Below, piece by piece: positions 1 through 64,000 of a stretch of DNA of 64,000 nucleotides. The DNA lies in NCBI RefSeq assembly GCF_014284155.1, contig NZ_JACOFZ010000011.1, positions 19,490-83,489 on the forward strand, written 5' to 3'. The notes beneath the pieces were generated by a model. It was not told where the DNA came from. It saw only the letters and a list, made by a program, of their open reading frames with translations, and did not search any database. Position 1 is the first letter of the stretch. Each line of letters opens with the position of its first letter. The stretch is from Affinundibacterium nitidum (GTDB lineage Bacteria > Pseudomonadota > Gammaproteobacteria > Burkholderiales > Burkholderiaceae_D). A program made the position numbers and the translations under genes.

Positions 1-784
1 GTTCTACGGTGCCGCTATCGCTAGGTGAAAGTTGTTTGTTCTCTTTGTCGACTAAATTTAAGTTGTAACGCTGGACAAACCACCAGGGAACTTCTTGGGT
101 AAGTAACTTATCGAGGTCGTAGGTAATGATGACGTCGCCTAAGAGGCGACTTTCACTGTAGAGTGGAACGACAAGTACCCATAACGGCGCAAATTGTTCT
201 ATGACGTTACTATAGCTCGCTTGTTTTAAACCATGTGCTTTGCTCAAGGCTTCTTGAATTAAGGGGTCGTTCAAGGGGGGGAGTTGTACGGGACGCTGTT
301 CATATATGGGTAGTCCGAGCACGCGTCGCTGGTCTCGATCGATATATTCAATAGCAAGAATCGCGCGATTTTCTTTAATTAAAGCGTCGATGCGTCGTAA
401 AAATTCGGCATGACTTTGATCGTTGTGTGACTGAATGTCTTCGCCCCAATTCTGCAGAATACTTCGATGGGTTTCAAGTTTGTTGGTAATGGTTTGTTCA
501 ATCCAAAGCAGATCTAGTGAAGACTGCCTAGCATTGGAGGCTTGTTGGTCAGCATACCAATTCCACCCAATCGTGCTGAGTACGAAAAGACCTGTTGTAA
601 GAAACAGCGCCAAACTGGCCCAAAGCCAACGACTATTCAAAGAGCGGGATGGTAGAAATCGCATAGAGCTTGGCGTGACCCGGATGGTTTGCGAATGTGA
701 AAGTGTTGATGATGTTAAATCATCTGTTAATTTAACATTGGCAGCTAGGCTTGGTAAAGCAATCGATTGGCGAATTGAATGCAT
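1..784 (-). CDS. Membrane sensor protein, probably histidine kinase N-terminus (partial)
   Basis: An open frame runs off the left edge of the window, so only about 261 N-terminal residues are present. A membrane segment (WLWASLALFLTTGLFVLSTI) is followed by a soluble stretch of about 190 residues with the look of a periplasmic sensing domain of a PAS/dCache-type kinase (TNKLETHRSILQNWGEDIQ, then LWVLVVPLYSESRLLGDVII). The catalytic part is not visible, so kinase identity is inferred. Two starts are possible: ATG at 784, or ATG at 664 just before the membrane segment. Neither has a clear ribosome binding site. The upstream receptor gene is separated by a terminator, so this gene probably has its own promoter. 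Confidence 0.55.
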   Translation of the reverse strand, partial: MHSIRQSIALPSLAANVKLTDDLTSSTLSHSQTIRVTPSSMRFLPSRSLNSRWLWASLALFLTTGLFVLSTIGWNWYADQQASNARQSSLDLLWIEQTITNKLETHRSILQNWGEDIQSHNDQSHAEFLRRIDALIKENRAILAIEYIDRDQRRVLGLPIYEQRPVQLPPLNDPLIQEALSKAHGLKQASYSNVIEQFAPLWVLVVPLYSESRLLGDVIITYDLDKLLTQEVPWWFVQRYNLNLVDKENKQLSPSDSGTVE

Positions 785-830
785 CTTAGTAAAGGTGATT
801 GAACCCGCGATTTGTGTTACTTTTATTAAA

Positions 831-865
831 CAAAAAAGCGGCAAACTTGCTGAGCAGTTTGCCGC
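831..865 (-). terminator. Rho-independent terminator of the TonB receptor gene
   Basis: A 9-bp perfect stem (GCGGCAAAC at 838-846 with GTTTGCCGC at 857-865) is followed on the minus strand by six T. It lies between the receptor stop codon and the sensor gene. Confidence 0.85.
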
Positions 866-1016
866 GAAAGCCAGTACCAAGCCTCTTGGATTGCAAGGGC
901 GATAAAGCGGACCTCGATCAACTAAGGTGTAGCTTGCGTCCTTTGAGAACAAACCATGGGGGGATGATCTGTCATTGCTCAAACGGAGGAAGGTCCTGGG
1001 GGAAGATCTACTCTCA

Positions 1017-3689
1017 TTAATAGTCTATGCCCAAGCGGATACCGAACATGCGTGGATCATTCCAAGTGGCTTTGATAAACCCACCTGCATCGCCCGCGCT
1101 GTTTTTAGTCATCGTGTTCGCAAGGTTGAGCACGTAGGCTTCTGCATACCAGCGACGATCAGGAGAGGTTAGTCGTACACTTGCATCAATCTTGCTATAG
1201 GCTTTTTGTGCGTCCGATAAATGTGGGTTATCGAAATTACGAAGCGTGAAATACATCTTGTCCTGCCATTTCAAGGCAAGCCATGGTGTTAAGGTATAGC
1301 CATTCTCTAATCCAAATTCCTGCGAGAAATTGAAACCAAATGTGAACTTAGGCGATAGCGGCAGATGATTGCCTGTGATGTCATAAATCCGACGACCTGC
1401 CAAAGTGCGATCTGTGCCGCTATAAAAATCAGGACATGAAACAGCGCCAAATTCTTCGCGTACACCGCAGCCCCAGCCATCACTGAAAGACGGATAGTCT
1501 TTCATTTTCGTGTTGAGGTATGAGAAGAATCCCATTAGGCGTGCTCCGCCCCAAGGTTTATAGTCGAGCTCCAATTCAAGTCCTGAAATATCGACCACAC
1601 CAACATTCGTTGTCTGCCATTTGCTGACGATGTCGCAGTTGGGATTGTCCTCAGGACAAGGACCGTTATGCTTGACTTTAGCAGAGAAGAAATCACCAGT
1701 AACTTGCATGTCTTTGTACTGACTATAGAAGCCTGTCATCCGCACGTTCATTCGGTTATCGAGCATTTTTGTTTTGTAGCCGAGCTCAAAATTGGTGACG
1801 GTCTCCGGTTTATAAGCGAAGAAGCTATACTGTGGTCCACTCGGTCCATCGATGCATTCTTTGCCACCGCAACGATCGTCTTTATCGCCAAAGCCGCCCG
1901 ATTTGTACCCTGTGGAAAGAGAGGTGTAGATCATTTCATTCGGGCTGATATCTTTCATCAGTCCAATGCGATAGGTGAGTTTCTTCCAACTCTGTGCATG
2001 ATCATTTTGGGCCGGTGGGCCGTATTCATTATAGGCATCAGGTCCAGCGAAGGCTCCCATTTGATTGTTCAAGTTGGCACTGTTGTGGGCTTTAAACCCG
2101 ATGGCGCCTGGTGTGCCAGGATGAAATAGTCCGTTGTAGTAAGCAGGTAAAGTGGCGTCCCATCCACCATATACTTTCCCGCCTTGATCATCTTTGCTAT
2201 CACGACTAAAACGGGCACCTAAAGTGGCAGTCCAAGTCGGTATGAATTGCCAATCTGTTTGGGCGTAAATGGCTTTGGCATCAATTTGACGATTCGGCTG
2301 CTGGTAATACTGGCTGATCGGGAAACCAAAAGGTGCATTGACCAGAAACTCTTGCGCATAGTTGATCTGGTTTTTCTCATGCATCCAAAAAGCACCGAAC
2401 ACGTATTTGAGATCGTTGTCGCTGTGCTTAAACTGCACATCGTGTACCGTCGATACGTATTTCGAATCGAGCGTAAGTGAAGAATTATCGATTACAGGCC
2501 ATACGCCCCAGTCCCCATCAGCTGAAAGCGGTAGAGTCGCTGTGTCGTGACTAACGATAGGGTGGTAGCCCGAGTCATCGTCGCTCTGTTGTTTGCGCCT
2601 TTGATCAGCATACGCGAAACCGTATTCGATCGTATTTTTGCTGTCGAGATTCCAAGTGAGGCCAGAACGCACGGTATCAATTGACATATCGATTTTACCT
2701 GGCACATTGATTTTAATGTCCCATTTGCCGCCAGTACAGGCGAACCGTGTGCCGGCCGCTTGCTCGCAATCCTTTAAACCAATATCGCCCGCGCCATTGT
2801 TTTGAAATTTTTCATATGATAATTGCCATTGCAAGTCTGGACTGAGTTTGAGACGAGCTGCAAGACGAGCGGCCCATTCATTTTTATTATTGTAAAAGTC
2901 TTTGCGCTGAACTTTTTGATTGTGTCGTTGGTCGACGTCGGGAATACCATCGGCGAAGAAGCCATGGTCGGGGATGTTCACATCGGTAAAATCTTGTGCC
3001 TGATTGATCCACCCATCGCGCTTTACGTTCATTAATGTTGCTCGTAACGCCAGAGTATCATTGACCGCTATATTTTGGATGATGTTGACTTGACGTTGGC
3101 GATAGTTTCCTAGCTCGACATTGGTGCTCCCGTAGGTACCACCGAAATCTGGTTTTGCTGGAATTAAGTTGATGCTGCCAGCAGTCGAGTTGCGCCCGAA
3201 GAGTGTGCCCTGTGGACCTCGCAGGACTTCGACTTGATCAAGGTCAAACATGAGGGCCATAGCGCCTTGTGGGCGAGGTGAATACAAACCTGCAACGTGC
3301 AAGCCAACGGCTGGGTCACCGATTTCAGTGAAGTTGTTGGAGCTCACGCCGCGGATACTGATCTGCACACCTGAGTCTGCACCCGTTGATAATTGTAGGT
3401 TCGGAATTATTCCAGATAGCCCACGTACATCAGTAATGCCTTCGCGGCTGAGGCTCTCTTGTGTTATCGCAGATACGGCAACAGGCGTTTTGAGTAGTGA
3501 GCTAGCTTGCCGTGTGGCTGTAACAATCACTTCCTGCAAGCTATCTTTATCTTGTTTTTTTATTTTTTCGTTACCGGTATTGTTCGCACTCTCTTGTGCT
3601 AACAAAGGTAATGAAAATGCGCACAAGGTGCTACTAATCGCTAGGTGCATTAGAGTCTTACGGCTTGGAATACTGAAACGTCGGGGCAT
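1017..3689 (-). CDS. TonB-dependent outer-membrane receptor
   Basis: An outer-membrane beta-barrel protein of 890 residues for TonB-energised uptake. A signal peptide ends near PLLAQ, then comes a TonB-box-like stretch (LQEVIVTATRQ), a plug domain (TPVAVSAITQESL, VEVLRGPQGTLFGRNSTAG) and a long barrel rich in aromatic residues, ending in the chain-terminal aromatic GIDY. The ATG at 3689 is preferred over a TTG at 3704 because AGAGAG lies 6 to 7 bases before it. The ligand cannot be read from the sequence. The closest family look is the broad group of sphingomonad/Burkholderiales receptors used for sugars, aromatics or siderophores. It has no transport partner beside it. Confidence 0.9.
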   Translation of the reverse strand: MPRRFSIPSRKTLMHLAISSTLCAFSLPLLAQESANNTGNEKIKKQDKDSLQEVIVTATRQASSLLKTPVAVSAITQESLSREGITDVRGLSGIIPNLQLSTGADSGVQISIRGVSSNNFTEIGDPAVGLHVAGLYSPRPQGAMALMFDLDQVEVLRGPQGTLFGRNSTAGSINLIPAKPDFGGTYGSTNVELGNYRQRQVNIIQNIAVNDTLALRATLMNVKRDGWINQAQDFTDVNIPDHGFFADGIPDVDQRHNQKVQRKDFYNNKNEWAARLAARLKLSPDLQWQLSYEKFQNNGAGDIGLKDCEQAAGTRFACTGGKWDIKINVPGKIDMSIDTVRSGLTWNLDSKNTIEYGFAYADQRRKQQSDDDSGYHPIVSHDTATLPLSADGDWGVWPVIDNSSLTLDSKYVSTVHDVQFKHSDNDLKYVFGAFWMHEKNQINYAQEFLVNAPFGFPISQYYQQPNRQIDAKAIYAQTDWQFIPTWTATLGARFSRDSKDDQGGKVYGGWDATLPAYYNGLFHPGTPGAIGFKAHNSANLNNQMGAFAGPDAYNEYGPPAQNDHAQSWKKLTYRIGLMKDISPNEMIYTSLSTGYKSGGFGDKDDRCGGKECIDGPSGPQYSFFAYKPETVTNFELGYKTKMLDNRMNVRMTGFYSQYKDMQVTGDFFSAKVKHNGPCPEDNPNCDIVSKWQTTNVGVVDISGLELELDYKPWGGARLMGFFSYLNTKMKDYPSFSDGWGCGVREEFGAVSCPDFYSGTDRTLAGRRIYDITGNHLPLSPKFTFGFNFSQEFGLENGYTLTPWLALKWQDKMYFTLRNFDNPHLSDAQKAYSKIDASVRLTSPDRRWYAEAYVLNLANTMTKNSAGDAGGFIKATWNDPRMFGIRLGIDY

Positions 3690-3876
3690 AATCGCTCTCT
3701 TCAAGAAGTGTCAATACAATTTGAATCGAGCAAAAAGAGTGTTAAAGCGCTCGATTCTGAATGAAATGACTAAGCGTATTGATGTCTCCCTTTGACGCAA
3801 CAATAAGCTAGTCGGAGCTTAGTGTTCACTTTTTGGTCAGGACGAGCAATGCAGAAATTTACCGCTCGTTATCAGG

Positions 3877-3905
3877 GAAATTACTGAGTTCTGAAAAGTA
3901 ATTTC
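3877..3905. repeat. Inverted repeat at the end of hpnE
   Basis: GAAATTACT (3877-3885) pairs perfectly with AGTAATTTC (3897-3905) and overlaps the hpnE stop codon. There is no T-run on the minus strand, so it would be at most a weak terminator or an RNA-end stabiliser. Confidence 0.4.
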
Positions 3906-5304
3906 AGAGCAGTAGTTGAGCTGCAGCAATACCACTACGTGCTGCAGATTCTAGAGTGGCTGGGTAATCGCAGGCGGTGTAATCTCCGGCAAGCACCAGA
4001 CCAGCACGTGTGGTTAGGTTGGTGGGACGCTGCAAGTTTGGTGTGCAACTAAATGTGGCGCGTTTTTCACTGATCACTTGATGCCACACTGGATGTGCCA
4101 ATTCTGGCAGTTGCAAGACTTGCGCAAGCTGAGCGGCAATTTGAGTGGCTAAGGTTTCTCGCTCAATGTTGACTGCTTCCGCCGCAGCACTGACAACAAC
4201 GGCCAACATACCTTGTTGGTCTCGATGCAGTTGGCCACGATCAAAAACAAATTGCCCCCAATGTTGTTGCATGGGATTGTCAACTAAAGCAAAGAAAGGG
4301 CGTTCAAGCCTGAGCGTTGGTCCGTACTGCAAATAACACGTTGTAATGGCCTCGTAATTGAAGTCCTGCGGAAACTCAATTGGTCGAGGAACACCGAAAG
4401 CTTGATCGGTCGATTCGAGACTTGGCACATCTTGCTTTGAAGCTTTGTTTGCTAACTTTATTAAGAAGCGTTTGCTGATTTCAGCTGGTGTTGCTAGCAC
4501 GATGCCATCAAATGCCATGGCATTAAGTTCTGGTGAGGTTGATACTAGGCGCCACTGCCCATCGTCTGCGCCATCAAGATCTTGAACAGCAGTACCGAGA
4601 TGCACTTGTCCGCCGTGAGTAAGAAGATATTGGGCAGCTGCTTGCGGCATTAATGAGGTCAGGTCTGACGTTGGTAGCAGCATGTCTGAGGCACTACGTT
4701 TGGCACCTAAACTGTCACGCAACACAGCAAGAAAAACACGCGCTGAGGCGCGTTCTGGTGGCGTGTTAAGCGCCGCGATACAAAGCGGATTCCACATTAA
4801 TTGAATAAGACGATCAGTTTGCTCATAGCGCTGTAAAAGCTCCGAAACGCTGCAATCCACATTCAATTGCCAATCCATCCAACGAGCAGTCGTCGAGAAA
4901 CGAGCTAATACCATTTTGTCGGCGCGAGTCAAGCCTTGCGCTCTAAACAAAGCGAGCGCCAGATGAAGCGGGGCAGGGAGCCTTGGAGCCACAAAATGCA
5001 TACCGCTTTGTTTGGGGTAGACCATTTGCAAAGGAAGACGTAGAAAATTGTCTTCGAGCTTAATGCCGAGTATCTTGAATAATGCAAGGCAAGAGCTATA
5101 CGCACCCAAAAGGATATGTTGGCCGTTATCCAGTATGTTGCCATTATGTTCGATTGCACGCGCACGACCACCCAGTTGGCGGCTTGACTCTATCCAATGA
5201 ACTTCATGGTTTTTTTTCGCCAAACTGACCGCAGCAGCTGCACCCGCCCATCCGCCACCTACGACAGCGATTATTTTTCGTGATGCCGACTTACTTTTTG
5301 CCAT
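3904..5304 (-). CDS. hpnE: Hydroxysqualene dehydroxylase HpnE
   Basis: A FAD-dependent enzyme (466 residues) that reduces hydroxysqualene to squalene in the HpnCDE route. The N-terminus has the dinucleotide-binding motif VVGGGWAGAAAAVSLA (about residues 13-30), then the acidic ribose-binding end of the fold and LGGRARAI, the second flavin motif of the amine-oxidase/desaturase superfamily. The C-terminal LVLAGDYTACDYPATLESA is the flavin-contacting segment typical of this family. It follows hpnD on the same strand with an 18-base gap, so the two are probably co-transcribed. HpnC lies about 3 kb further upstream, separated by an unrelated lipoprotein on the other strand. Confidence 0.92.
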   Translation of the reverse strand: MAKSKSASRKIIAVVGGGWAGAAAAVSLAKKNHEVHWIESSRQLGGRARAIEHNGNILDNGQHILLGAYSSCLALFKILGIKLEDNFLRLPLQMVYPKQSGMHFVAPRLPAPLHLALALFRAQGLTRADKMVLARFSTTARWMDWQLNVDCSVSELLQRYEQTDRLIQLMWNPLCIAALNTPPERASARVFLAVLRDSLGAKRSASDMLLPTSDLTSLMPQAAAQYLLTHGGQVHLGTAVQDLDGADDGQWRLVSTSPELNAMAFDGIVLATPAEISKRFLIKLANKASKQDVPSLESTDQAFGVPRPIEFPQDFNYEAITTCYLQYGPTLRLERPFFALVDNPMQQHWGQFVFDRGQLHRDQQGMLAVVVSAAAEAVNIERETLATQIAAQLAQVLQLPELAHPVWHQVISEKRATFSCTPNLQRPTNLTTRAGLVLAGDYTACDYPATLESAARSGIAAAQLLL

Positions 5305-5322
5305 AGCCTGCTTTTGTTTCGG

Positions 5323-6156
5323 TTAGCCCCGAATATACGTGATCCACGCAAGCCAGAGCTTGCGTATGGGGGTGAGAGAAATTCTTTGCTTGAGTACTTG
5401 AAACTGATCTGCTTTGATTTCTTCTAGTAGAGCCCGGTAGATTGCAGCCATGATGAGGCCAGTGCGTTGTGCGCGTCTATCCTCTGCAGGCAAAAGGGCA
5501 AAGGCCTCTTCATAAGTCTTTTGAGCGCGTTCGTATTGAAACTGCATCAGCGCTTCAAATGCCGGCGTGTGACGGGCGTTCAAAATATCACTGGCTGGTA
5601 CGAAAAACTGTTGAAGCTCATTGACCGGAAGGTAGATTCTTCCTTTACGTGCATCCTCTCCAACATCGCGAATGATATTCGTGAGCTGAAACGCTAAGCC
5701 GAGTCTCTCTGCAAATTGTTTGGTCTGGGGTTTCTTAATGCCAAAGATACTAGCGGAGAGGATGCCAACCACGCCTGCAGCATGCCAACAATATTTTTGA
5801 AGGCCGATAAAATCTAAATACCTGTTTTGATTCAGATCCATCTCCATGCCGTCGATAATAGCAATCAGGTGGGCATGATCTAATTGATAGATCTGCATAT
5901 GTGGTAAAAGTGCTGTTGTGACAGGGTGTGTCGGCGCATTCTGCTGCATTGCTTGTACTTCTTTGCGCCACCAAGCGAGTTTCGTTCTCGCTACCTGTTC
6001 GTCGCTGCAATCGTCGACGATATCATCAACTTCGCGGCAGAAGGCGTAAAGAGCGGTGATCGCCCGACGCTTTTCATTGGGGAGAAAGAGGAAGCTGTAA
6101 TAAAAGCTAGAGCCGCTCGCAGCAGCCTTCTGTTGGCAGTATTCGTCTGGTGACAT
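5323..6156 (-). CDS. hpnD: Presqualene diphosphate synthase HpnD
   Basis: Condenses two farnesyl diphosphates to presqualene diphosphate, the first step of squalene synthesis. The 277 residues carry both Asp-rich metal-diphosphate motifs of trans-isoprenyl condensing enzymes: DDIVDD at residues 44-49, and the later LTNIIRDVGEDARKGRIYLP segment. The opening SGSSFYYSFLFLP and ALYAFCREVDD are typical of HpnD rather than HpnC. The ATG follows a region with no strong Shine-Dalgarno, but the family start fits. It leads the hpnD-hpnE pair and faces away from the three-repeat lipoprotein gene. Confidence 0.93.
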   Translation of the reverse strand: MSPDEYCQQKAAASGSSFYYSFLFLPNEKRRAITALYAFCREVDDIVDDCSDEQVARTKLAWWRKEVQAMQQNAPTHPVTTALLPHMQIYQLDHAHLIAIIDGMEMDLNQNRYLDFIGLQKYCWHAAGVVGILSASIFGIKKPQTKQFAERLGLAFQLTNIIRDVGEDARKGRIYLPVNELQQFFVPASDILNARHTPAFEALMQFQYERAQKTYEEAFALLPAEDRRAQRTGLIMAAIYRALLEEIKADQFQVLKQRISLTPIRKLWLAWITYIRG

Positions 6157-6464
6157 GCTGAAAATTGATTTTGTGCAATGAATTAAGGCGTTATGCTAAC
6201 TGGTTCGGCCCCAGAGTACAAATTTGATTGCGAAGTTGTCGGTCCTTAATCCCTGTACTATGGTTCCGCTGGTCCTCTAATCGGCTACATTTCATTACAA
6301 GAAAATGCATGAATGTTGAGCGCTGCTTGTTGTACAATGCGGGCTCTGCAGTGATTGCGGAACGGCCAATCATCACATGAGATTCTTTGTAATCAAATTT
6401 TATTGAGCCGCACTACTGTCGGCTTTTGGCGTTCGACTCGTACTTTTAAGGTAGGTATATCTTG
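6157..6464. other. Divergent intergenic region, hpnD / lipoprotein
   Basis: About 308 bases between divergent genes; no gene recognised. It must hold both promoters. A TACAAT hexamer at 6334-6339 is a reasonable -10 for the plus-strand lipoprotein but has no good -35. Short open frames here have no supporting features. Confidence 0.5.
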
Positions 6465-7307
6465 ATGAAATTGAATAAAAAAACAGGTTTGCTTGGTGCT
6501 CTAGTCGGGCTAGTTTTGGTTGGCTGCGGTGGTTTCGTCTATACCACGGTCGGTGGAAAAGTGACTGGTTTGACGACAGGAAGTACGATAGTTTTGAAGA
6601 ATGAAACTAACTATACAAAAACTTTGTCTGCCGATGGCGAGTTTTCATTTCGTGTTGCGAGCAACGGCACTTACAGTATTTCTGTGGCGACGCAGCCCAA
6701 TCCAGTGAACTGTACAGTAGCGAATGGAAGCGGGACAATGAGAGGTGAGACTCCAGTCACGAACATCGATGTGAAATGTGTACCAAATGTGCAATTGGGC
6801 GGGACATTGACGAATTTGCCAAGCTCAGCGAGCTTGATTTTGGCCGTAAATGGAGATACTAGCTATCGTACGACCTTGACGGCGAATGGTCCATTTAGCT
6901 TGGCACGATATGTAGTCGACGGCCAGACATATAAAGTCGAAGTCGCTTCACCACCAGCTGGACAGGTTTGTGCGGTGACGAATGGCAGTGGCACAGCGAG
7001 TCTTGCGAGTCCTGCCACTAATGTGGGAGTGAACTGCTTTGCTGGTGTTCCTATCGGCGGAACTTTGAGTGGACTGAAGGCAAACACCTTGTTGACCCTT
7101 ACAAACAATACAAACGACACTTATAATTTATTGGCTGATGGCGTCTTTACTTTCTTGTTTAGCCTAGCCGATGGCCAATCCTATGACGTTCAAGTGGCTA
7201 CGCAGCCAACGGGACAAAAATGTACTGTGAATAACGGTAAAGGTATTGCATCTTTAGCCAATCCAACACCAGCTTCTGCGATTTCCGTTACTTGCGTTGC
7301 AGGGTAA
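6465..7307 (+). CDS. Lipoprotein with three beta-strand repeats
   Basis: A 280-residue predicted lipoprotein. The lipobox LVGC places the lipidated Cys at residue 21. The rest is three copies of an about 85-residue unit that begins GGxLxxL, continues with an ADGxFxF-like turn and a Y-x-V-x-VAxxP strand, and ends in a C-x-V-x-NGxG ... C pair. Two Cys per unit suggest one disulfide per repeat. Such repeats recur in cell-surface proteins of Burkholderiales; no enzymatic function is evident. The ATG at 6465 has AAGGTAGG nine bases before it and is preferred over a TTG one codon earlier. It stands alone and ends at a bidirectional terminator. Confidence 0.75.
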   Translation: MKLNKKTGLLGALVGLVLVGCGGFVYTTVGGKVTGLTTGSTIVLKNETNYTKTLSADGEFSFRVASNGTYSISVATQPNPVNCTVANGSGTMRGETPVTNIDVKCVPNVQLGGTLTNLPSSASLILAVNGDTSYRTTLTANGPFSLARYVVDGQTYKVEVASPPAGQVCAVTNGSGTASLASPATNVGVNCFAGVPIGGTLSGLKANTLLTLTNNTNDTYNLLADGVFTFLFSLADGQSYDVQVATQPTGQKCTVNNGKGIASLANPTPASAISVTCVAG

Positions 7308-7322
7308 TCGTATTGATCCATC

Positions 7323-7353
7323 AAAAAAAGCCAGGTCTAGTGCCTGGCTTTTT
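7323..7353. terminator. Bidirectional terminator between convergent genes
   Basis: GCCAGG (7330-7335) pairs with CCTGGC (7343-7348), with an A-run before and a T-run after, so it can stop transcription from both sides. Confidence 0.85.
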
Positions 7354-7364
7354 CATTGCTGGGG

Positions 7365-8072
7365 CTAGAGTAACTGCAGGCAGTCACTATCATCGAAGTA
7401 GTAGATGTCTTCATGTTTAAACCCCCAATGACCGCCTTTTACTCTGACGAATGGCTCGAAGCTAAAAAAGGCAATGTCACCGAGAGCAGTGTGGTCGTCG
7501 GCTTGTATGAAATGTCGTTCATCACGAGAATTCGCTAGACTATGCCCAACATTGCCGCGGAAGTCTAAATTCACAAATCCTTTTTCGCGTATCTTTACAT
7601 TCGCCCATTCAAACAGTTGATGCAAAGTGTGATGTGGTTTCAACCAATGCATCAGTTCTTGATGAATGTGCTGTTGGAATTGAAATCCATTTTGGTATTC
7701 GCGGGTTTTGGGGTGCTCAACCCAAGCACCTAATTCAAAAGCAAAAGTGCGAGAGTAGTCGCCCCAAACCTCGCCTTTTCTAGGGCTCAGGTCAATGCTG
7801 ACGAGATTGGTACCGCCCATAATTTCATTATGGGGTAAATAGGATTTGCCTGAAATTGACAGGCAACTTCTGCTTCCAAGTAATACTTGTGCTGGGCATT
7901 CATAATACCAAGTGTCAGGATAGCCCGCTGCGGCGAGCATTTGCGCTGCTTTCACGGCGATAGTCGCTTCGGTATCTTCTAAACTCAGTTGCGACGGCAG
8001 ATCTCTTAATACTGCTTTCGCTGCAGCTTGGACCTTTTGATACTCTTGAATGGTGTGCTTACTTGGTTTCAC
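7365..8072 (-). CDS. M24-fold metallopeptidase (creatinase/aminopeptidase family)
   Basis: A single-domain pita-bread protein of 235 residues. All five expected metal ligands can be placed in order: D94 (SIDLSP), D105 (GDYSRTF), H177 (GNVGHSLA), E206 (FSFEPF) and E221 (KHEDIYYF). This matches methionine aminopeptidase and Xaa-Pro peptidase architecture, so an active di-metal peptidase or a related hydrolase is likely; the substrate is unknown. It lacks the N-terminal domain of Xaa-Pro dipeptidases. It sits 18 bases after hpnC on the same strand and is probably co-transcribed with it. That pairing has no obvious biochemical reason. Confidence 0.8.
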   Translation of the reverse strand: MKPSKHTIQEYQKVQAAAKAVLRDLPSQLSLEDTEATIAVKAAQMLAAAGYPDTWYYECPAQVLLGSRSCLSISGKSYLPHNEIMGGTNLVSIDLSPRKGEVWGDYSRTFAFELGAWVEHPKTREYQNGFQFQQHIHQELMHWLKPHHTLHQLFEWANVKIREKGFVNLDFRGNVGHSLANSRDERHFIQADDHTALGDIAFFSFEPFVRVKGGHWGFKHEDIYYFDDSDCLQLL

Positions 8073-8090
8073 GTGTTTCTTTAATTTGAG

Positions 8091-8900
8091 TTACATCTTG
8101 AGACTGCGCCACATCAAACGGGCTGCGTCGATTTTTTTGATAGTCGGTCGCTTATTGAAAACATCGAAATCGATCTTCTCTAATTTGTCGAGAATGAGCA
8201 ATCCGCCTTGAACGATCATTCTTAGCTCAAAGCCAAATCGTCCAGGCAGTTCTAACGCTAGGCTCGATCCATTTATCATCATCTGCCGCGCGCGATCGAC
8301 TTCAAACTGCATTAACGCTCGCCATGCGTCGCGATTGTAATTGAGATCGAGTTTTTTTTCGTCGATGTCAAACTTCCGCATGTCTTCCTGAGGCAGATAA
8401 ATTCTTGATTTGTCGAGATCGATTGCTACATCCTGCCAGAAGTTGATTAGTTGTAGTGAGGTACAAATCAGATCTGAACGTACTAGTTGTGAGGCGCTAT
8501 CTTGCGAAAATAAGCGCAACATGATTCTGCCAACGGGGTTGGCAGATCGACGGCAATAATCGAGTAGAGTTTCAAAGTCCGTATAACGCTTGGTAACGAC
8601 ATCCTGTTTGAACGCTGAAAGTAAATCTCGAAATAGTTGCAAAGGAATCTCGTATTGTTCAACCACCTTCGCTAAGTCTTGAAATAAAGGCGAAGTGATT
8701 GGACGCTGCTCCTGAATGGCGTCTAATTCATACTCATATTGGTTCAAAAGCTCAAGCCTTTGCTCGTCACTGATATTCCCTTCGTCAGCAAAGTCATCCG
8801 CGCTGCGTGCGAACGCATACACCGTTCGTACAGCGGGTCTGACATGCGCTGGCATCAACCAAGATGCGACAGGAAAATTTTCGTAGTGACTAATTGTCAT
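8091..8900 (-). CDS. hpnC: Hydroxysqualene synthase HpnC
   Basis: Converts presqualene diphosphate to hydroxysqualene, the step between HpnD and HpnE. The protein opens MTISHYENFPVASWLMP, the characteristic HpnC N-terminus, then has the first Asp motif RSADDFADE (residues 32-40) and the second in INFWQDVAIDLDKSRIYLP. The ATG at 8900 is preferred; a TTG nine codons upstream would add residues outside the family alignment. It is separated from hpnD-hpnE by the M24 gene and a lipoprotein on the opposite strand, so the usual contiguous hpnCDE order is broken. No squalene-hopene cyclase is present in the window. Confidence 0.92.
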   Translation of the reverse strand: MTISHYENFPVASWLMPAHVRPAVRTVYAFARSADDFADEGNISDEQRLELLNQYEYELDAIQEQRPITSPLFQDLAKVVEQYEIPLQLFRDLLSAFKQDVVTKRYTDFETLLDYCRRSANPVGRIMLRLFSQDSASQLVRSDLICTSLQLINFWQDVAIDLDKSRIYLPQEDMRKFDIDEKKLDLNYNRDAWRALMQFEVDRARQMMINGSSLALELPGRFGFELRMIVQGGLLILDKLEKIDFDVFNKRPTIKKIDAARLMWRSLKM

Positions 8901-9022
8901 AAAAGCACTTAAAAATAAATGACTCAAAAGTCATTGGCAAATAAAACTTTCGTCATTATAATTACTTACCCGCGAGTCAGTTATTAATTTGCCTGAGTTT
9001 TGTATCAATCAAGGCGAAACTT

Positions 9023-9051
9023 TTGACATACAGAAATAAACGCGTGATATA
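9023..9051 (+). promoter_or_regulatory. Sigma-70-type promoter for the RND operon
   Basis: Perfect -35 TTGACA at 9023-9028, then a 17-base spacer and GATATA at 9046-9051 (TATATA begins two bases later). It lies about 130 bases before the adaptor start. Confidence 0.55.
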
Positions 9052-9178
9052 TATTCGGGATCTAAGCAGCGAACGATAGTGACTGGTGTTCTTTTTTGTC
9101 TGGTCGGCTTCAATACCGCTATCGATGGTTCCTCCGCTTGGCTTTCACTGTTGTGCCGCATTAGTAAAGGAAATCTTC

Positions 9179-10351
9179 GTGTTAATTTTAAATCAATCTC
9201 CAGTTATGCGTTCGGTCAAAGCATCGACACGCTCTCAATACCTACTTCCGACTTTGCTATTGAACCTATCTATGGCACTAGCTGCTTGCAGTAAGCCAGC
9301 TGAGAAAACAGAAGACATTCGTCCAGTGCGCGTGATGACCGCAGCCTTGGAAGGCGGTGAAGTTCAAGCGGAGTTCTCAGGTGAAATTCGTGCGAAAGTA
9401 GAATCACGCCTTGGCTTCCGCGTGCCGGGGAAAATTATCGCTCGAAAAGTGGATGTTGGCACGATAGTAAAGCGCGGACAGGTATTGATGCAGCTCGACC
9501 CTCAAGATCTCATGTTAGGTCAGGCGCAAGCGAAAGCTGGGTTGATGGCGGCAGAGAGTAATCGTGATTTGACGAAAGCGGAGTACAAGCGTTACCAAGA
9601 ATTGCGTGAGAAAAATTTTGTGGCGCAAGCTGTGCTTGATGCCAAAGAGACGGCGTATAAAGCGGCGCAGGCCAGTTATGAACAAGCTAAAGCCGGTTTG
9701 TCGAATCAATCGAATCAAACTTCTTACAGCACGCTAGTCTCTGATGTGGATGGTGTGGTAACAGGAATCGACGCCGAGGTTGGTCAAGTCGTTGCCGCAG
9801 GCACTCCCGTTGTGCGCGTGGCAAAAGCAGGCGAGTTGGACATGGTCATTGGTATCCCAGAAGATAGAATTAACTCTATTCGCCAAATGAAAGATGTGAA
9901 CGTACGTTTGTGGGCGAATAAAGGCGAAGTGATCGTTGCAAAGTTGCGTGAGTTGTCGCCAATTGCAGATCCGGTGACGCGAACTTTTACCGCTAAGTTG
10001 GCTCTTCCAGCAAGCGCTAAAGGCATTCAGTTGGGAATGACGGCAAATGCATCCTTTGGTATGAAAAATCCTCACGCTATGATCCGCCTACCTCTAACCG
10101 CCTTGTTTCAAGATAAAGCGGCGAGCTCAGTCTGGGTGGTTGAAAACTGTGCTGTACGCTTAGCACCTGTTCAAGTTGGTTCCACTGTTGATGAAGACTT
10201 GTTGATTGCTACTGGCTTAACTCCAGGTCAGTCTGTGGTAACTGCTGGTGTGAATTTGTTGAAGCCAGGACAGAAAGTGACAATTCTTGGTTCTGAACAG
10301 TGCACAAAAGCGAGTGGAGCAGCTAGCGCATCTGCTGGAGCTGCCAAATGA
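9179..10351 (+). CDS. RND efflux periplasmic adaptor (membrane-fusion) lipoprotein
   Basis: The periplasmic adaptor that links an inner-membrane RND pump to an outer-membrane channel. A GTG start at 9179 has AAAGGAAA at good distance and gives 390 residues with a lipobox LAAC (Cys37). The chain then shows the barrel-sandwich half-motif SRLGFRVPGKIIARKVDVG, a short coiled-coil hairpin (roughly residues 120-190), the second lipoyl half SDVDGVVTGIDAEVGQVV and a beta-barrel domain. The stop overlaps the pump start (ATGA), so the two are translationally coupled. No regulator and no TolC-like gene is adjacent, so the outer-membrane channel must come from elsewhere. Confidence 0.92.
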   Translation: MLILNQSPVMRSVKASTRSQYLLPTLLLNLSMALAACSKPAEKTEDIRPVRVMTAALEGGEVQAEFSGEIRAKVESRLGFRVPGKIIARKVDVGTIVKRGQVLMQLDPQDLMLGQAQAKAGLMAAESNRDLTKAEYKRYQELREKNFVAQAVLDAKETAYKAAQASYEQAKAGLSNQSNQTSYSTLVSDVDGVVTGIDAEVGQVVAAGTPVVRVAKAGELDMVIGIPEDRINSIRQMKDVNVRLWANKGEVIVAKLRELSPIADPVTRTFTAKLALPASAKGIQLGMTANASFGMKNPHAMIRLPLTALFQDKAASSVWVVENCAVRLAPVQVGSTVDEDLLIATGLTPGQSVVTAGVNLLKPGQKVTILGSEQCTKASGAASASAGAAK

Positions 10352-13300
10352 GCGATCAATCCAAAGAAAAATCAGGGGGATTTAATCTCTCACGGTGGGC
10401 GCTGGAGCATATCCCGCTGACTCGTTATCTGATCGTCGCCTTGCTATTGGGCGGAATTTTTAGCTTTAATCGTCTAGGTCAAGATGAAGATCCGCCATTT
10501 ACTTTCCGTGCGATGGTCGTGCGTGCAGTGTGGCCAGGTGCAACAGCTTTGCAAATGGCAGATCAAGTTACTGATAAGTTAGAAAAGAAGCTACAAGAAA
10601 CGCCTTATATCGATAAGATTCGCAGTTACTCTAAGCCGGGCGAAACCCTGATTATTTTGCAGTTGCGTGAATCCACTCCGCCGAAAGAAACTGCACAAAC
10701 TTGGTATCAAGTTCGCAAGAAAATTGGTGATATGAGAGGCACGCTGCCTGCGGGCGTGGTTGGGCCGTTTTTCAACGATGAATTTGGTGACACTTATGGT
10801 TCGATTTTCGCTATTTCTGGCGAAGGCTTCAACTACGAAGAAGTGCGCCAATATGCTGATTTCGTTCGTCAGCAATTGTTGCGTATTTCTAAGGTCTCGA
10901 AGGTGGAGATGTTCGGTGTGCAGGATGAAAAAATCAACATTGAATTTTCCCAGAAAAAGTTTTCCCAACTAGGTGTGTCATTTGAAACGATCGTAGCCCA
11001 AATTGCTGCACAAAATAGCGTCGAGGGGACGGGCGTACTGACGACGTCGAGTAGTAATCTTCAAGTGCGAGTATCGGGTGCTTTGATGACGGTCAAAGAC
11101 CTTGAAAATCTACAATTACGCGTAAATGGTACGAGCTTCCGACTTGGTGATTTCGCAAAGATTAAGCGTGAATACAAAGATCCACCGGGTGACAAGATGC
11201 GTTTCAATGGCAAAGAAGTGATTGGCCTAGGCATCTCGATGGAGAAGGGTGGCAACATTATCGACCTCGGTAAGAATCTTGAAAAAACGGTTGGCTCGAT
11301 CAAGTCACAACTTCCTGTAGGCATTCAATTGGAGCGTGTGTCTGATCAACCTAAGATCGTGGCTTCATCTGTGGGTGAGTTTGTTAACACTTTGATTGAA
11401 GCGGTGGTGATTGTTTTGGCCGTGAGTTTCCTGTCGCTAGGTTTGCATACCAAACCATGGCGCTTGGATGTGTGGCCAGGTCTCGTGGTTGGTTTGACGA
11501 TTCCATTGGTGCTAGCAGTGACATTCTTGTTTATGCGCATCTTGAATATCGATTTGCACAAGATTTCACTTGGGGCCTTGATTATCGCTCTCGGGCTGCT
11601 GGTTGATGATGCCATTATTGCGGTTGAGATGATGGTGCGAAAGATGGAGGAGGGCTTCTCGCGCTTTGATGCAGCGACTTTCGCCTACACGTCAACGGCG
11701 ATGCCAATGTTGACAGGTACCTTGATTACTGCCGCTGGTTTCTTGCCGATTGGCCTCGCTGAGTCAGCCGCGGGTGAATACACTTTCTCTATGTTTTCAG
11801 TAAATGCTTTGGCGTTGCTGATTTCTTGGTTGGCAGCGGTATTGTTCACGCCGTATTTGGGCTATTTACTCTTGAAGGTAAAGCCACATGCTGGCGCTGA
11901 TGGTCATCATGAATTGTTCGATACGCCTTTCTACACGCGTTTCCGTGCATTAGTGAATTGGTGCGTCGAATGGCGTAAGACGACGATTGCGATCACTTTG
12001 TTCGTATTTGGCCTCGGCGTTTTCGGCTTTAAATTCATTGAGCAACAGTTCTTCCCAGATTCAAGTCGTCCGGAATTAATGGTCGAGTTGTGGTTGCCAG
12101 AGGGTTCCTCATTTAAGGCTACCGAAGCGCAGGCGAAGAAATTTGAGGCGTTTATCCAGAAGCAGCCGGGTGTGCAAAGTGTTACGAGTTACGTCGGCAC
12201 TGGTAGTCCACGTTTCTATTTGCCTCTTGATCAAATTTTCCCGCAAACCAACGTCACTCAAATCGTGGTCTTGCCAAAAGATTTGAAGGCACGCGAGAGC
12301 CTGCGCCTAGCCATCAATAAAGCGTTCAAGGAAGATTTTCCAGAAGTTCGCGGCCGCGTGAAGTTGCTCCCGAACGGACCACCAGTACCTTATCCAGTGC
12401 AGTTCCGTGTGACAGGATTGGAAGTGGCAAAGGTGCGTGAAGTCGCTGACCGCGTTAAAGAAGTGATGCGCGCGAATCCAAACGCCTTGGGTGTCAACGA
12501 TAACTGGAACGAGTCTGTTAAGGTGGTTCGTATCGATATGGATCAAGACAAGTTGCGTGCTTTGGGAATTACATCGCAAAGCGTAATGCGTGCAGCGAAC
12601 ACGATTTTGACGGGAACGTCGGTAGGGCAATTCCGCGAATCGAATCGATTGATTGATATCGTGGTACGTCAGCCAGTCGATGAACGGTCTACGGTTCAAG
12701 CTCTGGCGAGTGCGAATGTGCCGACGGCGAGCGGTAAGACTGTACCTTTATCACAAGTGGCGACGATTGCTTTGGCGTGGGAGCCTGGTGTTGTTTGGCG
12801 CGAAGGGCGCGAATGGGCAGTCACGGTTCAGTGTGATGTGGTCGATGGTATTCAGGGGCCAACAGTATCCTCGCAAATTAATCCAAAATTAGATGCAATA
12901 CGCGCGACTTTATTGCCGGGCTATAAGATCGAATTGGCAGGTGCGGCTGCGGATAGCGGTAAAGCACAAGAATCGATCGCTGCAAACGTGCCTTTGGTGA
13001 TCTTTATAATTTTCACCTTGTTGATGTTGCAGTTACATAGTTTCTCACGTGCTGTGCTGGTATTTTTGACCGGCCCATTGGGTGTGGCAGGTGCTGCGAT
13101 GGCGCTCTTGATTTTGCAAAGACCATTTGGTTTTGTGGCACAGTTAGGTGTGATCGCTTTGTTCGGAATGATTATCCGGAACTCTGTGATTTTGATTGAT
13201 CAAATTGAGCAAGATCGTGAGGCTGGTGTCGATCCTTGGACTGCGATCGTCGAAGCTGCAGTGCGCCGATTCCGTCCGATTATTCTGACAGCGGCTGCAG

Positions 13301-13452
13301 CAGTGTTGGCGATGATTCCTTTGTCGCGTTCTGTTTTCTGGGGGCCAATGGCGGTCGCGATTATGGGTGGTTTGATCATTGCGACAGCGCTAACCTTATT
13401 GTTCCTGCCAGCTTTGTATGCTGCTTGGTTCAGAATTAAGAAAGCGGCCTAG
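10348..13452 (+). CDS. RND multidrug efflux permease (AcrB superfamily)
   Basis: The inner-membrane proton-driven pump of 1034 residues, with the usual twelve membrane segments and two large periplasmic loops. The TM4 proton-relay pair is intact in LGLLVDDAIIAVEM. At the position of AcrB Lys940 in TM10 it has Arg (GMIIRNSVILIDQI), a variant seen in a recognised subgroup of RND pumps. The N-terminal segment RLGQDEDPPFTFRAMVV is characteristic of that same subgroup. Substrates are unknown; drugs, solvents or metabolites are all possible. It ends at a terminator before tRNA-Leu. Confidence 0.93.
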   Translation: MSDQSKEKSGGFNLSRWALEHIPLTRYLIVALLLGGIFSFNRLGQDEDPPFTFRAMVVRAVWPGATALQMADQVTDKLEKKLQETPYIDKIRSYSKPGETLIILQLRESTPPKETAQTWYQVRKKIGDMRGTLPAGVVGPFFNDEFGDTYGSIFAISGEGFNYEEVRQYADFVRQQLLRISKVSKVEMFGVQDEKINIEFSQKKFSQLGVSFETIVAQIAAQNSVEGTGVLTTSSSNLQVRVSGALMTVKDLENLQLRVNGTSFRLGDFAKIKREYKDPPGDKMRFNGKEVIGLGISMEKGGNIIDLGKNLEKTVGSIKSQLPVGIQLERVSDQPKIVASSVGEFVNTLIEAVVIVLAVSFLSLGLHTKPWRLDVWPGLVVGLTIPLVLAVTFLFMRILNIDLHKISLGALIIALGLLVDDAIIAVEMMVRKMEEGFSRFDAATFAYTSTAMPMLTGTLITAAGFLPIGLAESAAGEYTFSMFSVNALALLISWLAAVLFTPYLGYLLLKVKPHAGADGHHELFDTPFYTRFRALVNWCVEWRKTTIAITLFVFGLGVFGFKFIEQQFFPDSSRPELMVELWLPEGSSFKATEAQAKKFEAFIQKQPGVQSVTSYVGTGSPRFYLPLDQIFPQTNVTQIVVLPKDLKARESLRLAINKAFKEDFPEVRGRVKLLPNGPPVPYPVQFRVTGLEVAKVREVADRVKEVMRANPNALGVNDNWNESVKVVRIDMDQDKLRALGITSQSVMRAANTILTGTSVGQFRESNRLIDIVVRQPVDERSTVQALASANVPTASGKTVPLSQVATIALAWEPGVVWREGREWAVTVQCDVVDGIQGPTVSSQINPKLDAIRATLLPGYKIELAGAAADSGKAQESIAANVPLVIFIIFTLLMLQLHSFSRAVLVFLTGPLGVAGAAMALLILQRPFGFVAQLGVIALFGMIIRNSVILIDQIEQDREAGVDPWTAIVEAAVRRFRPIILTAAAAVLAMIPLSRSVFWGPMAVAIMGGLIIATALTLLFLPALYAAWFRIKKAA

Positions 13453-13639
13453 TTACAATCAATAAACCATGGAAATGTGGTGCTTATAAAGTTCTCGCAG
13501 GAAAATTTGCTAGTCTTTAAGCAACACATTTCTCGTTTGATCGCATCTTCTTTCAATTTCAACATAAAAATGCGAGACAAGAGAAAGTAAAATCTAGTAG
13601 AATAGTTGGTTGAAGTTGAAATGCCACATGCAATAGTTA

Positions 13640-13676
13640 GGGGCGACACTTGAAATTTAGGTCGCCCTTTGCTTTT
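13640..13676 (+). terminator. Terminator of the RND operon
   Basis: GGGCGAC (13641-13647) pairs with GTCGCCC (13661-13667), followed by TTTGCTTTT. Confidence 0.75.
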
Positions 13677-13677
13677 G

Positions 13678-13697
13678 TACCGGTTTTTCTACCGGTA
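13678..13697. repeat. Palindrome just upstream of tRNA-Leu
   Basis: TACCGGT (13678-13684) and ACCGGTA (13691-13697) form a perfect 7-bp inverted repeat with a six-base pyrimidine loop, ending 14 bases before the tRNA. It could be a regulator site or a processing hairpin. Confidence 0.5.
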
Positions 13698-13711
13698 AGT
13701 GTTTTCATCCC

Positions 13712-13798
13712 GCGAGGATGGCGAAATTGGTAGACGCACCAGGTTTAGGTCCTGACGCCAGCAATGGTGTGGGGGTTCGAGTCCCCCTCCTCGCACCA
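13712..13798 (+). tRNA. tRNA-Leu (anticodon UAG)
   Basis: An 87-base cloverleaf with acceptor GCGAGGA...CCTCGC, a long variable arm, the T-arm GGTTCGAGTCC and an encoded CCA end. The anticodon TAG is at 13746-13748. It lies 26 bases before tig on the same strand, so a shared transcript is likely. Confidence 0.97.
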
Positions 13799-13824
13799 CA
13801 GATTATTTTATTTGGACGATTTTC

Positions 13825-15168
13825 ATGGCAACTGCAGTCGAAACTTTAGAAAAATTAGAACGCCGTATTACGATTTCATTTCCAATCGCTGATATGCAGC
13901 CGGAAATTGAAAAACGTTTGAAAGTACGTGCACGTACAGCAAAAGCACCTGGCTTCCGTCCAGGTAAAGTGCCGATGAAAATGGTCGCGGCACAATACGG
14001 TTACCAAGTTGAGAACGAAGTTCTGAACGAAAAAGTTGGTATCGCGTTCAATCAAGCAGTGCAAGAAAATAATTTGCGCGTTGCTGGTTATCCACGTATC
14101 GAACCAAAGAAAAGCTATTCCGATAATTACCTGACTTTCGATGCAACTTTCGAAGTGTATCCAGAGTTGACAGTAGGTGATTTGTCTGGCGTTGAAGTTG
14201 TTCAAGTTAAAACGGATGTTACTGACGCTGAGATCGAAAAAACGATCGATATCTTGCGTAAGCAACGCGTCCACTTCCACGTTAAGGGCGAACAAGGTGC
14301 GCACGGTGACGGTGGCGCAGATCAATCTGCACAAAAAGGCGATCGCGCAACAGTAGATTTCGTTGGCACAATTGACGGTGTTGAATTTGCGGGCGGTAAG
14401 GCGGAAGGCTTTGCGTTTGTTTTGGGCGAAGGTCGCATGTTGCCTGAGTTTGAGGCTGCAACTTTGGGCTTAAAAGTCGGTGAATCTAAAGTGTTCCCGT
14501 TGGCATTCCCAGAAGATTACCATAGCAAAGATGTTGCTGGTAAAACTGCAGAATTCACAGTAACAGTGACGAAGATCGAATGGGCGCACTTGCCAGAAGT
14601 TGATGCTGAATTTGCGAAGATGTTGGGTGTTGAAGATGGTGACCTCAGCAAAATGCGCAATGACATCAAGGAAAACTTGGAACGTGAAGTTAAGGGCCGA
14701 GTAAAAGCCAAGACTAAAGACAGCGTCATGGATGCCTTGGTGAAAGCGGTTGAATTCGATGCTCCAAACGCGTTGATCGAACAAGATGCACAACGTTTGG
14801 CTGAAATGACACGTCAAGATATGGCGCAGCGTGGGATGAACGTGAAAGACGTTCCATTCCCGACTGAATTGTTCAATGCGCAAGCAGAGCGTCGTGTGCG
14901 TTTAGGTCTGATCTTGGCTGAATTAGTTAAAGCGAATAATTTGCAAGCAACAACTGAACAGGTTAAAGCGCAAGTAGAAGATTTCGCACAAAGCTACGAA
15001 GATCCACAGCAAGTTGTGAAGTACTATTTCAGTGATCGTAATCGTTTGGCAGAAGTAGAAGCCCTTGTATTAGAAGAAAACGTCGTTAACTATGTCTTAG
15101 GTAAAGCAAAAGTCACTGACTCTGTTTTGCCATTCGACGAACTGATGGGTAATAATCAAGCACAATAA
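13825..15168 (+). CDS. tig: Trigger factor
   Basis: The ribosome-bound chaperone and peptidyl-prolyl isomerase that meets nascent chains at the exit tunnel. The N-terminal ribosome-binding domain contains the signature region [12 protein letters not shown]. An FKBP-like domain follows ([20 protein letters not shown], about residues 170-260), then the helical C-terminal domain. At 447 residues it is slightly longer than the E. coli protein, mostly through a Gly/His/Asp-rich insertion just before the FKBP domain (near residue 160). It leads the tig-clpP pair, with nine bases between them, and clpX and lon follow. Confidence 0.97.
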
Positions 15169-15177
15169 GGATATTCT

Positions 15178-15804
15178 ATGACAGGCATCATCCATAATTC
15201 AGCGTTAGATACAAATATGCTAGGCATGGTGCCGATGGTGGTAGAGCAAAGTGGGCGCGGTGAGCGCGCCTACGACATCTACTCCCGTTTGCTCAAAGAA
15301 CGTGTAATTTTTTTGGTCGGTCCTGTGACAGACCAAGCTGCGAACTTGATCGTAGCGCAATTGTTGTTTTTGGAAAGTGAAAATCCTGAGAAGGACATTT
15401 CTCTCTACATCAACTCACCAGGTGGTTCGGTCTCTGCTGGTATGGCAATTTTTGATACCATGCAGTTCATTAAGCCGGATGTCTCTACATTGTGCACAGG
15501 TTTGGCAGCGTCGATGGGTGCTTTCTTGTTGGCTGCTGGTGCGAAAGGCAAACGCTTTTCACTGCCGAATTCTCGCATCATGATCCATCAGCCATTGGGT
15601 GGTGCTCAGGGACAAGCTTCGGATATCGAAATTCAAGCGCGTGAAATTTTATATTTACGCGAACGCTTGAACGGTATTTTGGCTGAAAAAACGGGGCAAT
15701 CAATTGATCAGATTGCCAAAGATACTGATCGAGATAACTTTATGTCAGCTGAAGCGGCTGCTCAATACGGTTTAATTGATCAAGTACTCACCCACCGTAG
15801 CTAA
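15178..15804 (+). CDS. clpP: ATP-dependent Clp protease proteolytic subunit
   Basis: The barrel-forming serine peptidase of ClpXP/ClpAP. The catalytic Ser is in [11 protein letters not shown], the His in [11 protein letters not shown], and the Asp in the following helix region ([13 protein letters not shown]). The N-terminal [20 protein letters not shown] is the processed propeptide/axial-loop region. At 208 residues the length is normal. It is preceded by AAGGA and follows tig closely. A strong terminator separates it from clpX. Confidence 0.97.
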
Positions 15805-15822
15805 GATTCAACAAAATCATAG

Positions 15823-15856
15823 ACGCCCGCATCATTGTCGATGCGGGCGTTTTTTT
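15823..15856 (+). terminator. Terminator after clpP
   Basis: A 10-bp perfect stem (ACGCCCGCAT with ATGCGGGCGT) followed by seven T. Confidence 0.92.
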
Positions 15857-15991
15857 ATGTCTCACTTTGATGTTCATATTCGTATTTCCCTCACAAAACC
15901 CCTGAAATAGTGCAGACTACTCCGCAAGTTTGATGGTTTTTGCAGTAATATAACGTTCATCAAATACTTCGTTTATAAAATAATTAGTTCT

Positions 15992-17257
15992 ATGTCTGAA
16001 AAGAAAAGCTCCTCCGGCGAAAAATTACTGTATTGCTCTTTTTGCGGTAAAAGCCAACACGAAGTGAAGAAACTGATTGCGGGTCCATCCGTCTTCATTT
16101 GCGACGAATGTATCGACCTCTGTAATGACATTATTCGCGACGAGATTAATTCTCTCGAACCAATTACATCTTCGAAAACCGATTTGCCGACCCCAGTGGA
16201 AATTACTGAATTGTTGGATCAATATGTAATTGGTCAGGAAAAGGCAAAGCGTATTCTTGCGGTGGCCGTGTATAACCACTACAAGCGTTTAAAGCACTTA
16301 GGCAAGAAAGATGACATTGAACTTGCTAAGAGTAATATTTTGCTGGTAGGTCCAACAGGTTCAGGTAAAACATTATTGGCGCAAACCTTAGCGCGTATGT
16401 TGAACGTGCCGTTCGTGATCGCTGATGCGACAACGCTGACTGAAGCAGGTTATGTTGGTGAAGACGTCGAAAATATCATTCAAAAATTGCTGCAGAACTG
16501 CAACTACGAAGTTGAGCGTGCGCAAAAGGGTATCGTGTATATCGACGAAATCGATAAAATTTCTCGTAAGGCAGAAAACCCATCGATTACACGTGACGTT
16601 TCCGGTGAAGGTGTGCAACAGGCTTTGTTGAAGTTGATCGAAGGAACTATGGCTTCTGTTCCACCACAAGGTGGCCGTAAGCACCCGAATCAAGATTTCA
16701 TTCAAATTGACACTACGAACATTATGTTTATTTGTGGTGGTGCGTTTGATGGTTTAGCAAAGATCATTTCAGATCGCTCCGAGAAGAGTGGTATCGGTTT
16801 TTCAGCAAGTGTGAAGAGCCAAACTGAAAAAACAGCAAGCCAAGTGATGCTTGATGCGGAACCGCAGGATTTGATTAAGTTCGGCATTATTCCTGAACTG
16901 GTTGGCCGTTTGCCAGTCATAGCAACGCTAAGTGAGTTGGATGAAGCTGCTTTGATTCAAATCTTGGTTGAACCAAAGAATGCGCTGATTAAGCAATACG
17001 CAAAACTATTAGATATGGAGGGCACTGAGCTCGAAATTCGTCCTTCAGCTTTGCAAGCGATTGCGAAGAAGGCGATTGCTCGCAAGACTGGTGCACGTGG
17101 TTTGCGTAGCATTCTTGAGCATGCTTTACTCGATGTGATGTACGAATTACCAAGCGAGAAAAATGTCGCCAAAGTCGTTATTGATGAGAATACGATAACG
17201 AATGGTGCCAAACCATTGTTGATCTATAATGAGCAACCAAAAGTGGCAGGCGCCTAA
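15992..17257 (+). CDS. clpX: ATP-dependent Clp protease unfoldase ClpX
   Basis: The AAA+ unfoldase that delivers substrates to ClpP. The N-terminal zinc-binding domain has four Cys (C15, C18, C37, C40). The AAA+ module has Walker A GPTGSGKT, Walker [11 protein letters not shown], the pore-loop and sensor regions, and the IGF-type loop that docks to ClpP (SGIGFSA). At 421 residues it is the usual size. It has its own upstream region of about 135 bases after the clpP terminator, so it may be transcribed separately. Confidence 0.97.
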
Positions 17258-17393
17258 AAAACGATAAAAATCGTCGGATTTTGATCAAAAAATGACGAAA
17301 TCTGACTTTTTTGTTGTACCTGACTCATTTGCCTGTGCAATTGCAAAATTAGCGGTACAATTAAATCAAACAATAGAAACCGGCTTCAATCGG

Positions 17394-17430
17394 AAAGCTA
17401 CCCGGAGACCACTCTGAGTAGCTTTTTTTT
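17394..17430 (+). terminator. Terminator between clpX and lon
   Basis: AAGCTAC (17395-17401) pairs with GTAGCTT (17418-17424), followed by a run of eight T. Confidence 0.75.
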
Positions 17431-17453
17431 ATTGTTTTTTTTCGGATGACGGG

Positions 17454-17481
17454 CTTGAGTTTTAGCCTAGTGCGCCAATCT
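17454..17481 (+). promoter_or_regulatory. Possible sigma-32 (heat-shock) promoter of lon
   Basis: CTTGAGT (17454-17460), a 13-base gap, then GCCAATCT (17474-17481). This resembles the CTTGAA / CCCCATnT heat-shock pattern and lies 30 bases before the lon ATG. The -10 match is partial. Confidence 0.3.
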
Positions 17482-17510
17482 ATTAACTGAAATTTTTTAA
17501 AAGGTGCGCC

Positions 17511-19919
17511 ATGACAACTTCCATCATTAAAGAACGTACAGAGTTACCATTATTGCCATTACGCGATGTCGTGGTATTCCCACATATGGTAATCCCCTTG
17601 TTTGTCGGTCGTCCTAAGTCTATTAAAGCCCTAGAAGCTGCAATGGAGCAGGGTAAGTGCATCATGCTCGCTGCGCAAAAAGCAGCGGCAAAAGATGAAC
17701 CCTCGGCAGAAGATATTTACGAAATTGGATGTATCGCGAATATTCTGCAGATGTTAAAGCTGCCTGATGGCACTGTTAAGGTCCTTGTTGAGGGCGCACA
17801 GCGTGCTCGCATTCATAAAATTCAAGATGGTGAGTCACATTTTGTTGCTGATTTGACTCCTATTGCACCCGAAGAAGGTGATGATTCAGAGGTCGAGGCT
17901 ATGCGCCGTGCGATCGTTCAGCAGTTTGATCAATATGTGAAGCTGAATAAGAAGATTCCACCTGAGATCTTGGCTTCTTTGTCCGGTATCGATGATGCAG
18001 GTCGTTTGGCAGATACGATTGCCGCACATTTGCCGTTGAAGTTAGAGCAAAAGCAAGTGATTCTGGAAATTTTCAGTGTTGCTAAGCGCCTTGAGCATTT
18101 ACTCGGCCAACTCGAGGGTGAGCTCGATATTCTCCAAGTTGAGAAACGTATCCGCGGTCGCGTTAAGCGCCAGATGGAGAAGTCCCAACGTGAGTACTAT
18201 CTGAACGAGCAAGTTAAAGCGATCCAGAAAGAACTCGGTGAGGGCGAAGAGGGCGCTGATATCGACGAACTCGAGAAGAAAATCACAGCGGCGAAGATGC
18301 CAAAAGAGGCGCGTGATAAGGCAATGAATGAGTTGAAGAAGCTCAAAATGATGTCGCCAATGTCTGCAGAAGCCACGGTCGTTCGTAATTACATCGATAC
18401 TATCGTTAATTTGCCTTGGAAGAAAAAATCCAAGGTCAATAATGACTTGAGTAATGCTGAAAAAGTATTGAGTGACGATCACTATGGGCTTGATAAAGTC
18501 AAAGAACGCATTCTTGAATATTTGGCGGTTCAGCAACGTGTCGACAAACTGAAGGCACCGATTCTGTGCTTGGTTGGCCCTCCAGGCGTGGGTAAAACGT
18601 CCTTAGGTCAATCGATCGCGAAAGCGACCAACCGCAAGTTTGTGCGTATGGCTTTAGGTGGCGTGCGTGATGAGGCTGAGATTCGAGGCCATCGTCGTAC
18701 CTACATCGGTTCTATGCCTGGCAAGATCTTGCAAAGTTTGTCTAAGGTCGGCGTACGTAATCCGCTGTTTTTGTTGGATGAGGTTGATAAGATGGGCGCG
18801 GACTTCCGCGGTGATCCATCTTCTGCTTTGTTGGAAGTTTTAGATCCTGAGCAAAATCATACCTTTTCTGATCACTATATCGAGGTCGATTTTGATTTGT
18901 CAGATGTGATGTTTGTGGCGACATCAAACTCCTACAATATTCCAGCACCATTGCTGGATCGTATGGAAGTGATTCGTCTCTCTGGTTATACAGAAGATGA
19001 AAAAGCAAGCATCGCACAGCGTTATTTGTTGCCTAAGCAGATTAAAAATAACGGTTTGAAAGAGGAGGAGATTAATGTCTCTGAATCCGCAATCCGTGAC
19101 ATCATCCGTTACTACACACGTGAAGCTGGTGTGCGTTCTTTAGAGCGTGAAGTATCGAAAATCTGCCGTAAGGTAGTGAAGATGCTTCTTCTCAAGAAGA
19201 ATGAGAAGAAAGCGACTATTACAGCGAAAAACTTGGATAAATATTTGGGTGTGCGTCGTTACGATTTTGGCGTGGCCACAAAAGAAAACCAAGTTGGACA
19301 AGTGGTAGGATTGGCTTGGACAGAGGTCGGTGGCGATTTGTTGACGATCGAAGCAGTATCAATGCCAGGTAAGGGTGGAACGATTCGTACAGGTACGCTC
19401 GGCGATGTGATGAAAGAATCGATTGAGGCTGCTCGTACAGTTGTTCGTAGTCGTGCTGCACGTTTGGGTATCAAGGCAGACGTCTTCGAGAAGACAGATG
19501 TGCATATTCATGTACCTGAAGGTGCGACTCCAAAAGATGGTCCATCTGCCGGTATTGCGATGACGACCGCACTGGTTTCTATTTTTACGGGAATCCCAGT
19601 GCGTGCCGATGTCGCGATGACAGGTGAGATTACTTTGCGAGGAGAAGTTTTGCCTATCGGTGGATTGAAGGAGAAGTTGTTGGCAGCTCACCGCGGTGGT
19701 ATCAAGACCGTGTTAATCCCAGAGGAAAATGCGAAAGATTTGGCGGATATTCCTGATAACGTGAAGAACAAGCTGGAAATCATCCCAGTACGTTGGATTG
19801 ACAAGGTTTTGGAAATTGCTTTGGAGCGTCAGCCTGTTGCGCTGACTGAAGAAGAAATGGCGGTGCCCGCCGTAGCAAAGGCGGAAGCCTCAACTGATAC
19901 TTCCACAATTAAGCATTAA
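17511..19919 (+). CDS. lon: ATP-dependent protease Lon
   Basis: A cytoplasmic AAA+ protease of 802 residues that removes misfolded and regulatory proteins. It has the N-terminal substrate domain ([15 protein letters not shown]), a long coiled coil, the AAA+ module (Walker A GPPGVGKT, Walker [12 protein letters not shown]) and the C-terminal peptidase with the Ser-Lys dyad ([11 protein letters not shown] and [14 protein letters not shown]). AAAAGG lies before the ATG. It is separated from clpX by a terminator and may have a heat-shock promoter. Confidence 0.97.
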
Positions 19920-20007
19920 TGTTTTTGGTGTTAGTTTGGAAAGGCTCTTGCAAAAGAGTCTTCGAGACTTTCATCGAGGCCTCTCCTGATATCTGTAATT
20001 CGAGTCG

Positions 20008-20038
20008 AAAAAAAGCCCGATTAATTCGGGCTTTTTTT
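20008..20038. terminator. Bidirectional terminator between lon and lexA
   Basis: AGCCCGA (20014-20020) pairs with TCGGGCT (20026-20032), with an A-run before and a T-run after; it serves both convergent genes. Confidence 0.92.
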
Positions 20039-20068
20039 ATTTGACGGTTGAAGTTGATTTTGTGGTGA

Positions 20069-20722
20069 TTACCAGCTGCGCAATAATCCAACTGCTAGTC
20101 CCTCTAATGCAAATTCTTGCTCGCTCTCGTTGACGATGATTGGTGAGAAATCTGGGTTTTCTGGTAGTAATTCAATCCCTTGCGACGTCTTCATATAGCG
20201 TTTCACCGTGACTTCTTCGCCGATACGAGCTACTACAATTTGGCCATTTCGGGCGCTGTCCGTCTTTTTCACTGCCAGCAAATCGCCATCCATGATGCCG
20301 ATATCGCGCATCGACAAGCCACGGACTTTTAACAGGAAATCAGGCTTGGCCGAAAACAGTGACGGGTCGACGTTATATGTGGCCTCTACATGTTCGGTGG
20401 CCAAGATCGGCGAGCCTGCAGCAACACGCCCAACCAATGGCAAACTCAATTGCATGAGTGCAGGGTGAGGCAAAGCCATTTGCATGCTGGGCATATGGTT
20501 CGATAACTCGGAGTCCAAGAGGCGAATGCCACGGGAAGTTCCCGCTGAGATTTCAATAACGCCTTTGCGAGCTAAAGCTTGTAAATGTTCTTCAGCGGCA
20601 TTGGTTGAGCGAAATCCTAATTCGTTGGCAATTTCGGCACGAGTTGGCGGAAACCCAGTGTTTTGTATTGCATCTTTGATCAGAGTTAATATTTGTTCTT
20701 GGCGAGCGGTGAGCTTTAGCAT
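20069..20722 (-). CDS. lexA: LexA, SOS response repressor
   Basis: A repressor of DNA-damage genes that cleaves itself when RecA filaments form. It has an N-terminal winged helix ([15 protein letters not shown] ... [22 protein letters not shown]) and a C-terminal S24 peptidase domain. The cleavage bond is A102-G103, with catalytic Ser137 (GLSMRD) and Lys174 (VTVKRYMK). At 217 residues it is slightly longer than the E. coli protein in the linker. Two LexA boxes sit 27 and 44 bases before its ATG, so it is self-regulated. Confidence 0.97.
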
Positions 20723-20748
20723 GATGTCGTGGCCTTTTATTAAATAGG

Positions 20749-20764
20749 CTGTATATATAAGCAG
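20749..20764 (-). promoter_or_regulatory. LexA box 1
   Basis: CTG-N10-CAG with an all-purine/AT core (CTGTATATATAAGCAG), the classic proteobacterial SOS operator. Confidence 0.9.
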
Positions 20765-20765
20765 A

Positions 20766-20781
20766 CTGTATTTTTATACAG
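20766..20781 (-). promoter_or_regulatory. LexA box 2
   Basis: A second CTG-N10-CAG site (CTGTATTTTTATACAG), one base beyond the first, giving a 17-base centre-to-centre distance. Confidence 0.9.
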
Positions 20782-21001
20782 TGCATGCATAAATGCAAGT
20801 AAACATCGCTATTTTCCTTATATTTGTCGCATTTATTTCAGATTTAGCTCTGTTTTTCTTGATGTGGAAGTTTGCACGTAGTTGAATTTGCCATAAGTGA
20901 TTGATTAAATTATGAAAACCAGTTATCATCGTGGGCTGTCCTCTTCCTGCACTCGTCTTGACGCCGAGGCAGGCTATATTTTTTGTCCACAAGGAGAAAT
21001 T

Positions 21002-21370
21002 ATGCGTCATTATGAAATCGTATTTATCGTACATCCCGATCAAAGCGAGCAAGTGCCTGCAATGATCGAACGTTACAAAGCTACTGTAACAACACGTGGT
21101 GGCCAAGTTCACCGCGTTGAAGATTGGGGCCGTCGTCAATTGGCTTACATGATTCAAAAATTGGCTAAAGCTCATTATGTTTGCATGAACATTGAGTGCG
21201 ACGCTGAAACTTTGCTTGAGTTGGAAACAGCATTCAAATTTAATGATGCCGTTTTGCGTCACCTCACAGTGAAAATGAAAAAAGCAGAAACAGCTCCTTC
21301 TCCAATGATGAAGTCTGTGCAGAAAGAAGATTCTGCTAAGGCACAACGCGTTGAAGCGCCAGCAGCTTAA
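21002..21370 (+). CDS. rpsF: 30S ribosomal protein S6
   Basis: A small-subunit protein that pairs with S18 on the platform. It opens [17 protein letters not shown] and shows the S6 core [17 protein letters not shown]; the last 25 residues are a charged tail of variable type. The ATG at 21002 has AAGGAG at ideal spacing and is chosen over an in-frame ATG 90 bases upstream. It leads the rpsF-priB-rpsR-rplI operon. Confidence 0.97.
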
Positions 21371-21418
21371 TAATTTTGACTAAGAGCGTGTAAGGACTGT
21401 AAAAGCATATAAGAGCTT

Positions 21419-21733
21419 GTGAATCAATTTAAAGTCGTTGCCACCGTGGTAGAGAAATCGGTGTTGCGTTATACCCCAGCGGGAATACCTATCGCGACAG
21501 CTACGTTGGTACATGATTCTAAGCAAGAACAAGCAGGCGGCCAGCGCCAAGTTGAGTTTGAAATACCTGCGATAGCCGCAGGTGAAATTTCAAAACGATT
21601 CTTGGATATAGAGCTTGGAGCGCCGATGTGTTTTACAGGATTCTTAGCACGTAAGAACCGCAACAGCAAAAGTATCGTTTTTCATGTGACTGAGTTTGAA
21701 GTCGCGGAAAACGAAACAAATTTACTAGATTAG
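21419..21733 (+). CDS. priB: Primosomal replication protein N (PriB)
   Basis: A single-stranded-DNA-binding OB-fold protein of 104 residues that helps PriA restart replication forks. The sequence VVATVVEKSVLRYTPAGIPIATATLVHDS is typical of betaproteobacterial PriB/SSB-like proteins. The start is GTG. It sits between rpsF and rpsR, the conserved location for this gene. Confidence 0.93.
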   Translation: MNQFKVVATVVEKSVLRYTPAGIPIATATLVHDSKQEQAGGQRQVEFEIPAIAAGEISKRFLDIELGAPMCFTGFLARKNRNSKSIVFHVTEFEVAENETNLLD

Positions 21734-21742
21734 GAGCCAAAA

Positions 21743-22027
21743 ATGGCATTCGGTAAAAAATTTGATAAAAGCAAATTGAAACAAAAGCGTCAGCAACAAA
21801 ATCCTTTGTTCAAGCGTAAAAAATTCTGCCGCTTCTCAGCGGGTCATGTAGCTGCAGTTGACTACAAAGACATCGATACATTGAAAGATTTCATCCAAGA
21901 AAACGGCAAAATTATGCCTGCACGTTTGACTGGTACTAAAGCTTTGTATCAACGTCAAGTTGACACAGCAGTGAAGCGCGCACGCTACTTAGCGTTGTTG
22001 CCATACACTGATTTGCACACAGCGTAA
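21743..22027 (+). CDS. rpsR: 30S ribosomal protein S18
   Basis: A 94-residue small-subunit protein and partner of S6. The conserved core runs from [10 protein letters not shown] through [32 protein letters not shown]. It follows priB by nine bases with AGGAG before the ATG. Confidence 0.97.
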
Positions 22028-22064
22028 TTCATCGAATAACGCAGACAGAAATTAGGAGAAAAAA

Positions 22065-22517
22065 ATGCAAGTTATTTTGATGGATAAAGTCGTTAATCTC
22101 GGCAACTTGGGTGATGTAGTTCGTGTTAAAGATGGTTACGCTCGTAACTTCTTGATCCCACAACGTATCGCTCGTCGTGCAACTGCAGCAGCGATCGCTG
22201 AGTTCGAAGCGAAACGCGCTGAGTTGGAAAAAGCAGCTGCAGCTAAATTGGCTGAAGCTCAAGCACAAGGCGAAAAATTGAACGGTTTGACAGTTCAAAT
22301 TTCTCAAAAAGCAGGTGTTGATGGTCGTTTGTTCGGTTCCGTAACAAACTTCGACATCGCTGAAGCGTTGACAAAACAAGGCTTCGCAGTTGAGAAAGCA
22401 CAAGTTCGTTTGCCGCAAGGTCCTTTGAAAACAACCGGTGACCATTCTGTTTCTGTGGCATTGCACACAGACGTGGTAGTGGACGTTGTTGTTGCAGTAT
22501 TGGGCGAACAAGCGTAA
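22065..22517 (+). CDS. rplI: 50S ribosomal protein L9
   Basis: A large-subunit protein with an N-terminal RNA-binding domain ([31 protein letters not shown]), a long Ala/Lys/Glu helix and a C-terminal domain. At 150 residues it is normal. It is the last gene before a strong terminator. Confidence 0.97.
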
Positions 22518-22537
22518 TACTGGTTCTTCATCGAATC

Positions 22538-22566
22538 AAAAAAGCCGGGTACTCCCGGCTTTTTTT
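22538..22566. terminator. Terminator of the rpsF-rplI operon
   Basis: AGCCGGG (22543-22549) pairs with CCCGGCT (22554-22560), flanked by an A-run and a T-run. Confidence 0.93.
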
Positions 22567-22685
22567 ACGCCCTTCATGATGTTATAAAAATAACTTGTGA
22601 ATTCATTATCTACTCTAAAGCTCTAGGCTTTGGATGCTTCGTTTGCGACACTTCTTCTGCTTTTGCGAGCGAATAAAAAGGTATA

Positions 22686-24083
22686 ATGCGCACCATGAAA
22701 CCATCTTCAGATCCTCAGTTAGATTCCATCCGAGTTCCTCCACATTCCATCGAAGCTGAACAGTCAGTTTTGGGTGGATTGTTGCTCGATAATGCCGCTT
22801 GGGACCGCATTGCCGACTTCATTAGCGAAGATGATTTTTATCGCTTTGATCATCGCTTAATCTTTCAGGCAATCGTTAAGCTCATCAACTCCTCGCGCCC
22901 AGCCGACGTAATCACTGTATTCGATTACCTCAGTGCTTCGGCTAAAGCAGACGACGCTGGTGGTTTGAGTTACTTGAATGCTCTGGCTCAAAACACTCCA
23001 TCCGCAGCGAATATTCGTCGCTATGCGGAAATCGTGCGTGATCGTGGCATCCTGCGTAAATTGATTACGGTAGCCGATGAGATAGCCGGACAAGCTTTAA
23101 ATCCCCAGGGTAAAGAAGTCAAGCAAATGCTGGATGATGCCGAGTCCAAGATCTTTGCAATTGCCGAAGAGGGCGCTCGTGGTGCTCAAGGTTTCCAGGC
23201 TATTCAACCTCTGTTGACGCAAGTTGTTGAGCGTATTGATGAGCTTTATAATCGCGACCACACTAGTGACATCACCGGTGTACCAACTGGTTTTATCGAT
23301 TTGGATCGCATGACGTCTGGTTTGCAACCAGGCGATTTGATTATTGTCGCTGGTCGTCCCTCCATGGGAAAAACAGCGTTCTCAATCAATATTGGCGAAA
23401 ACGTGGCGATCGATAGCGGCTTGCCGGTGGCTGTGTTTTCGATGGAGATGGGCGGTGCGCAGTTAGCGATGCGTATGTTGGGTTCGGTGGGTAAGCTCGA
23501 TCAACATCGTTTGCGTACGGGTCGTTTGATTGATGAGGACTGGCCGCGCTTGACGCATGCTATCCAAAAAATGAATGAAGCACAGTTTTACATCGACGAG
23601 ACTCCAGCATTGAGCTCGATTGAATTGCGTGCTCGTTCACGTCGTTTGTCGCGTCAATGTGGCAAGCTTGGTTTGATCATTATCGATTACTTGCAGCTGA
23701 TGGCCGGCAACTCTGGCGGTGAAAATCGCGCAACAGAGATTTCTGAGATTTCACGAAGCATGAAAGGTTTGGCGAAAGAACTGGGTTGCCCGGTGATCGC
23801 TTTATCGCAGCTAAATCGCTCCTTGGAGCAACGCCCTAATAAACGTCCTGTGATGTCAGATTTACGTGAGTCTGGTGCTATTGAGCAGGATGCTGACGTT
23901 ATCTTGTTTATCTATCGTGACCAGGTTTATAACCCAGATTCACCTGACAAAGGTACGGCGGAAATCATTATCGGTAAGCAGCGTAATGGCCCGATTGGTA
24001 GCGTGCGTTTGAGTTTCTTAGGTGAATATACGAAGTTTGATAATTACGTTGGCTCCTTGAGCGTATACGGTGACAACGAATAG
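22686..24083 (+). CDS. dnaB: Replicative DNA helicase DnaB
   Basis: The hexameric helicase that unwinds the fork ahead of DNA polymerase III. The N-terminal domain opens PPHSIEAEQSVLGGLLLDN; the RecA-like C-terminal domain has Walker A GRPSMGKTAFSINI and Walker B LGLIIIDYLQLM, plus the arginine-finger region. At 465 residues it is complete, with no intein. Two starts are possible: ATG at 22686, only four bases after AAGG, or ATG at 22695. A TATAAT hexamer overlaps the first ATG but lacks a fitting -35. Confidence 0.97.
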   Translation: MRTMKPSSDPQLDSIRVPPHSIEAEQSVLGGLLLDNAAWDRIADFISEDDFYRFDHRLIFQAIVKLINSSRPADVITVFDYLSASAKADDAGGLSYLNALAQNTPSAANIRRYAEIVRDRGILRKLITVADEIAGQALNPQGKEVKQMLDDAESKIFAIAEEGARGAQGFQAIQPLLTQVVERIDELYNRDHTSDITGVPTGFIDLDRMTSGLQPGDLIIVAGRPSMGKTAFSINIGENVAIDSGLPVAVFSMEMGGAQLAMRMLGSVGKLDQHRLRTGRLIDEDWPRLTHAIQKMNEAQFYIDETPALSSIELRARSRRLSRQCGKLGLIIIDYLQLMAGNSGGENRATEISEISRSMKGLAKELGCPVIALSQLNRSLEQRPNKRPVMSDLRESGAIEQDADVILFIYRDQVYNPDSPDKGTAEIIIGKQRNGPIGSVRLSFLGEYTKFDNYVGSLSVYGDNE

Positions 24084-24125
24084 TTTTTGTAGTTTTGTTT
24101 TTTGTTTTACCACTAAGTCAGATGA

Positions 24126-24155
24126 TCTCTCACTCAGCTTGCATACAGTGAGAGA
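24126..24155. repeat. Hairpin between dnaB and the PhoU-like gene
   Basis: TCTCTCACT (24126-24134) and AGTGAGAGA (24147-24155) are a perfect 9-bp inverted repeat with a 12-base loop. There is no T-run, so it may be a processing or leader hairpin rather than a terminator. Confidence 0.55.
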
Positions 24156-24191
24156 GCAATTATAAAAATTTTCTAATTCAGGGAAATAAAC

Positions 24192-24818
24192 ATGTTCGGA
24201 CGATTAATGCCCACAGAGGGTAAGTTTTTTGATCTTTTCAATCAACACGCTGAATTGTGCGTGAAGGGTTCAAAAGAAATGGTCGCGTTGATGACAAATT
24301 TCGATGATCTCGAAATTCGTGTGCACGCAATCGAAGGCGTTGAAAAACAAGCTGATGCAGTCACTTACAACACCATTGAACTGTTGCATAAGACTTTCAT
24401 TACACCACTAGATCGTGATGATATCCATAAATTGATCACCAAGATGGATGACATTTTGGATCTGTTGGAAGATGCTGCACAAACAATCTCTTTATACGAC
24501 ATCCGTGAAATCACACCTGAAGCAAAACGCTTAGCTGAATTGTGCTTGGCATGTTCAGAAAAAGTAAAAGCGGCGGTAGCTTTGTTGCCGAATATGGATA
24601 ACTCTCGCCAGATTTTGACTATCTGTGAAGAAATCGATCGTTTGGAATCCGATGCAGATCACGTCATGCGTGCAGCAATGTCTAAATTGTTCCGTGATGA
24701 ACCAGACGTACGTAATTTGATCAAGCTGAAAGCCATTTACGAAATTCTCGAAACAGTGACAGATCGTTGTGAAGACGTGGCAAATATCATTGAGGGTATT
24801 GTGGTTGAAAATGCTTAA
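24192..24818 (+). CDS. PhoU-like (DUF47) accessory protein of Pit transporter
   Basis: A cytoplasmic all-helical protein of 208 residues from the DUF47/PhoU-like family that is commonly encoded just before a Pit transporter. It has the acidic metal-binding-type motifs of PhoU folds (EGVEKQADAVTYN; MDDILDLLEDAA; IDRLESDADHVMRAA; YEILETVTDRCEDVANIIEGI). It probably controls Pit activity or phosphate entry. It is followed 66 bases later by pit, so the two form one operon. Confidence 0.9.
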   Translation: MFGRLMPTEGKFFDLFNQHAELCVKGSKEMVALMTNFDDLEIRVHAIEGVEKQADAVTYNTIELLHKTFITPLDRDDIHKLITKMDDILDLLEDAAQTISLYDIREITPEAKRLAELCLACSEKVKAAVALLPNMDNSRQILTICEEIDRLESDADHVMRAAMSKLFRDEPDVRNLIKLKAIYEILETVTDRCEDVANIIEGIVVENA

Positions 24819-24884
24819 AGCATTTCAATTGCATGCTTCCTAATTTTTGTTTGCGTTCAACGCAGATCAACGAGAGAATTTATT

Positions 24885-25886
24885 ATGCAAACTAGCTTGT
24901 ATGTCATCATTTTGTTGGTGACTTTAGCCTTATTGTTCGACTTCATGAATGGATTTCATGATGCAGCGAATGCAATTGCGACAGTCGTTTCGACCGGTGT
25001 TTTGCGCCCTGGTCAAGCGGTTGCGTTGGCAGCTATTTTTAATGTATTGGCCTTTTTTGTTTTCAATTTGTCGGTGGCGAAAACAATTGGTAAAGGTACG
25101 ATTGATCCAGCAGTGATCGATCATTATGTGGTTTTTGGTGCTTTGGTTGGCGCTATCTTTTGGAATCTGGTCACTTGGTATTTTGGTATTCCATCTTCAT
25201 CTTCACATGCGTTAATTGGTGGTTTGATTGGTGCTGCGGTTGCAAAAGAAGGAACCAGCGCGTTGATTTCCGCTGGCCTGATCAAGATCATCACATTTAT
25301 CGTGCTTTCTCCCCTTATCGGTTTCTTACTTGGTTCACTATTAATGTTATTGGTATCGTGGATTTTTGTGAAATCGACTCCGTTGAAAGTAGATAAATGG
25401 TTCCGTCGCTTGCAGTTGGTTTCTGCTTCTGCATTTAGCTTGGGGCATGGCGGTAATGACGCTCAGAAGACGATGGCGATCATTTGGATGTTATTGATTG
25501 CTGCAGGCTACTGCAGTAAAAATGATCCGCTTCCTCCAATGTGGGTTGTTTACTCATGCTACGCTGCGATCGGTTTTGGTACATTGTTTGGCGGGTGGCG
25601 TATCGTAAAAACGATGGGTCAAAAGATCACTAAACTGAAGCCAGTAGGTGGATTTTGCGCTGAAGGTGCCGGCGCCTTAACATTATTGTTTGCAAATCTG
25701 TCTGGCATTCCAGTTTCGACGACGCACACTATTACTGGCGCGATTGTCGGTGTAGGTTCTGCTCAGAAAATGTCTGCTGTTCGTTGGGGTGTTGCCGGTA
25801 ATATTGTATGGGCATGGGTTCTGACTATTCCAGCTTCTGCGTTTGTTGCGGCGATCTCTTGGTGGGTCGGTACCAAGATCATGTAA
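24885..25886 (+). CDS. pit: Low-affinity inorganic phosphate transporter Pit
   Basis: An inner-membrane symporter of 333 residues for phosphate, probably as a metal-phosphate complex. The two inverted PiT signature repeats are clear: DFMNGFHDAANAIATVV at the N-terminus, with a GHGGNDAQKTMAI counterpart in the second half, each followed by an SSHA / STTHT segment. Around ten hydrophobic segments are visible. It ends at a bidirectional terminator shared with the lipoprotein cluster on the other strand. Confidence 0.93.
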   Translation: MQTSLYVIILLVTLALLFDFMNGFHDAANAIATVVSTGVLRPGQAVALAAIFNVLAFFVFNLSVAKTIGKGTIDPAVIDHYVVFGALVGAIFWNLVTWYFGIPSSSSHALIGGLIGAAVAKEGTSALISAGLIKIITFIVLSPLIGFLLGSLLMLLVSWIFVKSTPLKVDKWFRRLQLVSASAFSLGHGGNDAQKTMAIIWMLLIAAGYCSKNDPLPPMWVVYSCYAAIGFGTLFGGWRIVKTMGQKITKLKPVGGFCAEGAGALTLLFANLSGIPVSTTHTITGAIVGVGSAQKMSAVRWGVAGNIVWAWVLTIPASAFVAAISWWVGTKIM

Positions 25887-25904
25887 GCATCGGAAAATAC
25901 AGCG

Positions 25905-25937
25905 AAAAAACCCGAGCTGTGATGTTCGGGTTTTTTT
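25905..25937. terminator. Bidirectional terminator, pit / lipoprotein cluster
   Basis: AAAAAACCCGA (25905-25915) pairs with TCGGGTTTTTT (25926-25936) around a 10-base loop; it works in both directions. Confidence 0.92.
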
Positions 25938-25968
25938 ATGTGCATTTGTTTTCGTTAGTACTTAAGAA

Positions 25969-26553
25969 TTAGAACATTAATTGAGTTTTCTTTTGTTCAA
26001 ATTGATACCATTGCTGATTTGCTTTGTAATTTACGATCAGCATTGTCGTCAAAGCTTGCGGTAGGCTAATTGTGCAGTTGGAGATATGTTCTTCGCTGAT
26101 CGCATCCGCTTGGATCTCAAAAAAAACCATGTGTATATCCGCGCTTGGATCGACAATAAGCTGCATCGCATGTTCTCTCAGCGTTTGATGAAGCGATGAA
26201 GTCGATGGCCATTTCCAATGTTGAATATTGAGATTGGCACCATTCGATTTGATTAACTTGGTTTCTGTCAACAAATGTGCATTTGCCTTGGTAGACAGTG
26301 AATCGAAATCTGAATCAGACAAAGCTGCAAAACGTAAGATGAAGTCTTTCTGGCTCAACTCTTTTGCGTAAAGTTGATGAAGAAATTCCAAGTAATTCAA
26401 GCGAAAAATTAAGTTGAGATGAATGTCATCCCGTAACACGATGGTGACCCGATTTGATTCTAATTCGTGCGCGTTTGCGTTTGCGTTTGGCAGACAGTAG
26501 CATGCGCCGACCAAGATGCAACTAGATAGCCATTGTGAGTAGCGTAACCACAT
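25969..26553 (-). CDS. Small secreted protein of unknown function
   Basis: I do not recognise a named family. The 194 residues start with a signal peptide (hydrophobic stretch SSCILVGACYC, probable cleavage after NANANA), followed by HELESNRVTIVLRDDIHLNLIFRLNYLEFLHQLYA and a soluble mixed alpha/beta-looking chain. It lacks membrane segments after the signal and has no clear catalytic motif. It begins 12 bases after the DUF4214-PEBP-YHYH lipoprotein stop and is the last gene of the six-gene run, so it probably acts with those lipoproteins at the cell surface or in the periplasm. Confidence 0.65.
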   Translation of the reverse strand: MWLRYSQWLSSCILVGACYCLPNANANAHELESNRVTIVLRDDIHLNLIFRLNYLEFLHQLYAKELSQKDFILRFAALSDSDFDSLSTKANAHLLTETKLIKSNGANLNIQHWKWPSTSSLHQTLREHAMQLIVDPSADIHMVFFEIQADAISEEHISNCTISLPQALTTMLIVNYKANQQWYQFEQKKTQLMF

Positions 26554-26565
26554 TTAAGTTATCCT

Positions 26566-29151
26566 TTATCTACAGTAGCTGATAGACGGCTGCGTTGTCG
26601 TGCCACTAGAGTTAATGAATTGAAAATTCCAACACATGGTCTTTCCGCTGTTCTTACTCTGTGCAAGTGCGGTACTCAGCTCAGTTCCACTTAAAGCTTT
26701 ATAGCGTATCTTGTACGTGCCGGCTGTGTTTGTGTAGGAATCTGAACCTATCTCATTAGTGATAAACGTTTTTGCTGAAGTGAATTGTAGAACCTGATAA
26801 CCGTCTGTGCTATCTGTACTGAGTGTCATCGCACTTACGTTGAACGGGGTAACCGGTGGTTGGCGCATGGGGCTGTATTTACTCGATTGGTTGGCTAAGT
26901 CAGGGCTTGGCGTGCCGCGGAAGCATGACAGTACATATGGAGATGCATCGGTCACGTGATAAGCGTAGCCAGCAGGACCATTGCTGACGGGGTCAGTATT
27001 GCCACCACAGGTACTGTCGCGTGGAGCTACTTTGCCGTCAGCGTTGTTGTAACCATAGATGGCAAAGCCGTCGAGAGCCCAACCAATCGGATGAGTGTCC
27101 CAATAGCTGCTTGGTTTTGCCGACATTACACAGCTCGGCGCAGCATGATAATGATAGTCATCGGCGCGACCCGCGTGACCGTTACATATATCGAGTTCAC
27201 CTAAGACTTTGGTATCGCCATTTTGGCAACCACCTTGTTTGCATGGATTGAAGATCGGTACGCCATTGATTGCAATACCGATCGGGCCATCAACTGCCGA
27301 GGTTGTCGTTGCGGCGATTGCTGGTGCGAGAGGAATCTTCCAGCCATTAGCACCGTTGAATTTTTGGACCGTTGGCACTTGAAGATTAGTTGCAGTGATA
27401 CCGTTCATCATTGCATGTGTGGTGATTCCAAGGGAGCTGACATAGGCATAGTTTGCATCGCAACTCACCACAGCATAACCAGTGTTTGATGCGTTCATCG
27501 AATTGCGAACATTTACGCAGGCTGCGCTTGAACCCGTCATCGTCGTTCGGGTGAAGTTTAAATTGAGCGAACTAGACCCGAGCGTAATGTTGGCGATGGC
27601 ATCACGTATGATTGAGCCGGTGATAGCTCCAGAAGTGGGTAGGCTAGGGGATGCTGAAAGAGCATAGATTGTGAAGGTATAGATCTTTGCGCCAGGGCCT
27701 TGCGAGCAAGGCGGCTGATATGCCGCCATTGGACCATCACTGCCGACACCGAGAGTGCCGACGCCAAAGCTATCTTTTGCAAGGCTCGTCGTGGTGGCGG
27801 GAATGCTGTATAACACCCAATTCCATTTGGTACTCCCATCTCCTGGGAGTGTTGTCATCAATAAAGCAAATTCCTTTGTTCCTGCAGGTGCATTTGTCCA
27901 GCTAAGAGGTATCGTTGAACCAGTGCCGTCGCAGGTGTAATCCGCGGTCATTGCACTACCATCTGCGCCAGCACTGCTGCTTAATTTGAAACCGCTACTA
28001 GATACTTGTGGCGTCGCGGAGATGATGGATGAACTGTCACCGTCTCCGATTGCGTTGCTGGTTTTGACCGAGCATCGATAGGTCGTGCCATTATTGAGCC
28101 CACTCACGAGAAGTGGACTTGCTGCGCCGACTTTCTGTATCGTGGTTGAGTTATTGGTGCATGTAGCGGTGTACGAAGTAATGGTGCTTCCTCCATTTCG
28201 AGAGGGAGCGGTAAAGCTCAAAGAAATAGTGCCATCCGCTGCCGTTGCGTTGAGATTTGTTGGTGCTGGAGGTGTGGTCTTTGCGAGGTTAAAATTAGTA
28301 TCAATCAAGCCAAGTGTCGCGATAGCTTGATCCGTGTCTTCAGCAGTCACTAAGCTGGCAATCGAAATTGATTTGCTGATGTTGTCGGCGACATTGAGGT
28401 AGCTTAATCCCTGCTCAATGCTTATGTATCTGCCTACGCTAATCTTGTTATTTAATAGGCGTGTGACCCAACCTACATTCGGATCATTGGCTAGGGAGCG
28501 AGCGGACACGAGCATGGCGATCACAACACTACTCCGCGTTTGATTGCCTGAAGCGATATCATTGCTCCAATAATTGACTTCCGTATCTGTTGGTGCGCTT
28601 GTACCTGTTCGACCCAACACATTCTTATAAAGTATTTTGACGAAGTCGGCGTTACTCATATTTGCAGTGTAGCCTGTTAGATCAGGATAGAGTAAACCAG
28701 CCGCATAGAAGCTATCTGCAATTTGCGAGACGCTCTTACCTGCAAGCAGTTGTCTAATCCAATAATTCATCCCTTCAGCGTCTGGAACTCGGTTGAAGAA
28801 GGCAATGTATAACTCAATCAGAGAACGAAGTTGAGTTTCTGAAATTTGTGGAACTAGTGTCCCAAGACTGAGATCGACGCTGAAATCGGTAAAGCTCAGT
28901 TTGCTTGACATCGATACGGTGCGCGCACTCTCTTGTCCGGTAGCGTCTACGATGGTCGCATCACTCGCATTCGTGGTGATGCGATAGTTACTGCGCTTTC
29001 CAATTAACTGGATAGCTTGTGTAGCGGCTGGTGTTGGCTTCATTGCAGTGCTCTGCATTGCATTATTCTCTTGATTACCCCCACATCCGTTCAACATTCC
29101 AAGCAGAATTGGTATGGCGATGATGGAAGGCTTGAGTTTTACGAGAAACAT
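26566..29151 (-). CDS. Lipoprotein: DUF4214 + FN3 + PEBP-like + YHYH domains
   Basis: A predicted lipoprotein of 861 residues (lipobox LNGC, Cys23). Domains in order: a DUF4214 module at about residues 110-290 (LIELYIAFFNRVPDAEGMNY, LYKNVLGRTG); an FN3 domain to about 385; a PEBP/YbhB-like domain at about 387-540 (IPLSWTNAPAGTKEFALLM) lacking an obvious DPDxP site; and a YHYH domain to the end (DDYHYHAAPSCV near residue 665, HPIGWALDGFAIYG). The ATG at 29151 has GGAG six bases before it. The N-terminal 290 residues are paralogous to the next two genes, which carry phosphoesterase domains instead. Activity is unknown. Confidence 0.85.
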   Translation of the reverse strand: MFLVKLKPSIIAIPILLGMLNGCGGNQENNAMQSTAMKPTPAATQAIQLIGKRSNYRITTNASDATIVDATGQESARTVSMSSKLSFTDFSVDLSLGTLVPQISETQLRSLIELYIAFFNRVPDAEGMNYWIRQLLAGKSVSQIADSFYAAGLLYPDLTGYTANMSNADFVKILYKNVLGRTGTSAPTDTEVNYWSNDIASGNQTRSSVVIAMLVSARSLANDPNVGWVTRLLNNKISVGRYISIEQGLSYLNVADNISKSISIASLVTAEDTDQAIATLGLIDTNFNLAKTTPPAPTNLNATAADGTISLSFTAPSRNGGSTITSYTATCTNNSTTIQKVGAASPLLVSGLNNGTTYRCSVKTSNAIGDGDSSSIISATPQVSSSGFKLSSSAGADGSAMTADYTCDGTGSTIPLSWTNAPAGTKEFALLMTTLPGDGSTKWNWVLYSIPATTTSLAKDSFGVGTLGVGSDGPMAAYQPPCSQGPGAKIYTFTIYALSASPSLPTSGAITGSIIRDAIANITLGSSSLNLNFTRTTMTGSSAACVNVRNSMNASNTGYAVVSCDANYAYVSSLGITTHAMMNGITATNLQVPTVQKFNGANGWKIPLAPAIAATTTSAVDGPIGIAINGVPIFNPCKQGGCQNGDTKVLGELDICNGHAGRADDYHYHAAPSCVMSAKPSSYWDTHPIGWALDGFAIYGYNNADGKVAPRDSTCGGNTDPVSNGPAGYAYHVTDASPYVLSCFRGTPSPDLANQSSKYSPMRQPPVTPFNVSAMTLSTDSTDGYQVLQFTSAKTFITNEIGSDSYTNTAGTYKIRYKALSGTELSTALAQSKNSGKTMCWNFQFINSSGTTTQPSISYCR

Positions 29152-29209
29152 CATTTTCTCCGTTGGGCAAAGTAGAAAGAGCAAAAAAGAATATCTTTAA
29201 AAATGTTCG

Positions 29210-31714
29210 CTATTGGGCTGGTGTCACCGTCCAGGTATCGTCAACTTGCCGATTCTTTCGCGTTGATGTCTCACTTCCAGGTAACCAAGAACGAATATAT
29301 TCGCCTTTAACGCCTTGGGCTGACACTGTTACCTTTAAGTGCCCTGAGCTACTTTGAATTACGCCTGAATCGTAGTGGTATTCTTTCGCGAGGTTGGCAC
29401 CACTTGTGTTGTTGGCCGCGCTCGGTTGCGGTACTTCTTGATAAATAACACCATCTAGAATTTGTCTAGCGTAAACATGATCGTGTCCATGAAACACTGC
29501 AGTCACTCTGTTGTTGACTAGTAGTTTGTGGATAGGCATGCTCCAACCGGGACGTTTGACGTCAAAGCCATAGCTACCATCTGTGTTCTTTCCACCCCAT
29601 TCATAAAATGATGCGGCTTCAATTCCTCCACGCATTTGGCCATCGAGCCCTCCCACGAGATTGTGTAAAAAGACGAATTTGTATTTTGCGGAACTTTTAC
29701 TTAAGGTATCTGATAGCCATTGATATTGAGTGCTTCCCAAAGTCATATTCCAAGCATCCTTACTTGCTTGTGCTTTTGTATTCCAATAAGGGTCGAGAAC
29801 AATGAAAAGCGCATCGCCCCATTGCCACGCATACCAAGACGCACGTTGTCCAGTTAATTGATTCAGCTCGGGATCGCCACTGTAGAATTTATTCGGCAGA
29901 GGATTCGCGTAATATTTTTGTCTCGCGAGGCTTGCCCAAACAGCGATATTGTTTGCAGAGCCGTTATAGAGCCAACCTAATTCGCCTTCATGATTCCCAT
30001 TGGCAAGGAATAAGGGGGTTGAATGAGTGATGCGACCAAAATGCTGGCGTTCATAAACATAACGGTCATTCACCATGCTCTGACTGGTTGCCATCGCCAC
30101 GACAGCGTCAAACGGCCCCATATGTTTCTCCGTCATAAAAGTATCGCCAAGATCGATGTGAAAATCTGGCTTGTCGAGGAGGATATTGTCGAGTGTTCGC
30201 TGGTACTGAGATAAATTTGAGTTTTCATCAAGATGGGAGTCCGCTTGAATCGTAAAACTAAACGTGTCTCCAAACGATCTTGAGGTATGAAAGTCGTAGA
30301 TTTTTGAGCTGGTCGCTGTGTTGGTCGCGGTACTTTGATAATTCACCATGTAATAAATAGAAGTGTTTGCAATTAAATTATCAAGTTGAAATTCGAGAGG
30401 GACGCCAGCGAGCAAAGCTTTCGTGGGCGTTTGATTAGATAACGCGTTCGGGCTTGTTCCGTAGTTGATAGAAACGAAACCTGCTTGTGAACTCGAAAGC
30501 AACTTGATTCTGACGCTTGAATCAGTCGGTGCACCCAACACAATATCGCCGCTGTATGGTGGGGATGCAATTCCTGTTCCAGTCACAATATTTAAAGTTG
30601 TTGAAGGCGAACTCTGCCCGAAACTATTGCTTGCGGTGAGTGAACACAGATAACTTTGATTGGCGCTTAAGCTGCCGATTACCAATGGACTTGTAGTGCC
30701 TTTGACATTAAGAGTAGACGTGCCGCTAGAACAACTTGCACTGTATTCAAGAATTGGGCTGCCGCCATCGCTGAGCGGCAAATCAAAGCTAAATGAAATG
30801 CTGGAACTAGTGTTTGTACTGGTGATATTGCGGGGTGACTCTGGCGCGGTCACACTTAAATCGAAAGTGAGATCTTTGATGCCGATGAGTGACATCGCTC
30901 TGGTCGTGTCGTTGGGCGTAATCGCATTGGCAATTGCGATCGTGCGGGTAATGTTGTCGCTAGGATTCGAATAGCTAATGCCTTGAGCTACGGCGAAAAA
31001 TTGAGCAACTTGTATCTTATTGTTGAGTAAAGTATTGACCCAGCCGACACTGGGGTCATTTGCTAGACTTCTTGCCGAGGCCAACATCGCAATCACAAGT
31101 GATGTTCTCGTTTGTCGACCACTTGCAATATCACTTGTCCAATAGGTGACTTCAGCGTCCGAAGGCGCAGTGCTGCCACTCCGACCGAGCACATTCTTAT
31201 ATACAATCCTCACAAAGTCAGCGTTGCTCATGTCTTTGCTGTAACCAGTCAGTTCCGGATAAAGCAGTCCCGCTTGATAAAAGCTGTCGGCGATCTGAGA
31301 AATAGATTTTCCATTGATCAGTTGGTCCATCCAATAAGCTAGACCTTCGGAGTCTGGAATGCGGTTGAAATAGGCGACATATAATTCGATCAATGCTTGT
31401 GTCTGCGCTTTTGAAACCTTTTGTAACTGATTCGCGATCCCAAGATTAACCCGCAGGTCGCTAAAAACCAATGTACTTGCGTTACTAACGTCACTAAGCC
31501 CTTCATTGCCGATCGCATCATTCAGTGTAGTATTGTTTTGTTTGCGCGTGATCGTAAAATTATTCCGACCTCCTGTCAGCGTTATGGTGTTGTTGATTAC
31601 CGGAGGAGGTGCAATCAGCACATCCGATTGAGTGACATTGTTCTGAGACCCACCGCATCCTGTGAGGCCGATGCAGATCATGAAAATGGATTGTAATGTA
31701 GCAGTGATCTTCAC
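29210..31714 (-). CDS. Lipoprotein: DUF4214 + FN3 + purple-acid-phosphatase-like phosphoesterase (intact)
   Basis: A predicted lipoprotein of 834 residues (lipobox LTGC, Cys20; GTG start at 31714 with GGAG seven bases before). A DUF4214 module (LIELYVAYFNRIPDSEGLAY, VYKNVLGRSG) is followed by FN3, then a PAP-type N-terminal beta domain (SGDIVLGAPTDSSVRIKLL) and a calcineurin-like metallophosphoesterase from about residue 484. All metal-site blocks are present: QADSHLD, LGDTF, NGNHE, FLHN and FHGHDH. An active, surface-attached phosphomonoesterase or diesterase is likely. It is flanked by an interrupted paralogue upstream and the PEBP-YHYH lipoprotein downstream, with short gaps. Confidence 0.88.
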   Translation of the reverse strand: MKITATLQSIFMICIGLTGCGGSQNNVTQSDVLIAPPPVINNTITLTGGRNNFTITRKQNNTTLNDAIGNEGLSDVSNASTLVFSDLRVNLGIANQLQKVSKAQTQALIELYVAYFNRIPDSEGLAYWMDQLINGKSISQIADSFYQAGLLYPELTGYSKDMSNADFVRIVYKNVLGRSGSTAPSDAEVTYWTSDIASGRQTRTSLVIAMLASARSLANDPSVGWVNTLLNNKIQVAQFFAVAQGISYSNPSDNITRTIAIANAITPNDTTRAMSLIGIKDLTFDLSVTAPESPRNITSTNTSSSISFSFDLPLSDGGSPILEYSASCSSGTSTLNVKGTTSPLVIGSLSANQSYLCSLTASNSFGQSSPSTTLNIVTGTGIASPPYSGDIVLGAPTDSSVRIKLLSSSQAGFVSINYGTSPNALSNQTPTKALLAGVPLEFQLDNLIANTSIYYMVNYQSTATNTATSSKIYDFHTSRSFGDTFSFTIQADSHLDENSNLSQYQRTLDNILLDKPDFHIDLGDTFMTEKHMGPFDAVVAMATSQSMVNDRYVYERQHFGRITHSTPLFLANGNHEGELGWLYNGSANNIAVWASLARQKYYANPLPNKFYSGDPELNQLTGQRASWYAWQWGDALFIVLDPYWNTKAQASKDAWNMTLGSTQYQWLSDTLSKSSAKYKFVFLHNLVGGLDGQMRGGIEAASFYEWGGKNTDGSYGFDVKRPGWSMPIHKLLVNNRVTAVFHGHDHVYARQILDGVIYQEVPQPSAANNTSGANLAKEYHYDSGVIQSSSGHLKVTVSAQGVKGEYIRSWLPGSETSTRKNRQVDDTWTVTPAQ

Positions 31715-31741
31715 GAATGTGCTCCGTTGTCTCAAGAAGGG

Positions 31742-34237
31742 TTAAGGTATTGTGTAACTAAAGACGGGTGTTCCATTGACCTTGCCTGGGCCTTCGTCCT
31801 TAGGTAAGTAAGTTCGCACATATTCGACCTTGACGCCCGTTGGCTCTACTCGAACACGTGTATATCCGGTGCTTGGAAAGCGTTCCCCAGTTAGGTATGC
31901 ATCTGAATTCCACAATGCGTAATTTGGATCAGCTGGTTCTGAGAGGCTTTGGTAGGTGACACCATCCAATTGTTGATGAACCCAAATGTGGTCATGACCT
32001 TGGAAAAAAATGGTGACTTTGTTCGCCACCATCAGTTGGTGAATGGGAAGGTTCCATTTCGGACGTAGCGCAGCAAACTCACTCACGCCTTTCGCATTTT
32101 TTCCACCCCATTCCCAGAGCCCCGCGAGCTCGACACCGCCACGCCCAGTTCCCATTACATGGTGGGCAAAAACAAATTTATATTTTGATTTACTCTTTTC
32201 GAGCGTTTCTTTTAGCCATAGATACTGCTCATCACCATGTGTGACATCCCACATGTTCGTACGCTTGGGATCGCCACCAAAGACATTGTCAACCGCAACC
32301 GGTGAAGCCCAATAAGGATCGATTACCACAAATAAAGCATCCCCCCAAGTCCAGGCATAGTAGTTTCTGAGTAGACCTATAAAGGGCACAATTTCCTTAT
32401 TACCTGAATAGAAGTAATCTGGAGCAGGTTGTGAGTAATGGCTGTTACGTGCATTCTGTGCCCACACAGCGATATTCTCAGGTGTGCCGTTTAGGTTGAA
32501 ACGCGCTGCTTGCTCATGATTACCGTTCACAAGAAAAACAGGTGAAGAGGTGCCGATAAGCCCGAGATAGGGGCGCTGAATCGTATAGCGTTCAGTCACT
32601 TTCGTCGCGTTGATGGTCTTGGGATCAAGTGTATCGACACTGAAATCATCGCCAAGTAAAAGATAGAAATCTGGTTTGTCCGCTGCCACCGTTTGTAGCG
32701 TGCGGGTATACAAGGCGCTGTCAAATTGAGATTTTTCTCGTTCTGGATGAGAGTCGCCCTGTAAGGCAAATGTAAATGCTTGACCGGGGGATCTCGCTGA
32801 CTGAAATGAATATTCGATTGTTGGGCCCGAGCCAATATTGTTTGAAGCCTGGAAGTCGAGTCGATAGAAGTAACGCGTATCCGCGTTGAGACCTGTCAGT
32901 ATTAGTTCGACTGGTGTATTCGCACTCAAATTTACGCGTTCGGTTTGCTTTTCGTATTGCCCTGGATTGCGGCCATAACGTATTGATACTGTGCCTGTCT
33001 GTGAAGTGGAGAAAATATTTGCTTTAATCGATGTATCGGTTGGGGAGCCGAGAACGATATTCCCTGAGAAATTTCCCAGTGCTACTTCGGCGGCTGGATT
33101 GATGGTCACGTTAGTAGACGCATTACTGCTAGCAAAAGCGGTGTTGGTATAGACTTGGCAAGTGTAGCTCTTCCCATTGCTTAGACCGTTGATCGATATA
33201 GGACTCGTGCTACCGACACTAGATAAATTCTCGGTGCCAGCATTGCACTTGATCGTGTAATTGAGAATGGAAAGTCCACCGGAATTTGTAGGAGCATTAA
33301 AGTAAACGCCACCACCATTATTATTTGAGAATGTACTGATTACTTGCGGTGCCGCTGGCACCGTTGCGAGCAGATTGAAATTTGCGTCTTTTACGTTGAA
33401 AGAATCGATAGCTTGAGTGATGTCGCTTGAACTAATTAGCGCCGAGATTGTGCTGAAGCGGCTGATATTATCGGTCGAATTGAGGTAGCTGACGCCTTGT
33501 TCGAGCGCAGCGTAGCGTCCCATCTTTACTTTATTATTGAGTAGTTGCGCCACCCATCCGAAATTGGCGTCACCTGCAAACGTCTTCGCAGAGGCAAGCA
33601 TGCTGGCCACAAGTGAACTTTTCGTTTGACGTCCCGATGTTAGATCATTGACCCAATATTGAATTTCTTCAATGCTCGGTGCTGTACTGCCGGTTCTCCC
33701 TAATACGTTTTTATAAATAATGCGGACGAAATCTGCCGAGCTGAGTGTACTAGAGTAGCCAGTGAGTTCCGGAAATAAGGCACCAGCAGAGTAGAAACTG
33801 TCCGCGATCTGAGGAATCGTTTTTCCAGATTTGAGTTCTCCAATCCAATATGCCATTCCGTCTGAATCTGGTAGTCGGTTGAAGAAAGCAATATATAGTT
33901 CAACGAGGTTGTCGATGTCGGCACCGGAGACGGTAGGTACGAGGGCAGCGATTGTTAAGTTGACGCTCAAGTCGCTAAACACCAATTTGCTCGCATTGCT
34001 AGCGTCAGTGCTTCCATCACCGCCAACCAAGTCAATGACTTGGATTGAGTTGGTAGCTCGGTTGATTTGATAGTTTTGGCGTGGGCCATTAAATCAAATA
34101 ACACCATTTTCAATTGGCGGAGCAGAAAGTGCAATTTTTGCAGGTGTGCTGGCATTCTGTCTGTCGTCATTGCCGCATCCAAACAATAGAATGCTTAGAT
34201 ACATTGACAGGGTGATTGTAATTAGTCGTTTTATCAT
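31742..34237 (-). pseudogene. Lipoprotein: DUF4214 + PAP-like phosphoesterase, interrupted by in-frame TGA
   Basis: Reading from ATG 34237 gives a lipoprotein N-terminus (MIKRLITITLSMYLSILLFG then Cys21), then an in-frame TGA at codon 48 (34094-34096), after which the same frame continues for about 780 codons: DUF4214 (LVELYIAFFNRLPDSDGMAY), FN3, PAP N-domain and a phosphoesterase with every metal block intact (QGDSHPE, LGDDF, NGNHE, FAHH, FQGHDH). The region around the stop aligns with the two paralogues without indel. A TTG at 34030 could start a shorter product but it would lack the signal. So this is a recent nonsense allele, a read-through gene or a base-call error. It starts 12 bases after the histidine kinase gene. 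Confidence 0.8.
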
Positions 34238-34249
34238 CGGAAGTGCCAT

Positions 34250-35653
34250 TCAATTGATTGTTGTGTTCAGAGGCAAGGTTAGATGCAGTTGGACAACATC
34301 CAACGAGCTCTCTTCGAGGCGTAGCAGTCCTTTGTGAGCCCTTGCAATTTCAAGCGCCACATTTAGGCCAAGGCCCGTACCATCAATATGTCGCGTGCGG
34401 GCAGGGTCACCACGATAGAAGCTATCGAAGAATCGTGATCGCTGGTTAAGATCGATGGGACTGCAAATGTTGGTAATGCGCAGTTCGAATTGGTGCTTGT
34501 CAACTTTGACGAAAAGATCGATCACCGTACCCTCGATAGCATATTTCACGGCATTGCTTAAAAGATTTGTGAGCAGCTGCCGAATTAACACTTCATCCGC
34601 GTTGATTAAGATATGTTGGGGAGATCTTAAGTGGATGTGCTTTTTTGCGGCTAACATTTCCATATCGCCTGTTAATTCTTTGAGCATGTCGCTGATATCG
34701 AATTCCGATCTTTCGAGGATGAGATTTCCGCTTTCTGCCTGCGCCAAGAAAAGCAGGCGTTTCGTGATGTGCGTCAAACGTGTGACCTCATCAAGCATCT
34801 GAGATTGTTCCTGTTGAACGATACTGTTAGTGGTTTGGTTGAGCGATTTCTCTAGCTTTCCCTGAAGGATTGTGAGCGGTGTTCGCAACTCATGTGCGGC
34901 ATTAGAGGCGAAGCGAGATGCCTGATGAAAACTTCGCTCAAGCCTTTCGAGCATGTCGTTGTACGAATCAATAAATCCTCTAAATTCAATATATTCATTT
35001 TCAGGATTGAGCCGTAAATGAAGTTCATTTTTGTCTATTCTGTTCATCGCCTCAGTGATGGTGTAGAGCGGTTGAGTGACAAGCTTGGTTAGTGCCCATG
35101 CTGCCAACACACTACAGAATAGATAAACAGGAATTAAAATTTTGAAGGCGCGTCGCAGTGAAGCATTAATTTCGTTAAGTGCGGAATTTTTCTTGACAAT
35201 GAGCGCTGCGACAAATCGATCGTTTGCGAGTTGAGCACGGACCCATAGCTCATTCGATGTGCTCAAAGTATCGAGCTGGCAGCGATCCTTCTGCGCTGAA
35301 GCTGACGCTTCAGGTTGCTTGGAAATACGATTGAGCAGACTGAACTCGTTAGGCCAGTTTGACGTTCGAATTTGGTTTTTTGAAGGTTCTGAGTTGATGT
35401 CGTTGACGGTGAATGCGAGATCGCTCTTTTCTGCTAAGTGCAGTTTTTGTGCCATATCGCTCCAAATTTTCAAACTTTGATCGTAATCAATTGGGTTTTT
35501 TGTCAGTCGTTTGATTTCCATACACATACGATTTTCTACACGGCCAGATTCATACTGAGTCAGACTCTGTGTACCAACAACCAAAGCTAGAATGAGAAGT
35601 AACGATGCTCCGAGAATCGCACTAATGAATATCTTAACTCGATAACTCTTCAT
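34250..35653 (-). CDS. Sensor histidine kinase (OmpR-partner type)
   Basis: An inner-membrane kinase of 467 residues. Membrane segments lie at about 8-27 and 171-190 with a periplasmic domain of about 140 residues between them. A HAMP region follows, then the DHp box with His254 (SNAAHELRTPL) and a HATPase domain (N-box LLTNLLSNAVKYA, GTGLGLNVALEIA). The ATG at 35653 overlaps the regulator stop codon (ATGA) and has AGAGGGGA before it; longer starts would run inside the regulator gene. It probably senses a periplasmic signal for the lipoprotein genes that follow it 12 bases later. The periplasmic domain is not one I recognise. Confidence 0.92.
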   Translation of the reverse strand: MKSYRVKIFISAILGASLLLILALVVGTQSLTQYESGRVENRMCMEIKRLTKNPIDYDQSLKIWSDMAQKLHLAEKSDLAFTVNDINSEPSKNQIRTSNWPNEFSLLNRISKQPEASASAQKDRCQLDTLSTSNELWVRAQLANDRFVAALIVKKNSALNEINASLRRAFKILIPVYLFCSVLAAWALTKLVTQPLYTITEAMNRIDKNELHLRLNPENEYIEFRGFIDSYNDMLERLERSFHQASRFASNAAHELRTPLTILQGKLEKSLNQTTNSIVQQEQSQMLDEVTRLTHITKRLLFLAQAESGNLILERSEFDISDMLKELTGDMEMLAAKKHIHLRSPQHILINADEVLIRQLLTNLLSNAVKYAIEGTVIDLFVKVDKHQFELRITNICSPIDLNQRSRFFDSFYRGDPARTRHIDGTGLGLNVALEIARAHKGLLRLEESSLDVVQLHLTLPLNTTIN

Positions 35654-36345
35654 AAATTTTCCCCTCTCGGTGGACGAAAGCGGTAGCCCGCGCCTCGTAC
35701 CGCTTCGATGATGGAAAAATTGGATTCGGAATCGATGCTGGCGATTTTGTCGCGAATACGCTTTACACAGACATCGACAATATTGGTGCTGGGATCGAAG
35801 TCGTATCCCCAAACATGCTCTAATATCTGTCCACGCGTAAAAATTTTTCCAGGGGAGCGCATTAAATACTCAAGTAAGTTGAATTCTCGGCTACTGAGAT
35901 CGATTTTGACGGTATTGGCAAAGGCCTGACGGTTAATCCTATCAAGTTTGAAATCACCAACGCTAATGATGTATTCCCTTTCGCCAGATATGCGGCGAGC
36001 GATAGCCTTTATACGGGCATCCAATTCTTCAACAAAAAATGGCTTTGCTAAGTAGTCATCGGCGCCTAAGTTCAGACCATCGACTCGATCCTTAAGTTGA
36101 TTGCGGGCAGTGAGCAGGATTGTTGGAGTTGAGTTTCCAGCATTCCTCAATTCTTGAAGTATGCTGAGCCCATCTTTCCCAGGTAGCATAATGTCAAAGA
36201 TGTGGAGGTCGAAAGTGCTTCGAAGCGCTGTCGTTAGGGCTTCTAAACCGTCTGCGATATGAGTTACCACATAGCCACGTTCCGTTAGTCCTGACGTGAC
36301 GATATCTGCGATCTTTATTTCATCTTCAACAAGTAGTATTTGCAC
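35650..36345 (-). CDS. OmpR/PhoB-type response regulator
   Basis: A DNA-binding regulator of 231 residues. The receiver domain has the acidic pair E7-D8, the phospho-acceptor D51 (HIFDIMLPGKDG) and the conserved Lys in YLAKPF. The C-terminal winged helix is of OmpR type (SSREFNLLEYLM, ILEHVWGYDFDPSTNIVDVCVKRIRDKI, VRGAGYRF). A GTG start at 36345, with AAGGGG upstream, fits the family better than the longer frame. It is translationally coupled to the kinase gene. It is likely to regulate the downstream lipoprotein genes and itself, since it heads the run. Confidence 0.93.
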   Translation of the reverse strand: MQILLVEDEIKIADIVTSGLTERGYVVTHIADGLEALTTALRSTFDLHIFDIMLPGKDGLSILQELRNAGNSTPTILLTARNQLKDRVDGLNLGADDYLAKPFFVEELDARIKAIARRISGEREYIISVGDFKLDRINRQAFANTVKIDLSSREFNLLEYLMRSPGKIFTRGQILEHVWGYDFDPSTNIVDVCVKRIRDKIASIDSESNFSIIEAVRGAGYRFRPPRGENL

Positions 36346-36673
36346 GATTTGCCCCTTGTGTTCAAACTGAATTTTAGGTGGTATCGCAGAGGTGCAAAAT
36401 GACATTTCTGTCATTCATGTGACTAAATGTAAGTGTTCTGGCTAGGTCCTTTCGTGAAACTTACAGATCAACAAAGATGACTGTTGACTGGATCACGAGA
36501 GAATTGAAGTTATTTTTTTACAATCGAACTTCCAAGGTGCACACAATACGGTGCTCTTTTGTGAAATTCAAAACCGATGATGGGAGTTTGAGAAATGCAG
36601 GAATAATGGTATTGCTATACCCCCATTTGACTGCGTTCTTAATTGAAGCCAAATGGGAAATTGTCACAAACAC
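36346..36673 (-). promoter_or_regulatory. Regulatory region before the two-component / lipoprotein run
   Basis: This 328-base gap has no convincing gene. On the minus strand a promoter-like pair TTGAAT (36571-36566), N17, TATTGT (36548-36543) is present. Closer to the start are two inverted repeats: TGTAAGT (36428-36434) with ACTTACA (36459-36465), and AATGACA (36398-36404) with TGTCATT (36409-36415). They are candidate binding sites of the response regulator. A third ACTTACA lies at 36672-36678. Confidence 0.4.
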
Positions 36674-37432
36674 TTACATTTGTTTAAAAAGGTGGACGAA
36701 GCTTCGACTCACTTCTAATTTCTCAGTTAACCCTTTGATTTGAACTAGGTGGCGCCCGCGCATATCGCGGACGACGCCAGAAATGGCTTTTGAATTGACT
36801 AATGTCGAACGGTGAATCTGCCAAAAAAGGTGTGGATCTAACTCGTCAGCGAGATCTCGAACGGGCTTGCGAATTAATGCTTCATAAGTGGCTGTTTGCA
36901 CGCGCGTATATTTCTCATCAGATTGAAAGAAAAGAATATCCTCAACTGGGATAAGGCGCAGCTCTTGTCCGATCGAAGCCTGAATCCATTGTAAATAATT
37001 AGGTTTCGGCGCAATACCAAGCTGTTTTGCAAGTTGAGCGAGCATATTGCTCATATCGTTGGGCTCTGTAGCACTTTGCAGTCGCGCCTTTAGGCGTTCA
37101 ACAGTTTTGCCAAGTCTCTCAGGATCTGCTGGTTTCAACACGTAGTCGACTGCTCCTTGATCGAACGCTTCGACAGCATATTGGTCGTAGGCCGTGATGA
37201 AGACAATATGTGCTTTACTGCCAATGTCTCTGGCGGCTTCGAGACCGGTCTTTGCCGGCATTCTGATATCTAGGAATGCCAGGTCAGGTTTATGTTGTTC
37301 GACCATTTGCACTGCTTCTTCTCCATTTTTTGCTTCATCGAGAATTTGTAATTCGGGCCAGACTTGTTCGAGACGAGATCTTAATTGATCTCGCATTAGT
37401 CTTTCGTCGTCAGCGATAATTGCGGTTGGCAT
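36674..37432 (-). CDS. LytTR-type response regulator (AlgR/LytR family)
   Basis: A cytoplasmic regulator of 252 residues. The receiver domain has D8, D9, phospho-acceptor D55 (LAFLDIRMPAKTG) and Lys in VLKPAD. The C-terminal LytTR DNA-binding domain shows RLIPVEDILFFQSDEKYTRV and DPHLFWQIHRSTLVNSKAI. It follows the LytS-type kinase gene by 55 bases, forming a second two-component pair distinct from the OmpR-type pair. Target genes are unknown. Confidence 0.93.
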   Translation of the reverse strand: MPTAIIADDERLMRDQLRSRLEQVWPELQILDEAKNGEEAVQMVEQHKPDLAFLDIRMPAKTGLEAARDIGSKAHIVFITAYDQYAVEAFDQGAVDYVLKPADPERLGKTVERLKARLQSATEPNDMSNMLAQLAKQLGIAPKPNYLQWIQASIGQELRLIPVEDILFFQSDEKYTRVQTATYEALIRKPVRDLADELDPHLFWQIHRSTLVNSKAISGVVRDMRGRHLVQIKGLTEKLEVSRSFVHLFKQM

Positions 37433-37487
37433 ATTCTTCCTTTAATCGTCTTGTTGATATTTTGAAATGATCTTAACTTTCTTTTTT

Positions 37488-38816
37488 TTATTTGGCAATT
37501 TCGAAAGGAATTTCGATTGCAACACATACGCCTGACGGTTGGTTTGCTGTAATGATCAATTGTGCGTTATCTTTGTAAATTAGCTTTAGCCGTTCTTTGA
37601 TGTTTTGCAAACCTAAACCCGTCCCATTACTCGGCACCGCACCGAAGCCTAAGCCATCGTCCTTGACAGTAACACGCAATTTTTCCCCCAGAATTTCAGC
37701 TCTAAATTGCAGTGTTCCACCTTCTGCCTTTACCTCTAGCCCATGTTTAATCGCATTCTCAACAACAGATTGCAGCATCATTGGGGGGAACGATGCAGAC
37801 CGTAAATTTTCCGGCATGATGAAGTCGATATTTAAACGTTCTTCCATTCGCATCTTGATTAATTGCAGATAGGACTTCACGATATCAGCTTCACGCCCTA
37901 AATTTGTCTTTGCAGCGTTCTCACGCATTTGTGGAAGTACGGCTCTTAGATATGAAATGAGACTGCGCTGCATCGCTGCAGCCCTCGGAGGATCTGTTTC
38001 AATCAAATACTCAACGGATGCTAAAGTATTGAACAGAAAATGCGGCTCAACTTGTGCTTGCATCATCTGCATTTGAGCTTCGCTCACTTGACGCAACAGT
38101 GCTTCACGTTCAGCAGCGGCATTCGCGACTTTGGCTTGTTCTTCTGCACGTACTTTTCCGCCCATCAGTGCTTTCATGCCAAACAGGCCAAAGACCAAAA
38201 GGGCGATGAAATTTTTAAACCATTTAGAAGATTTTGTTTTCTCTTCGGTCGTCGCTTCTTCAGCTGCGTCCGCTTTTGCTTTGTCTAACTCGGCCTGAAT
38301 TTCTTTCGCTAATTCTTTGGGAAGTCGAATGTGAACGTCGTCTTTACCGATCGTGATCCCAGGAAGTGAATTGCTGTTTGCTTCCTTCTTTTTGCTTTCA
38401 TCGACAGCACCTTCAATTTTTTCCTTTATTTTTTCAGCTTGTTCGTCCACAACTTCCCAGCCATCGCCATTGATCTCGACACGCTTTCCAGACGCCATGT
38501 GCTCCGGTTTCTTTATACGTATTCCTGTGTTGTCGATTTCAAAGTTCGCGTCATCGGTTTTTATCGTGCGCTTTGCAGAATCCTCTTTTTGGGCGCGTTT
38601 CTTTGACGTAGATTTATGTTGACTCGTCGTTGATTCGTTTGGTGAGAGTGCATCTTGAATAATGTCGCCAGAAATGAAGAGCAAGATTGCGAAAAGGAAG
38701 AACTTCCACCACGAGAGCTTTCCAACCCAGGTGGCAGTCTTATCAAAGGCTATACTCAGTCCTGCTAGAACTTGACTAGCGAACAACTTCAATTTGGCGA
38801 GTGTTTGTGGATCCAT
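37488..38816 (-). CDS. LytS/YehU-type sensor histidine kinase with unusual extracytoplasmic insert
   Basis: A 442-residue kinase of the His_kinase/HATPase type. Two membrane segments (about 37-53 and 199-219) bracket a highly charged, Lys/Glu-rich insert of about 145 residues that contains two related motifs, FEIDNTGIRIKK and ITIGKDDVHIRLPK. A short coiled coil precedes the phospho-acceptor H259 (QAQVEPHFLFNTLASVEYL); the ATPase domain has VVENAIKHGLE and GTGLGLQNIKERL. It is unlike the multi-membrane LytS sensor; the insert is probably the sensing part, with unknown ligand. It precedes the LytTR regulator and must be its partner. Confidence 0.9.
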   Translation of the reverse strand: MDPQTLAKLKLFASQVLAGLSIAFDKTATWVGKLSWWKFFLFAILLFISGDIIQDALSPNESTTSQHKSTSKKRAQKEDSAKRTIKTDDANFEIDNTGIRIKKPEHMASGKRVEINGDGWEVVDEQAEKIKEKIEGAVDESKKKEANSNSLPGITIGKDDVHIRLPKELAKEIQAELDKAKADAAEEATTEEKTKSSKWFKNFIALLVFGLFGMKALMGGKVRAEEQAKVANAAAEREALLRQVSEAQMQMMQAQVEPHFLFNTLASVEYLIETDPPRAAAMQRSLISYLRAVLPQMRENAAKTNLGREADIVKSYLQLIKMRMEERLNIDFIMPENLRSASFPPMMLQSVVENAIKHGLEVKAEGGTLQFRAEILGEKLRVTVKDDGLGFGAVPSNGTGLGLQNIKERLKLIYKDNAQLIITANQPSGVCVAIEIPFEIAK

Positions 38817-39073
38817 GGCTAACTTCTTTTCGTATGATGCGGTATTGCGGCTAGTTAAAAATTTGAGCGATGTCGCTAAAAATCATACTCAAACGCTCGA
38901 GTATCTATAGTGTAGTTGTATCTCCAGATAGGGTGGCAAGATTTGCGACAGACTGGATAAATGAGGGTGTAGAGCGTCAAATCCAGAGTGAAAGCGGCGT
39001 TGAAAATGCAGCAATCATCAAGGTGGTTGTGTCTTGTTTTATGAGGAAAGCCCGCTCAAGGATTAACACATGC

Positions 39074-41332
39074 TTAATTCAATCTCCAATGATCTGGTCC
39101 TTGGGCAAGCCAAGCGCGCAGATCAAGCTGTGTTTTGGGGCGAGCATAAAGATAGCCCTGGGCCAAGTGACAGCCAAAACCCATTAAAGTGTCAGCTTGA
39201 AGCTTGGTCTCTACGCCTTCGGCGATTACTTTGATGTTTAAGCTCTGACTTAATTGCACAATCATTTTTGCGATGCTGCCTTCACCGCTCTTGTCATTAA
39301 TTTCATTCACAAATGCGCGATCAATTTTGAGTTTGTCGACGTTGAGCTTTTGAAGATGACTCAAAGATGAAAAACCAGTGCCGAAATCATCGATCGAAAT
39401 TTGCACACCAAGTTGTTTGATGTGATGTAGCGTTTTGATGAGCATTTCTGGGTCGTTCATCGCCATCGATTCAGTGATTTCTAATTCAAGGCAGTTTGCC
39501 GGCGCGCGAGTGTCAGTCAGCGCACGCTCTAGACTTTGTAGAAATAACGGATGCGAAAACTGCGCTTGAGACACATTGACAGCCATCTTAAAGTCAGTAA
39601 AACCTAGGTTGTGAAGGTGAATTAGCTCGAAACATGCGCTCCGTAGGACCCATTCGCCAATATCGACGATCAAACCTGAGTATTCAGCAATTGGAATGAA
39701 TTGATCTGGAGGTACGAATTGACCCTCCTCATTTTTCCAACGTAATAGGGCTTCCGCGCCAACTGGGGACTGCGTTCGCATATCGATTTGCGGCTGATAT
39801 ACAACGAAGAGGCGTTCGTTTTCGAATGCCGCACGCAATGCATGCATCATACGAACTCGTTCACGAATTTCGACGCCCATGTCGACTGTAAAGTAGCTGT
39901 GTGAAGAGCGTTGGTGTGCCTTCGCACGTTTAAGAGCGATGTTGGTATCTTTCAATGCATCCGATCCACCACCTTCGTATCCACCTAAGCGAATGAGGCC
40001 GATCGTTGACGAAAGTTGAACCTCTTGTTTGTCCACTTCAAATGCTTGTTGAAAAATATTAAAAATTCTCGAAGGGGTAACCTGATCTTCGTCGCCGAGT
40101 AGGGCAAATGTGTCACCACCTACTCGAGCCAAATGGCAACTGGTGCCAAAATGGTCAAGAAGGCGCTTCGCTACGGAACACAATAGCAAGTCTCCAAATT
40201 GATGACCGAGCGCGTCATTGGTTTCCGCAAAATGATCGATATCGATCAAGGACAATACACTACGGTCTTTCATTCTTGACTGCAGAGTTTCGTTCAAGGT
40301 TTGAAGGAGTTTGAGACGATTTGCAAGACCAGTGAGCGGATCGAAATAGGCATATTGGTGAAGACGGCTTGTCAGCATCACATTGTTTAAGCCGACCGAG
40401 ATATTGCTGCAAAATACTTCGAGCAAGCGTTGATCAAGATCGCTCACATCTGTATTTGTTTGTAAAAAGACCGTTAGATTCTTTTGTGACCCGCTCTCGA
40501 AGTGAAGAACGATAAAACTATCCTTATAAATATTTCTCTTTTCAGATAGAGAACGCTCGATAAGTGTTTTGATTTCTGATTCGTCAATTTTGTTGGCAGC
40601 ACGCTCACTCAAGTGGCTAAATTGTGCGCTTGTCGCAATAATATAAAGATCATCTAGTTTTAAAGATGGATGTTGATCATCTATCTGGTTGCACACAAAA
40701 CCTTCGATTTTGCGACCCAGTAACACTGCGACTTGCTGTAAAACTCCAGAGGAGAAATTTTGCAAACCTTTTTGTGACATGAGTTCTGCGCTGGCGTTAA
40801 CGATAAACTCAAGGCCGCGTTGGTTCGCTGATATCGAACAAATTTGTTCGTAAGATCGGATGGCTGAGGTTACCGTCGTGTAAAGCTTCGTGCGTGTTAG
40901 CTCTGATTTTGTCTTGTAATCATTAATGTCGTAATCGCGAATCGCGTCGATTTCAGGCGCATACCCTGGCTGCCCAGTTCGAAGAATGATACGAACATCA
41001 ATAAGGCCTAAATTTTTGCGGACATAGTTGACGAGATTGAGGCCCGCGTCTTCCTGCTCCATCACTACGTCAAGCAGAATCACAGCGATATCAGGCTCAC
41101 GAGCAAGTATTTCTCTAGCTTCGTTCGCCGAGTAAGCATGAAGAAAGGTAAGTGTGCGATTTTGAATTTCTAGACTGCCCAAAGCGAACATCGTCGCTGA
41201 ATGCACGTCAGGATCATCATCGATGATCATAATTCGCCAACTTGCCTTAGGAATGGGGGCGCCGTGTACACTGACACTTTGTTCATCCATGAAGATCAAT
41301 GCATCGTCGTTCGCTTGATTCAAGTCACTCAT
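39074..41332 (-). CDS. Response regulator with DUF3369, degenerate GGDEF and EAL domains
   Basis: A cyclic-di-GMP protein of 752 residues. Domains in order: receiver (phospho-acceptor D88, VILLDVVMEQEDAG); a DUF3369/GAF-like region to about 350; a GGDEF domain (FDPLTGLANRLKLL) whose signature reads VGGDTF, so the essential Glu is replaced by Thr; and a complete EAL domain (GAEALLRW, LEITES, DDFGTGFSSL, KIDRAFV, AEGVET). It is therefore likely to be a phosphodiesterase with a GTP-sensing or inactive GGDEF domain. The ATG at 41332 is preferred over an upstream TTG. It stands alone, divergent from aroC; its kinase is not evident. Confidence 0.92.
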   Translation of the reverse strand: MSDLNQANDDALIFMDEQSVSVHGAPIPKASWRIMIIDDDPDVHSATMFALGSLEIQNRTLTFLHAYSANEAREILAREPDIAVILLDVVMEQEDAGLNLVNYVRKNLGLIDVRIILRTGQPGYAPEIDAIRDYDINDYKTKSELTRTKLYTTVTSAIRSYEQICSISANQRGLEFIVNASAELMSQKGLQNFSSGVLQQVAVLLGRKIEGFVCNQIDDQHPSLKLDDLYIIATSAQFSHLSERAANKIDESEIKTLIERSLSEKRNIYKDSFIVLHFESGSQKNLTVFLQTNTDVSDLDQRLLEVFCSNISVGLNNVMLTSRLHQYAYFDPLTGLANRLKLLQTLNETLQSRMKDRSVLSLIDIDHFAETNDALGHQFGDLLLCSVAKRLLDHFGTSCHLARVGGDTFALLGDEDQVTPSRIFNIFQQAFEVDKQEVQLSSTIGLIRLGGYEGGGSDALKDTNIALKRAKAHQRSSHSYFTVDMGVEIRERVRMMHALRAAFENERLFVVYQPQIDMRTQSPVGAEALLRWKNEEGQFVPPDQFIPIAEYSGLIVDIGEWVLRSACFELIHLHNLGFTDFKMAVNVSQAQFSHPLFLQSLERALTDTRAPANCLELEITESMAMNDPEMLIKTLHHIKQLGVQISIDDFGTGFSSLSHLQKLNVDKLKIDRAFVNEINDKSGEGSIAKMIVQLSQSLNIKVIAEGVETKLQADTLMGFGCHLAQGYLYARPKTQLDLRAWLAQGPDHWRLN

Positions 41333-41455
41333 TCGCTGAGGTGCTCCGGGTCTATTTGAGGTTCCCAACTTTATCGATATGCTGAGAAGCCCAGTTTCTG
41401 GCGTGTTACCAGTATAAAACAAGAATGCAAATCAATACTGTTGGATTGGTACAAA

Positions 41456-41471
41456 TATCGAAAATTCGATA
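41456..41471. repeat. Short palindrome in the divergent EAL / aroC region
   Basis: TATCGAA (41456-41462) and TTCGATA (41465-41471) with a two-base centre, about 125 bases from the EAL gene start; a possible operator. Confidence 0.35.
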
Positions 41472-41570
41472 ATTATATTTTTCTGATAATTTTCCCAATT
41501 ACTTTTTAGGCCGATGTCCGCGAAGACTGTTAGAATCATGTGAAATTCTTTCTAACTTCGATCTGCGATT

Positions 41571-42662
41571 ATGTCTGGTAATACCTTTGGAACTCTCTTT
41601 ACTGTCACAACTTTTGGCGAATCTCATGGGCCTGCAATTGGATGTGTTATCGATGGCTGTCCACCTGGAATGCATCTGAGTGAAGCTGATATTCAACCAG
41701 AACTCGATCGCCGCCGTCCTGGCACGTCACGACATGTCACGCAAAGACAAGAACCTGATCAAGTTGAAATTTTATCGGGAGTATATGAGGGAAAGACGAC
41801 TGGAACACCAATTGCGTTATTGATTCGCAATCAAGATCAACGCAGTAAGGATTACGGCAATATCGTCGATACGTTCCGTCCCGGACACGCTGATTTTACC
41901 TACTGGAATAAGTACGGTATTCGTGATCCACGAGGTGGCGGGCGCTCATCGGCTCGATTGACCGCGCCAGTAGTTGGGGCGGGGGCAATCGCAAAAAAAT
42001 GGCTTTTTGAAGCCTATGGCACGACTTTTCATGGGGGAATGACTCAACTTGGCGAAATTGCCATCCCATTTCAGTCTTGGACGCATACCAGCGAAAATCC
42101 TTTTTTTGCACCAACAGATGATGCTGAATTGATTGCTCAACTTGAGGGCTATATGGATGCGTTGCGCCGTGATGGTGATTCCATCGGGGCAAAAATAGAA
42201 GTGGTCGCAAATCAAGTTCCAATTGGCCTTGGGGAACCTATTTACGATAAATTAGATGCAGAGATAGCTTATGCGATGATGGGTATCAATGCTGTAAAAG
42301 GTGTTGAGATTGGCGCAGGCTTCGCTTCTATCGCACAGCGGGGATCGGTTCATGGAGATGAAATTACCCCCGATGGTTTTATAGGAAATAATGCGGGCGG
42401 CATATTGGGTGGGATTTCAACGGGGCAAGAAGTTCGTGTTGCAATGGCAATTAAGCCCACTTCATCCATTCGCGTCCCACGACAATCGATCGATAAAGAT
42501 GGAAACCCAGTTCAAGTTGAAACATTTGGTCGTCATGATCCGTGTGTCGGGATTCGCGCCACACCTATTGCAGAATCTATGTTGGCATTGGTCTTAATGG
42601 ATCATGCCCTTCGCCATCGTGCGCAGTGTGCAGATGTCCATGTGAAGACGAATAGAACTTGA
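41571..42662 (+). CDS. aroC: Chorismate synthase
   Basis: Converts EPSP to chorismate, the last common step of aromatic amino-acid synthesis, with reduced FMN. Family motifs are [18 protein letters not shown] at the N-terminus, [17 protein letters not shown] in the middle and [18 protein letters not shown] near the C-terminus. At 363 residues it is complete. It has its own divergent promoter region and a weak terminator-like hairpin about 130 bases beyond its stop. Confidence 0.97.
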
Positions 42663-42794
42663 ATTTTATTGCATTTTTGTAAAGTGTTGCGACGAAATAT
42701 TAGTTGGAATTTTTGTCTTTTTCCTGAAAATAGCCGACTAATATTTAGTTATTTCTAATTTCCCAGATTTTTATTTTGCTTTTCCGGCTTGAAA

Positions 42795-42815
42795 AAAACC
42801 GTTTTTGGCGGTTTT
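42795..42815 (+). terminator. Weak terminator-like hairpin after aroC
   Basis: AAAACCG (42795-42801) pairs with CGGTTTT (42809-42815) around a 7-base loop; the T-run is short. Confidence 0.4.
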
Positions 42816-42829
42816 GCAGCGCACAATTG

Positions 42830-42838
42830 TGGCATAAT
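42830..42838 (+). promoter_or_regulatory. Possible extended -10 promoter for leuC operon
   Basis: TGGCATAAT, an extended -10 element, lies 50 bases before the leuC ATG. No good -35 is visible. Confidence 0.4.
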
Positions 42839-42888
42839 CGAAAGCTTAGTTTTTAGCTTAACGATTTTTTACCATCAGGCTTCTGCAT

Positions 42889-44289
42889 ATGTCTAAAACG
42901 CTTTATGACAAACTTTGGGAATCGCATCTCGTACACTCTGAAGATGATGGGACTGCCATCATCTATATCGATCGTCATCTATTACACGAAGTGACTAGTC
43001 CTCAGGCGTTTGAAGGACTCAAGTTGGCAGGGCGCCAACCATGGCGCGTTTCGGCTAATTTGGTTGTTGCGGACCATAATGTTCCGACGACAAATCGAGC
43101 TAATGGCATTGACGATCCGACTTCAAGACTGCAGGTGGAAACCCTCGATGCGAATGCAAAAACTTACGGGTTGACTTACTTTGGCATGAACGATTTGCGT
43201 CAAGGAATTGTGCATGTGATTGGGCCTGAACAAGGTGCTACCTTACCTGGGATGACTGTCGTTTGTGGTGATTCGCACACCTCTACGCATGGAGCTTTCG
43301 CTTGTTTAGCGCATGGTATCGGTACGTCGGAAGTTGAACACGTTTTGGCAACCCAAACCTTAATCGCGAAAAAATCAAAAACCATGTTGATTCAGGTCGA
43401 TGGCGTAACTCCTGTGGGTGTGACAGCAAAGGATATCGTGCTCGCGATTATTGGCAAAATTGGTACCGCTGGCGGTACTGGTTATGCGATTGAGTTTGCT
43501 GGTCAAGCTATTCGAGACTTGTCTATGGAAGGACGCATGACAGTTTGCAATATGGCGATTGAGGCGGGCGCGCGTGCCGGTATGATCGCTGTTGACCAAA
43601 CGACGATCGACTACGTGAAAGGAAGGCCATTCACTCCAGTAGGCGCTGACTGGGAAGCAGCAGTCGCGTATTGGCAGACTTTGCAAAGTGATGAGGGGGC
43701 TCAATTTGATACCGTGGTTAGCCTGGATGCTGCTTCGATTCAACCTCAAGTGACGTGGGGCACCTCACCGGAAATGGTCGTAGCCATTGATGGAGTTACA
43801 CCTGATCCGCAACATGAAACAGATCCTGTTAAACGTGACGCTATCGTTAAGGCGTTGGCCTACATGGATTTGCCTGCCAATTTACCCGTGCAACAAATTT
43901 CAATCGATAAAGTTTTTATTGGTTCTTGTACTAACTCTCGAATCGAAGATCTACGCGCAGCCGCGGCGGTGGTAAATGGTAAACAACGCGCCTCTAGCGT
44001 GAAATTGGCGATGGTTGTGCCTGGATCTGGTCTCGTGAAAGCGCAAGCTGAACAAGAAGGCTTAGATAAAATTTTTGTGGCCGCAGGTTTTGAATGGCGG
44101 GAGCCTGGTTGCTCAATGTGCTTGGCGATGAATGCGGATCGTTTAGAGCCCGGCGAACGCTGCGCCTCCACTTCGAATCGTAATTTTGAAGGGCGTCAAG
44201 GGCAAGGCGGACGTACTCATTTAGTCTCGCCAGCGATGGCAGCAGCAGCAGGCATTGCTGGGCATTTTGTTGATGTTCGATCCTTTTAA
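42889..44289 (+). CDS. leuC: 3-isopropylmalate dehydratase large subunit
   Basis: Works with LeuD to convert 2- to 3-isopropylmalate in leucine synthesis. An aconitase-type [4Fe-4S] enzyme: cluster Cys are in [12 protein letters not shown]-linked and [11 protein letters not shown] segments and in [11 protein letters not shown]. The N-terminus ([31 protein letters not shown]) is typical of the bacterial LeuC subfamily. At 466 residues it is complete. It heads the leuC-lipoprotein-leuD-leuB-asd run; leuA is not in the window. Confidence 0.97.
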
Positions 44290-44328
44290 TGCGAACTAAT
44301 CTGAAATGATGAATAAAAGGGAATGGAA

Positions 44329-44451
44329 ATGAAAAAAACGATATTGATGTTATGTGCTCTTCTTGCTTTAACCGCTTGCAACACTATTCAAGGTTTTGGT
44401 AAGGATGTAAAAAAAGTGGGCGAGGTCGTTGAGACGGCTGGGAAAAAATAA
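44329..44451 (+). CDS. Entericidin A/B-like small lipoprotein
   Basis: A 40-residue lipoprotein that is easy to miss. It opens [17 protein letters not shown] with lipidated Cys17, then [21 protein letters not shown], the amphipathic motif of the entericidin family. AAGGG lies seven bases before the ATG. The gene is tightly placed between leuC (39 bases) and leuD (2 bases), so it belongs to the leucine operon; the same location is common in Burkholderiales. Whether it acts as a toxin-like membrane peptide, as in the E. coli ecnAB pair, is unknown; no second copy is nearby. Confidence 0.88.
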
Positions 44452-44453
44452 TA

Positions 44454-45101
44454 ATGGAAAAGTTTACCTTATTGGATGGTTTGGTGGCACCACTCGATCG
44501 TGCAAATGTGGATACTGATGCGATCATCCCTAAGCAGTTTTTGAAGTCAATTCGACGTAGTGGTTTCGGACCAAATTTGTTCGATGAGTGGCGCTACCTC
44601 GATCATGGTGAGCCAGGGATGGATAATTCCACTCGTCCTTTGAATCCTGAATTTGTATTGAATCAAGATCGTTATGCTGGGGCATCAATTCTTTTGACGC
44701 GAAAAAACTTTGGATGTGGCTCTTCGCGTGAGCACGCACCTTGGGCCTTGCAGCAATATGGATTTCGAGCAGTGATTGCTCCGAGTTTTGCAGACATCTT
44801 TTTTAATAATTGTTTCAAGAATGGGCTATTGCCGATTCGACTTGAAGAGGATGCGGTTGAACATCTTTTTCAATTTGTTCAAGAAAATATTGGTGCACAT
44901 TTGCTGGTAAGTCTTGAGAAGCAAACCGTGTCAACCAAAGATGGTGCTTTATCGTTGCACTTTGATGTTGATCCGTTTCGCAAGTATTGCTTGCTCAACG
45001 GATTAGATGACATCGGATTGACCTTGGTGCATGCAGAAAAAATCCGCGCCTTTGAGCAGAAACATATCCAAGTACAGCCATGGTTGGCAAAAACAATATA
45101 A
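44454..45101 (+). CDS. leuD: 3-isopropylmalate dehydratase small subunit
   Basis: The swivelling small subunit that completes the LeuCD active site. It has the signature [20 protein letters not shown] at the N-terminus and [25 protein letters not shown], the substrate-binding segment. At 215 residues it is normal. It starts two bases after the entericidin-like gene. Confidence 0.97.
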
Positions 45102-45122
45102 ATTATTTAGAAGATTATTCGC

Positions 45123-46193
45123 ATGAAAATCGCAGTGTTGCCCGGTGATGGCATTGGGCCAGAAATTGTTGCTCAAGCAGTTAAAGTGCTGAAGGCACTT
45201 GGTGAATCTTTTGAAATGGAGTTCGCGCCAGTCGGCGGGGCTGGATATGAGGCAAGTGGGCATCCGCTTCCTGAGGCAACTTTGAAGTTGGCCTTAGATG
45301 CCGATGCTGTCCTTTTTGGTTCGGTCGGCGATTGGAAATATGATACTTTAGAGCGCGCTTTGCGTCCCGAACAAGCTATTTTAGGCTTGCGCAAAAATCT
45401 GAATTTATTCGCCAATTTTAGGCCTGCCATTCTCTATCCAGAATTGGCGGGCGCTTCTACTCTTAAACCTGAAGTTGTCTCTGGTCTCGATATTCTGATT
45501 ATTCGCGAGTTGACGGGAGATATCTATTTTGGTCAGCCGCGTGGAGTTCGTGAATGCCCAGATGGTCCATTTAAAGGGCAGCGGGAAGGCTTTGATACCA
45601 TGCGTTACGCCGAAGGCGAAGTTCGGCGTATTGCTCACGTTGCTTTTCAAGCAGCCCAAAAACGCGGTAAACGTTTGACAAGTGTTGACAAGGCCAATGT
45701 GCTGGAGACTTTCCAATTTTGGAAAGATATCGTGATCGATGTGCACAAGGAATATCCAGATGTGGCTTTAGATCATATGTATGTCGATAACGCCGCCATG
45801 CAGTTGGTGAGGGCGCCGAAGAAATTTGATGTGATCGTCACGGGAAATATGTTTGGTGATATTTTGTCCGATGCTGCTGCAATGTTGACCGGTTCGATTG
45901 GCATGCTTCCATCCGCGTCGTTGGATGCGAATAACAAAGGATTGTACGAACCATCTCATGGCTCTGCCCCAGATATCGCTGGTAAAGGAATCGCTAATCC
46001 ATTGGCGACGATTTTGTCTGCAGCGATGATGTTGCGTTACTCGTTGAAGATGGAAGCCCATGCTGATCGTATTGAAAATGCGGTCAAGGCTGTATTAGCA
46101 AGTGGCTTGCGTACGCCAGATATTTTTGAAGAAGGTTGCGTGAAGGTTGGTACCGAGGAAATGGGTAACGCCGTGGTAAAAGCTTTGGTGTAG
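45123..46193 (+). CDS. leuB: 3-isopropylmalate dehydrogenase
   Basis: NAD-dependent oxidative decarboxylation of 3-isopropylmalate to 2-oxoisocaproate. The sequence opens [16 protein letters not shown], has the substrate-binding [13 protein letters not shown] segment, the metal Asp residues in [13 protein letters not shown], and the NAD loop [18 protein letters not shown]. At 356 residues it is complete and follows leuD by 21 bases. Confidence 0.97.
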
Positions 46194-46235
46194 TGTGTGA
46201 ATCGAGTGAGTCGAACTCGTAATTTTTAGGGAAAG

Positions 46236-47363
46236 ATGATGAAACTAGTTGGTTTGGTAGGTTGGCGTGGAATGGTGGGTTCAGTCTTGATGCAGCGTAT
46301 GCAGCAAGAAGGTGATTTTGCTCATATTGAACCTGTGTTTTTTTCGACTTCGAATACGGGTGGTGCGGCCCCCGCAATGGCGAAGAATGAAAAAACATTG
46401 AAAGACGCAAATGATATTGACGCATTAAAAAAGTGCGACATTATTATTACCTGCCAAGGCGGCGATTATACTTCTGCAGTTTTCCCAAAATTGCGGGCTT
46501 CTGGTTGGGATGGCTATTGGATTGATGCAGCATCAACATTGCGTATGGAAAACGATGCTGTCATCGTTTTGGATCCAGTCAATCTTGACGTAATTAAAAC
46601 GGCATTGTCACGTGGCGTAAAAAATTACGTCGGCGGCAACTGTACAGTTTCTTGTATGTTGATGGGGTTGGGGGGCTTGTTTGCGAATGGCTTGGTTGAG
46701 TGGATGTCATCTATGACGTATCAAGCGGCATCGGGCGGCGGTGCTCAACATATGCGTGAATTGTTAACTCAGTTCGGCGCGATCAACTCAGAAGTTAAAG
46801 CTTTGCTTGATGATCCAGCTTCTGCGATTTTGGAAATTGATCGTAAAGTGTTGGCAAAGCAGCATAATTTTGCTGCTGATGAAACGAAGCAATTTGGTGT
46901 TCCTTTAGCGGGCAATCTGATTCCTTGGATTGACAAAGATTTGCATAATGGACAATCGAAAGAGGAGTGGAAGGCTGGAGCTGAGACTAATAAGATTTTG
47001 GGGCTAGGCGAAGCGTTCGGTACGCCTGTCATACCAGTTGATGGTTTATGTGTTCGTATCGGCGCTATGCGTTGCCATTCTCAAGCCTTGACCATCAAAT
47101 TGAAGAAGGATGTTCCTCTAGATGAAATCGTTGACATGATTGCAGCGAATAATCAATGGGTCAAAGTTGTGCCGAATAATCGTGAAGATTCCATGCGTGA
47201 TTTAACGCCAGCGGCAGTTACAGGCAGTTTAACTATTCCGGTTGGTCGTTTGCGTAAGATGCAAATGGGCGGCGATTACTTGTCTGCTTTCACTGTTGGC
47301 GATCAATTACTGTGGGGCGCGGCGGAACCATTGCGTCGTATGTTGAGGATTTTGATCGATTAA
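46236..47363 (+). CDS. asd: Aspartate-semialdehyde dehydrogenase
   Basis: Reduces aspartyl phosphate to aspartate semialdehyde for lysine, threonine, methionine and diaminopimelate. The NADP-binding start is [12 protein letters not shown], the catalytic Cys is C136 ([10 protein letters not shown]) and the later active-site segment is [14 protein letters not shown]. At 375 residues it is of the gammaproteobacterial/betaproteobacterial type. Two adjacent ATGs (46236, 46239) follow AGGGAAAG; the second has the better spacing. It lies 42 bases after leuB and ends at a terminator. Confidence 0.97.
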
Positions 47364-47405
47364 TTTTTTACTTGAAGTTTGAGTACTCCAATCGAATGAG
47401 AAAAG

Positions 47406-47433
47406 AAGGAGCGCAAAGCGTTCCTTTTTTTTT
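47406..47433 (+). terminator. Terminator after asd
   Basis: AAGGAGCGC (47406-47414) pairs with GCGTTCCTT (47418-47426) with one G-T pair and a three-base loop, followed by nine T. Confidence 0.9.
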
Positions 47434-47660
47434 AGTCTTTGTTTTAAGTTTTTGCTTAAATTGTCTAGTGGTAACAACGAATTTTGCCAGAATGAAGGAA
47501 TTCCCTTCTTAATGTATTTACCATATCTAGAATTCACGTTAAGCTTGCACCGCAAGGTGGGTAATGTTATCGTAATTCAACATATCTTCCTTTTGTGCAA
47601 ATTTATAAAAATAAGTATATAAATTTGTATTGACCAAATTTCCCTGGAAATGTTCTAAAA
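47434..47660. other. AT-rich gap before fimV
   Basis: AT-rich sequence with no recognisable gene or RNA. It should contain the fimV promoter; no clear -35/-10 pair was found. Confidence 0.4.
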
Positions 47661-50417
47661 ATGCATAATCACAAACGCCTATCGACAAGATTTTTGGGAA
47701 GCAAAGCGCTGAAGGCTGCTGCTTTTTCCTCTTTGCTTGTCTTCTCAAATGCATATGCGACCGGTCTCGGGAAGTTGACAGTGCTTTCCTCACTTGGACA
47801 GCCATTACGAGCTGAAATTGAGCTCACTTCTCCGAATAAAGAAGAGATTAACTCACTTGTGCCTAAAGTCGCTTCAATTGAAGCGTTTCGGCAAGCAAAC
47901 ATCGAGTTTAATCCAGCATTGCTATCCCTCCGGTTTGCTGTTGAGCCACGTGGAAAAGGTTATGTTATCCGCGTGACTTCCACTCAGCCGATGAACGAAC
48001 CATGGATCGACTTCTTGCTGGAGATGAATGCTAGTAACGGCAAACTGGTACGCGAATATACTGCTTTGTTGGACCCAGCTGAATTATCCAATGGCCAGTC
48101 GGCTCAGGTCGTAAACCCCTCGACACCTAACGTCGTCATTAAGCAGGTGACACCTGTATTGAGCGCCAAGAATCAAGAACAGGCAGCCAATGCAAAAGAG
48201 TCCCCAGCTAGCGCCTCAGCAAAAAAAAACACGTCTAATGTAGGCAAAGAAAATAGCGAGCCTGGCGCTCATCAATACAAAGTTAAGCCCGGCGATACGT
48301 TGATGAAAATTGCGTCGAGCAATTTGAACGGTGTTTCGCTGGATCAAATGCTCGTTGGTATCTATCGCGCAAATCCGCAGGCCTTCGTTGGCGACAATAT
48401 GAATCGCTTAAAGGCTGGGCAGATTTTAACGATTCCAGATGCAGAAACTGCGCGTGCCTCTAGCAGTTCAGATGCTCACGCCGTTGTTCAAGCGCATTCT
48501 GCTGATTTTAACGCCTATCGTAATAAGCTCGCTGGTCAGGTAATGACTGCGCCAGCTGAGAAGGCAGCGAGCAGTAAGCAATCGGCGACTGGAACAATTA
48601 CAACGAAAGTTAAAGAGGCGCCAACTCCAACGAATGAAGCCCTCGATAAGCTTAAATTATCAAAAGTCCCTGCGGCTAGTGCAAAAGCAAGTGCCTCGGC
48701 GAAAGGCTTTTCTGAGGAAGATCGGATAGCAAAAGACAAAGCTTTAGCCGATGCAAACGCTCGCGTTAAAGAGTTGGAAAGAAATGTTAATGACCTGAAT
48801 AAGTTGCTCGCAGTGCCTGCGAAAGGCGCGCCTTCAGCCAGTGCCGTTGCTTCAAAACCTGCGGAGGTAAAACCTGAACCAGCTTCGAAAACTGCTTCTA
48901 GCGCGGTAAGCGCAGTTGCGAGCGCATCCGCATCTCATTCTGCAACTTCGTCAGAAAAGGCTGCTTCTGCGGAAAGTGCTTCAGCGGTTGCTTCCGCTGC
49001 GTCTAAAGCGAGTGTCGATGCTAGCCAAGCAAGTGCTGCTTCAGCTGCACCTGCTAAACCAAAACCTAAACGTCCAGCTCCGCCGCCAGCTCCTGTGGTT
49101 GAGGATTCAGGTTGGTTTGATATGAAATATATGATTGCTGGCGGTCTTTTGCTAGTGATCGCAGGTGGTATCGGTGTCTACTCAAGCCGTCGTAAGAAGA
49201 ACGCGCATCAATTTGAAGATAGCATTCTCACTGGTTCAAGTTTGAAGGCGAATTCAATGTTTGGCTCGACGGGGGGGCAAAGCGTCGATACAAATAACAG
49301 TGTTTTCAATTCAAACTTTGCGCCATCTGCAAGTCAGCTCGATGCAAATGAGGTCGATCCTGTTGCAGAGGCGGATGTGTATATCGCATATGGCCGGGAT
49401 ACACAGGCTGAAGAAATTTTGAAGGAAGCATTGCGTACACAGCCAGATCGTCATGCGGTGAGACTTAAGTTGCTTGAGATTTACTACAGTCGTAAAGACT
49501 TGCGTTCTTATGAGCTTTTTGCCGGTGAACTTTATGGCATGACTCATGGAGAGGGCGAGGAGTGGACTCAGGCAGCTTCGATGGGTGTCGCACTTGATCC
49601 AAATAATCCACTCTATGCAGGTGCGAGCGCTCCGGCTGAATCTTTTGCTTCAGGTAGCCTTGGTTTGCCAACCCAGCCGCTAGAGGATTTGGAGCCTGAT
49701 CCTATTCTCGATAGTTCGTTGTCAGAAGATATGCTAGATTCGATCAGCATTATCGATACAGCTCATGCCTTATCGGATGATTCTGGAATGCCTGACTTAG
49801 GGTTGGATATGCCACAATCGGCAGCAGGCGATTTGAAAGCTGATGAGGGAATTCTGGACTTTGATTTGGATATTTCCGAGTCTTCTGAACCAGTTGCAGC
49901 GCAGGATGATAGTTTAGATTTTGCGCCAACTCTTCCAGAGATTGATGCGGTGAGTACAATTAACAAGATCAAGGAAGAGGAGCCTACTCCAGTCATTGAT
50001 TTTGGTTCGATTGACTTTGATCTGGGTGGTGACGAAGAACCGAAGGCGGTCGTTGCTGAAGAGGTGGCGTTGCCTGAATTTAATAGTGGATCCTCGCTTG
50101 ATTTTTCGATGGAGCCAGTGTCTCAACCGTCCAGTGGCGGAGGTGATTTGGAATTTGAACTGCCAGAAATGAGTGATAGTTCAAATATCGCGACGAACGA
50201 TAGCGATGCGATAGAGTTGAGCGATTCAGCAGAGCTCAATGATTCCAGTGATGTTTCACCTTACAATGCAGAGATGGCGACAAAGCTTGATTTGGCAGTT
50301 GCCTATCAAGAAATCGGTGACAAAGAAGGTGCTCGTGAATTGCTTGAAGAAGTCATTCGCGGCGGTTCTGACGATCAGGTACAAAAAGCAAAAGCGATGT
50401 TGGAGCAACTGGTCTAA
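47661..50417 (+). CDS. fimV: FimV/HubP-family polar assembly protein
   Basis: A large membrane protein of 918 residues involved in polar organisation, type IV pili and motility in relatives. It has a signal peptide (cleavage near NAYA), the conserved FimV N-domain (GLGKLTVLSSLGQPLRAEIEL), a LysM peptidoglycan-binding domain at about 208-263 (YKVKPGDTLMKIAS), a low-complexity Ala/Ser-rich coil, a single membrane segment (about 490-510), an acidic Asp/Glu-rich cytoplasmic domain with TPR-like repeats (AEADVYIAYGRDTQAEEIL), and the C-terminal FimV motif (KLDLAVAYQEIGDKEGARELLEEVI). Confidence 0.93.
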   Translation: MHNHKRLSTRFLGSKALKAAAFSSLLVFSNAYATGLGKLTVLSSLGQPLRAEIELTSPNKEEINSLVPKVASIEAFRQANIEFNPALLSLRFAVEPRGKGYVIRVTSTQPMNEPWIDFLLEMNASNGKLVREYTALLDPAELSNGQSAQVVNPSTPNVVIKQVTPVLSAKNQEQAANAKESPASASAKKNTSNVGKENSEPGAHQYKVKPGDTLMKIASSNLNGVSLDQMLVGIYRANPQAFVGDNMNRLKAGQILTIPDAETARASSSSDAHAVVQAHSADFNAYRNKLAGQVMTAPAEKAASSKQSATGTITTKVKEAPTPTNEALDKLKLSKVPAASAKASASAKGFSEEDRIAKDKALADANARVKELERNVNDLNKLLAVPAKGAPSASAVASKPAEVKPEPASKTASSAVSAVASASASHSATSSEKAASAESASAVASAASKASVDASQASAASAAPAKPKPKRPAPPPAPVVEDSGWFDMKYMIAGGLLLVIAGGIGVYSSRRKKNAHQFEDSILTGSSLKANSMFGSTGGQSVDTNNSVFNSNFAPSASQLDANEVDPVAEADVYIAYGRDTQAEEILKEALRTQPDRHAVRLKLLEIYYSRKDLRSYELFAGELYGMTHGEGEEWTQAASMGVALDPNNPLYAGASAPAESFASGSLGLPTQPLEDLEPDPILDSSLSEDMLDSISIIDTAHALSDDSGMPDLGLDMPQSAAGDLKADEGILDFDLDISESSEPVAAQDDSLDFAPTLPEIDAVSTINKIKEEEPTPVIDFGSIDFDLGGDEEPKAVVAEEVALPEFNSGSSLDFSMEPVSQPSSGGGDLEFELPEMSDSSNIATNDSDAIELSDSAELNDSSDVSPYNAEMATKLDLAVAYQEIGDKEGARELLEEVIRGGSDDQVQKAKAMLEQLV

Positions 50418-50440
50418 CAGAGTTCCTTGTTTTGAAAATA

Positions 50441-50470
50441 GGGCGCTGCGAAAGCTAGCGCCCATTTTTA
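50441..50470 (+). terminator. Terminator after fimV
   Basis: GGGCGCT (50441-50447) pairs with AGCGCCC (50457-50463), followed by ATTTTTATTT. Confidence 0.82.
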
Positions 50471-50491
50471 TTTGAAGAGTTCACTTTTTTC

Positions 50492-51307
50492 ATGAATAGA
50501 ATAGTTCTAGGTGTTGAGTATGATGGTGTTGGATATCAGGGGTGGCAAACGCAACCCCATGGTAAAACTGTGCAAGATACTCTGGAGCGAGCGTTATTTG
50601 ACTTTGCGAAAGTTCGGATCGACACCGTCTGTGCGGGTAGGACTGACGCTGGTGTCCATGCGTTGGAGCAGGTCGTACATTTTGATACCGATTTGGTGAG
50701 GGCAATGTATTCTTGGGTGAATGGCGTCAATTCATTTCTTCCATCAAGTATTGCGGTCAAGTGGGCAAAGGAGTTGGGCCAAGTTGATGCAAGCGATCAG
50801 CAGGGATTTCATTCTCGATTTAGTGCATATTCGCGCACTTATCATTATGTATTACTTAATACCGCAGTTCGTTCTCCAACGATACATGGTCGCGCCGGAT
50901 GGTTTTTTCGGCCATTAGACTTAGAGTTAATGGAGGCAGCAGCGAAATTCTTGTTGGGCGAGCATGATTTTTCAGCATTTCGTGCAACTGGGTGTCAAGC
51001 AAAATCCCCCATTAAAACAATGTACGAGGTCGACATTAAACGGAATGGTGATCTTTTCGTGTTTTCACTTCGGGCAAGCGCTTTTCTTCATCATATGGTC
51101 AGAAACATCATTGGTTCTCTGCTGTTTGTCGGTTCTGGTAGGCGTCCGCCTCATTGGATTGGTGAGTTGCTTGAAAGTAAAGACCGAAGTTTGGCAGCAC
51201 CAACATTCATGCCTGATGGTTTATATTTAGCCAAGATTTCCTACGACAGAAAATGGGATTTACCTGAGTCGAATGCGCAGAATTTGCCTTTCATCGCACG
51301 TATTTGA
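50492..51307 (+). CDS. truA: tRNA pseudouridine(38-40) synthase
   Basis: Isomerises uridine 38-40 in tRNA anticodon arms. The catalytic Asp52 is in CAGRTDAGVHALEQVVHF; the N-terminus VLGVEYDGVGYQGWQTQ and the RNA-binding AFLHHMVRNIIGSLLFVG are standard. At 271 residues it is complete. In many relatives trpF-trpB-trpA follow truA, but here lepA does. Confidence 0.96.
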   Translation: MNRIVLGVEYDGVGYQGWQTQPHGKTVQDTLERALFDFAKVRIDTVCAGRTDAGVHALEQVVHFDTDLVRAMYSWVNGVNSFLPSSIAVKWAKELGQVDASDQQGFHSRFSAYSRTYHYVLLNTAVRSPTIHGRAGWFFRPLDLELMEAAAKFLLGEHDFSAFRATGCQAKSPIKTMYEVDIKRNGDLFVFSLRASAFLHHMVRNIIGSLLFVGSGRRPPHWIGELLESKDRSLAAPTFMPDGLYLAKISYDRKWDLPESNAQNLPFIARI

Positions 51308-51314
51308 TTTGCTT

Positions 51315-51402
51315 GGTTTTTACCGGTTTGGTTTGTGTGTGCAGTTGCTTGTGTCTACGCCAACAAAAAAATGATTTGCAAGAGGAAAGATCGGTAAAAA
51401 CC
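51315..51402. repeat. Long-range inverted repeat between truA and lepA
   Basis: GGTTTTTACCG (51315-51325) is the exact reverse complement of CGGTAAAAACC (51392-51402), 66 bases apart. A further CGGTAAAA copy is at 51412-51419. Confidence 0.6.
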
Positions 51403-51445
51403 TGTGAATTCCGGTAAAATGTCGTTTTTGCATAACCCATTGATT

Positions 51446-51490
51446 AGGCGCTCGCCTGGGGATATTTGCCCAGCATAGAGCGCCTTTTTT
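51446..51490 (+). terminator. Terminator or attenuator in the lepA leader
   Basis: AGGCGCTC (51446-51453) pairs with GAGCGCCT (51478-51485), with an inner CTGGG / CCCAG helix, followed by six T. It ends only 23 bases before the lepA ATG. Confidence 0.8.
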
Positions 51491-51513
51491 GTAATTGGCA
51501 ATTTGAATCTCTA

Positions 51514-53307
51514 ATGAATAATATTCGTAATTTCTCCATTATCGCCCACATTGATCACGGTAAATCTACCTTGGCAGACCGCATTATTCAATTATGTGGT
51601 GGTCTATCTGATCGTGAGATGGAAGCGCAAGTTCTTGACTCTATGGATATCGAGAAAGAGCGTGGCATTACGATTAAGGCTCAGACTGCGGCGCTCCAAT
51701 ACAAGGCGCTTGATGGTAATGTCTATAACCTGAATCTAATCGATACGCCAGGGCATGTCGATTTCAGTTATGAAGTTAGTCGCTCATTGTCTGCATGTGA
51801 AGGTGCGCTTCTTGTTGTGGATGCATCGCAAGGCGTGGAAGCACAAACGGTTGCTAATTGCTATACAGCGATAGAGCTCGGAGTCGAAGTTGTTCCGGTG
51901 CTAAATAAGATTGATTTGCCTTCTGCAGATCCTGCAAACGCAAGTTCAGAAATTGAAGAAGTCATAGGGATCGATGCCAGTGACGCGGTTCAATGCTCAG
52001 CAAAAACAGGCCTCGGCGTTCGCGATATTCTTGAGTCTCTGATTAAAAAAGTTCCAGCGCCAAATGGTGATCCTGAGGCACCGTTACAGGCTCTGATTAT
52101 CGACTCTTGGTTTGATAATTACGTTGGTGTGGTGATGTTGGTGCGAATCGTAAATGGCACTTTGCGCCCAAAAGACAAGATTTTATTTATGGCGACCGAA
52201 GCTCAACATCTTGTTGAAAGCGTTGGTGTTTTTACGCCGAAGTCTTTGTCCCGTAGTGAGCTTTCAGCAGGTCAAGTCGGTTTCATCATCGCAGGTATTA
52301 AGGAGCTTAAAGCTGCGAAAGTGGGGGACACGATCACTACTGTAGCTAAACCATCAAAAGAGCCACTTCCAGGCTTTAAAGAAGTGCAGCCGCAGGTTTT
52401 TGCCGGTCTTTTCCCAGTTGAGGCAAATCAATACGATGCTTTGCGAGATTCTTTGGAAAAGCTGAAGCTCAACGATGCCGCACTGATGTATGAGCCAGAA
52501 GTATCTCAGGCATTGGGCTTCGGCTTCCGCTGCGGGTTCTTGGGCTTGCTTCATATGGAAATCGTCCAAGAACGGCTTGAGCGCGAATTTGATATGGACT
52601 TGATCACAACAGCGCCAACTGTTGTGTATGAGGTAGTCCTTGGCGATGGAACGATTATCCAGGTCGACAATCCATCGAAAATGCCTGACCCATCGAAGAT
52701 CGAAGAAATTCGCGAGCCAATTGTCACAGTGAACTTATACATGCCACAGGAATATGTCGGATCTGTGATTACACTGTGCACTTCAAAGCGCGGTGTGCAA
52801 TTGGATATGAGCTACCATGGTCGCCAAGTAAAATTGACATATGAGATGCCAATGGCGGAGATCGTGTTGGATTTCTTTGATCGTTTGAAGTCTACATCGC
52901 GTGGTTATGCCTCGATGGACTACGAATTTAAGGAAAATCGAGCTGCTGACGTTGTGAAAGTCGATATGTTGATTAACAGCGAAAAAGTCGATGCATTAGC
53001 AATCATCGTCCATCGATCAAATGCACATTATCGTGGTCGTGCTGTTGCGGCGAAAATGCGAGAATTGATTCCACGTCAGATGTTTGATGTTGCAATTCAG
53101 GCCGCCATCGGTGCGAATATCATCTCCCGTGAAAACGTTAAAGCCTTGCGCAAGAACGTATTGGCGAAATGCTATGGTGGCGATATTAGCCGTAAGCGTA
53201 AGCTTCTCGAAAAACAGAAGGCAGGTAAGAAGCGTATGAAACAGGTCGGATCCGTAGAGATCCCGCAAGAAGCGTTTTTGGCGATTCTACAAGTGGAAGA
53301 AAAATGA
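51514..53307 (+). CDS. lepA: Elongation factor 4 (LepA)
   Basis: A ribosome-associated GTPase of 597 residues. G motifs: [14 protein letters not shown] (G1), GITIKAQT (G2), DTPGHVDF (G3), NKID (G4). The unique C-terminal domain ends in [28 protein letters not shown]. The start [16 protein letters not shown] at 51514 matches the family; a longer TTG reading would begin inside a terminator hairpin. The stop overlaps lepB by four bases (ATGA), so the two are coupled. Confidence 0.97.
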
Positions 53308-54194
53308 GTTTTCAATTCTTAGTAAAGTACTTTGCATCAATCCTCTTTCTTTTGATGATTGTGACGGGCATTATTTGGGCTCTAGATTCCTTTGTTTGGT
53401 CTAAACGTCGAAAAATACTTGCTCAGAACGCACTAAAGCAAACGGGTCGTGAAGATCAAATGTCGGAAGATGAGAAGCATGCTTTAATTGCACCTTTCTT
53501 GAGGCAGCCAACTTGGGTTGAATATTCTGGGAGTTTCTTTCCTGTGATTGCCTTGGTGTTTGTTTTGCGATCGTTTCTATTCGAGCCTTTTAAGATTCCT
53601 TCTGCCTCAATGTTGCCAACTTTGTATGTTGGTGATCTTATTTTAGTAAATAAGTTCACTTATGGAATTCGCCTTCCGATTGTTGGAACAAAAATTATTG
53701 AGGTGAATAATCCTAAACGTGGCGATGTGATGGTCTTTAAATATCCAAATGACCCAAGTCTCGACTATATTAAAAGGGTAGTGGGCGTGCCTGGCGATGT
53801 TGTGACATATAAAGATAAAAAACTTTCCATTAACGGACAAGCGGTTAGTTATGTTCCTCAGAACGAGTTCTTGCATGATGGTGCTGATCTGCGCTATTCG
53901 AAACAATATGCGGAAAATTTAACTGGTGTAGAGCATCGTATTTTGAACAATGATAGTGCGGGAACTATGCTTTTGCAGGCACCTCAGTTTCCGATGTCTG
54001 AGCAATGTAGTTATGAGTACGATAACTTCACCTGTAAAGTGCCAGAGGGGCATTACTTTATGATGGGTGATAATCGTGACGATAGTATGGATAGTCGTTA
54101 TTGGGGCTTTGTCCCAGACAAGAATATTGTGGGAAAAGCGTTCTTCATTTGGATGAACTTTGGTGATTTGAAGAGAATCGGTAGCTTTAAATAA
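53304..54194 (+). CDS. lepB: Signal peptidase I
   Basis: Inner-membrane serine/lysine peptidase that removes Sec and Tat signal peptides. Two N-terminal membrane segments (about 6-28 and 78-92) are followed by the catalytic Ser102 ([10 protein letters not shown]) and Lys157 ([11 protein letters not shown]), then the box [16 protein letters not shown]. At 296 residues it is typical of Burkholderiales. It is coupled to lepA. Confidence 0.96.
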
Positions 54195-54207
54195 TTGGGG
54201 GAATAAA

Positions 54208-54606
54208 ATGACTCAACGTATGAAAATGCTGGTTGCACGAAAACAGTCTGGAATGTCGATTATTGGCTTGATATTTTTGTTGGGCCTGATCGCAGTTGTT
54301 GTTTTGATTGGCGCCAAAATTACACCGACTGCGATGGAGTTCTTGGCGGTGAAGCGTGCAATCATTACGGCGAAGGCGAGCGGTAATAGCGTTGCTGACA
54401 TTCAAAAGTCTTTCGATAAGCAAGCCGAAGTTGCTTACATCACCTCGATTAAAGGTAATGATCTCATCATCGAAAAAGAGGAAACCGGCTACGAGGTGAG
54501 TTTTTACTACACTAAGAAAATCCCATTAGCCGGCCCCGCAAGTCTTTTGCTGGAGTATGAGGGAACTACTCAAAAAACCAAATTCAAGACGAAGAAAATC
54601 GATTGA
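54208..54606 (+). CDS. DUF4845 single-pass membrane protein
   Basis: A 132-residue protein with one N-terminal membrane segment preceded by a pilin-like [12 protein letters not shown] boundary, then a small soluble domain facing the periplasm. It belongs to the DUF4845 family, regularly found between lepB and rnc in betaproteobacteria; its function is not established. It overlaps or abuts rnc, so it is co-expressed with it. Confidence 0.85.
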
Positions 54607-54614
54607 AATCTAGT

Positions 54615-55466
54615 ATGAATGAACAATTGCTGCAAAAACGGTTAGGACACCAATTTAAGGATGTTGCACTTCTGCAGCAGGCATTGACACATCGTAGCCA
54701 CAGTACTACTCACAACGAACGTTTGGAGTTCTTGGGCGATTCAATCCTTAACTGTGTTGTCGCTTCGATTCTTTTTGAAACCTTCGATCGTATTGATGAG
54801 GGGGATCTTTCCCGGGTGAGAGCCAATCTCGTTAAGCAACAGTCCTTGTTTGAGATTGCTCAAAAAATGGAATTGTCGCAGTTCCTGCGCCTTGGTGAGG
54901 GGGAATTGAAGTCTGGTGGATTTCGTCGTCCTTCGATCTTAGCGGATACCCTAGAGGCCTTGTTCGGCGCGATTTATCTGGATGCGGGTTTTGATGCCGC
55001 GCGAAGCGTGATTAAGGCGCTTTACGCACCTATACTTGTTTCAGTTGATCCAACAACGCTAGGCAAAGATGCGAAAACTTTGCTGCAAGAATTCTTGCAA
55101 AGCAAAAAAATTGCGTTGCCACTTTATAATGTAGTAGCGACACATGGCGCGGCTCATAACCAGGAATTCGAAATCGAATGTTTGGTTCCCAAGCTCGAAA
55201 TCCAAGTTTTTGGTACCGGTGGGAGTCGCCGTGCTGGCGAACAGGCAGCTGCAAAGTTAGCGTTGGACACCGCTGTTGCGCTTTTGGCGAAAACACCGAC
55301 GGGCCGTAAAAGCAAGAGTAGAACTGCGCAGATGAAGCTGGCTGGTATAGCAACGGTACAGTCAACTGGCACAGCCACAATCGATAATGAGATGAGTTCA
55401 AGTATGGACTCGCAATTATCATTAGACGTCGCTATAGTCGATGCCACTAAGAGTAAAACAGCATGA
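54615..55466 (+). CDS. rnc: Ribonuclease III
   Basis: Cleaves double-stranded RNA, including rRNA precursors. The catalytic signature is [14 protein letters not shown], with the second acidic site in [16 protein letters not shown], and a double-stranded-RNA-binding domain ([33 protein letters not shown]) follows. The C-terminal 50-60 residues are a Ser/Thr/Lys-rich tail of unclear role. An in-frame TTG at 54603, overlapping the DUF4845 stop, is an alternative start; ATG 54615 fits the family better. The stop overlaps era (ATGA). Confidence 0.95.
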
Positions 55467-56365
55467 ATTCATCATCGGAAGAAAATCAATATCGTTGCGG
55501 ATATATCGCGATCGTAGGGCGCCCTAATGTCGGCAAGTCGACTTTAATGAATGCCCTGATCGGTGCGAAGGTTAGCATCACATCTCGTAAAGCACAGACA
55601 ACCCGACATCGTATTACTGGAATTCAAACAAAAGACAATACTCAATACGTTTACGTCGACACTCCGGGTTTTCAAACGCGTCATTCAAATCCTTTGAACC
55701 GCACGTTGAACCGCACAGTAACGAATACGTTAATGGCGTCGGATGTGATTTTGTTTATCATTGAAGCAGGTACTTTTGGCGCAGCTGATCAGCAGGTCAT
55801 CGATTTATTGCCGAAGAATGTTCCTTGTATTCTGGTCATTAATAAATCTGACCGTGTTAAGGACAAAGCGATCTTGATGCCTTTCGCTCAAAAAGTGATG
55901 GCATTATTCCCGTTCGCTGCCGTAGTGCCGGTCTCGGCGACGTTGAAATTTCAGTTGGAAAATTTGGAAAAAGAAACGCGTAAACATCTCCCGCTCAATG
56001 ATCCAATTTTTGGCGACGATGACATTACTGATCGTAGTGAAAAATTTTTGGCGACCGAAATTGTGCGTGAAAAATTATTTCGATTCGTTGGTGATGAACT
56101 GCCTTATACAAGCACGGTTCTGATCGAAAAGTTTGAGCAAGAGGGTAATCTTCGCCGTGTATTTGTCGCCATTCTTGTTGATCGTGACGGTCACAAATCG
56201 ATGGTCATTGGCAATAAGGGCGCTCGCCTAAAAGATATTTCTACCCAATCACGCCAAGATATGGAAAAGCTTTTTGGTGGTCCAGTTTATCTGGAGATTT
56301 GGGTAAAAGTTAAGTCTGGATGGGCGGATAATGAGGCGGGCTTGCGCGCCTACGGCTACGAGTAA
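55463..56365 (+). CDS. era: GTPase Era
   Basis: An essential GTPase for 16S rRNA maturation and 30S assembly. G motifs are [18 protein letters not shown] and NKSD; the C-terminal KH domain has [26 protein letters not shown]. At 300 residues it is complete. It is coupled to rnc by a four-base overlap. Confidence 0.97.
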
Positions 56366-56403
56366 TTCACAGGTATTTGCCCTTATAAAACAAAGGCCAC
56401 CAA

Positions 56404-57219
56404 TTGGATATTGACGACATTGAGATATCAATGGACGATATTGAGGTGATTCCTCAATTGGCTCCAGGCTTGCTCAGTGTCGCGCCACCTAAGCGCACGC
56501 AACGTAAAGATGTGCGTGTGACACATCAGCCTGGCTTCGTCCTTCATTCATATCCATACAAAGAAACTAGTCTTATCATCGATCTTTTTAGTCGAGACTT
56601 TGGTCGGGTATCCTTGGTTGCAAAAGGAGCGAAGCGTCCACATTCAAAATTGAGAAGCGTGCTGCAAACTTTTCAGCCACTAACAGTTGCTTGGAGTGGG
56701 AAATCGGAGGTGCGAACTTTGATCGGCGCTGAATGGGTGGGCGGCATGCTTCCGCTAGAGAAGTCCGCGCTATTGTGTGGCTTTTATTTGAATGAACTAC
56801 TAACTAAATTCCTGCTACGCAATGAAGCTTGTCAGGTACTGTTTGATCATTACGTTTCAACCTTGAATCAGCTTGCACATGGCGAAAGTGCCATGATCGC
56901 TTTGCGCAAATTTGAACTGGTTTTGCTACAGCAAGCGGGTCTGCTGGGTGACGTCACGACTTGTATATTGAGTCGAGCTCGCGTTCAAAATGATCGACTG
57001 TACGTACTTGACCCCGGTTCTGGTGCGCGCCCAGCGTTCGAATCTGATACTGTACCAAAAGTATACGGAAAAACATTGACTGATATGGAAAATGGATCGT
57101 ATTCTGACCCAGTGACTCAAGCGCAGAGTAAGCAATTAATGCGTTACTTGCTGCACCATCATTTACATGGTCAGGTGCTCAAGACGCGGCAAATTTTGAT
57201 CGATTTACAGAAATTATGA
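56404..57219 (+). CDS. recO: DNA repair protein RecO
   Basis: Recombination mediator that loads RecA with RecR. The OB-fold N-domain has [26 protein letters not shown], followed by [20 protein letters not shown] and the helical domain. The TTG at 56404 has AAAGG at ideal spacing and gives 271 residues; ATG at 56431 is an alternative that removes an acidic, poorly conserved leader. The stop overlaps pdxJ (ATGA). Confidence 0.92.
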
Positions 57220-57974
57220 ATATCCATCAGCAAACACAGATTATCGATTTGGGCATCAATATTGACCATGTTGCGACCCTTCGTAACGCACGAGGTACTA
57301 CTTATCCCGATCCCTTGCAAGCAGCCTTAATGGCTGAAGAGGCAGGTGCTGATTGCATTACCTTGCACCTGCGTGAAGATCGCCGACATATCAAAGATGC
57401 CGACGTATTGAGAATTCGCCCCGAGCTTCGTACTCGTATGAATTTGGAAGCTGCCGTAACGAAAGAAATGATTGATTTCGCATGCCGAGTTCGCCCTCAA
57501 GATGTTTGTCTTGTTCCAGAACGCCGTGAGGAGGTTACAACGGAAGGCGGATTGGATGTGTTACGGTACTTTGATGATGTGAAAGCGGCGACTGCACAGC
57601 TGCAAGCGGAAGGAATTCGTGTCAGCCTGTTTATCGATGCTGATAATAGTCAAATTGAGGCGGCAAAAAATACAGGTGCGACTGTGATTGAAATACACAC
57701 AGGTAAATATGCTGATGCGCACACGGATGTCGAGGCAAATCAGCAATTGCATCGGATCGCGTCAGCGGTTGATTTTGCGGTCAGCCTAGGCTTGAAGGTA
57801 AATGCGGGGCACGGTCTGCATTACACTAACACTCAAGCAATTGCCGCTTTACCAGGAATCTCAGAGCTCAATATTGGTCATGCTATCGTCGCCCATGCTG
57901 TGTTTGTTGGGTGGAATAAAGCGGTATCTGACATGAAAGCATTAATGGTGAAAGCTCGCTTAGGGCAGCGTTAA
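57216..57974 (+). CDS. pdxJ: Pyridoxine 5'-phosphate synthase
   Basis: The last ring-closing step of de novo vitamin B6 synthesis. A TIM-barrel protein of 252 residues, with [55 protein letters not shown] and [12 protein letters not shown], all standard active-site segments. It is coupled to recO and followed by acpS, the conserved pdxJ-acpS order. Confidence 0.97.
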
Positions 57975-57989
57975 TTGAGTGGATAGATA

Positions 57990-58400
57990 ATGATTTTTGG
58001 CATCGGTACTGACATTGTTCGAAGTGCACGAATCGAACAGGCGCTGCAAAAACGCGAGGGGCGCTTTGCAGAGAAGATTCTCGGTCCACAAGAACTGAAT
58101 GCCTTCCATTATCGTAGTCAGCCCCACTTCTCAAAAGCGGTTCGTTATTTGGCGACACGGTTTGCCGCCAAAGAGGCGTTGTCGAAAGCGATGGGTACAG
58201 GGTTTCGAAATCCATTAAGTTGGCATGGCGTGCAAGTGTTGAATTCTGATAATGGTCGCCCGATATTTGTTTTTGGCGAAGAATTGCAAGCGTGGTTCCA
58301 AAGCCGTAGGTTATCTGCTCACGTCACTATCTCTGATGAGCATGAATATGCTGTCGCGTTCGTTGTAATCGAATCTTTAGATTCCGTATGCCAAAAGTGA
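57990..58400 (+). CDS. acpS: Holo-[acyl-carrier-protein] synthase
   Basis: Transfers phosphopantetheine from coenzyme A to acyl carrier protein. The motifs [16 protein letters not shown] and [15 protein letters not shown] mark the metal and CoA site. At 136 residues it is complete. Its end overlaps uvrC by 13 bases. Confidence 0.95.
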
Positions 58401-60292
58401 ACGAGCTGAATGAGATCCGGGCTTCCCTAGTCGCCTTAGTGGGACAATTGCCTCACCTGCCTGGAGTCTATCGTTATTTCGATGCGCACGATCAAGTCCT
58501 GTACGTGGGGAAGGCGCGTGACCTTAAAAAAAGGGTTTCAAGTTATTTCCTAAAAAATTTGAGTAGCCCTCGGATCGCGATGATGGTCGAGAAAATTCAT
58601 CGCATGGAAACGACGGTGACGCGCAGCGAGGCTGAAGCGCTGATTCTTGAAAATAATCTTATTAAGGCCTTAAAGCCGAAATACAACATTCTTTTTCGCG
58701 ACGATAAGTCGTATCCTTACCTCAAAATTACGAATGAGGCGTCACCGCGCATGACATATTATCGTGGTGCGGTCGACAAAAAACACCAGTACTTCGGACC
58801 TTTTCCTTCTACTTGGGCGGTGAAGGAGTCGATGCAGCTCTTGCAAAAAATTTTCTTACTGAGAAATTGCGAAGACAGTGTTTTTCTCAATCGCACTAGG
58901 CCGTGTTTATTGCATCAGATTCAGCGTTGCAGTGCACCTTGCGTTGGTAAAATTTCTGAACAAGATTATCTGGCTGACGTGGAAAATGCGGCGCGTTTTT
59001 TACGTGGTCGTCCCACAGAAATTATGCAGTCATTAGAGACGAAAATGTATGACTTTTCCTCGCGCCTAGAATTTGAAAGTGCGGCCATGGTTCGAAATCA
59101 GATGGCTGCTTTGTCAAAGGTACTGCATCAACAGAGCATGGAGACTAGTGGCGATGCAGATATTGATATTCTGGCCGTGGTGGTTGAGGGCGGACGTGCA
59201 TGTGTGAACTTGGCGATGGTTCGAGGTGGTCGCCATTTGGGTGATCGATCCTATTTTCCTGCTGCAGTCGAATACTCTCAGGCGGCTTTAGAGGGGGAGA
59301 TGGAAAGGGAAGTTCTCTCTGCCTTTCTGGCCCAGCATTATGTTGATCAATTTATTCCGGCGCAGTTGATTATGAACGTCGAACTAGATGCTCCAGAGTT
59401 GATGTTGGCGTTGATGGAACAATGCGGCCACAGAATTCAGTGTAGTTATCAGCCGCAAGAGCAAAGGCGCGCTTGGCTTGATATGGCAATCAAGGGGGCG
59501 AAGTTGTCGCTAGCGCGAGCATTGACCGAACAAGGCGCGCAGCAATTGAGGACAAGAGCTTTGGTTGATGTGTTGGAGTTGGAAGTCGAAGACTTGAGCA
59601 CGCTTCGCGTTGAGTGTTTCGACATTAGTCATACCCAAGGCGAGGCAACCCAGGCATCGTGTGTCGTCTTCCATCACCATGCGATGCAGCACGGGGAATA
59701 TCGTCGATTTAATATTAAAGATATTACGGGTGGCGATGATTACGCGGCAATGCGCCAAGTCTTGCAGCGTCGTTTTGAGGCCTTTTCGGTTGTCGAAAAT
59801 CAAGCAGAGATCGTGTCTGAATCAAATGTCAAAGAGAATGAAAGGGTGATGCCAGATATTGTCCTTATTGACGGTGGTAAAGGGCAAGTGGAAGTAGCTC
59901 GTCAAGTTTTTGCCGAATATGGATTGGATCTCAGTTTGATCGTTGGGGTAGCCAAGGGAGAGGGGCGGCGCGTTGGACTTGAGACATTGGTGTTCGTGGA
60001 CGGACGGGAGTCTAAAGAGCTTGGCAAAGAATCTGCTGCACTTATGTTGATAGCTCAAATTCGCGATGAGGCGCATCGCTTTGCGATTACTGGTATGCGT
60101 GCAAAACGTGCGAAGGCACGTCAGACTTCGCGTTTGGAGGAAATAGAAGGCATCGGTCCAAAGCGACGCCAGCGTCTGTTGACTCGATTCGGTGGAATTA
60201 AAGGGGTTGAGGAAGCAAGTGTTGAAGATCTGATGACTGTTGAAGGTATCTCAAAATCACTGGCGGAAGAAATCTACCAACGCCTGCGTTAG
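58388..60292 (+). CDS. uvrC: Excinuclease ABC subunit C
   Basis: The dual-incision nuclease of nucleotide excision repair, 634 residues. Domains: GIY-YIG ([20 protein letters not shown]), a Cys-rich segment, UVR motif ([20 protein letters not shown]), RNase-H-like nuclease ([23 protein letters not shown]), and tandem helix-hairpin-helix at the C-terminus ([17 protein letters not shown]). It overlaps acpS, so it depends on the same transcript. Confidence 0.96.
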
Positions 60293-60363
60293 GGAAAGTG
60301 TCCCAGTTTGTTGTGATTTTGTGTGTCTGCAAAATAAAAGCTGTGGCGAAGCGCCTAGCAAAA

Positions 60364-60369
60364 TATAAT
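60364..60369 (+). promoter_or_regulatory. TATAAT -10 element before pgsA
   Basis: A perfect TATAAT 38 bases before the preferred pgsA start; no good -35 is visible, so it is a weak candidate. Confidence 0.35.
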
Positions 60370-60406
60370 GCTGGTAATCGTATTATCAGTTTATTCAAAC
60401 AAAAAA

Positions 60407-61003
60407 ATGCCTTTTAATTTTCCCATTCTTTTGACTTGGTTGAGAGTTGCACTAATTCCTTTGGTGGTTGGTGTCTTTTATGTACCAGATACCTACTTAA
60501 GTCCGTCCGAGAAAAATTTGGCATCGACCGTTGTCTTCATCGTTGCAGCTGTTACGGATTGGTTTGACGGGTTCTTGGCTCGTCGTTGGAATCAAACTTC
60601 GGCGTTCGGTGCTTTTCTCGATCCAGTCGCTGATAAATTGATGGTCGCTGGTGCATTGTTGGTTTTGGTTCAATGGGACAGGGTAAATGCGGTCATTGCT
60701 TTTATTATTATTGGGCGTGAAATTACTATTTCGGCGTTGCGGGAATGGATGGCGCAGATTGGTGCCTCGAAGTCAGTTGCAGTAAGTTCCCTCGGTAAAA
60801 TTAAAACCGCTGCGCAGATGGTAGCGATCCCTATGCTGCTTTTTTATGGCGATTTGTTTGGGGTTGTGAATACTTATCACATCGGTCAAGCCTTGATTTT
60901 GATCGCTGCTGTTCTAACTGTTTGGTCGATGTTTTACTACCTGCGTCGAGCTTGGCCAATGATTAAAGAGAAGGCGGAAAATCAGATTGATCATAATTCT
61001 TGA
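60407..61003 (+). CDS. pgsA: CDP-diacylglycerol-glycerol-3-phosphate 3-phosphatidyltransferase
   Basis: Makes phosphatidylglycerophosphate in the inner membrane. The CDP-alcohol phosphotransferase signature is complete: WFDGFLARRWNQTSAFGAFL followed by DPVADK. Several hydrophobic segments are present. MPFNFPILLTWLRVALIPLV at 60407 is the family start (198 residues); a frame beginning 13 codons earlier would start in the promoter. Its stop codon overlaps the -35 of the tRNA-Gly promoter. Confidence 0.95.
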   Translation: MPFNFPILLTWLRVALIPLVVGVFYVPDTYLSPSEKNLASTVVFIVAAVTDWFDGFLARRWNQTSAFGAFLDPVADKLMVAGALLVLVQWDRVNAVIAFIIIGREITISALREWMAQIGASKSVAVSSLGKIKTAAQMVAIPMLLFYGDLFGVVNTYHIGQALILIAAVLTVWSMFYYLRRAWPMIKEKAENQIDHNS

Positions 61004-61027
61004 CAACTTTGATGGGTGCTATATAAT
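61000..61027 (+). promoter_or_regulatory. Consensus promoter for the tRNA cluster
   Basis: TTGACA (61000-61005), 16-base spacer, TATAAT (61022-61027): a near-perfect sigma-70 promoter 17 bases before the first tRNA-Gly. It overlaps the last bases of pgsA. Confidence 0.88.
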
Positions 61028-61044
61028 GTGTGCCTGTTGTCGAC

Positions 61045-61120
61045 GCGGGAATAGCTCAGTTGGTAGAGCGCAACCTTGCCAAGGTTGAGGTCGAGAGTTC
61101 GAGACTCTTTTCCCGCTCCA
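61045..61120 (+). tRNA. tRNA-Gly (GCC), copy 1
   Basis: A 76-base cloverleaf with acceptor GCGGGAA / TTCCCGC, anticodon GCC at 61078-61080 and an encoded CCA end. Confidence 0.98.
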
Positions 61121-61156
61121 TTTTTTCGGCAGCGTAGTCAGTTTTAGCAGTGCAAT

Positions 61157-61232
61157 GCGGGAATAGCTCAGTTGGTAGAGCGCAACCTTGCCAAGGTTGA
61201 GGTCGAGAGTTCGAGACTCTTTTCCCGCTCCA
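61157..61232 (+). tRNA. tRNA-Gly (GCC), copy 2
   Basis: Identical in sequence to copy 1; anticodon GCC at 61190-61192, CCA encoded. Confidence 0.98.
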
Positions 61233-61256
61233 GAATTCGTAATAGTGTAGTGTAAT

Positions 61257-61332
61257 GCGGGAATAGCTCAGTTGGTAGAGCGCAACCTTGCCAAGGTTGA
61301 GGTCGAGAGTTCGAGACTCTTTTCCCGCTCCA
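61257..61332 (+). tRNA. tRNA-Gly (GCC), copy 3
   Basis: Identical to copies 1 and 2; anticodon GCC at 61290-61292, CCA encoded. It starts 100 bases after copy 2. Confidence 0.98.
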
Positions 61333-61407
61333 AATTCCGAAGGGAAGCGGTGCTTCCCTTTTTTGTTCTAAGTTGTTTGCCTTGCTCGATGTTTGAGTGA
61401 TGCCCTT

Positions 61408-61481
61408 GGCGGGGTAGCAAAGTGGTTATGCAGCGGCCTGCAAAGCCGTAGACGCCGGTTCGATCCCGACCCCCGCCTCCA
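61408..61481 (+). tRNA. tRNA-Cys (GCA)
   Basis: A 74-base cloverleaf with acceptor GGCGGGG / CCCCGCC, anticodon GCA at 61440-61442 and CCA encoded. Confidence 0.97.
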
Positions 61482-61537
61482 AATTTGTCGTAAGACATAG
61501 TGAATGTTACTGATCTTCGATCAGTCGTAAGTTGAGT

Positions 61538-61630
61538 GCCCGAGTGGTGAAACTGGTAGACACATCGGACTTAAAATCCGCCGCTTTCCGTAAAAGGGGC
61601 GTGCCGGTTCAATTCCGGCCTCGGGCACCA
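61538..61630 (+). tRNA. tRNA-Leu (anticodon UAA)
   Basis: A 93-base class II tRNA with acceptor GCCCGAG / CTCGGGC, anticodon TAA at 61572-61574, a long variable arm and CCA encoded. Confidence 0.97.
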
Positions 61631-61647
61631 TTCATATCGTAGTTATT

Positions 61648-61681
61648 AAACCCGCCCTTCGGTCGAAGCGCGGGTTTTTTT
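61648..61681 (+). terminator. Terminator of the tRNA cluster
   Basis: AAACCCGC (61648-61655) pairs with GCGGGTTT (61670-61677), with an inner CTTC / GAAG helix, followed by a T-run. Confidence 0.9.
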
Positions 61682-61722
61682 ATTGCTGTTAAACTAGTGT
61701 TTTTTCTAAGTCGAGAATGTAG

Positions 61723-62856
61723 ATGGAAGCGACCAAAGTGATCGAGTTCGAGCGTCCGCAAATGGAGGCTGGAAGTAGCTGTGTGGCCTCAGCGTGGGCC
61801 CGTGTGCCTGATGTTCCTAGTCTGGCTGAAAAGGTGGGGTTGAAAGAAAAAATTAAAGCCCTTTTGAAGCAGAAAAATGCAGTCTTGGTTGCGCATTATT
61901 ACGTCGATTCTGATCTTCAAGATTTGGCCGAGGAGACTGGTGGTTGTGTATCTGATTCTTTAGAAATGGCGCGTTTTGGACGTGATCACGCTGCTAAGAC
62001 TTTAGTGGTTGCTGGCGTAAAGTTTATGGGGGAGACGGCGAAGATTTTGAGTCCGGAAAAGACTATTTTGATGCCAGATCTCGATGCAACTTGTTCATTG
62101 GATTTGGGTTGTGATCCTGTTGAGTTTTCTGCATTTTGTGATGCACATCCGGATCGGACTGTTGTGGTGTACGCAAATACAAGTGCGGCTGTGAAGGCTC
62201 GTGCCGATTGGATGGTAACTTCAAGCGTTGGTCTGGACATCGTTGCTGAGTTGCATGCTCAAGGAAAAAAGATACTGTGGGCTCCAGATAAGCACTTGGG
62301 CAGTTATATTCAAAAACAAACTGGTGCAGATATGTTGTTGTGGCAGGGATCTTGTCTGGTGCATGATGAGTTCAAAGGTGTTGAGCTCGAAATCCTCAAA
62401 GAGCAGTATCCTGATGCGAAAGTTTTGGTTCATCCGGAATCGCCTGCGGCAGTCGTGGCATTGGCAGACGTCGTTGGTTCGACATCGCAATTGATTAATG
62501 CAGCCATTAATCTCGAGGCGCCGCAGTTTATCGTTGCCACAGATAATGGAATCTTGCATAAAATGCAGATGGCTGCGCCGGGAAAAACCTTCATTGTCGC
62601 GCCAACTGCCGGAAATAGTGCATCCTGCAAGAGTTGTGCACATTGCCCTTGGATGGCGATGAATGGTCTGCGAAACCTTTTGAGTGTGCTTGAGACTGAG
62701 AGTAATCAAATTCAGGTTGATCCCAAAGTGGGTTCTGAAGCGAAAATTGCGATTGATCGTATGTTGGATTTTGCGGCGTCCCGTAAAAAACAGGTTCAGC
62801 CTAGTGGTGCGCTTGAGCGGAATTCAGCGTTGTACTCTGGTATTGGTCCAGCATAA
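61723..62856 (+). CDS. nadA: Quinolinate synthase A
   Basis: Condenses iminoaspartate with dihydroxyacetone phosphate to quinolinate for NAD synthesis. It needs a [4Fe-4S] cluster; ligand Cys can be placed in [23 protein letters not shown] and [34 protein letters not shown] is the usual N-domain motif. At 377 residues it is complete. It precedes nadC by 12 bases; nadB is not in the window. Confidence 0.96.
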
Positions 62857-62868
62857 TAAGGATTGTAA

Positions 62869-63762
62869 ATGTCAAAGTTGAACTCAAATTTGGAAAACGC
62901 CTTTGCTCCTTTTTCGCAAGACTTGGAGTTGGCTTTAGCACGAAATGTGCAGATAGCCTTGGAAGAGGATGTCGGTGATTGCGATTTAACAGGGCTTCTT
63001 GTGCCCGAATATTCTCGTGTTCGAGCGCAAGTGATTGTGCGTGAAGATGCGATTTTATGTGGTGCACCTTGGTTTGAATCGGTGATGTTTTCGCTCGACT
63101 CAACGATTGTGATTGATTGGCAATATGCAGAAGGCGACCGTATGTCTGCGAACTCGGTTGTGTGTAAAATCGTCGCGCCAGCGCGTGCTCTGCTGACCGC
63201 CGAGCGCAGTGCGCTTAATTTTCTGCAGTTGTTGTCTGCTGCCGCATCTGTGACGCGGTCTTATGTTGATGTGATTCAAGGTACGCGTGCAGCGATTTTA
63301 GATACACGTAAGACACTGCCAGGTATGCGTCTGGCGCAAAAGTATGCAGTGCGTGTCGGTGGTGGCGAAAATCAAAGACTCGCCTTATACGATGGGATCC
63401 TGATCAAGGAAAATCACATTGCTGCGGCCGGTGGTATTGCTGCATCTTTGCGTGTCGCAGATCAGATTTGTGATCAACGTCGGGTTGCGAGTGTTCAAGT
63501 GGAAGTTGAAAGTCTTGATGAATTGACTGAGGCGCTCAATGCGGGTGCTGTTTCCATATTGTTAGATAATTTTGATTTGGCAATGATGCGAAAGGCGGTT
63601 GAAGTTAATCAAGGTCGAGCAAAGCTCGAGGCATCTGGTGGTGTTGATATGCGAACTGTGAGAGCAATCGCTGAGACGGGGGTTGATCGCATTTCCATTG
63701 GTGCGCTAACTAAAGATGTTAAGGCGACCGACTATTCGTTGCGAGTTCTCGGTCCCGAATAG
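62869..63762 (+). CDS. nadC: Nicotinate-nucleotide pyrophosphorylase (quinolinate phosphoribosyltransferase)
   Basis: Converts quinolinate and PRPP to nicotinate mononucleotide. Standard segments are EDVGDCDLTG, AERSALNFLQLLSA, ILDTRKTLPGMRLAQKYAV, GGGENQRLALYDGILIKENH and VEVESLDELTEAL, ending ASGGVDMRTVRAIAETGVDRISIGALTKDV. At 297 residues it is complete and forms an operon with nadA. Confidence 0.97.
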   Translation: MSKLNSNLENAFAPFSQDLELALARNVQIALEEDVGDCDLTGLLVPEYSRVRAQVIVREDAILCGAPWFESVMFSLDSTIVIDWQYAEGDRMSANSVVCKIVAPARALLTAERSALNFLQLLSAAASVTRSYVDVIQGTRAAILDTRKTLPGMRLAQKYAVRVGGGENQRLALYDGILIKENHIAAAGGIAASLRVADQICDQRRVASVQVEVESLDELTEALNAGAVSILLDNFDLAMMRKAVEVNQGRAKLEASGGVDMRTVRAIAETGVDRISIGALTKDVKATDYSLRVLGPE

Positions 63763-63786
63763 TTTGAGCGTCCGGTTTTTTAGTAC

Positions 63787-63816
63787 TTGCGCGACAGCGA
63801 TAAACTTTGCTATAGT
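63787..63816 (+). promoter_or_regulatory. rRNA-operon-type upstream promoter 1
   Basis: TTGCGC (63787-63792), 18-base spacer, TATAGT (63811-63816), followed by a GC-rich TCGCC discriminator, as in stringently controlled promoters. Confidence 0.6.
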
Positions 63817-63938
63817 TCGCCTCCCGCAGAAATGCGGCGCAAGAAAAAGAGTGGCAAGCCAGTCAATTTCCCTATGAGTTTCGATTGATGTAAATGAAAT
63901 AAATCGAAGCGGAGTTTAGAAAGTTTAAACGGAGGGGG

Positions 63939-63967
63939 TTGACGAGAAGTTAGAAAGGCTGCATAAT
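63939..63967 (+). promoter_or_regulatory. rRNA-operon-type upstream promoter 2
   Basis: TTGACG (63939-63944), 17-base spacer, CATAAT (63962-63967), preceded by an AT-rich stretch. The following CTGCTGCTGACGAACAAAAC resembles the leader of a betaproteobacterial 16S rRNA gene, which would lie beyond the window. Confidence 0.7.
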
Positions 63968-64000
63968 CTCGTTTCTCTGCTGCTGACGAACAAAACGATT

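Follow-up and report, generated by a model that had tools for sequence, protein, structure and literature searches.

A Six-Gene Operon of Affinundibacterium nitidum Points to Undescribed Extracellular Metal Handling

Introduction

In a stretch of 64,000 nucleotides from the genome of Affinundibacterium nitidum (contig NZ_JACOFZ010000011.1, positions 19,490 to 83,489; hereafter called the window), genes for an OmpR-type two-component pair are followed on the same strand by genes for three large DUF4214 lipoproteins and a small secreted protein. This arrangement raises the question of what holds the six products together and what they might do under one sensor. A preliminary description, made from the sequence alone, had suggested that the DUF4214 module is a common surface scaffold, which positions different catalytic or binding domains. 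Here, the suggestion was followed up by an analysis of the operon, its relatives, and the DNA in front of its genes.

Results

Organization of the Operon

The six genes were confirmed in tandem on the minus strand (36345-25969), and the short gaps that had been described for them hold, with a 4-base overlap followed by distances of 0, 6, 25 or 55 (depending on the start choice for the YHYH gene), and 12 bases. The Pfam matches in Table 1 likewise bear out the assignment of an OmpR-type regulator with its kinase. Each of the three large proteins contains two DUF4214 stretches and an fn3 domain, and they differ at the C-terminus as described, with Metallophos above the cut-off in two of them (MPE1 and MPE2) and PBP plus YHYH in the third. 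A regulator start at 36345 is in line with those of the relatives; the longest frame of the gene begins farther out, at 36414, within the palindrome.

Table 1. Features of the operon (positions in the window).
Feature	Position	Strand	Basis and remarks
Palindromic box ATGACA-GAAA-TGTCAT	36399..36414	-	Putative response regulator binding site; perfect match
OmpR-type response regulator	35650..36345	-	Pfam Response_reg + Trans_reg_C; GTG start
Sensor histidine kinase	34250..35653	-	Pfam HisKA + HATPase_c; overlaps regulator by 4 bases
MPE1, DUF4214-fn3-metallophosphoesterase lipoprotein	31742..34249	-	Pfam; in-frame TGA 34094-34096
MPE2, DUF4214-fn3-metallophosphoesterase lipoprotein	29210..31735	-	Pfam
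DUF4214-fn3-PEBP-YHYH lipoprotein	26566..29184 (TTG) or 26566..29154 (ATG)	-	Pfam PBP + YHYH
Small secreted protein, anglerase-like	25969..26553	-	194 residues; without Pfam match
Terminator-like inverted repeat, then T's	25905..25930	-	Read by eye, 3' of last gene

In two congeners (G017 and G039) all six genes are present in identical order, next to identical neighbours on the side of the PiT-type gene, and in G017 the far-side neighbours agree as well. The operon genes differ from those of G017 by 0.15-0.36 nonsynonymous and 0.46-0.82 synonymous changes per site. Since the order is kept in two congeners and nonsynonymous change stays below synonymous change, the operon is more than a chance arrangement. 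The terminator-like scan gave 11 sites versus 10.1 in shuffles, which is about equal, and the promoter-like scan 6 versus 17.7, which is fewer than chance, so that neither carries weight; the inverted repeat in Table 1 is missing from the scan list because its loop exceeds the 8 accepted there. The two neighbouring genes at 24192-25886, which we take to encode a DUF47-like protein and a PiT-type phosphate transporter, are convergent with the operon, likewise in G017 and G039. Directly upstream (36674-38816), and separate from the operon, are genes for another response regulator-sensor pair, presumably of the LytTR type.

Co-Occurrence of the Genes in Relatives

When GTDB genomes were scanned with a PEBP-YHYH alignment, 373 relatives were obtained, of which the best 80, representing 79 distinct loci, were used; these lean to close kin and include many MAGs. 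By title, they come from Beta-, Gamma-, and Alphaproteobacteria, Acidobacteria, Gemmatimonadetes, and Leptospiraceae. Within this set the small protein was found at 70 of the 79 loci, as counted with an HMM that had been refined on the same loci; where the sequence extends 900 bases or more downstream (70 loci), it was found at 66. Its match starts at a median of 26 bases after the YHYH stop (exceptions include L087, L098, and L103). Matches at L103, L105, and L106 are weak (E about 1e-4), and at L104 a similar small gene was seen by eye only. A phosphoesterase is present at 29 of the 79 loci (12 of the 40 that are flanked by 7 kb or more on each side) and an operon-type two-component pair at 11 (7 of 40). 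Because the YHYH and small-protein genes are nearly constant, whereas pair and phosphoesterase come and go, the former two are the core and the remaining genes are accessory. Free variation of the neighbours, which had been named as an argument against a common system, is thus partly true: the pair and the phosphoesterase vary, but the YHYH gene and its small companion are nearly constant.

Phosphoesterase and YHYH are fused in a single protein in three cases (L028, L058, and L064), the HMM survey having counted such fusions at 2 of the 79 loci. At L054 (3743-6544), YHYH and small protein form one continuous frame with a signal peptide mid-way. A 444-residue secreted-looking protein without Pfam match is encoded at L048 (12088-13422), and its cluster recurs in 4 loci of the set.

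Among 44 Undibacterium genomes, four encode the small protein; the same four encode the full PEBP-YHYH protein, and 21 more gave partial matches to the latter (25 of 44 with any match). The operon of Undibacterium squillarum (G003) comprises regulator, kinase, MPE1, MPE2, two more phosphoesterases, YHYH, small protein and, directly after the small gene, a TonB-dependent receptor. The two extra phosphoesterases (L009, 4771-7842) are of the MPE1 and MPE2 types and lack DUF4214. In G070, from the same family, only YHYH and the small protein were found within the 20 kb read.

Distribution of the DUF4214 Module

The view of DUF4214 as the common denominator of the operon was not borne out. PF13946 gave 44 matches in 22 genes of the window's genome (our count from the listing: 19 elsewhere and three in the window), and the N-terminal module was found on 4 of the 79 YHYH relatives. 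Nine other lipoproteins of the genome combine the module of ~260 residues with varying C-terminal parts. These include DUF1800, cyclophilin, NHL repeats, S41 peptidase, and, in one case, phosphoesterase fused to YHYH; four of the nine are without further Pfam match. The longer N-module has undergone a strong expansion in 26 of the 44 Undibacterium genomes, with up to 35 matches each that are not all lipoproteins, and had no match in the other 18, U. squillarum included. In the seven proteins scanned from the U. squillarum operon no DUF4214 was found, and sensor, small protein, and C-terminal domains all persist in this species in the absence of the module. DUF4214 as the core was rejected because of its genome-wide spread and its absence from relatives.

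In the literature, DUF4214 is linked to surface or S-layer anchoring (PMC11970703, PMC12780176). The operon's proteins resemble such surface proteins in their PF13946 matches above the cut-off, and differ in that the module is the N-terminal part of lipoproteins and is dispensable in the operon's relatives. The module may best be regarded as a lineage-specific tether and not as the active principle. Open-access full texts yielded no paper on DUF4214 together with lipoprotein.

Two-Component Pair and Palindromic Box

The best NCBIfam match of the regulator is TIGR01387 (CopR/CusR/CzcR side; 222.1 bits, cut-off 279.2) and that of the kinase TIGR01386 (234.8 bits, cut-off 292.55), so that these families rank on top at scores below their cut-offs. 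Two cysteines are present in the sensor region of 13 of 13 aligned kinases. The closest known systems by HMM are thus CusRS, CopRS, and PcoRS, from which the operon pair differs by its scores under the subfamily cut-offs and its two invariant sensor cysteines. Copper two-component systems adjoin efflux pumps or oxidases, whereas the operon pair adjoins hydrolase lipoproteins. In the regulator tree, the 13 regulators form a group (88/85, short of full support) that is distinct from 12 further regulators in the window's genome; the best topology needs two origins, and the fully supported branches force one only. Three marine gammaproteobacterial YHYH loci (L103, L104, and L106) have a pair of a different lineage and encode a diverged form of the small protein (HALKE.. 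or HVLKE..).

An alignment of upstream DNA from three relatives gave TTACA-N7-ACAT-N2-ATGAC-N5-TGTCAT, and the operon's box is aligned in the two nearest ones. The box stands before the regulator, at 57 bases when counted to the HMM start and at ~53 when counted to the GTG. With at most one mismatch, ATGACA-N4-TGTCAT is present in front of the regulator at each of 13 loci, and 30 of 31 sites are located at most 1.2 kb before a system gene, as measured to its HMM start (13 before the regulator, 10 before MPE1, and 7 before YHYH). These 31 sites fall in 302,657 bases, versus 6 in the 1,069,663 bases of 68 loci without an operon-type pair. Of these 6, the two at L050 and L087 precede a YHYH or small frame by ~50 bases, and that at L088 is at the YHYH frame start. 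The window's genome matches the box at 16 places with at most one mismatch, compared to 5 for the reversed control: two perfect boxes, namely the operon's and one inside a predicted coding sequence, and 14 with a single mismatch, the 4 inspected ones among which lie in predicted coding sequences. None of the 5 sites inspected besides the operon's ties a copper gene to the box, and the window alone, at up to 2 mismatches, has 4 sites versus 3.79 in shuffles, which is no excess.

CusR of Escherichia coli binds AAAATGACAAnnTTGTCATTTT (PMC11195947), and the operon's box has half-sites and spacing identical to this site. We regard the box as a putative target site of the response regulator. Elsewhere it recurs in front of YHYH units and, separately, of phosphoesterase units, which lends support to a joint function.

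The Small Secreted Protein

The predicted mature N-terminus of the small protein is a histidine (residue 29), directly after the signal peptide. With cleavage judged by eye, this histidine is present in 73 of 74 aligned rows; the lone exception is the second gene of a tandem pair of small-protein genes at L098 (13293-14522). In a 66-row alignment it occurs in all 66, the rows having been trimmed to begin there. The AF2 model (pLDDT 93.3) is a beta sandwich with three helices predicted between strands 2 and 3, and its best PDB match is 9GCE (Foldseek: 11% identity, TM 0.54, 5.5 A). This is the structure reported with the anglerases Ang-1/Ang-2, which sit on HupE/UreJ permeases (PMC12537917). 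The likeness comprises a secreted domain of ~165 residues, a predicted mature N-terminal histidine, and the three-helix beta sandwich. In contrast to the anglerases, the operon's protein stands alone, its 194-residue chain stopping after the domain without a HupE/UreJ-2 permease, and it is paired with the PEBP-YHYH lipoprotein. Moreover, the sequence-profile match is not significant: hhalign against HupE-attached N-terminal domains of relatives gave E 0.11 and 0.14 with profiles of 2 or 17 rows, and a sequence proof of this kinship was dropped. As PDB sequence queries, two HupE N-terminal domains found no match, and the small-protein profile reached a best E of 0.25, to a designed protein. No member of the family (0 of 66) matches NCBIfam, 1 of 66 has a stray Pfam match, and a plasmid search with the small protein gave no match. 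The small protein would bind metal via its free N-terminal histidine.

A separate HupE/UreJ-type permease gene was found at 5 of the 79 loci; around the other 74 a one-query search, which a divergent copy could escape, found no HupE gene. At L028 of the window's genome (G000:C4, 3162-7802), a 1125-residue DUF4214-phosphoesterase-YHYH lipoprotein is encoded divergently from a HupE/UreJ-2 permease, which has a histidine directly after its signal peptide.

The Lipoproteins

By eye, MPE2 and the YHYH protein have a signal peptide and lipobox cysteine. MPE1 starts with 51 codons that include signal peptide and lipobox, followed by the TGA and 783 open codons. Since G017 and G039 have uninterrupted copies and the MPE1 body is still under constraint (pN 0.163 and pS 0.82 versus G017; 0.149 and 0.779 for the YHYH gene), the stop is probably recent or a sequence error. 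The metallophosphoesterase ligands D-x-H, GD, GNH, H, and GHxH are each present in 58-60 of 60 aligned rows, the exceptions being gaps apart from one Ser.

For the PEBP-YHYH lipoprotein, the AF2 model (mean pLDDT 80.4, pTM 0.63) matched PEBP and fn3 folds. H670, D676, H678, H680, and several cysteines are invariant in 78 aligned YHYH rows, a His/Asp set shared with YHYH domain proteins (PF14240); the operon's domain differs from these in that it shares a lipoprotein with PEBP and is associated with an anglerase-like protein and a sensor. In a jumbo-phage survey, YHYH is predicted to be a metal-dependent (Zn-binding) hydrolase (PMC7824862). A PDB sequence search with the PEBP-YHYH region gave 4 matches, all PEBP, and the structure search with the 839-residue model had only PEBP and fn3 among the matches listed, none to the YHYH part. 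Against viral structures the matches of the model were mostly to fn3; a single cyanophage YHYH protein ranked 21st. Open-access full texts yielded no paper on HupE together with YHYH and, by title, no relevant one on YHYH with copper.

Discussion

The joint function under one sensor that had been proposed for the operon is favoured by the gene order in two congeners, the recurrence of the box, and the fusions, although its DUF4214 part fell away. That operon and box form a regulon is, in our judgement, highly probable. Our evenly balanced proposal is a dedicated metal-responsive surface regulon, in which metal capture or buffering is coupled to hydrolysis. It builds on the co-conservation of the genes, the box that they share, the conserved ligands, and the fold of the small protein, from which the metal signal, phosphorelay, metal binding, surface location, and hydrolysis are inferred. 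The two-cysteine sensor would detect a soft metal, most likely of the copper group, or the resulting thiol state, and the regulator, once phosphorylated, would bind ATGACA-N4-TGTCAT and switch on its own gene and the operon. The anglerase-like protein would be exported, trimmed to its free N-terminal histidine, and bind metal there. The two binuclear phosphoesterases and the PEBP-YHYH lipoprotein may act on phosphorylated or lipid surface material, and the lipoproteins would use the metal or be supplied with it. A copper-group metal is the somewhat favoured signal; since regulator and kinase score under the heavy-metal subfamily cut-offs, the signal may also be a different one. Capture or buffering at the cell surface, although the likeliest function, is a tentative assignment. 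Arguments against the proposal are the interrupted MPE1 gene, the low identity and non-significant profile match of the small protein, the presence of the pair at just 7 and of phosphoesterases at 12 of the 40 fully flanked loci, and the position in predicted coding sequences of all 5 genomic box sites inspected besides the operon's.

The main rival to capture or buffering is metal acquisition, in which the anglerase-like protein and the lipoproteins would scavenge scarce copper, nickel or zinc for a HupE/UreJ-type permease, while the phosphoesterases free metal from phosphorylated ligands. ZrgA, which is linked to zinc uptake in Vibrio, is among the fold kin of the small protein. The TonB-dependent receptor gene in U. 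squillarum, the permease genes at five of the best loci, and the permease-bound state of the published anglerases (PMC12537917) point in the same direction. However, the window's operon has no permease gene, and the one-query HupE search was negative around 74 of the 79 loci. Systems of the CopR/CusR type usually answer to metal excess, for which reason capture or buffering with metal-dependent hydrolysis is favoured over plain nutrient uptake, and acquisition appears rather unlikely to us.

Phosphorus scavenging, by which surface phosphoesterases and a lipid-binding PEBP lipoprotein would release phosphate from organic phosphates or phospholipids and metal would serve the enzymes only, would suit the two phosphoesterase lipoproteins, the PEBP domain, and the presumed PiT-type and DUF47-like genes that adjoin the operon here and in both congeners. 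It is rendered improbable by a box that resembles a CusR site rather than a Pho box, by the 28 of 40 fully flanked YHYH loci (best 80 of 373 relatives) without a recognised phosphoesterase of the operon's kind, and by the 20 kb around the U. squillarum operon, in which the window's PiT gene has no match. Least probable by far is the reading in which DUF4214 serves the lipoproteins as a common scaffold at the surface and arranges their different catalytic domains within one complex. In its favour, the module is present in all three lipoproteins and has been connected with surface or S-layer anchoring (PMC11970703, PMC12780176), but it is missing from the U. squillarum operon and 75 of the 79 relatives, and the nine further lipoproteins bear it with other C-terminal parts.

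Returning to metal capture or buffering, the operon points to undescribed extracellular metal handling. Slightly short of an even chance, in our view, is that it belongs to a new extracytoplasmic metal-handling system found across several bacterial phyla, consisting of a stand-alone anglerase-like family and a PEBP-YHYH metalloenzyme under OmpR-type sensors of two lineages, which in Undibacterium would be placed, along with phosphoesterases, on DUF4214 tethers. The concept of anglerases, which dates from a 2025 publication, would thereby be extended from permease-bound domains to a free-standing family unnamed in the catalogues. The short DNA box makes the regulon directly testable, and the enigmatic YHYH domain would gain a partner and a regulator.
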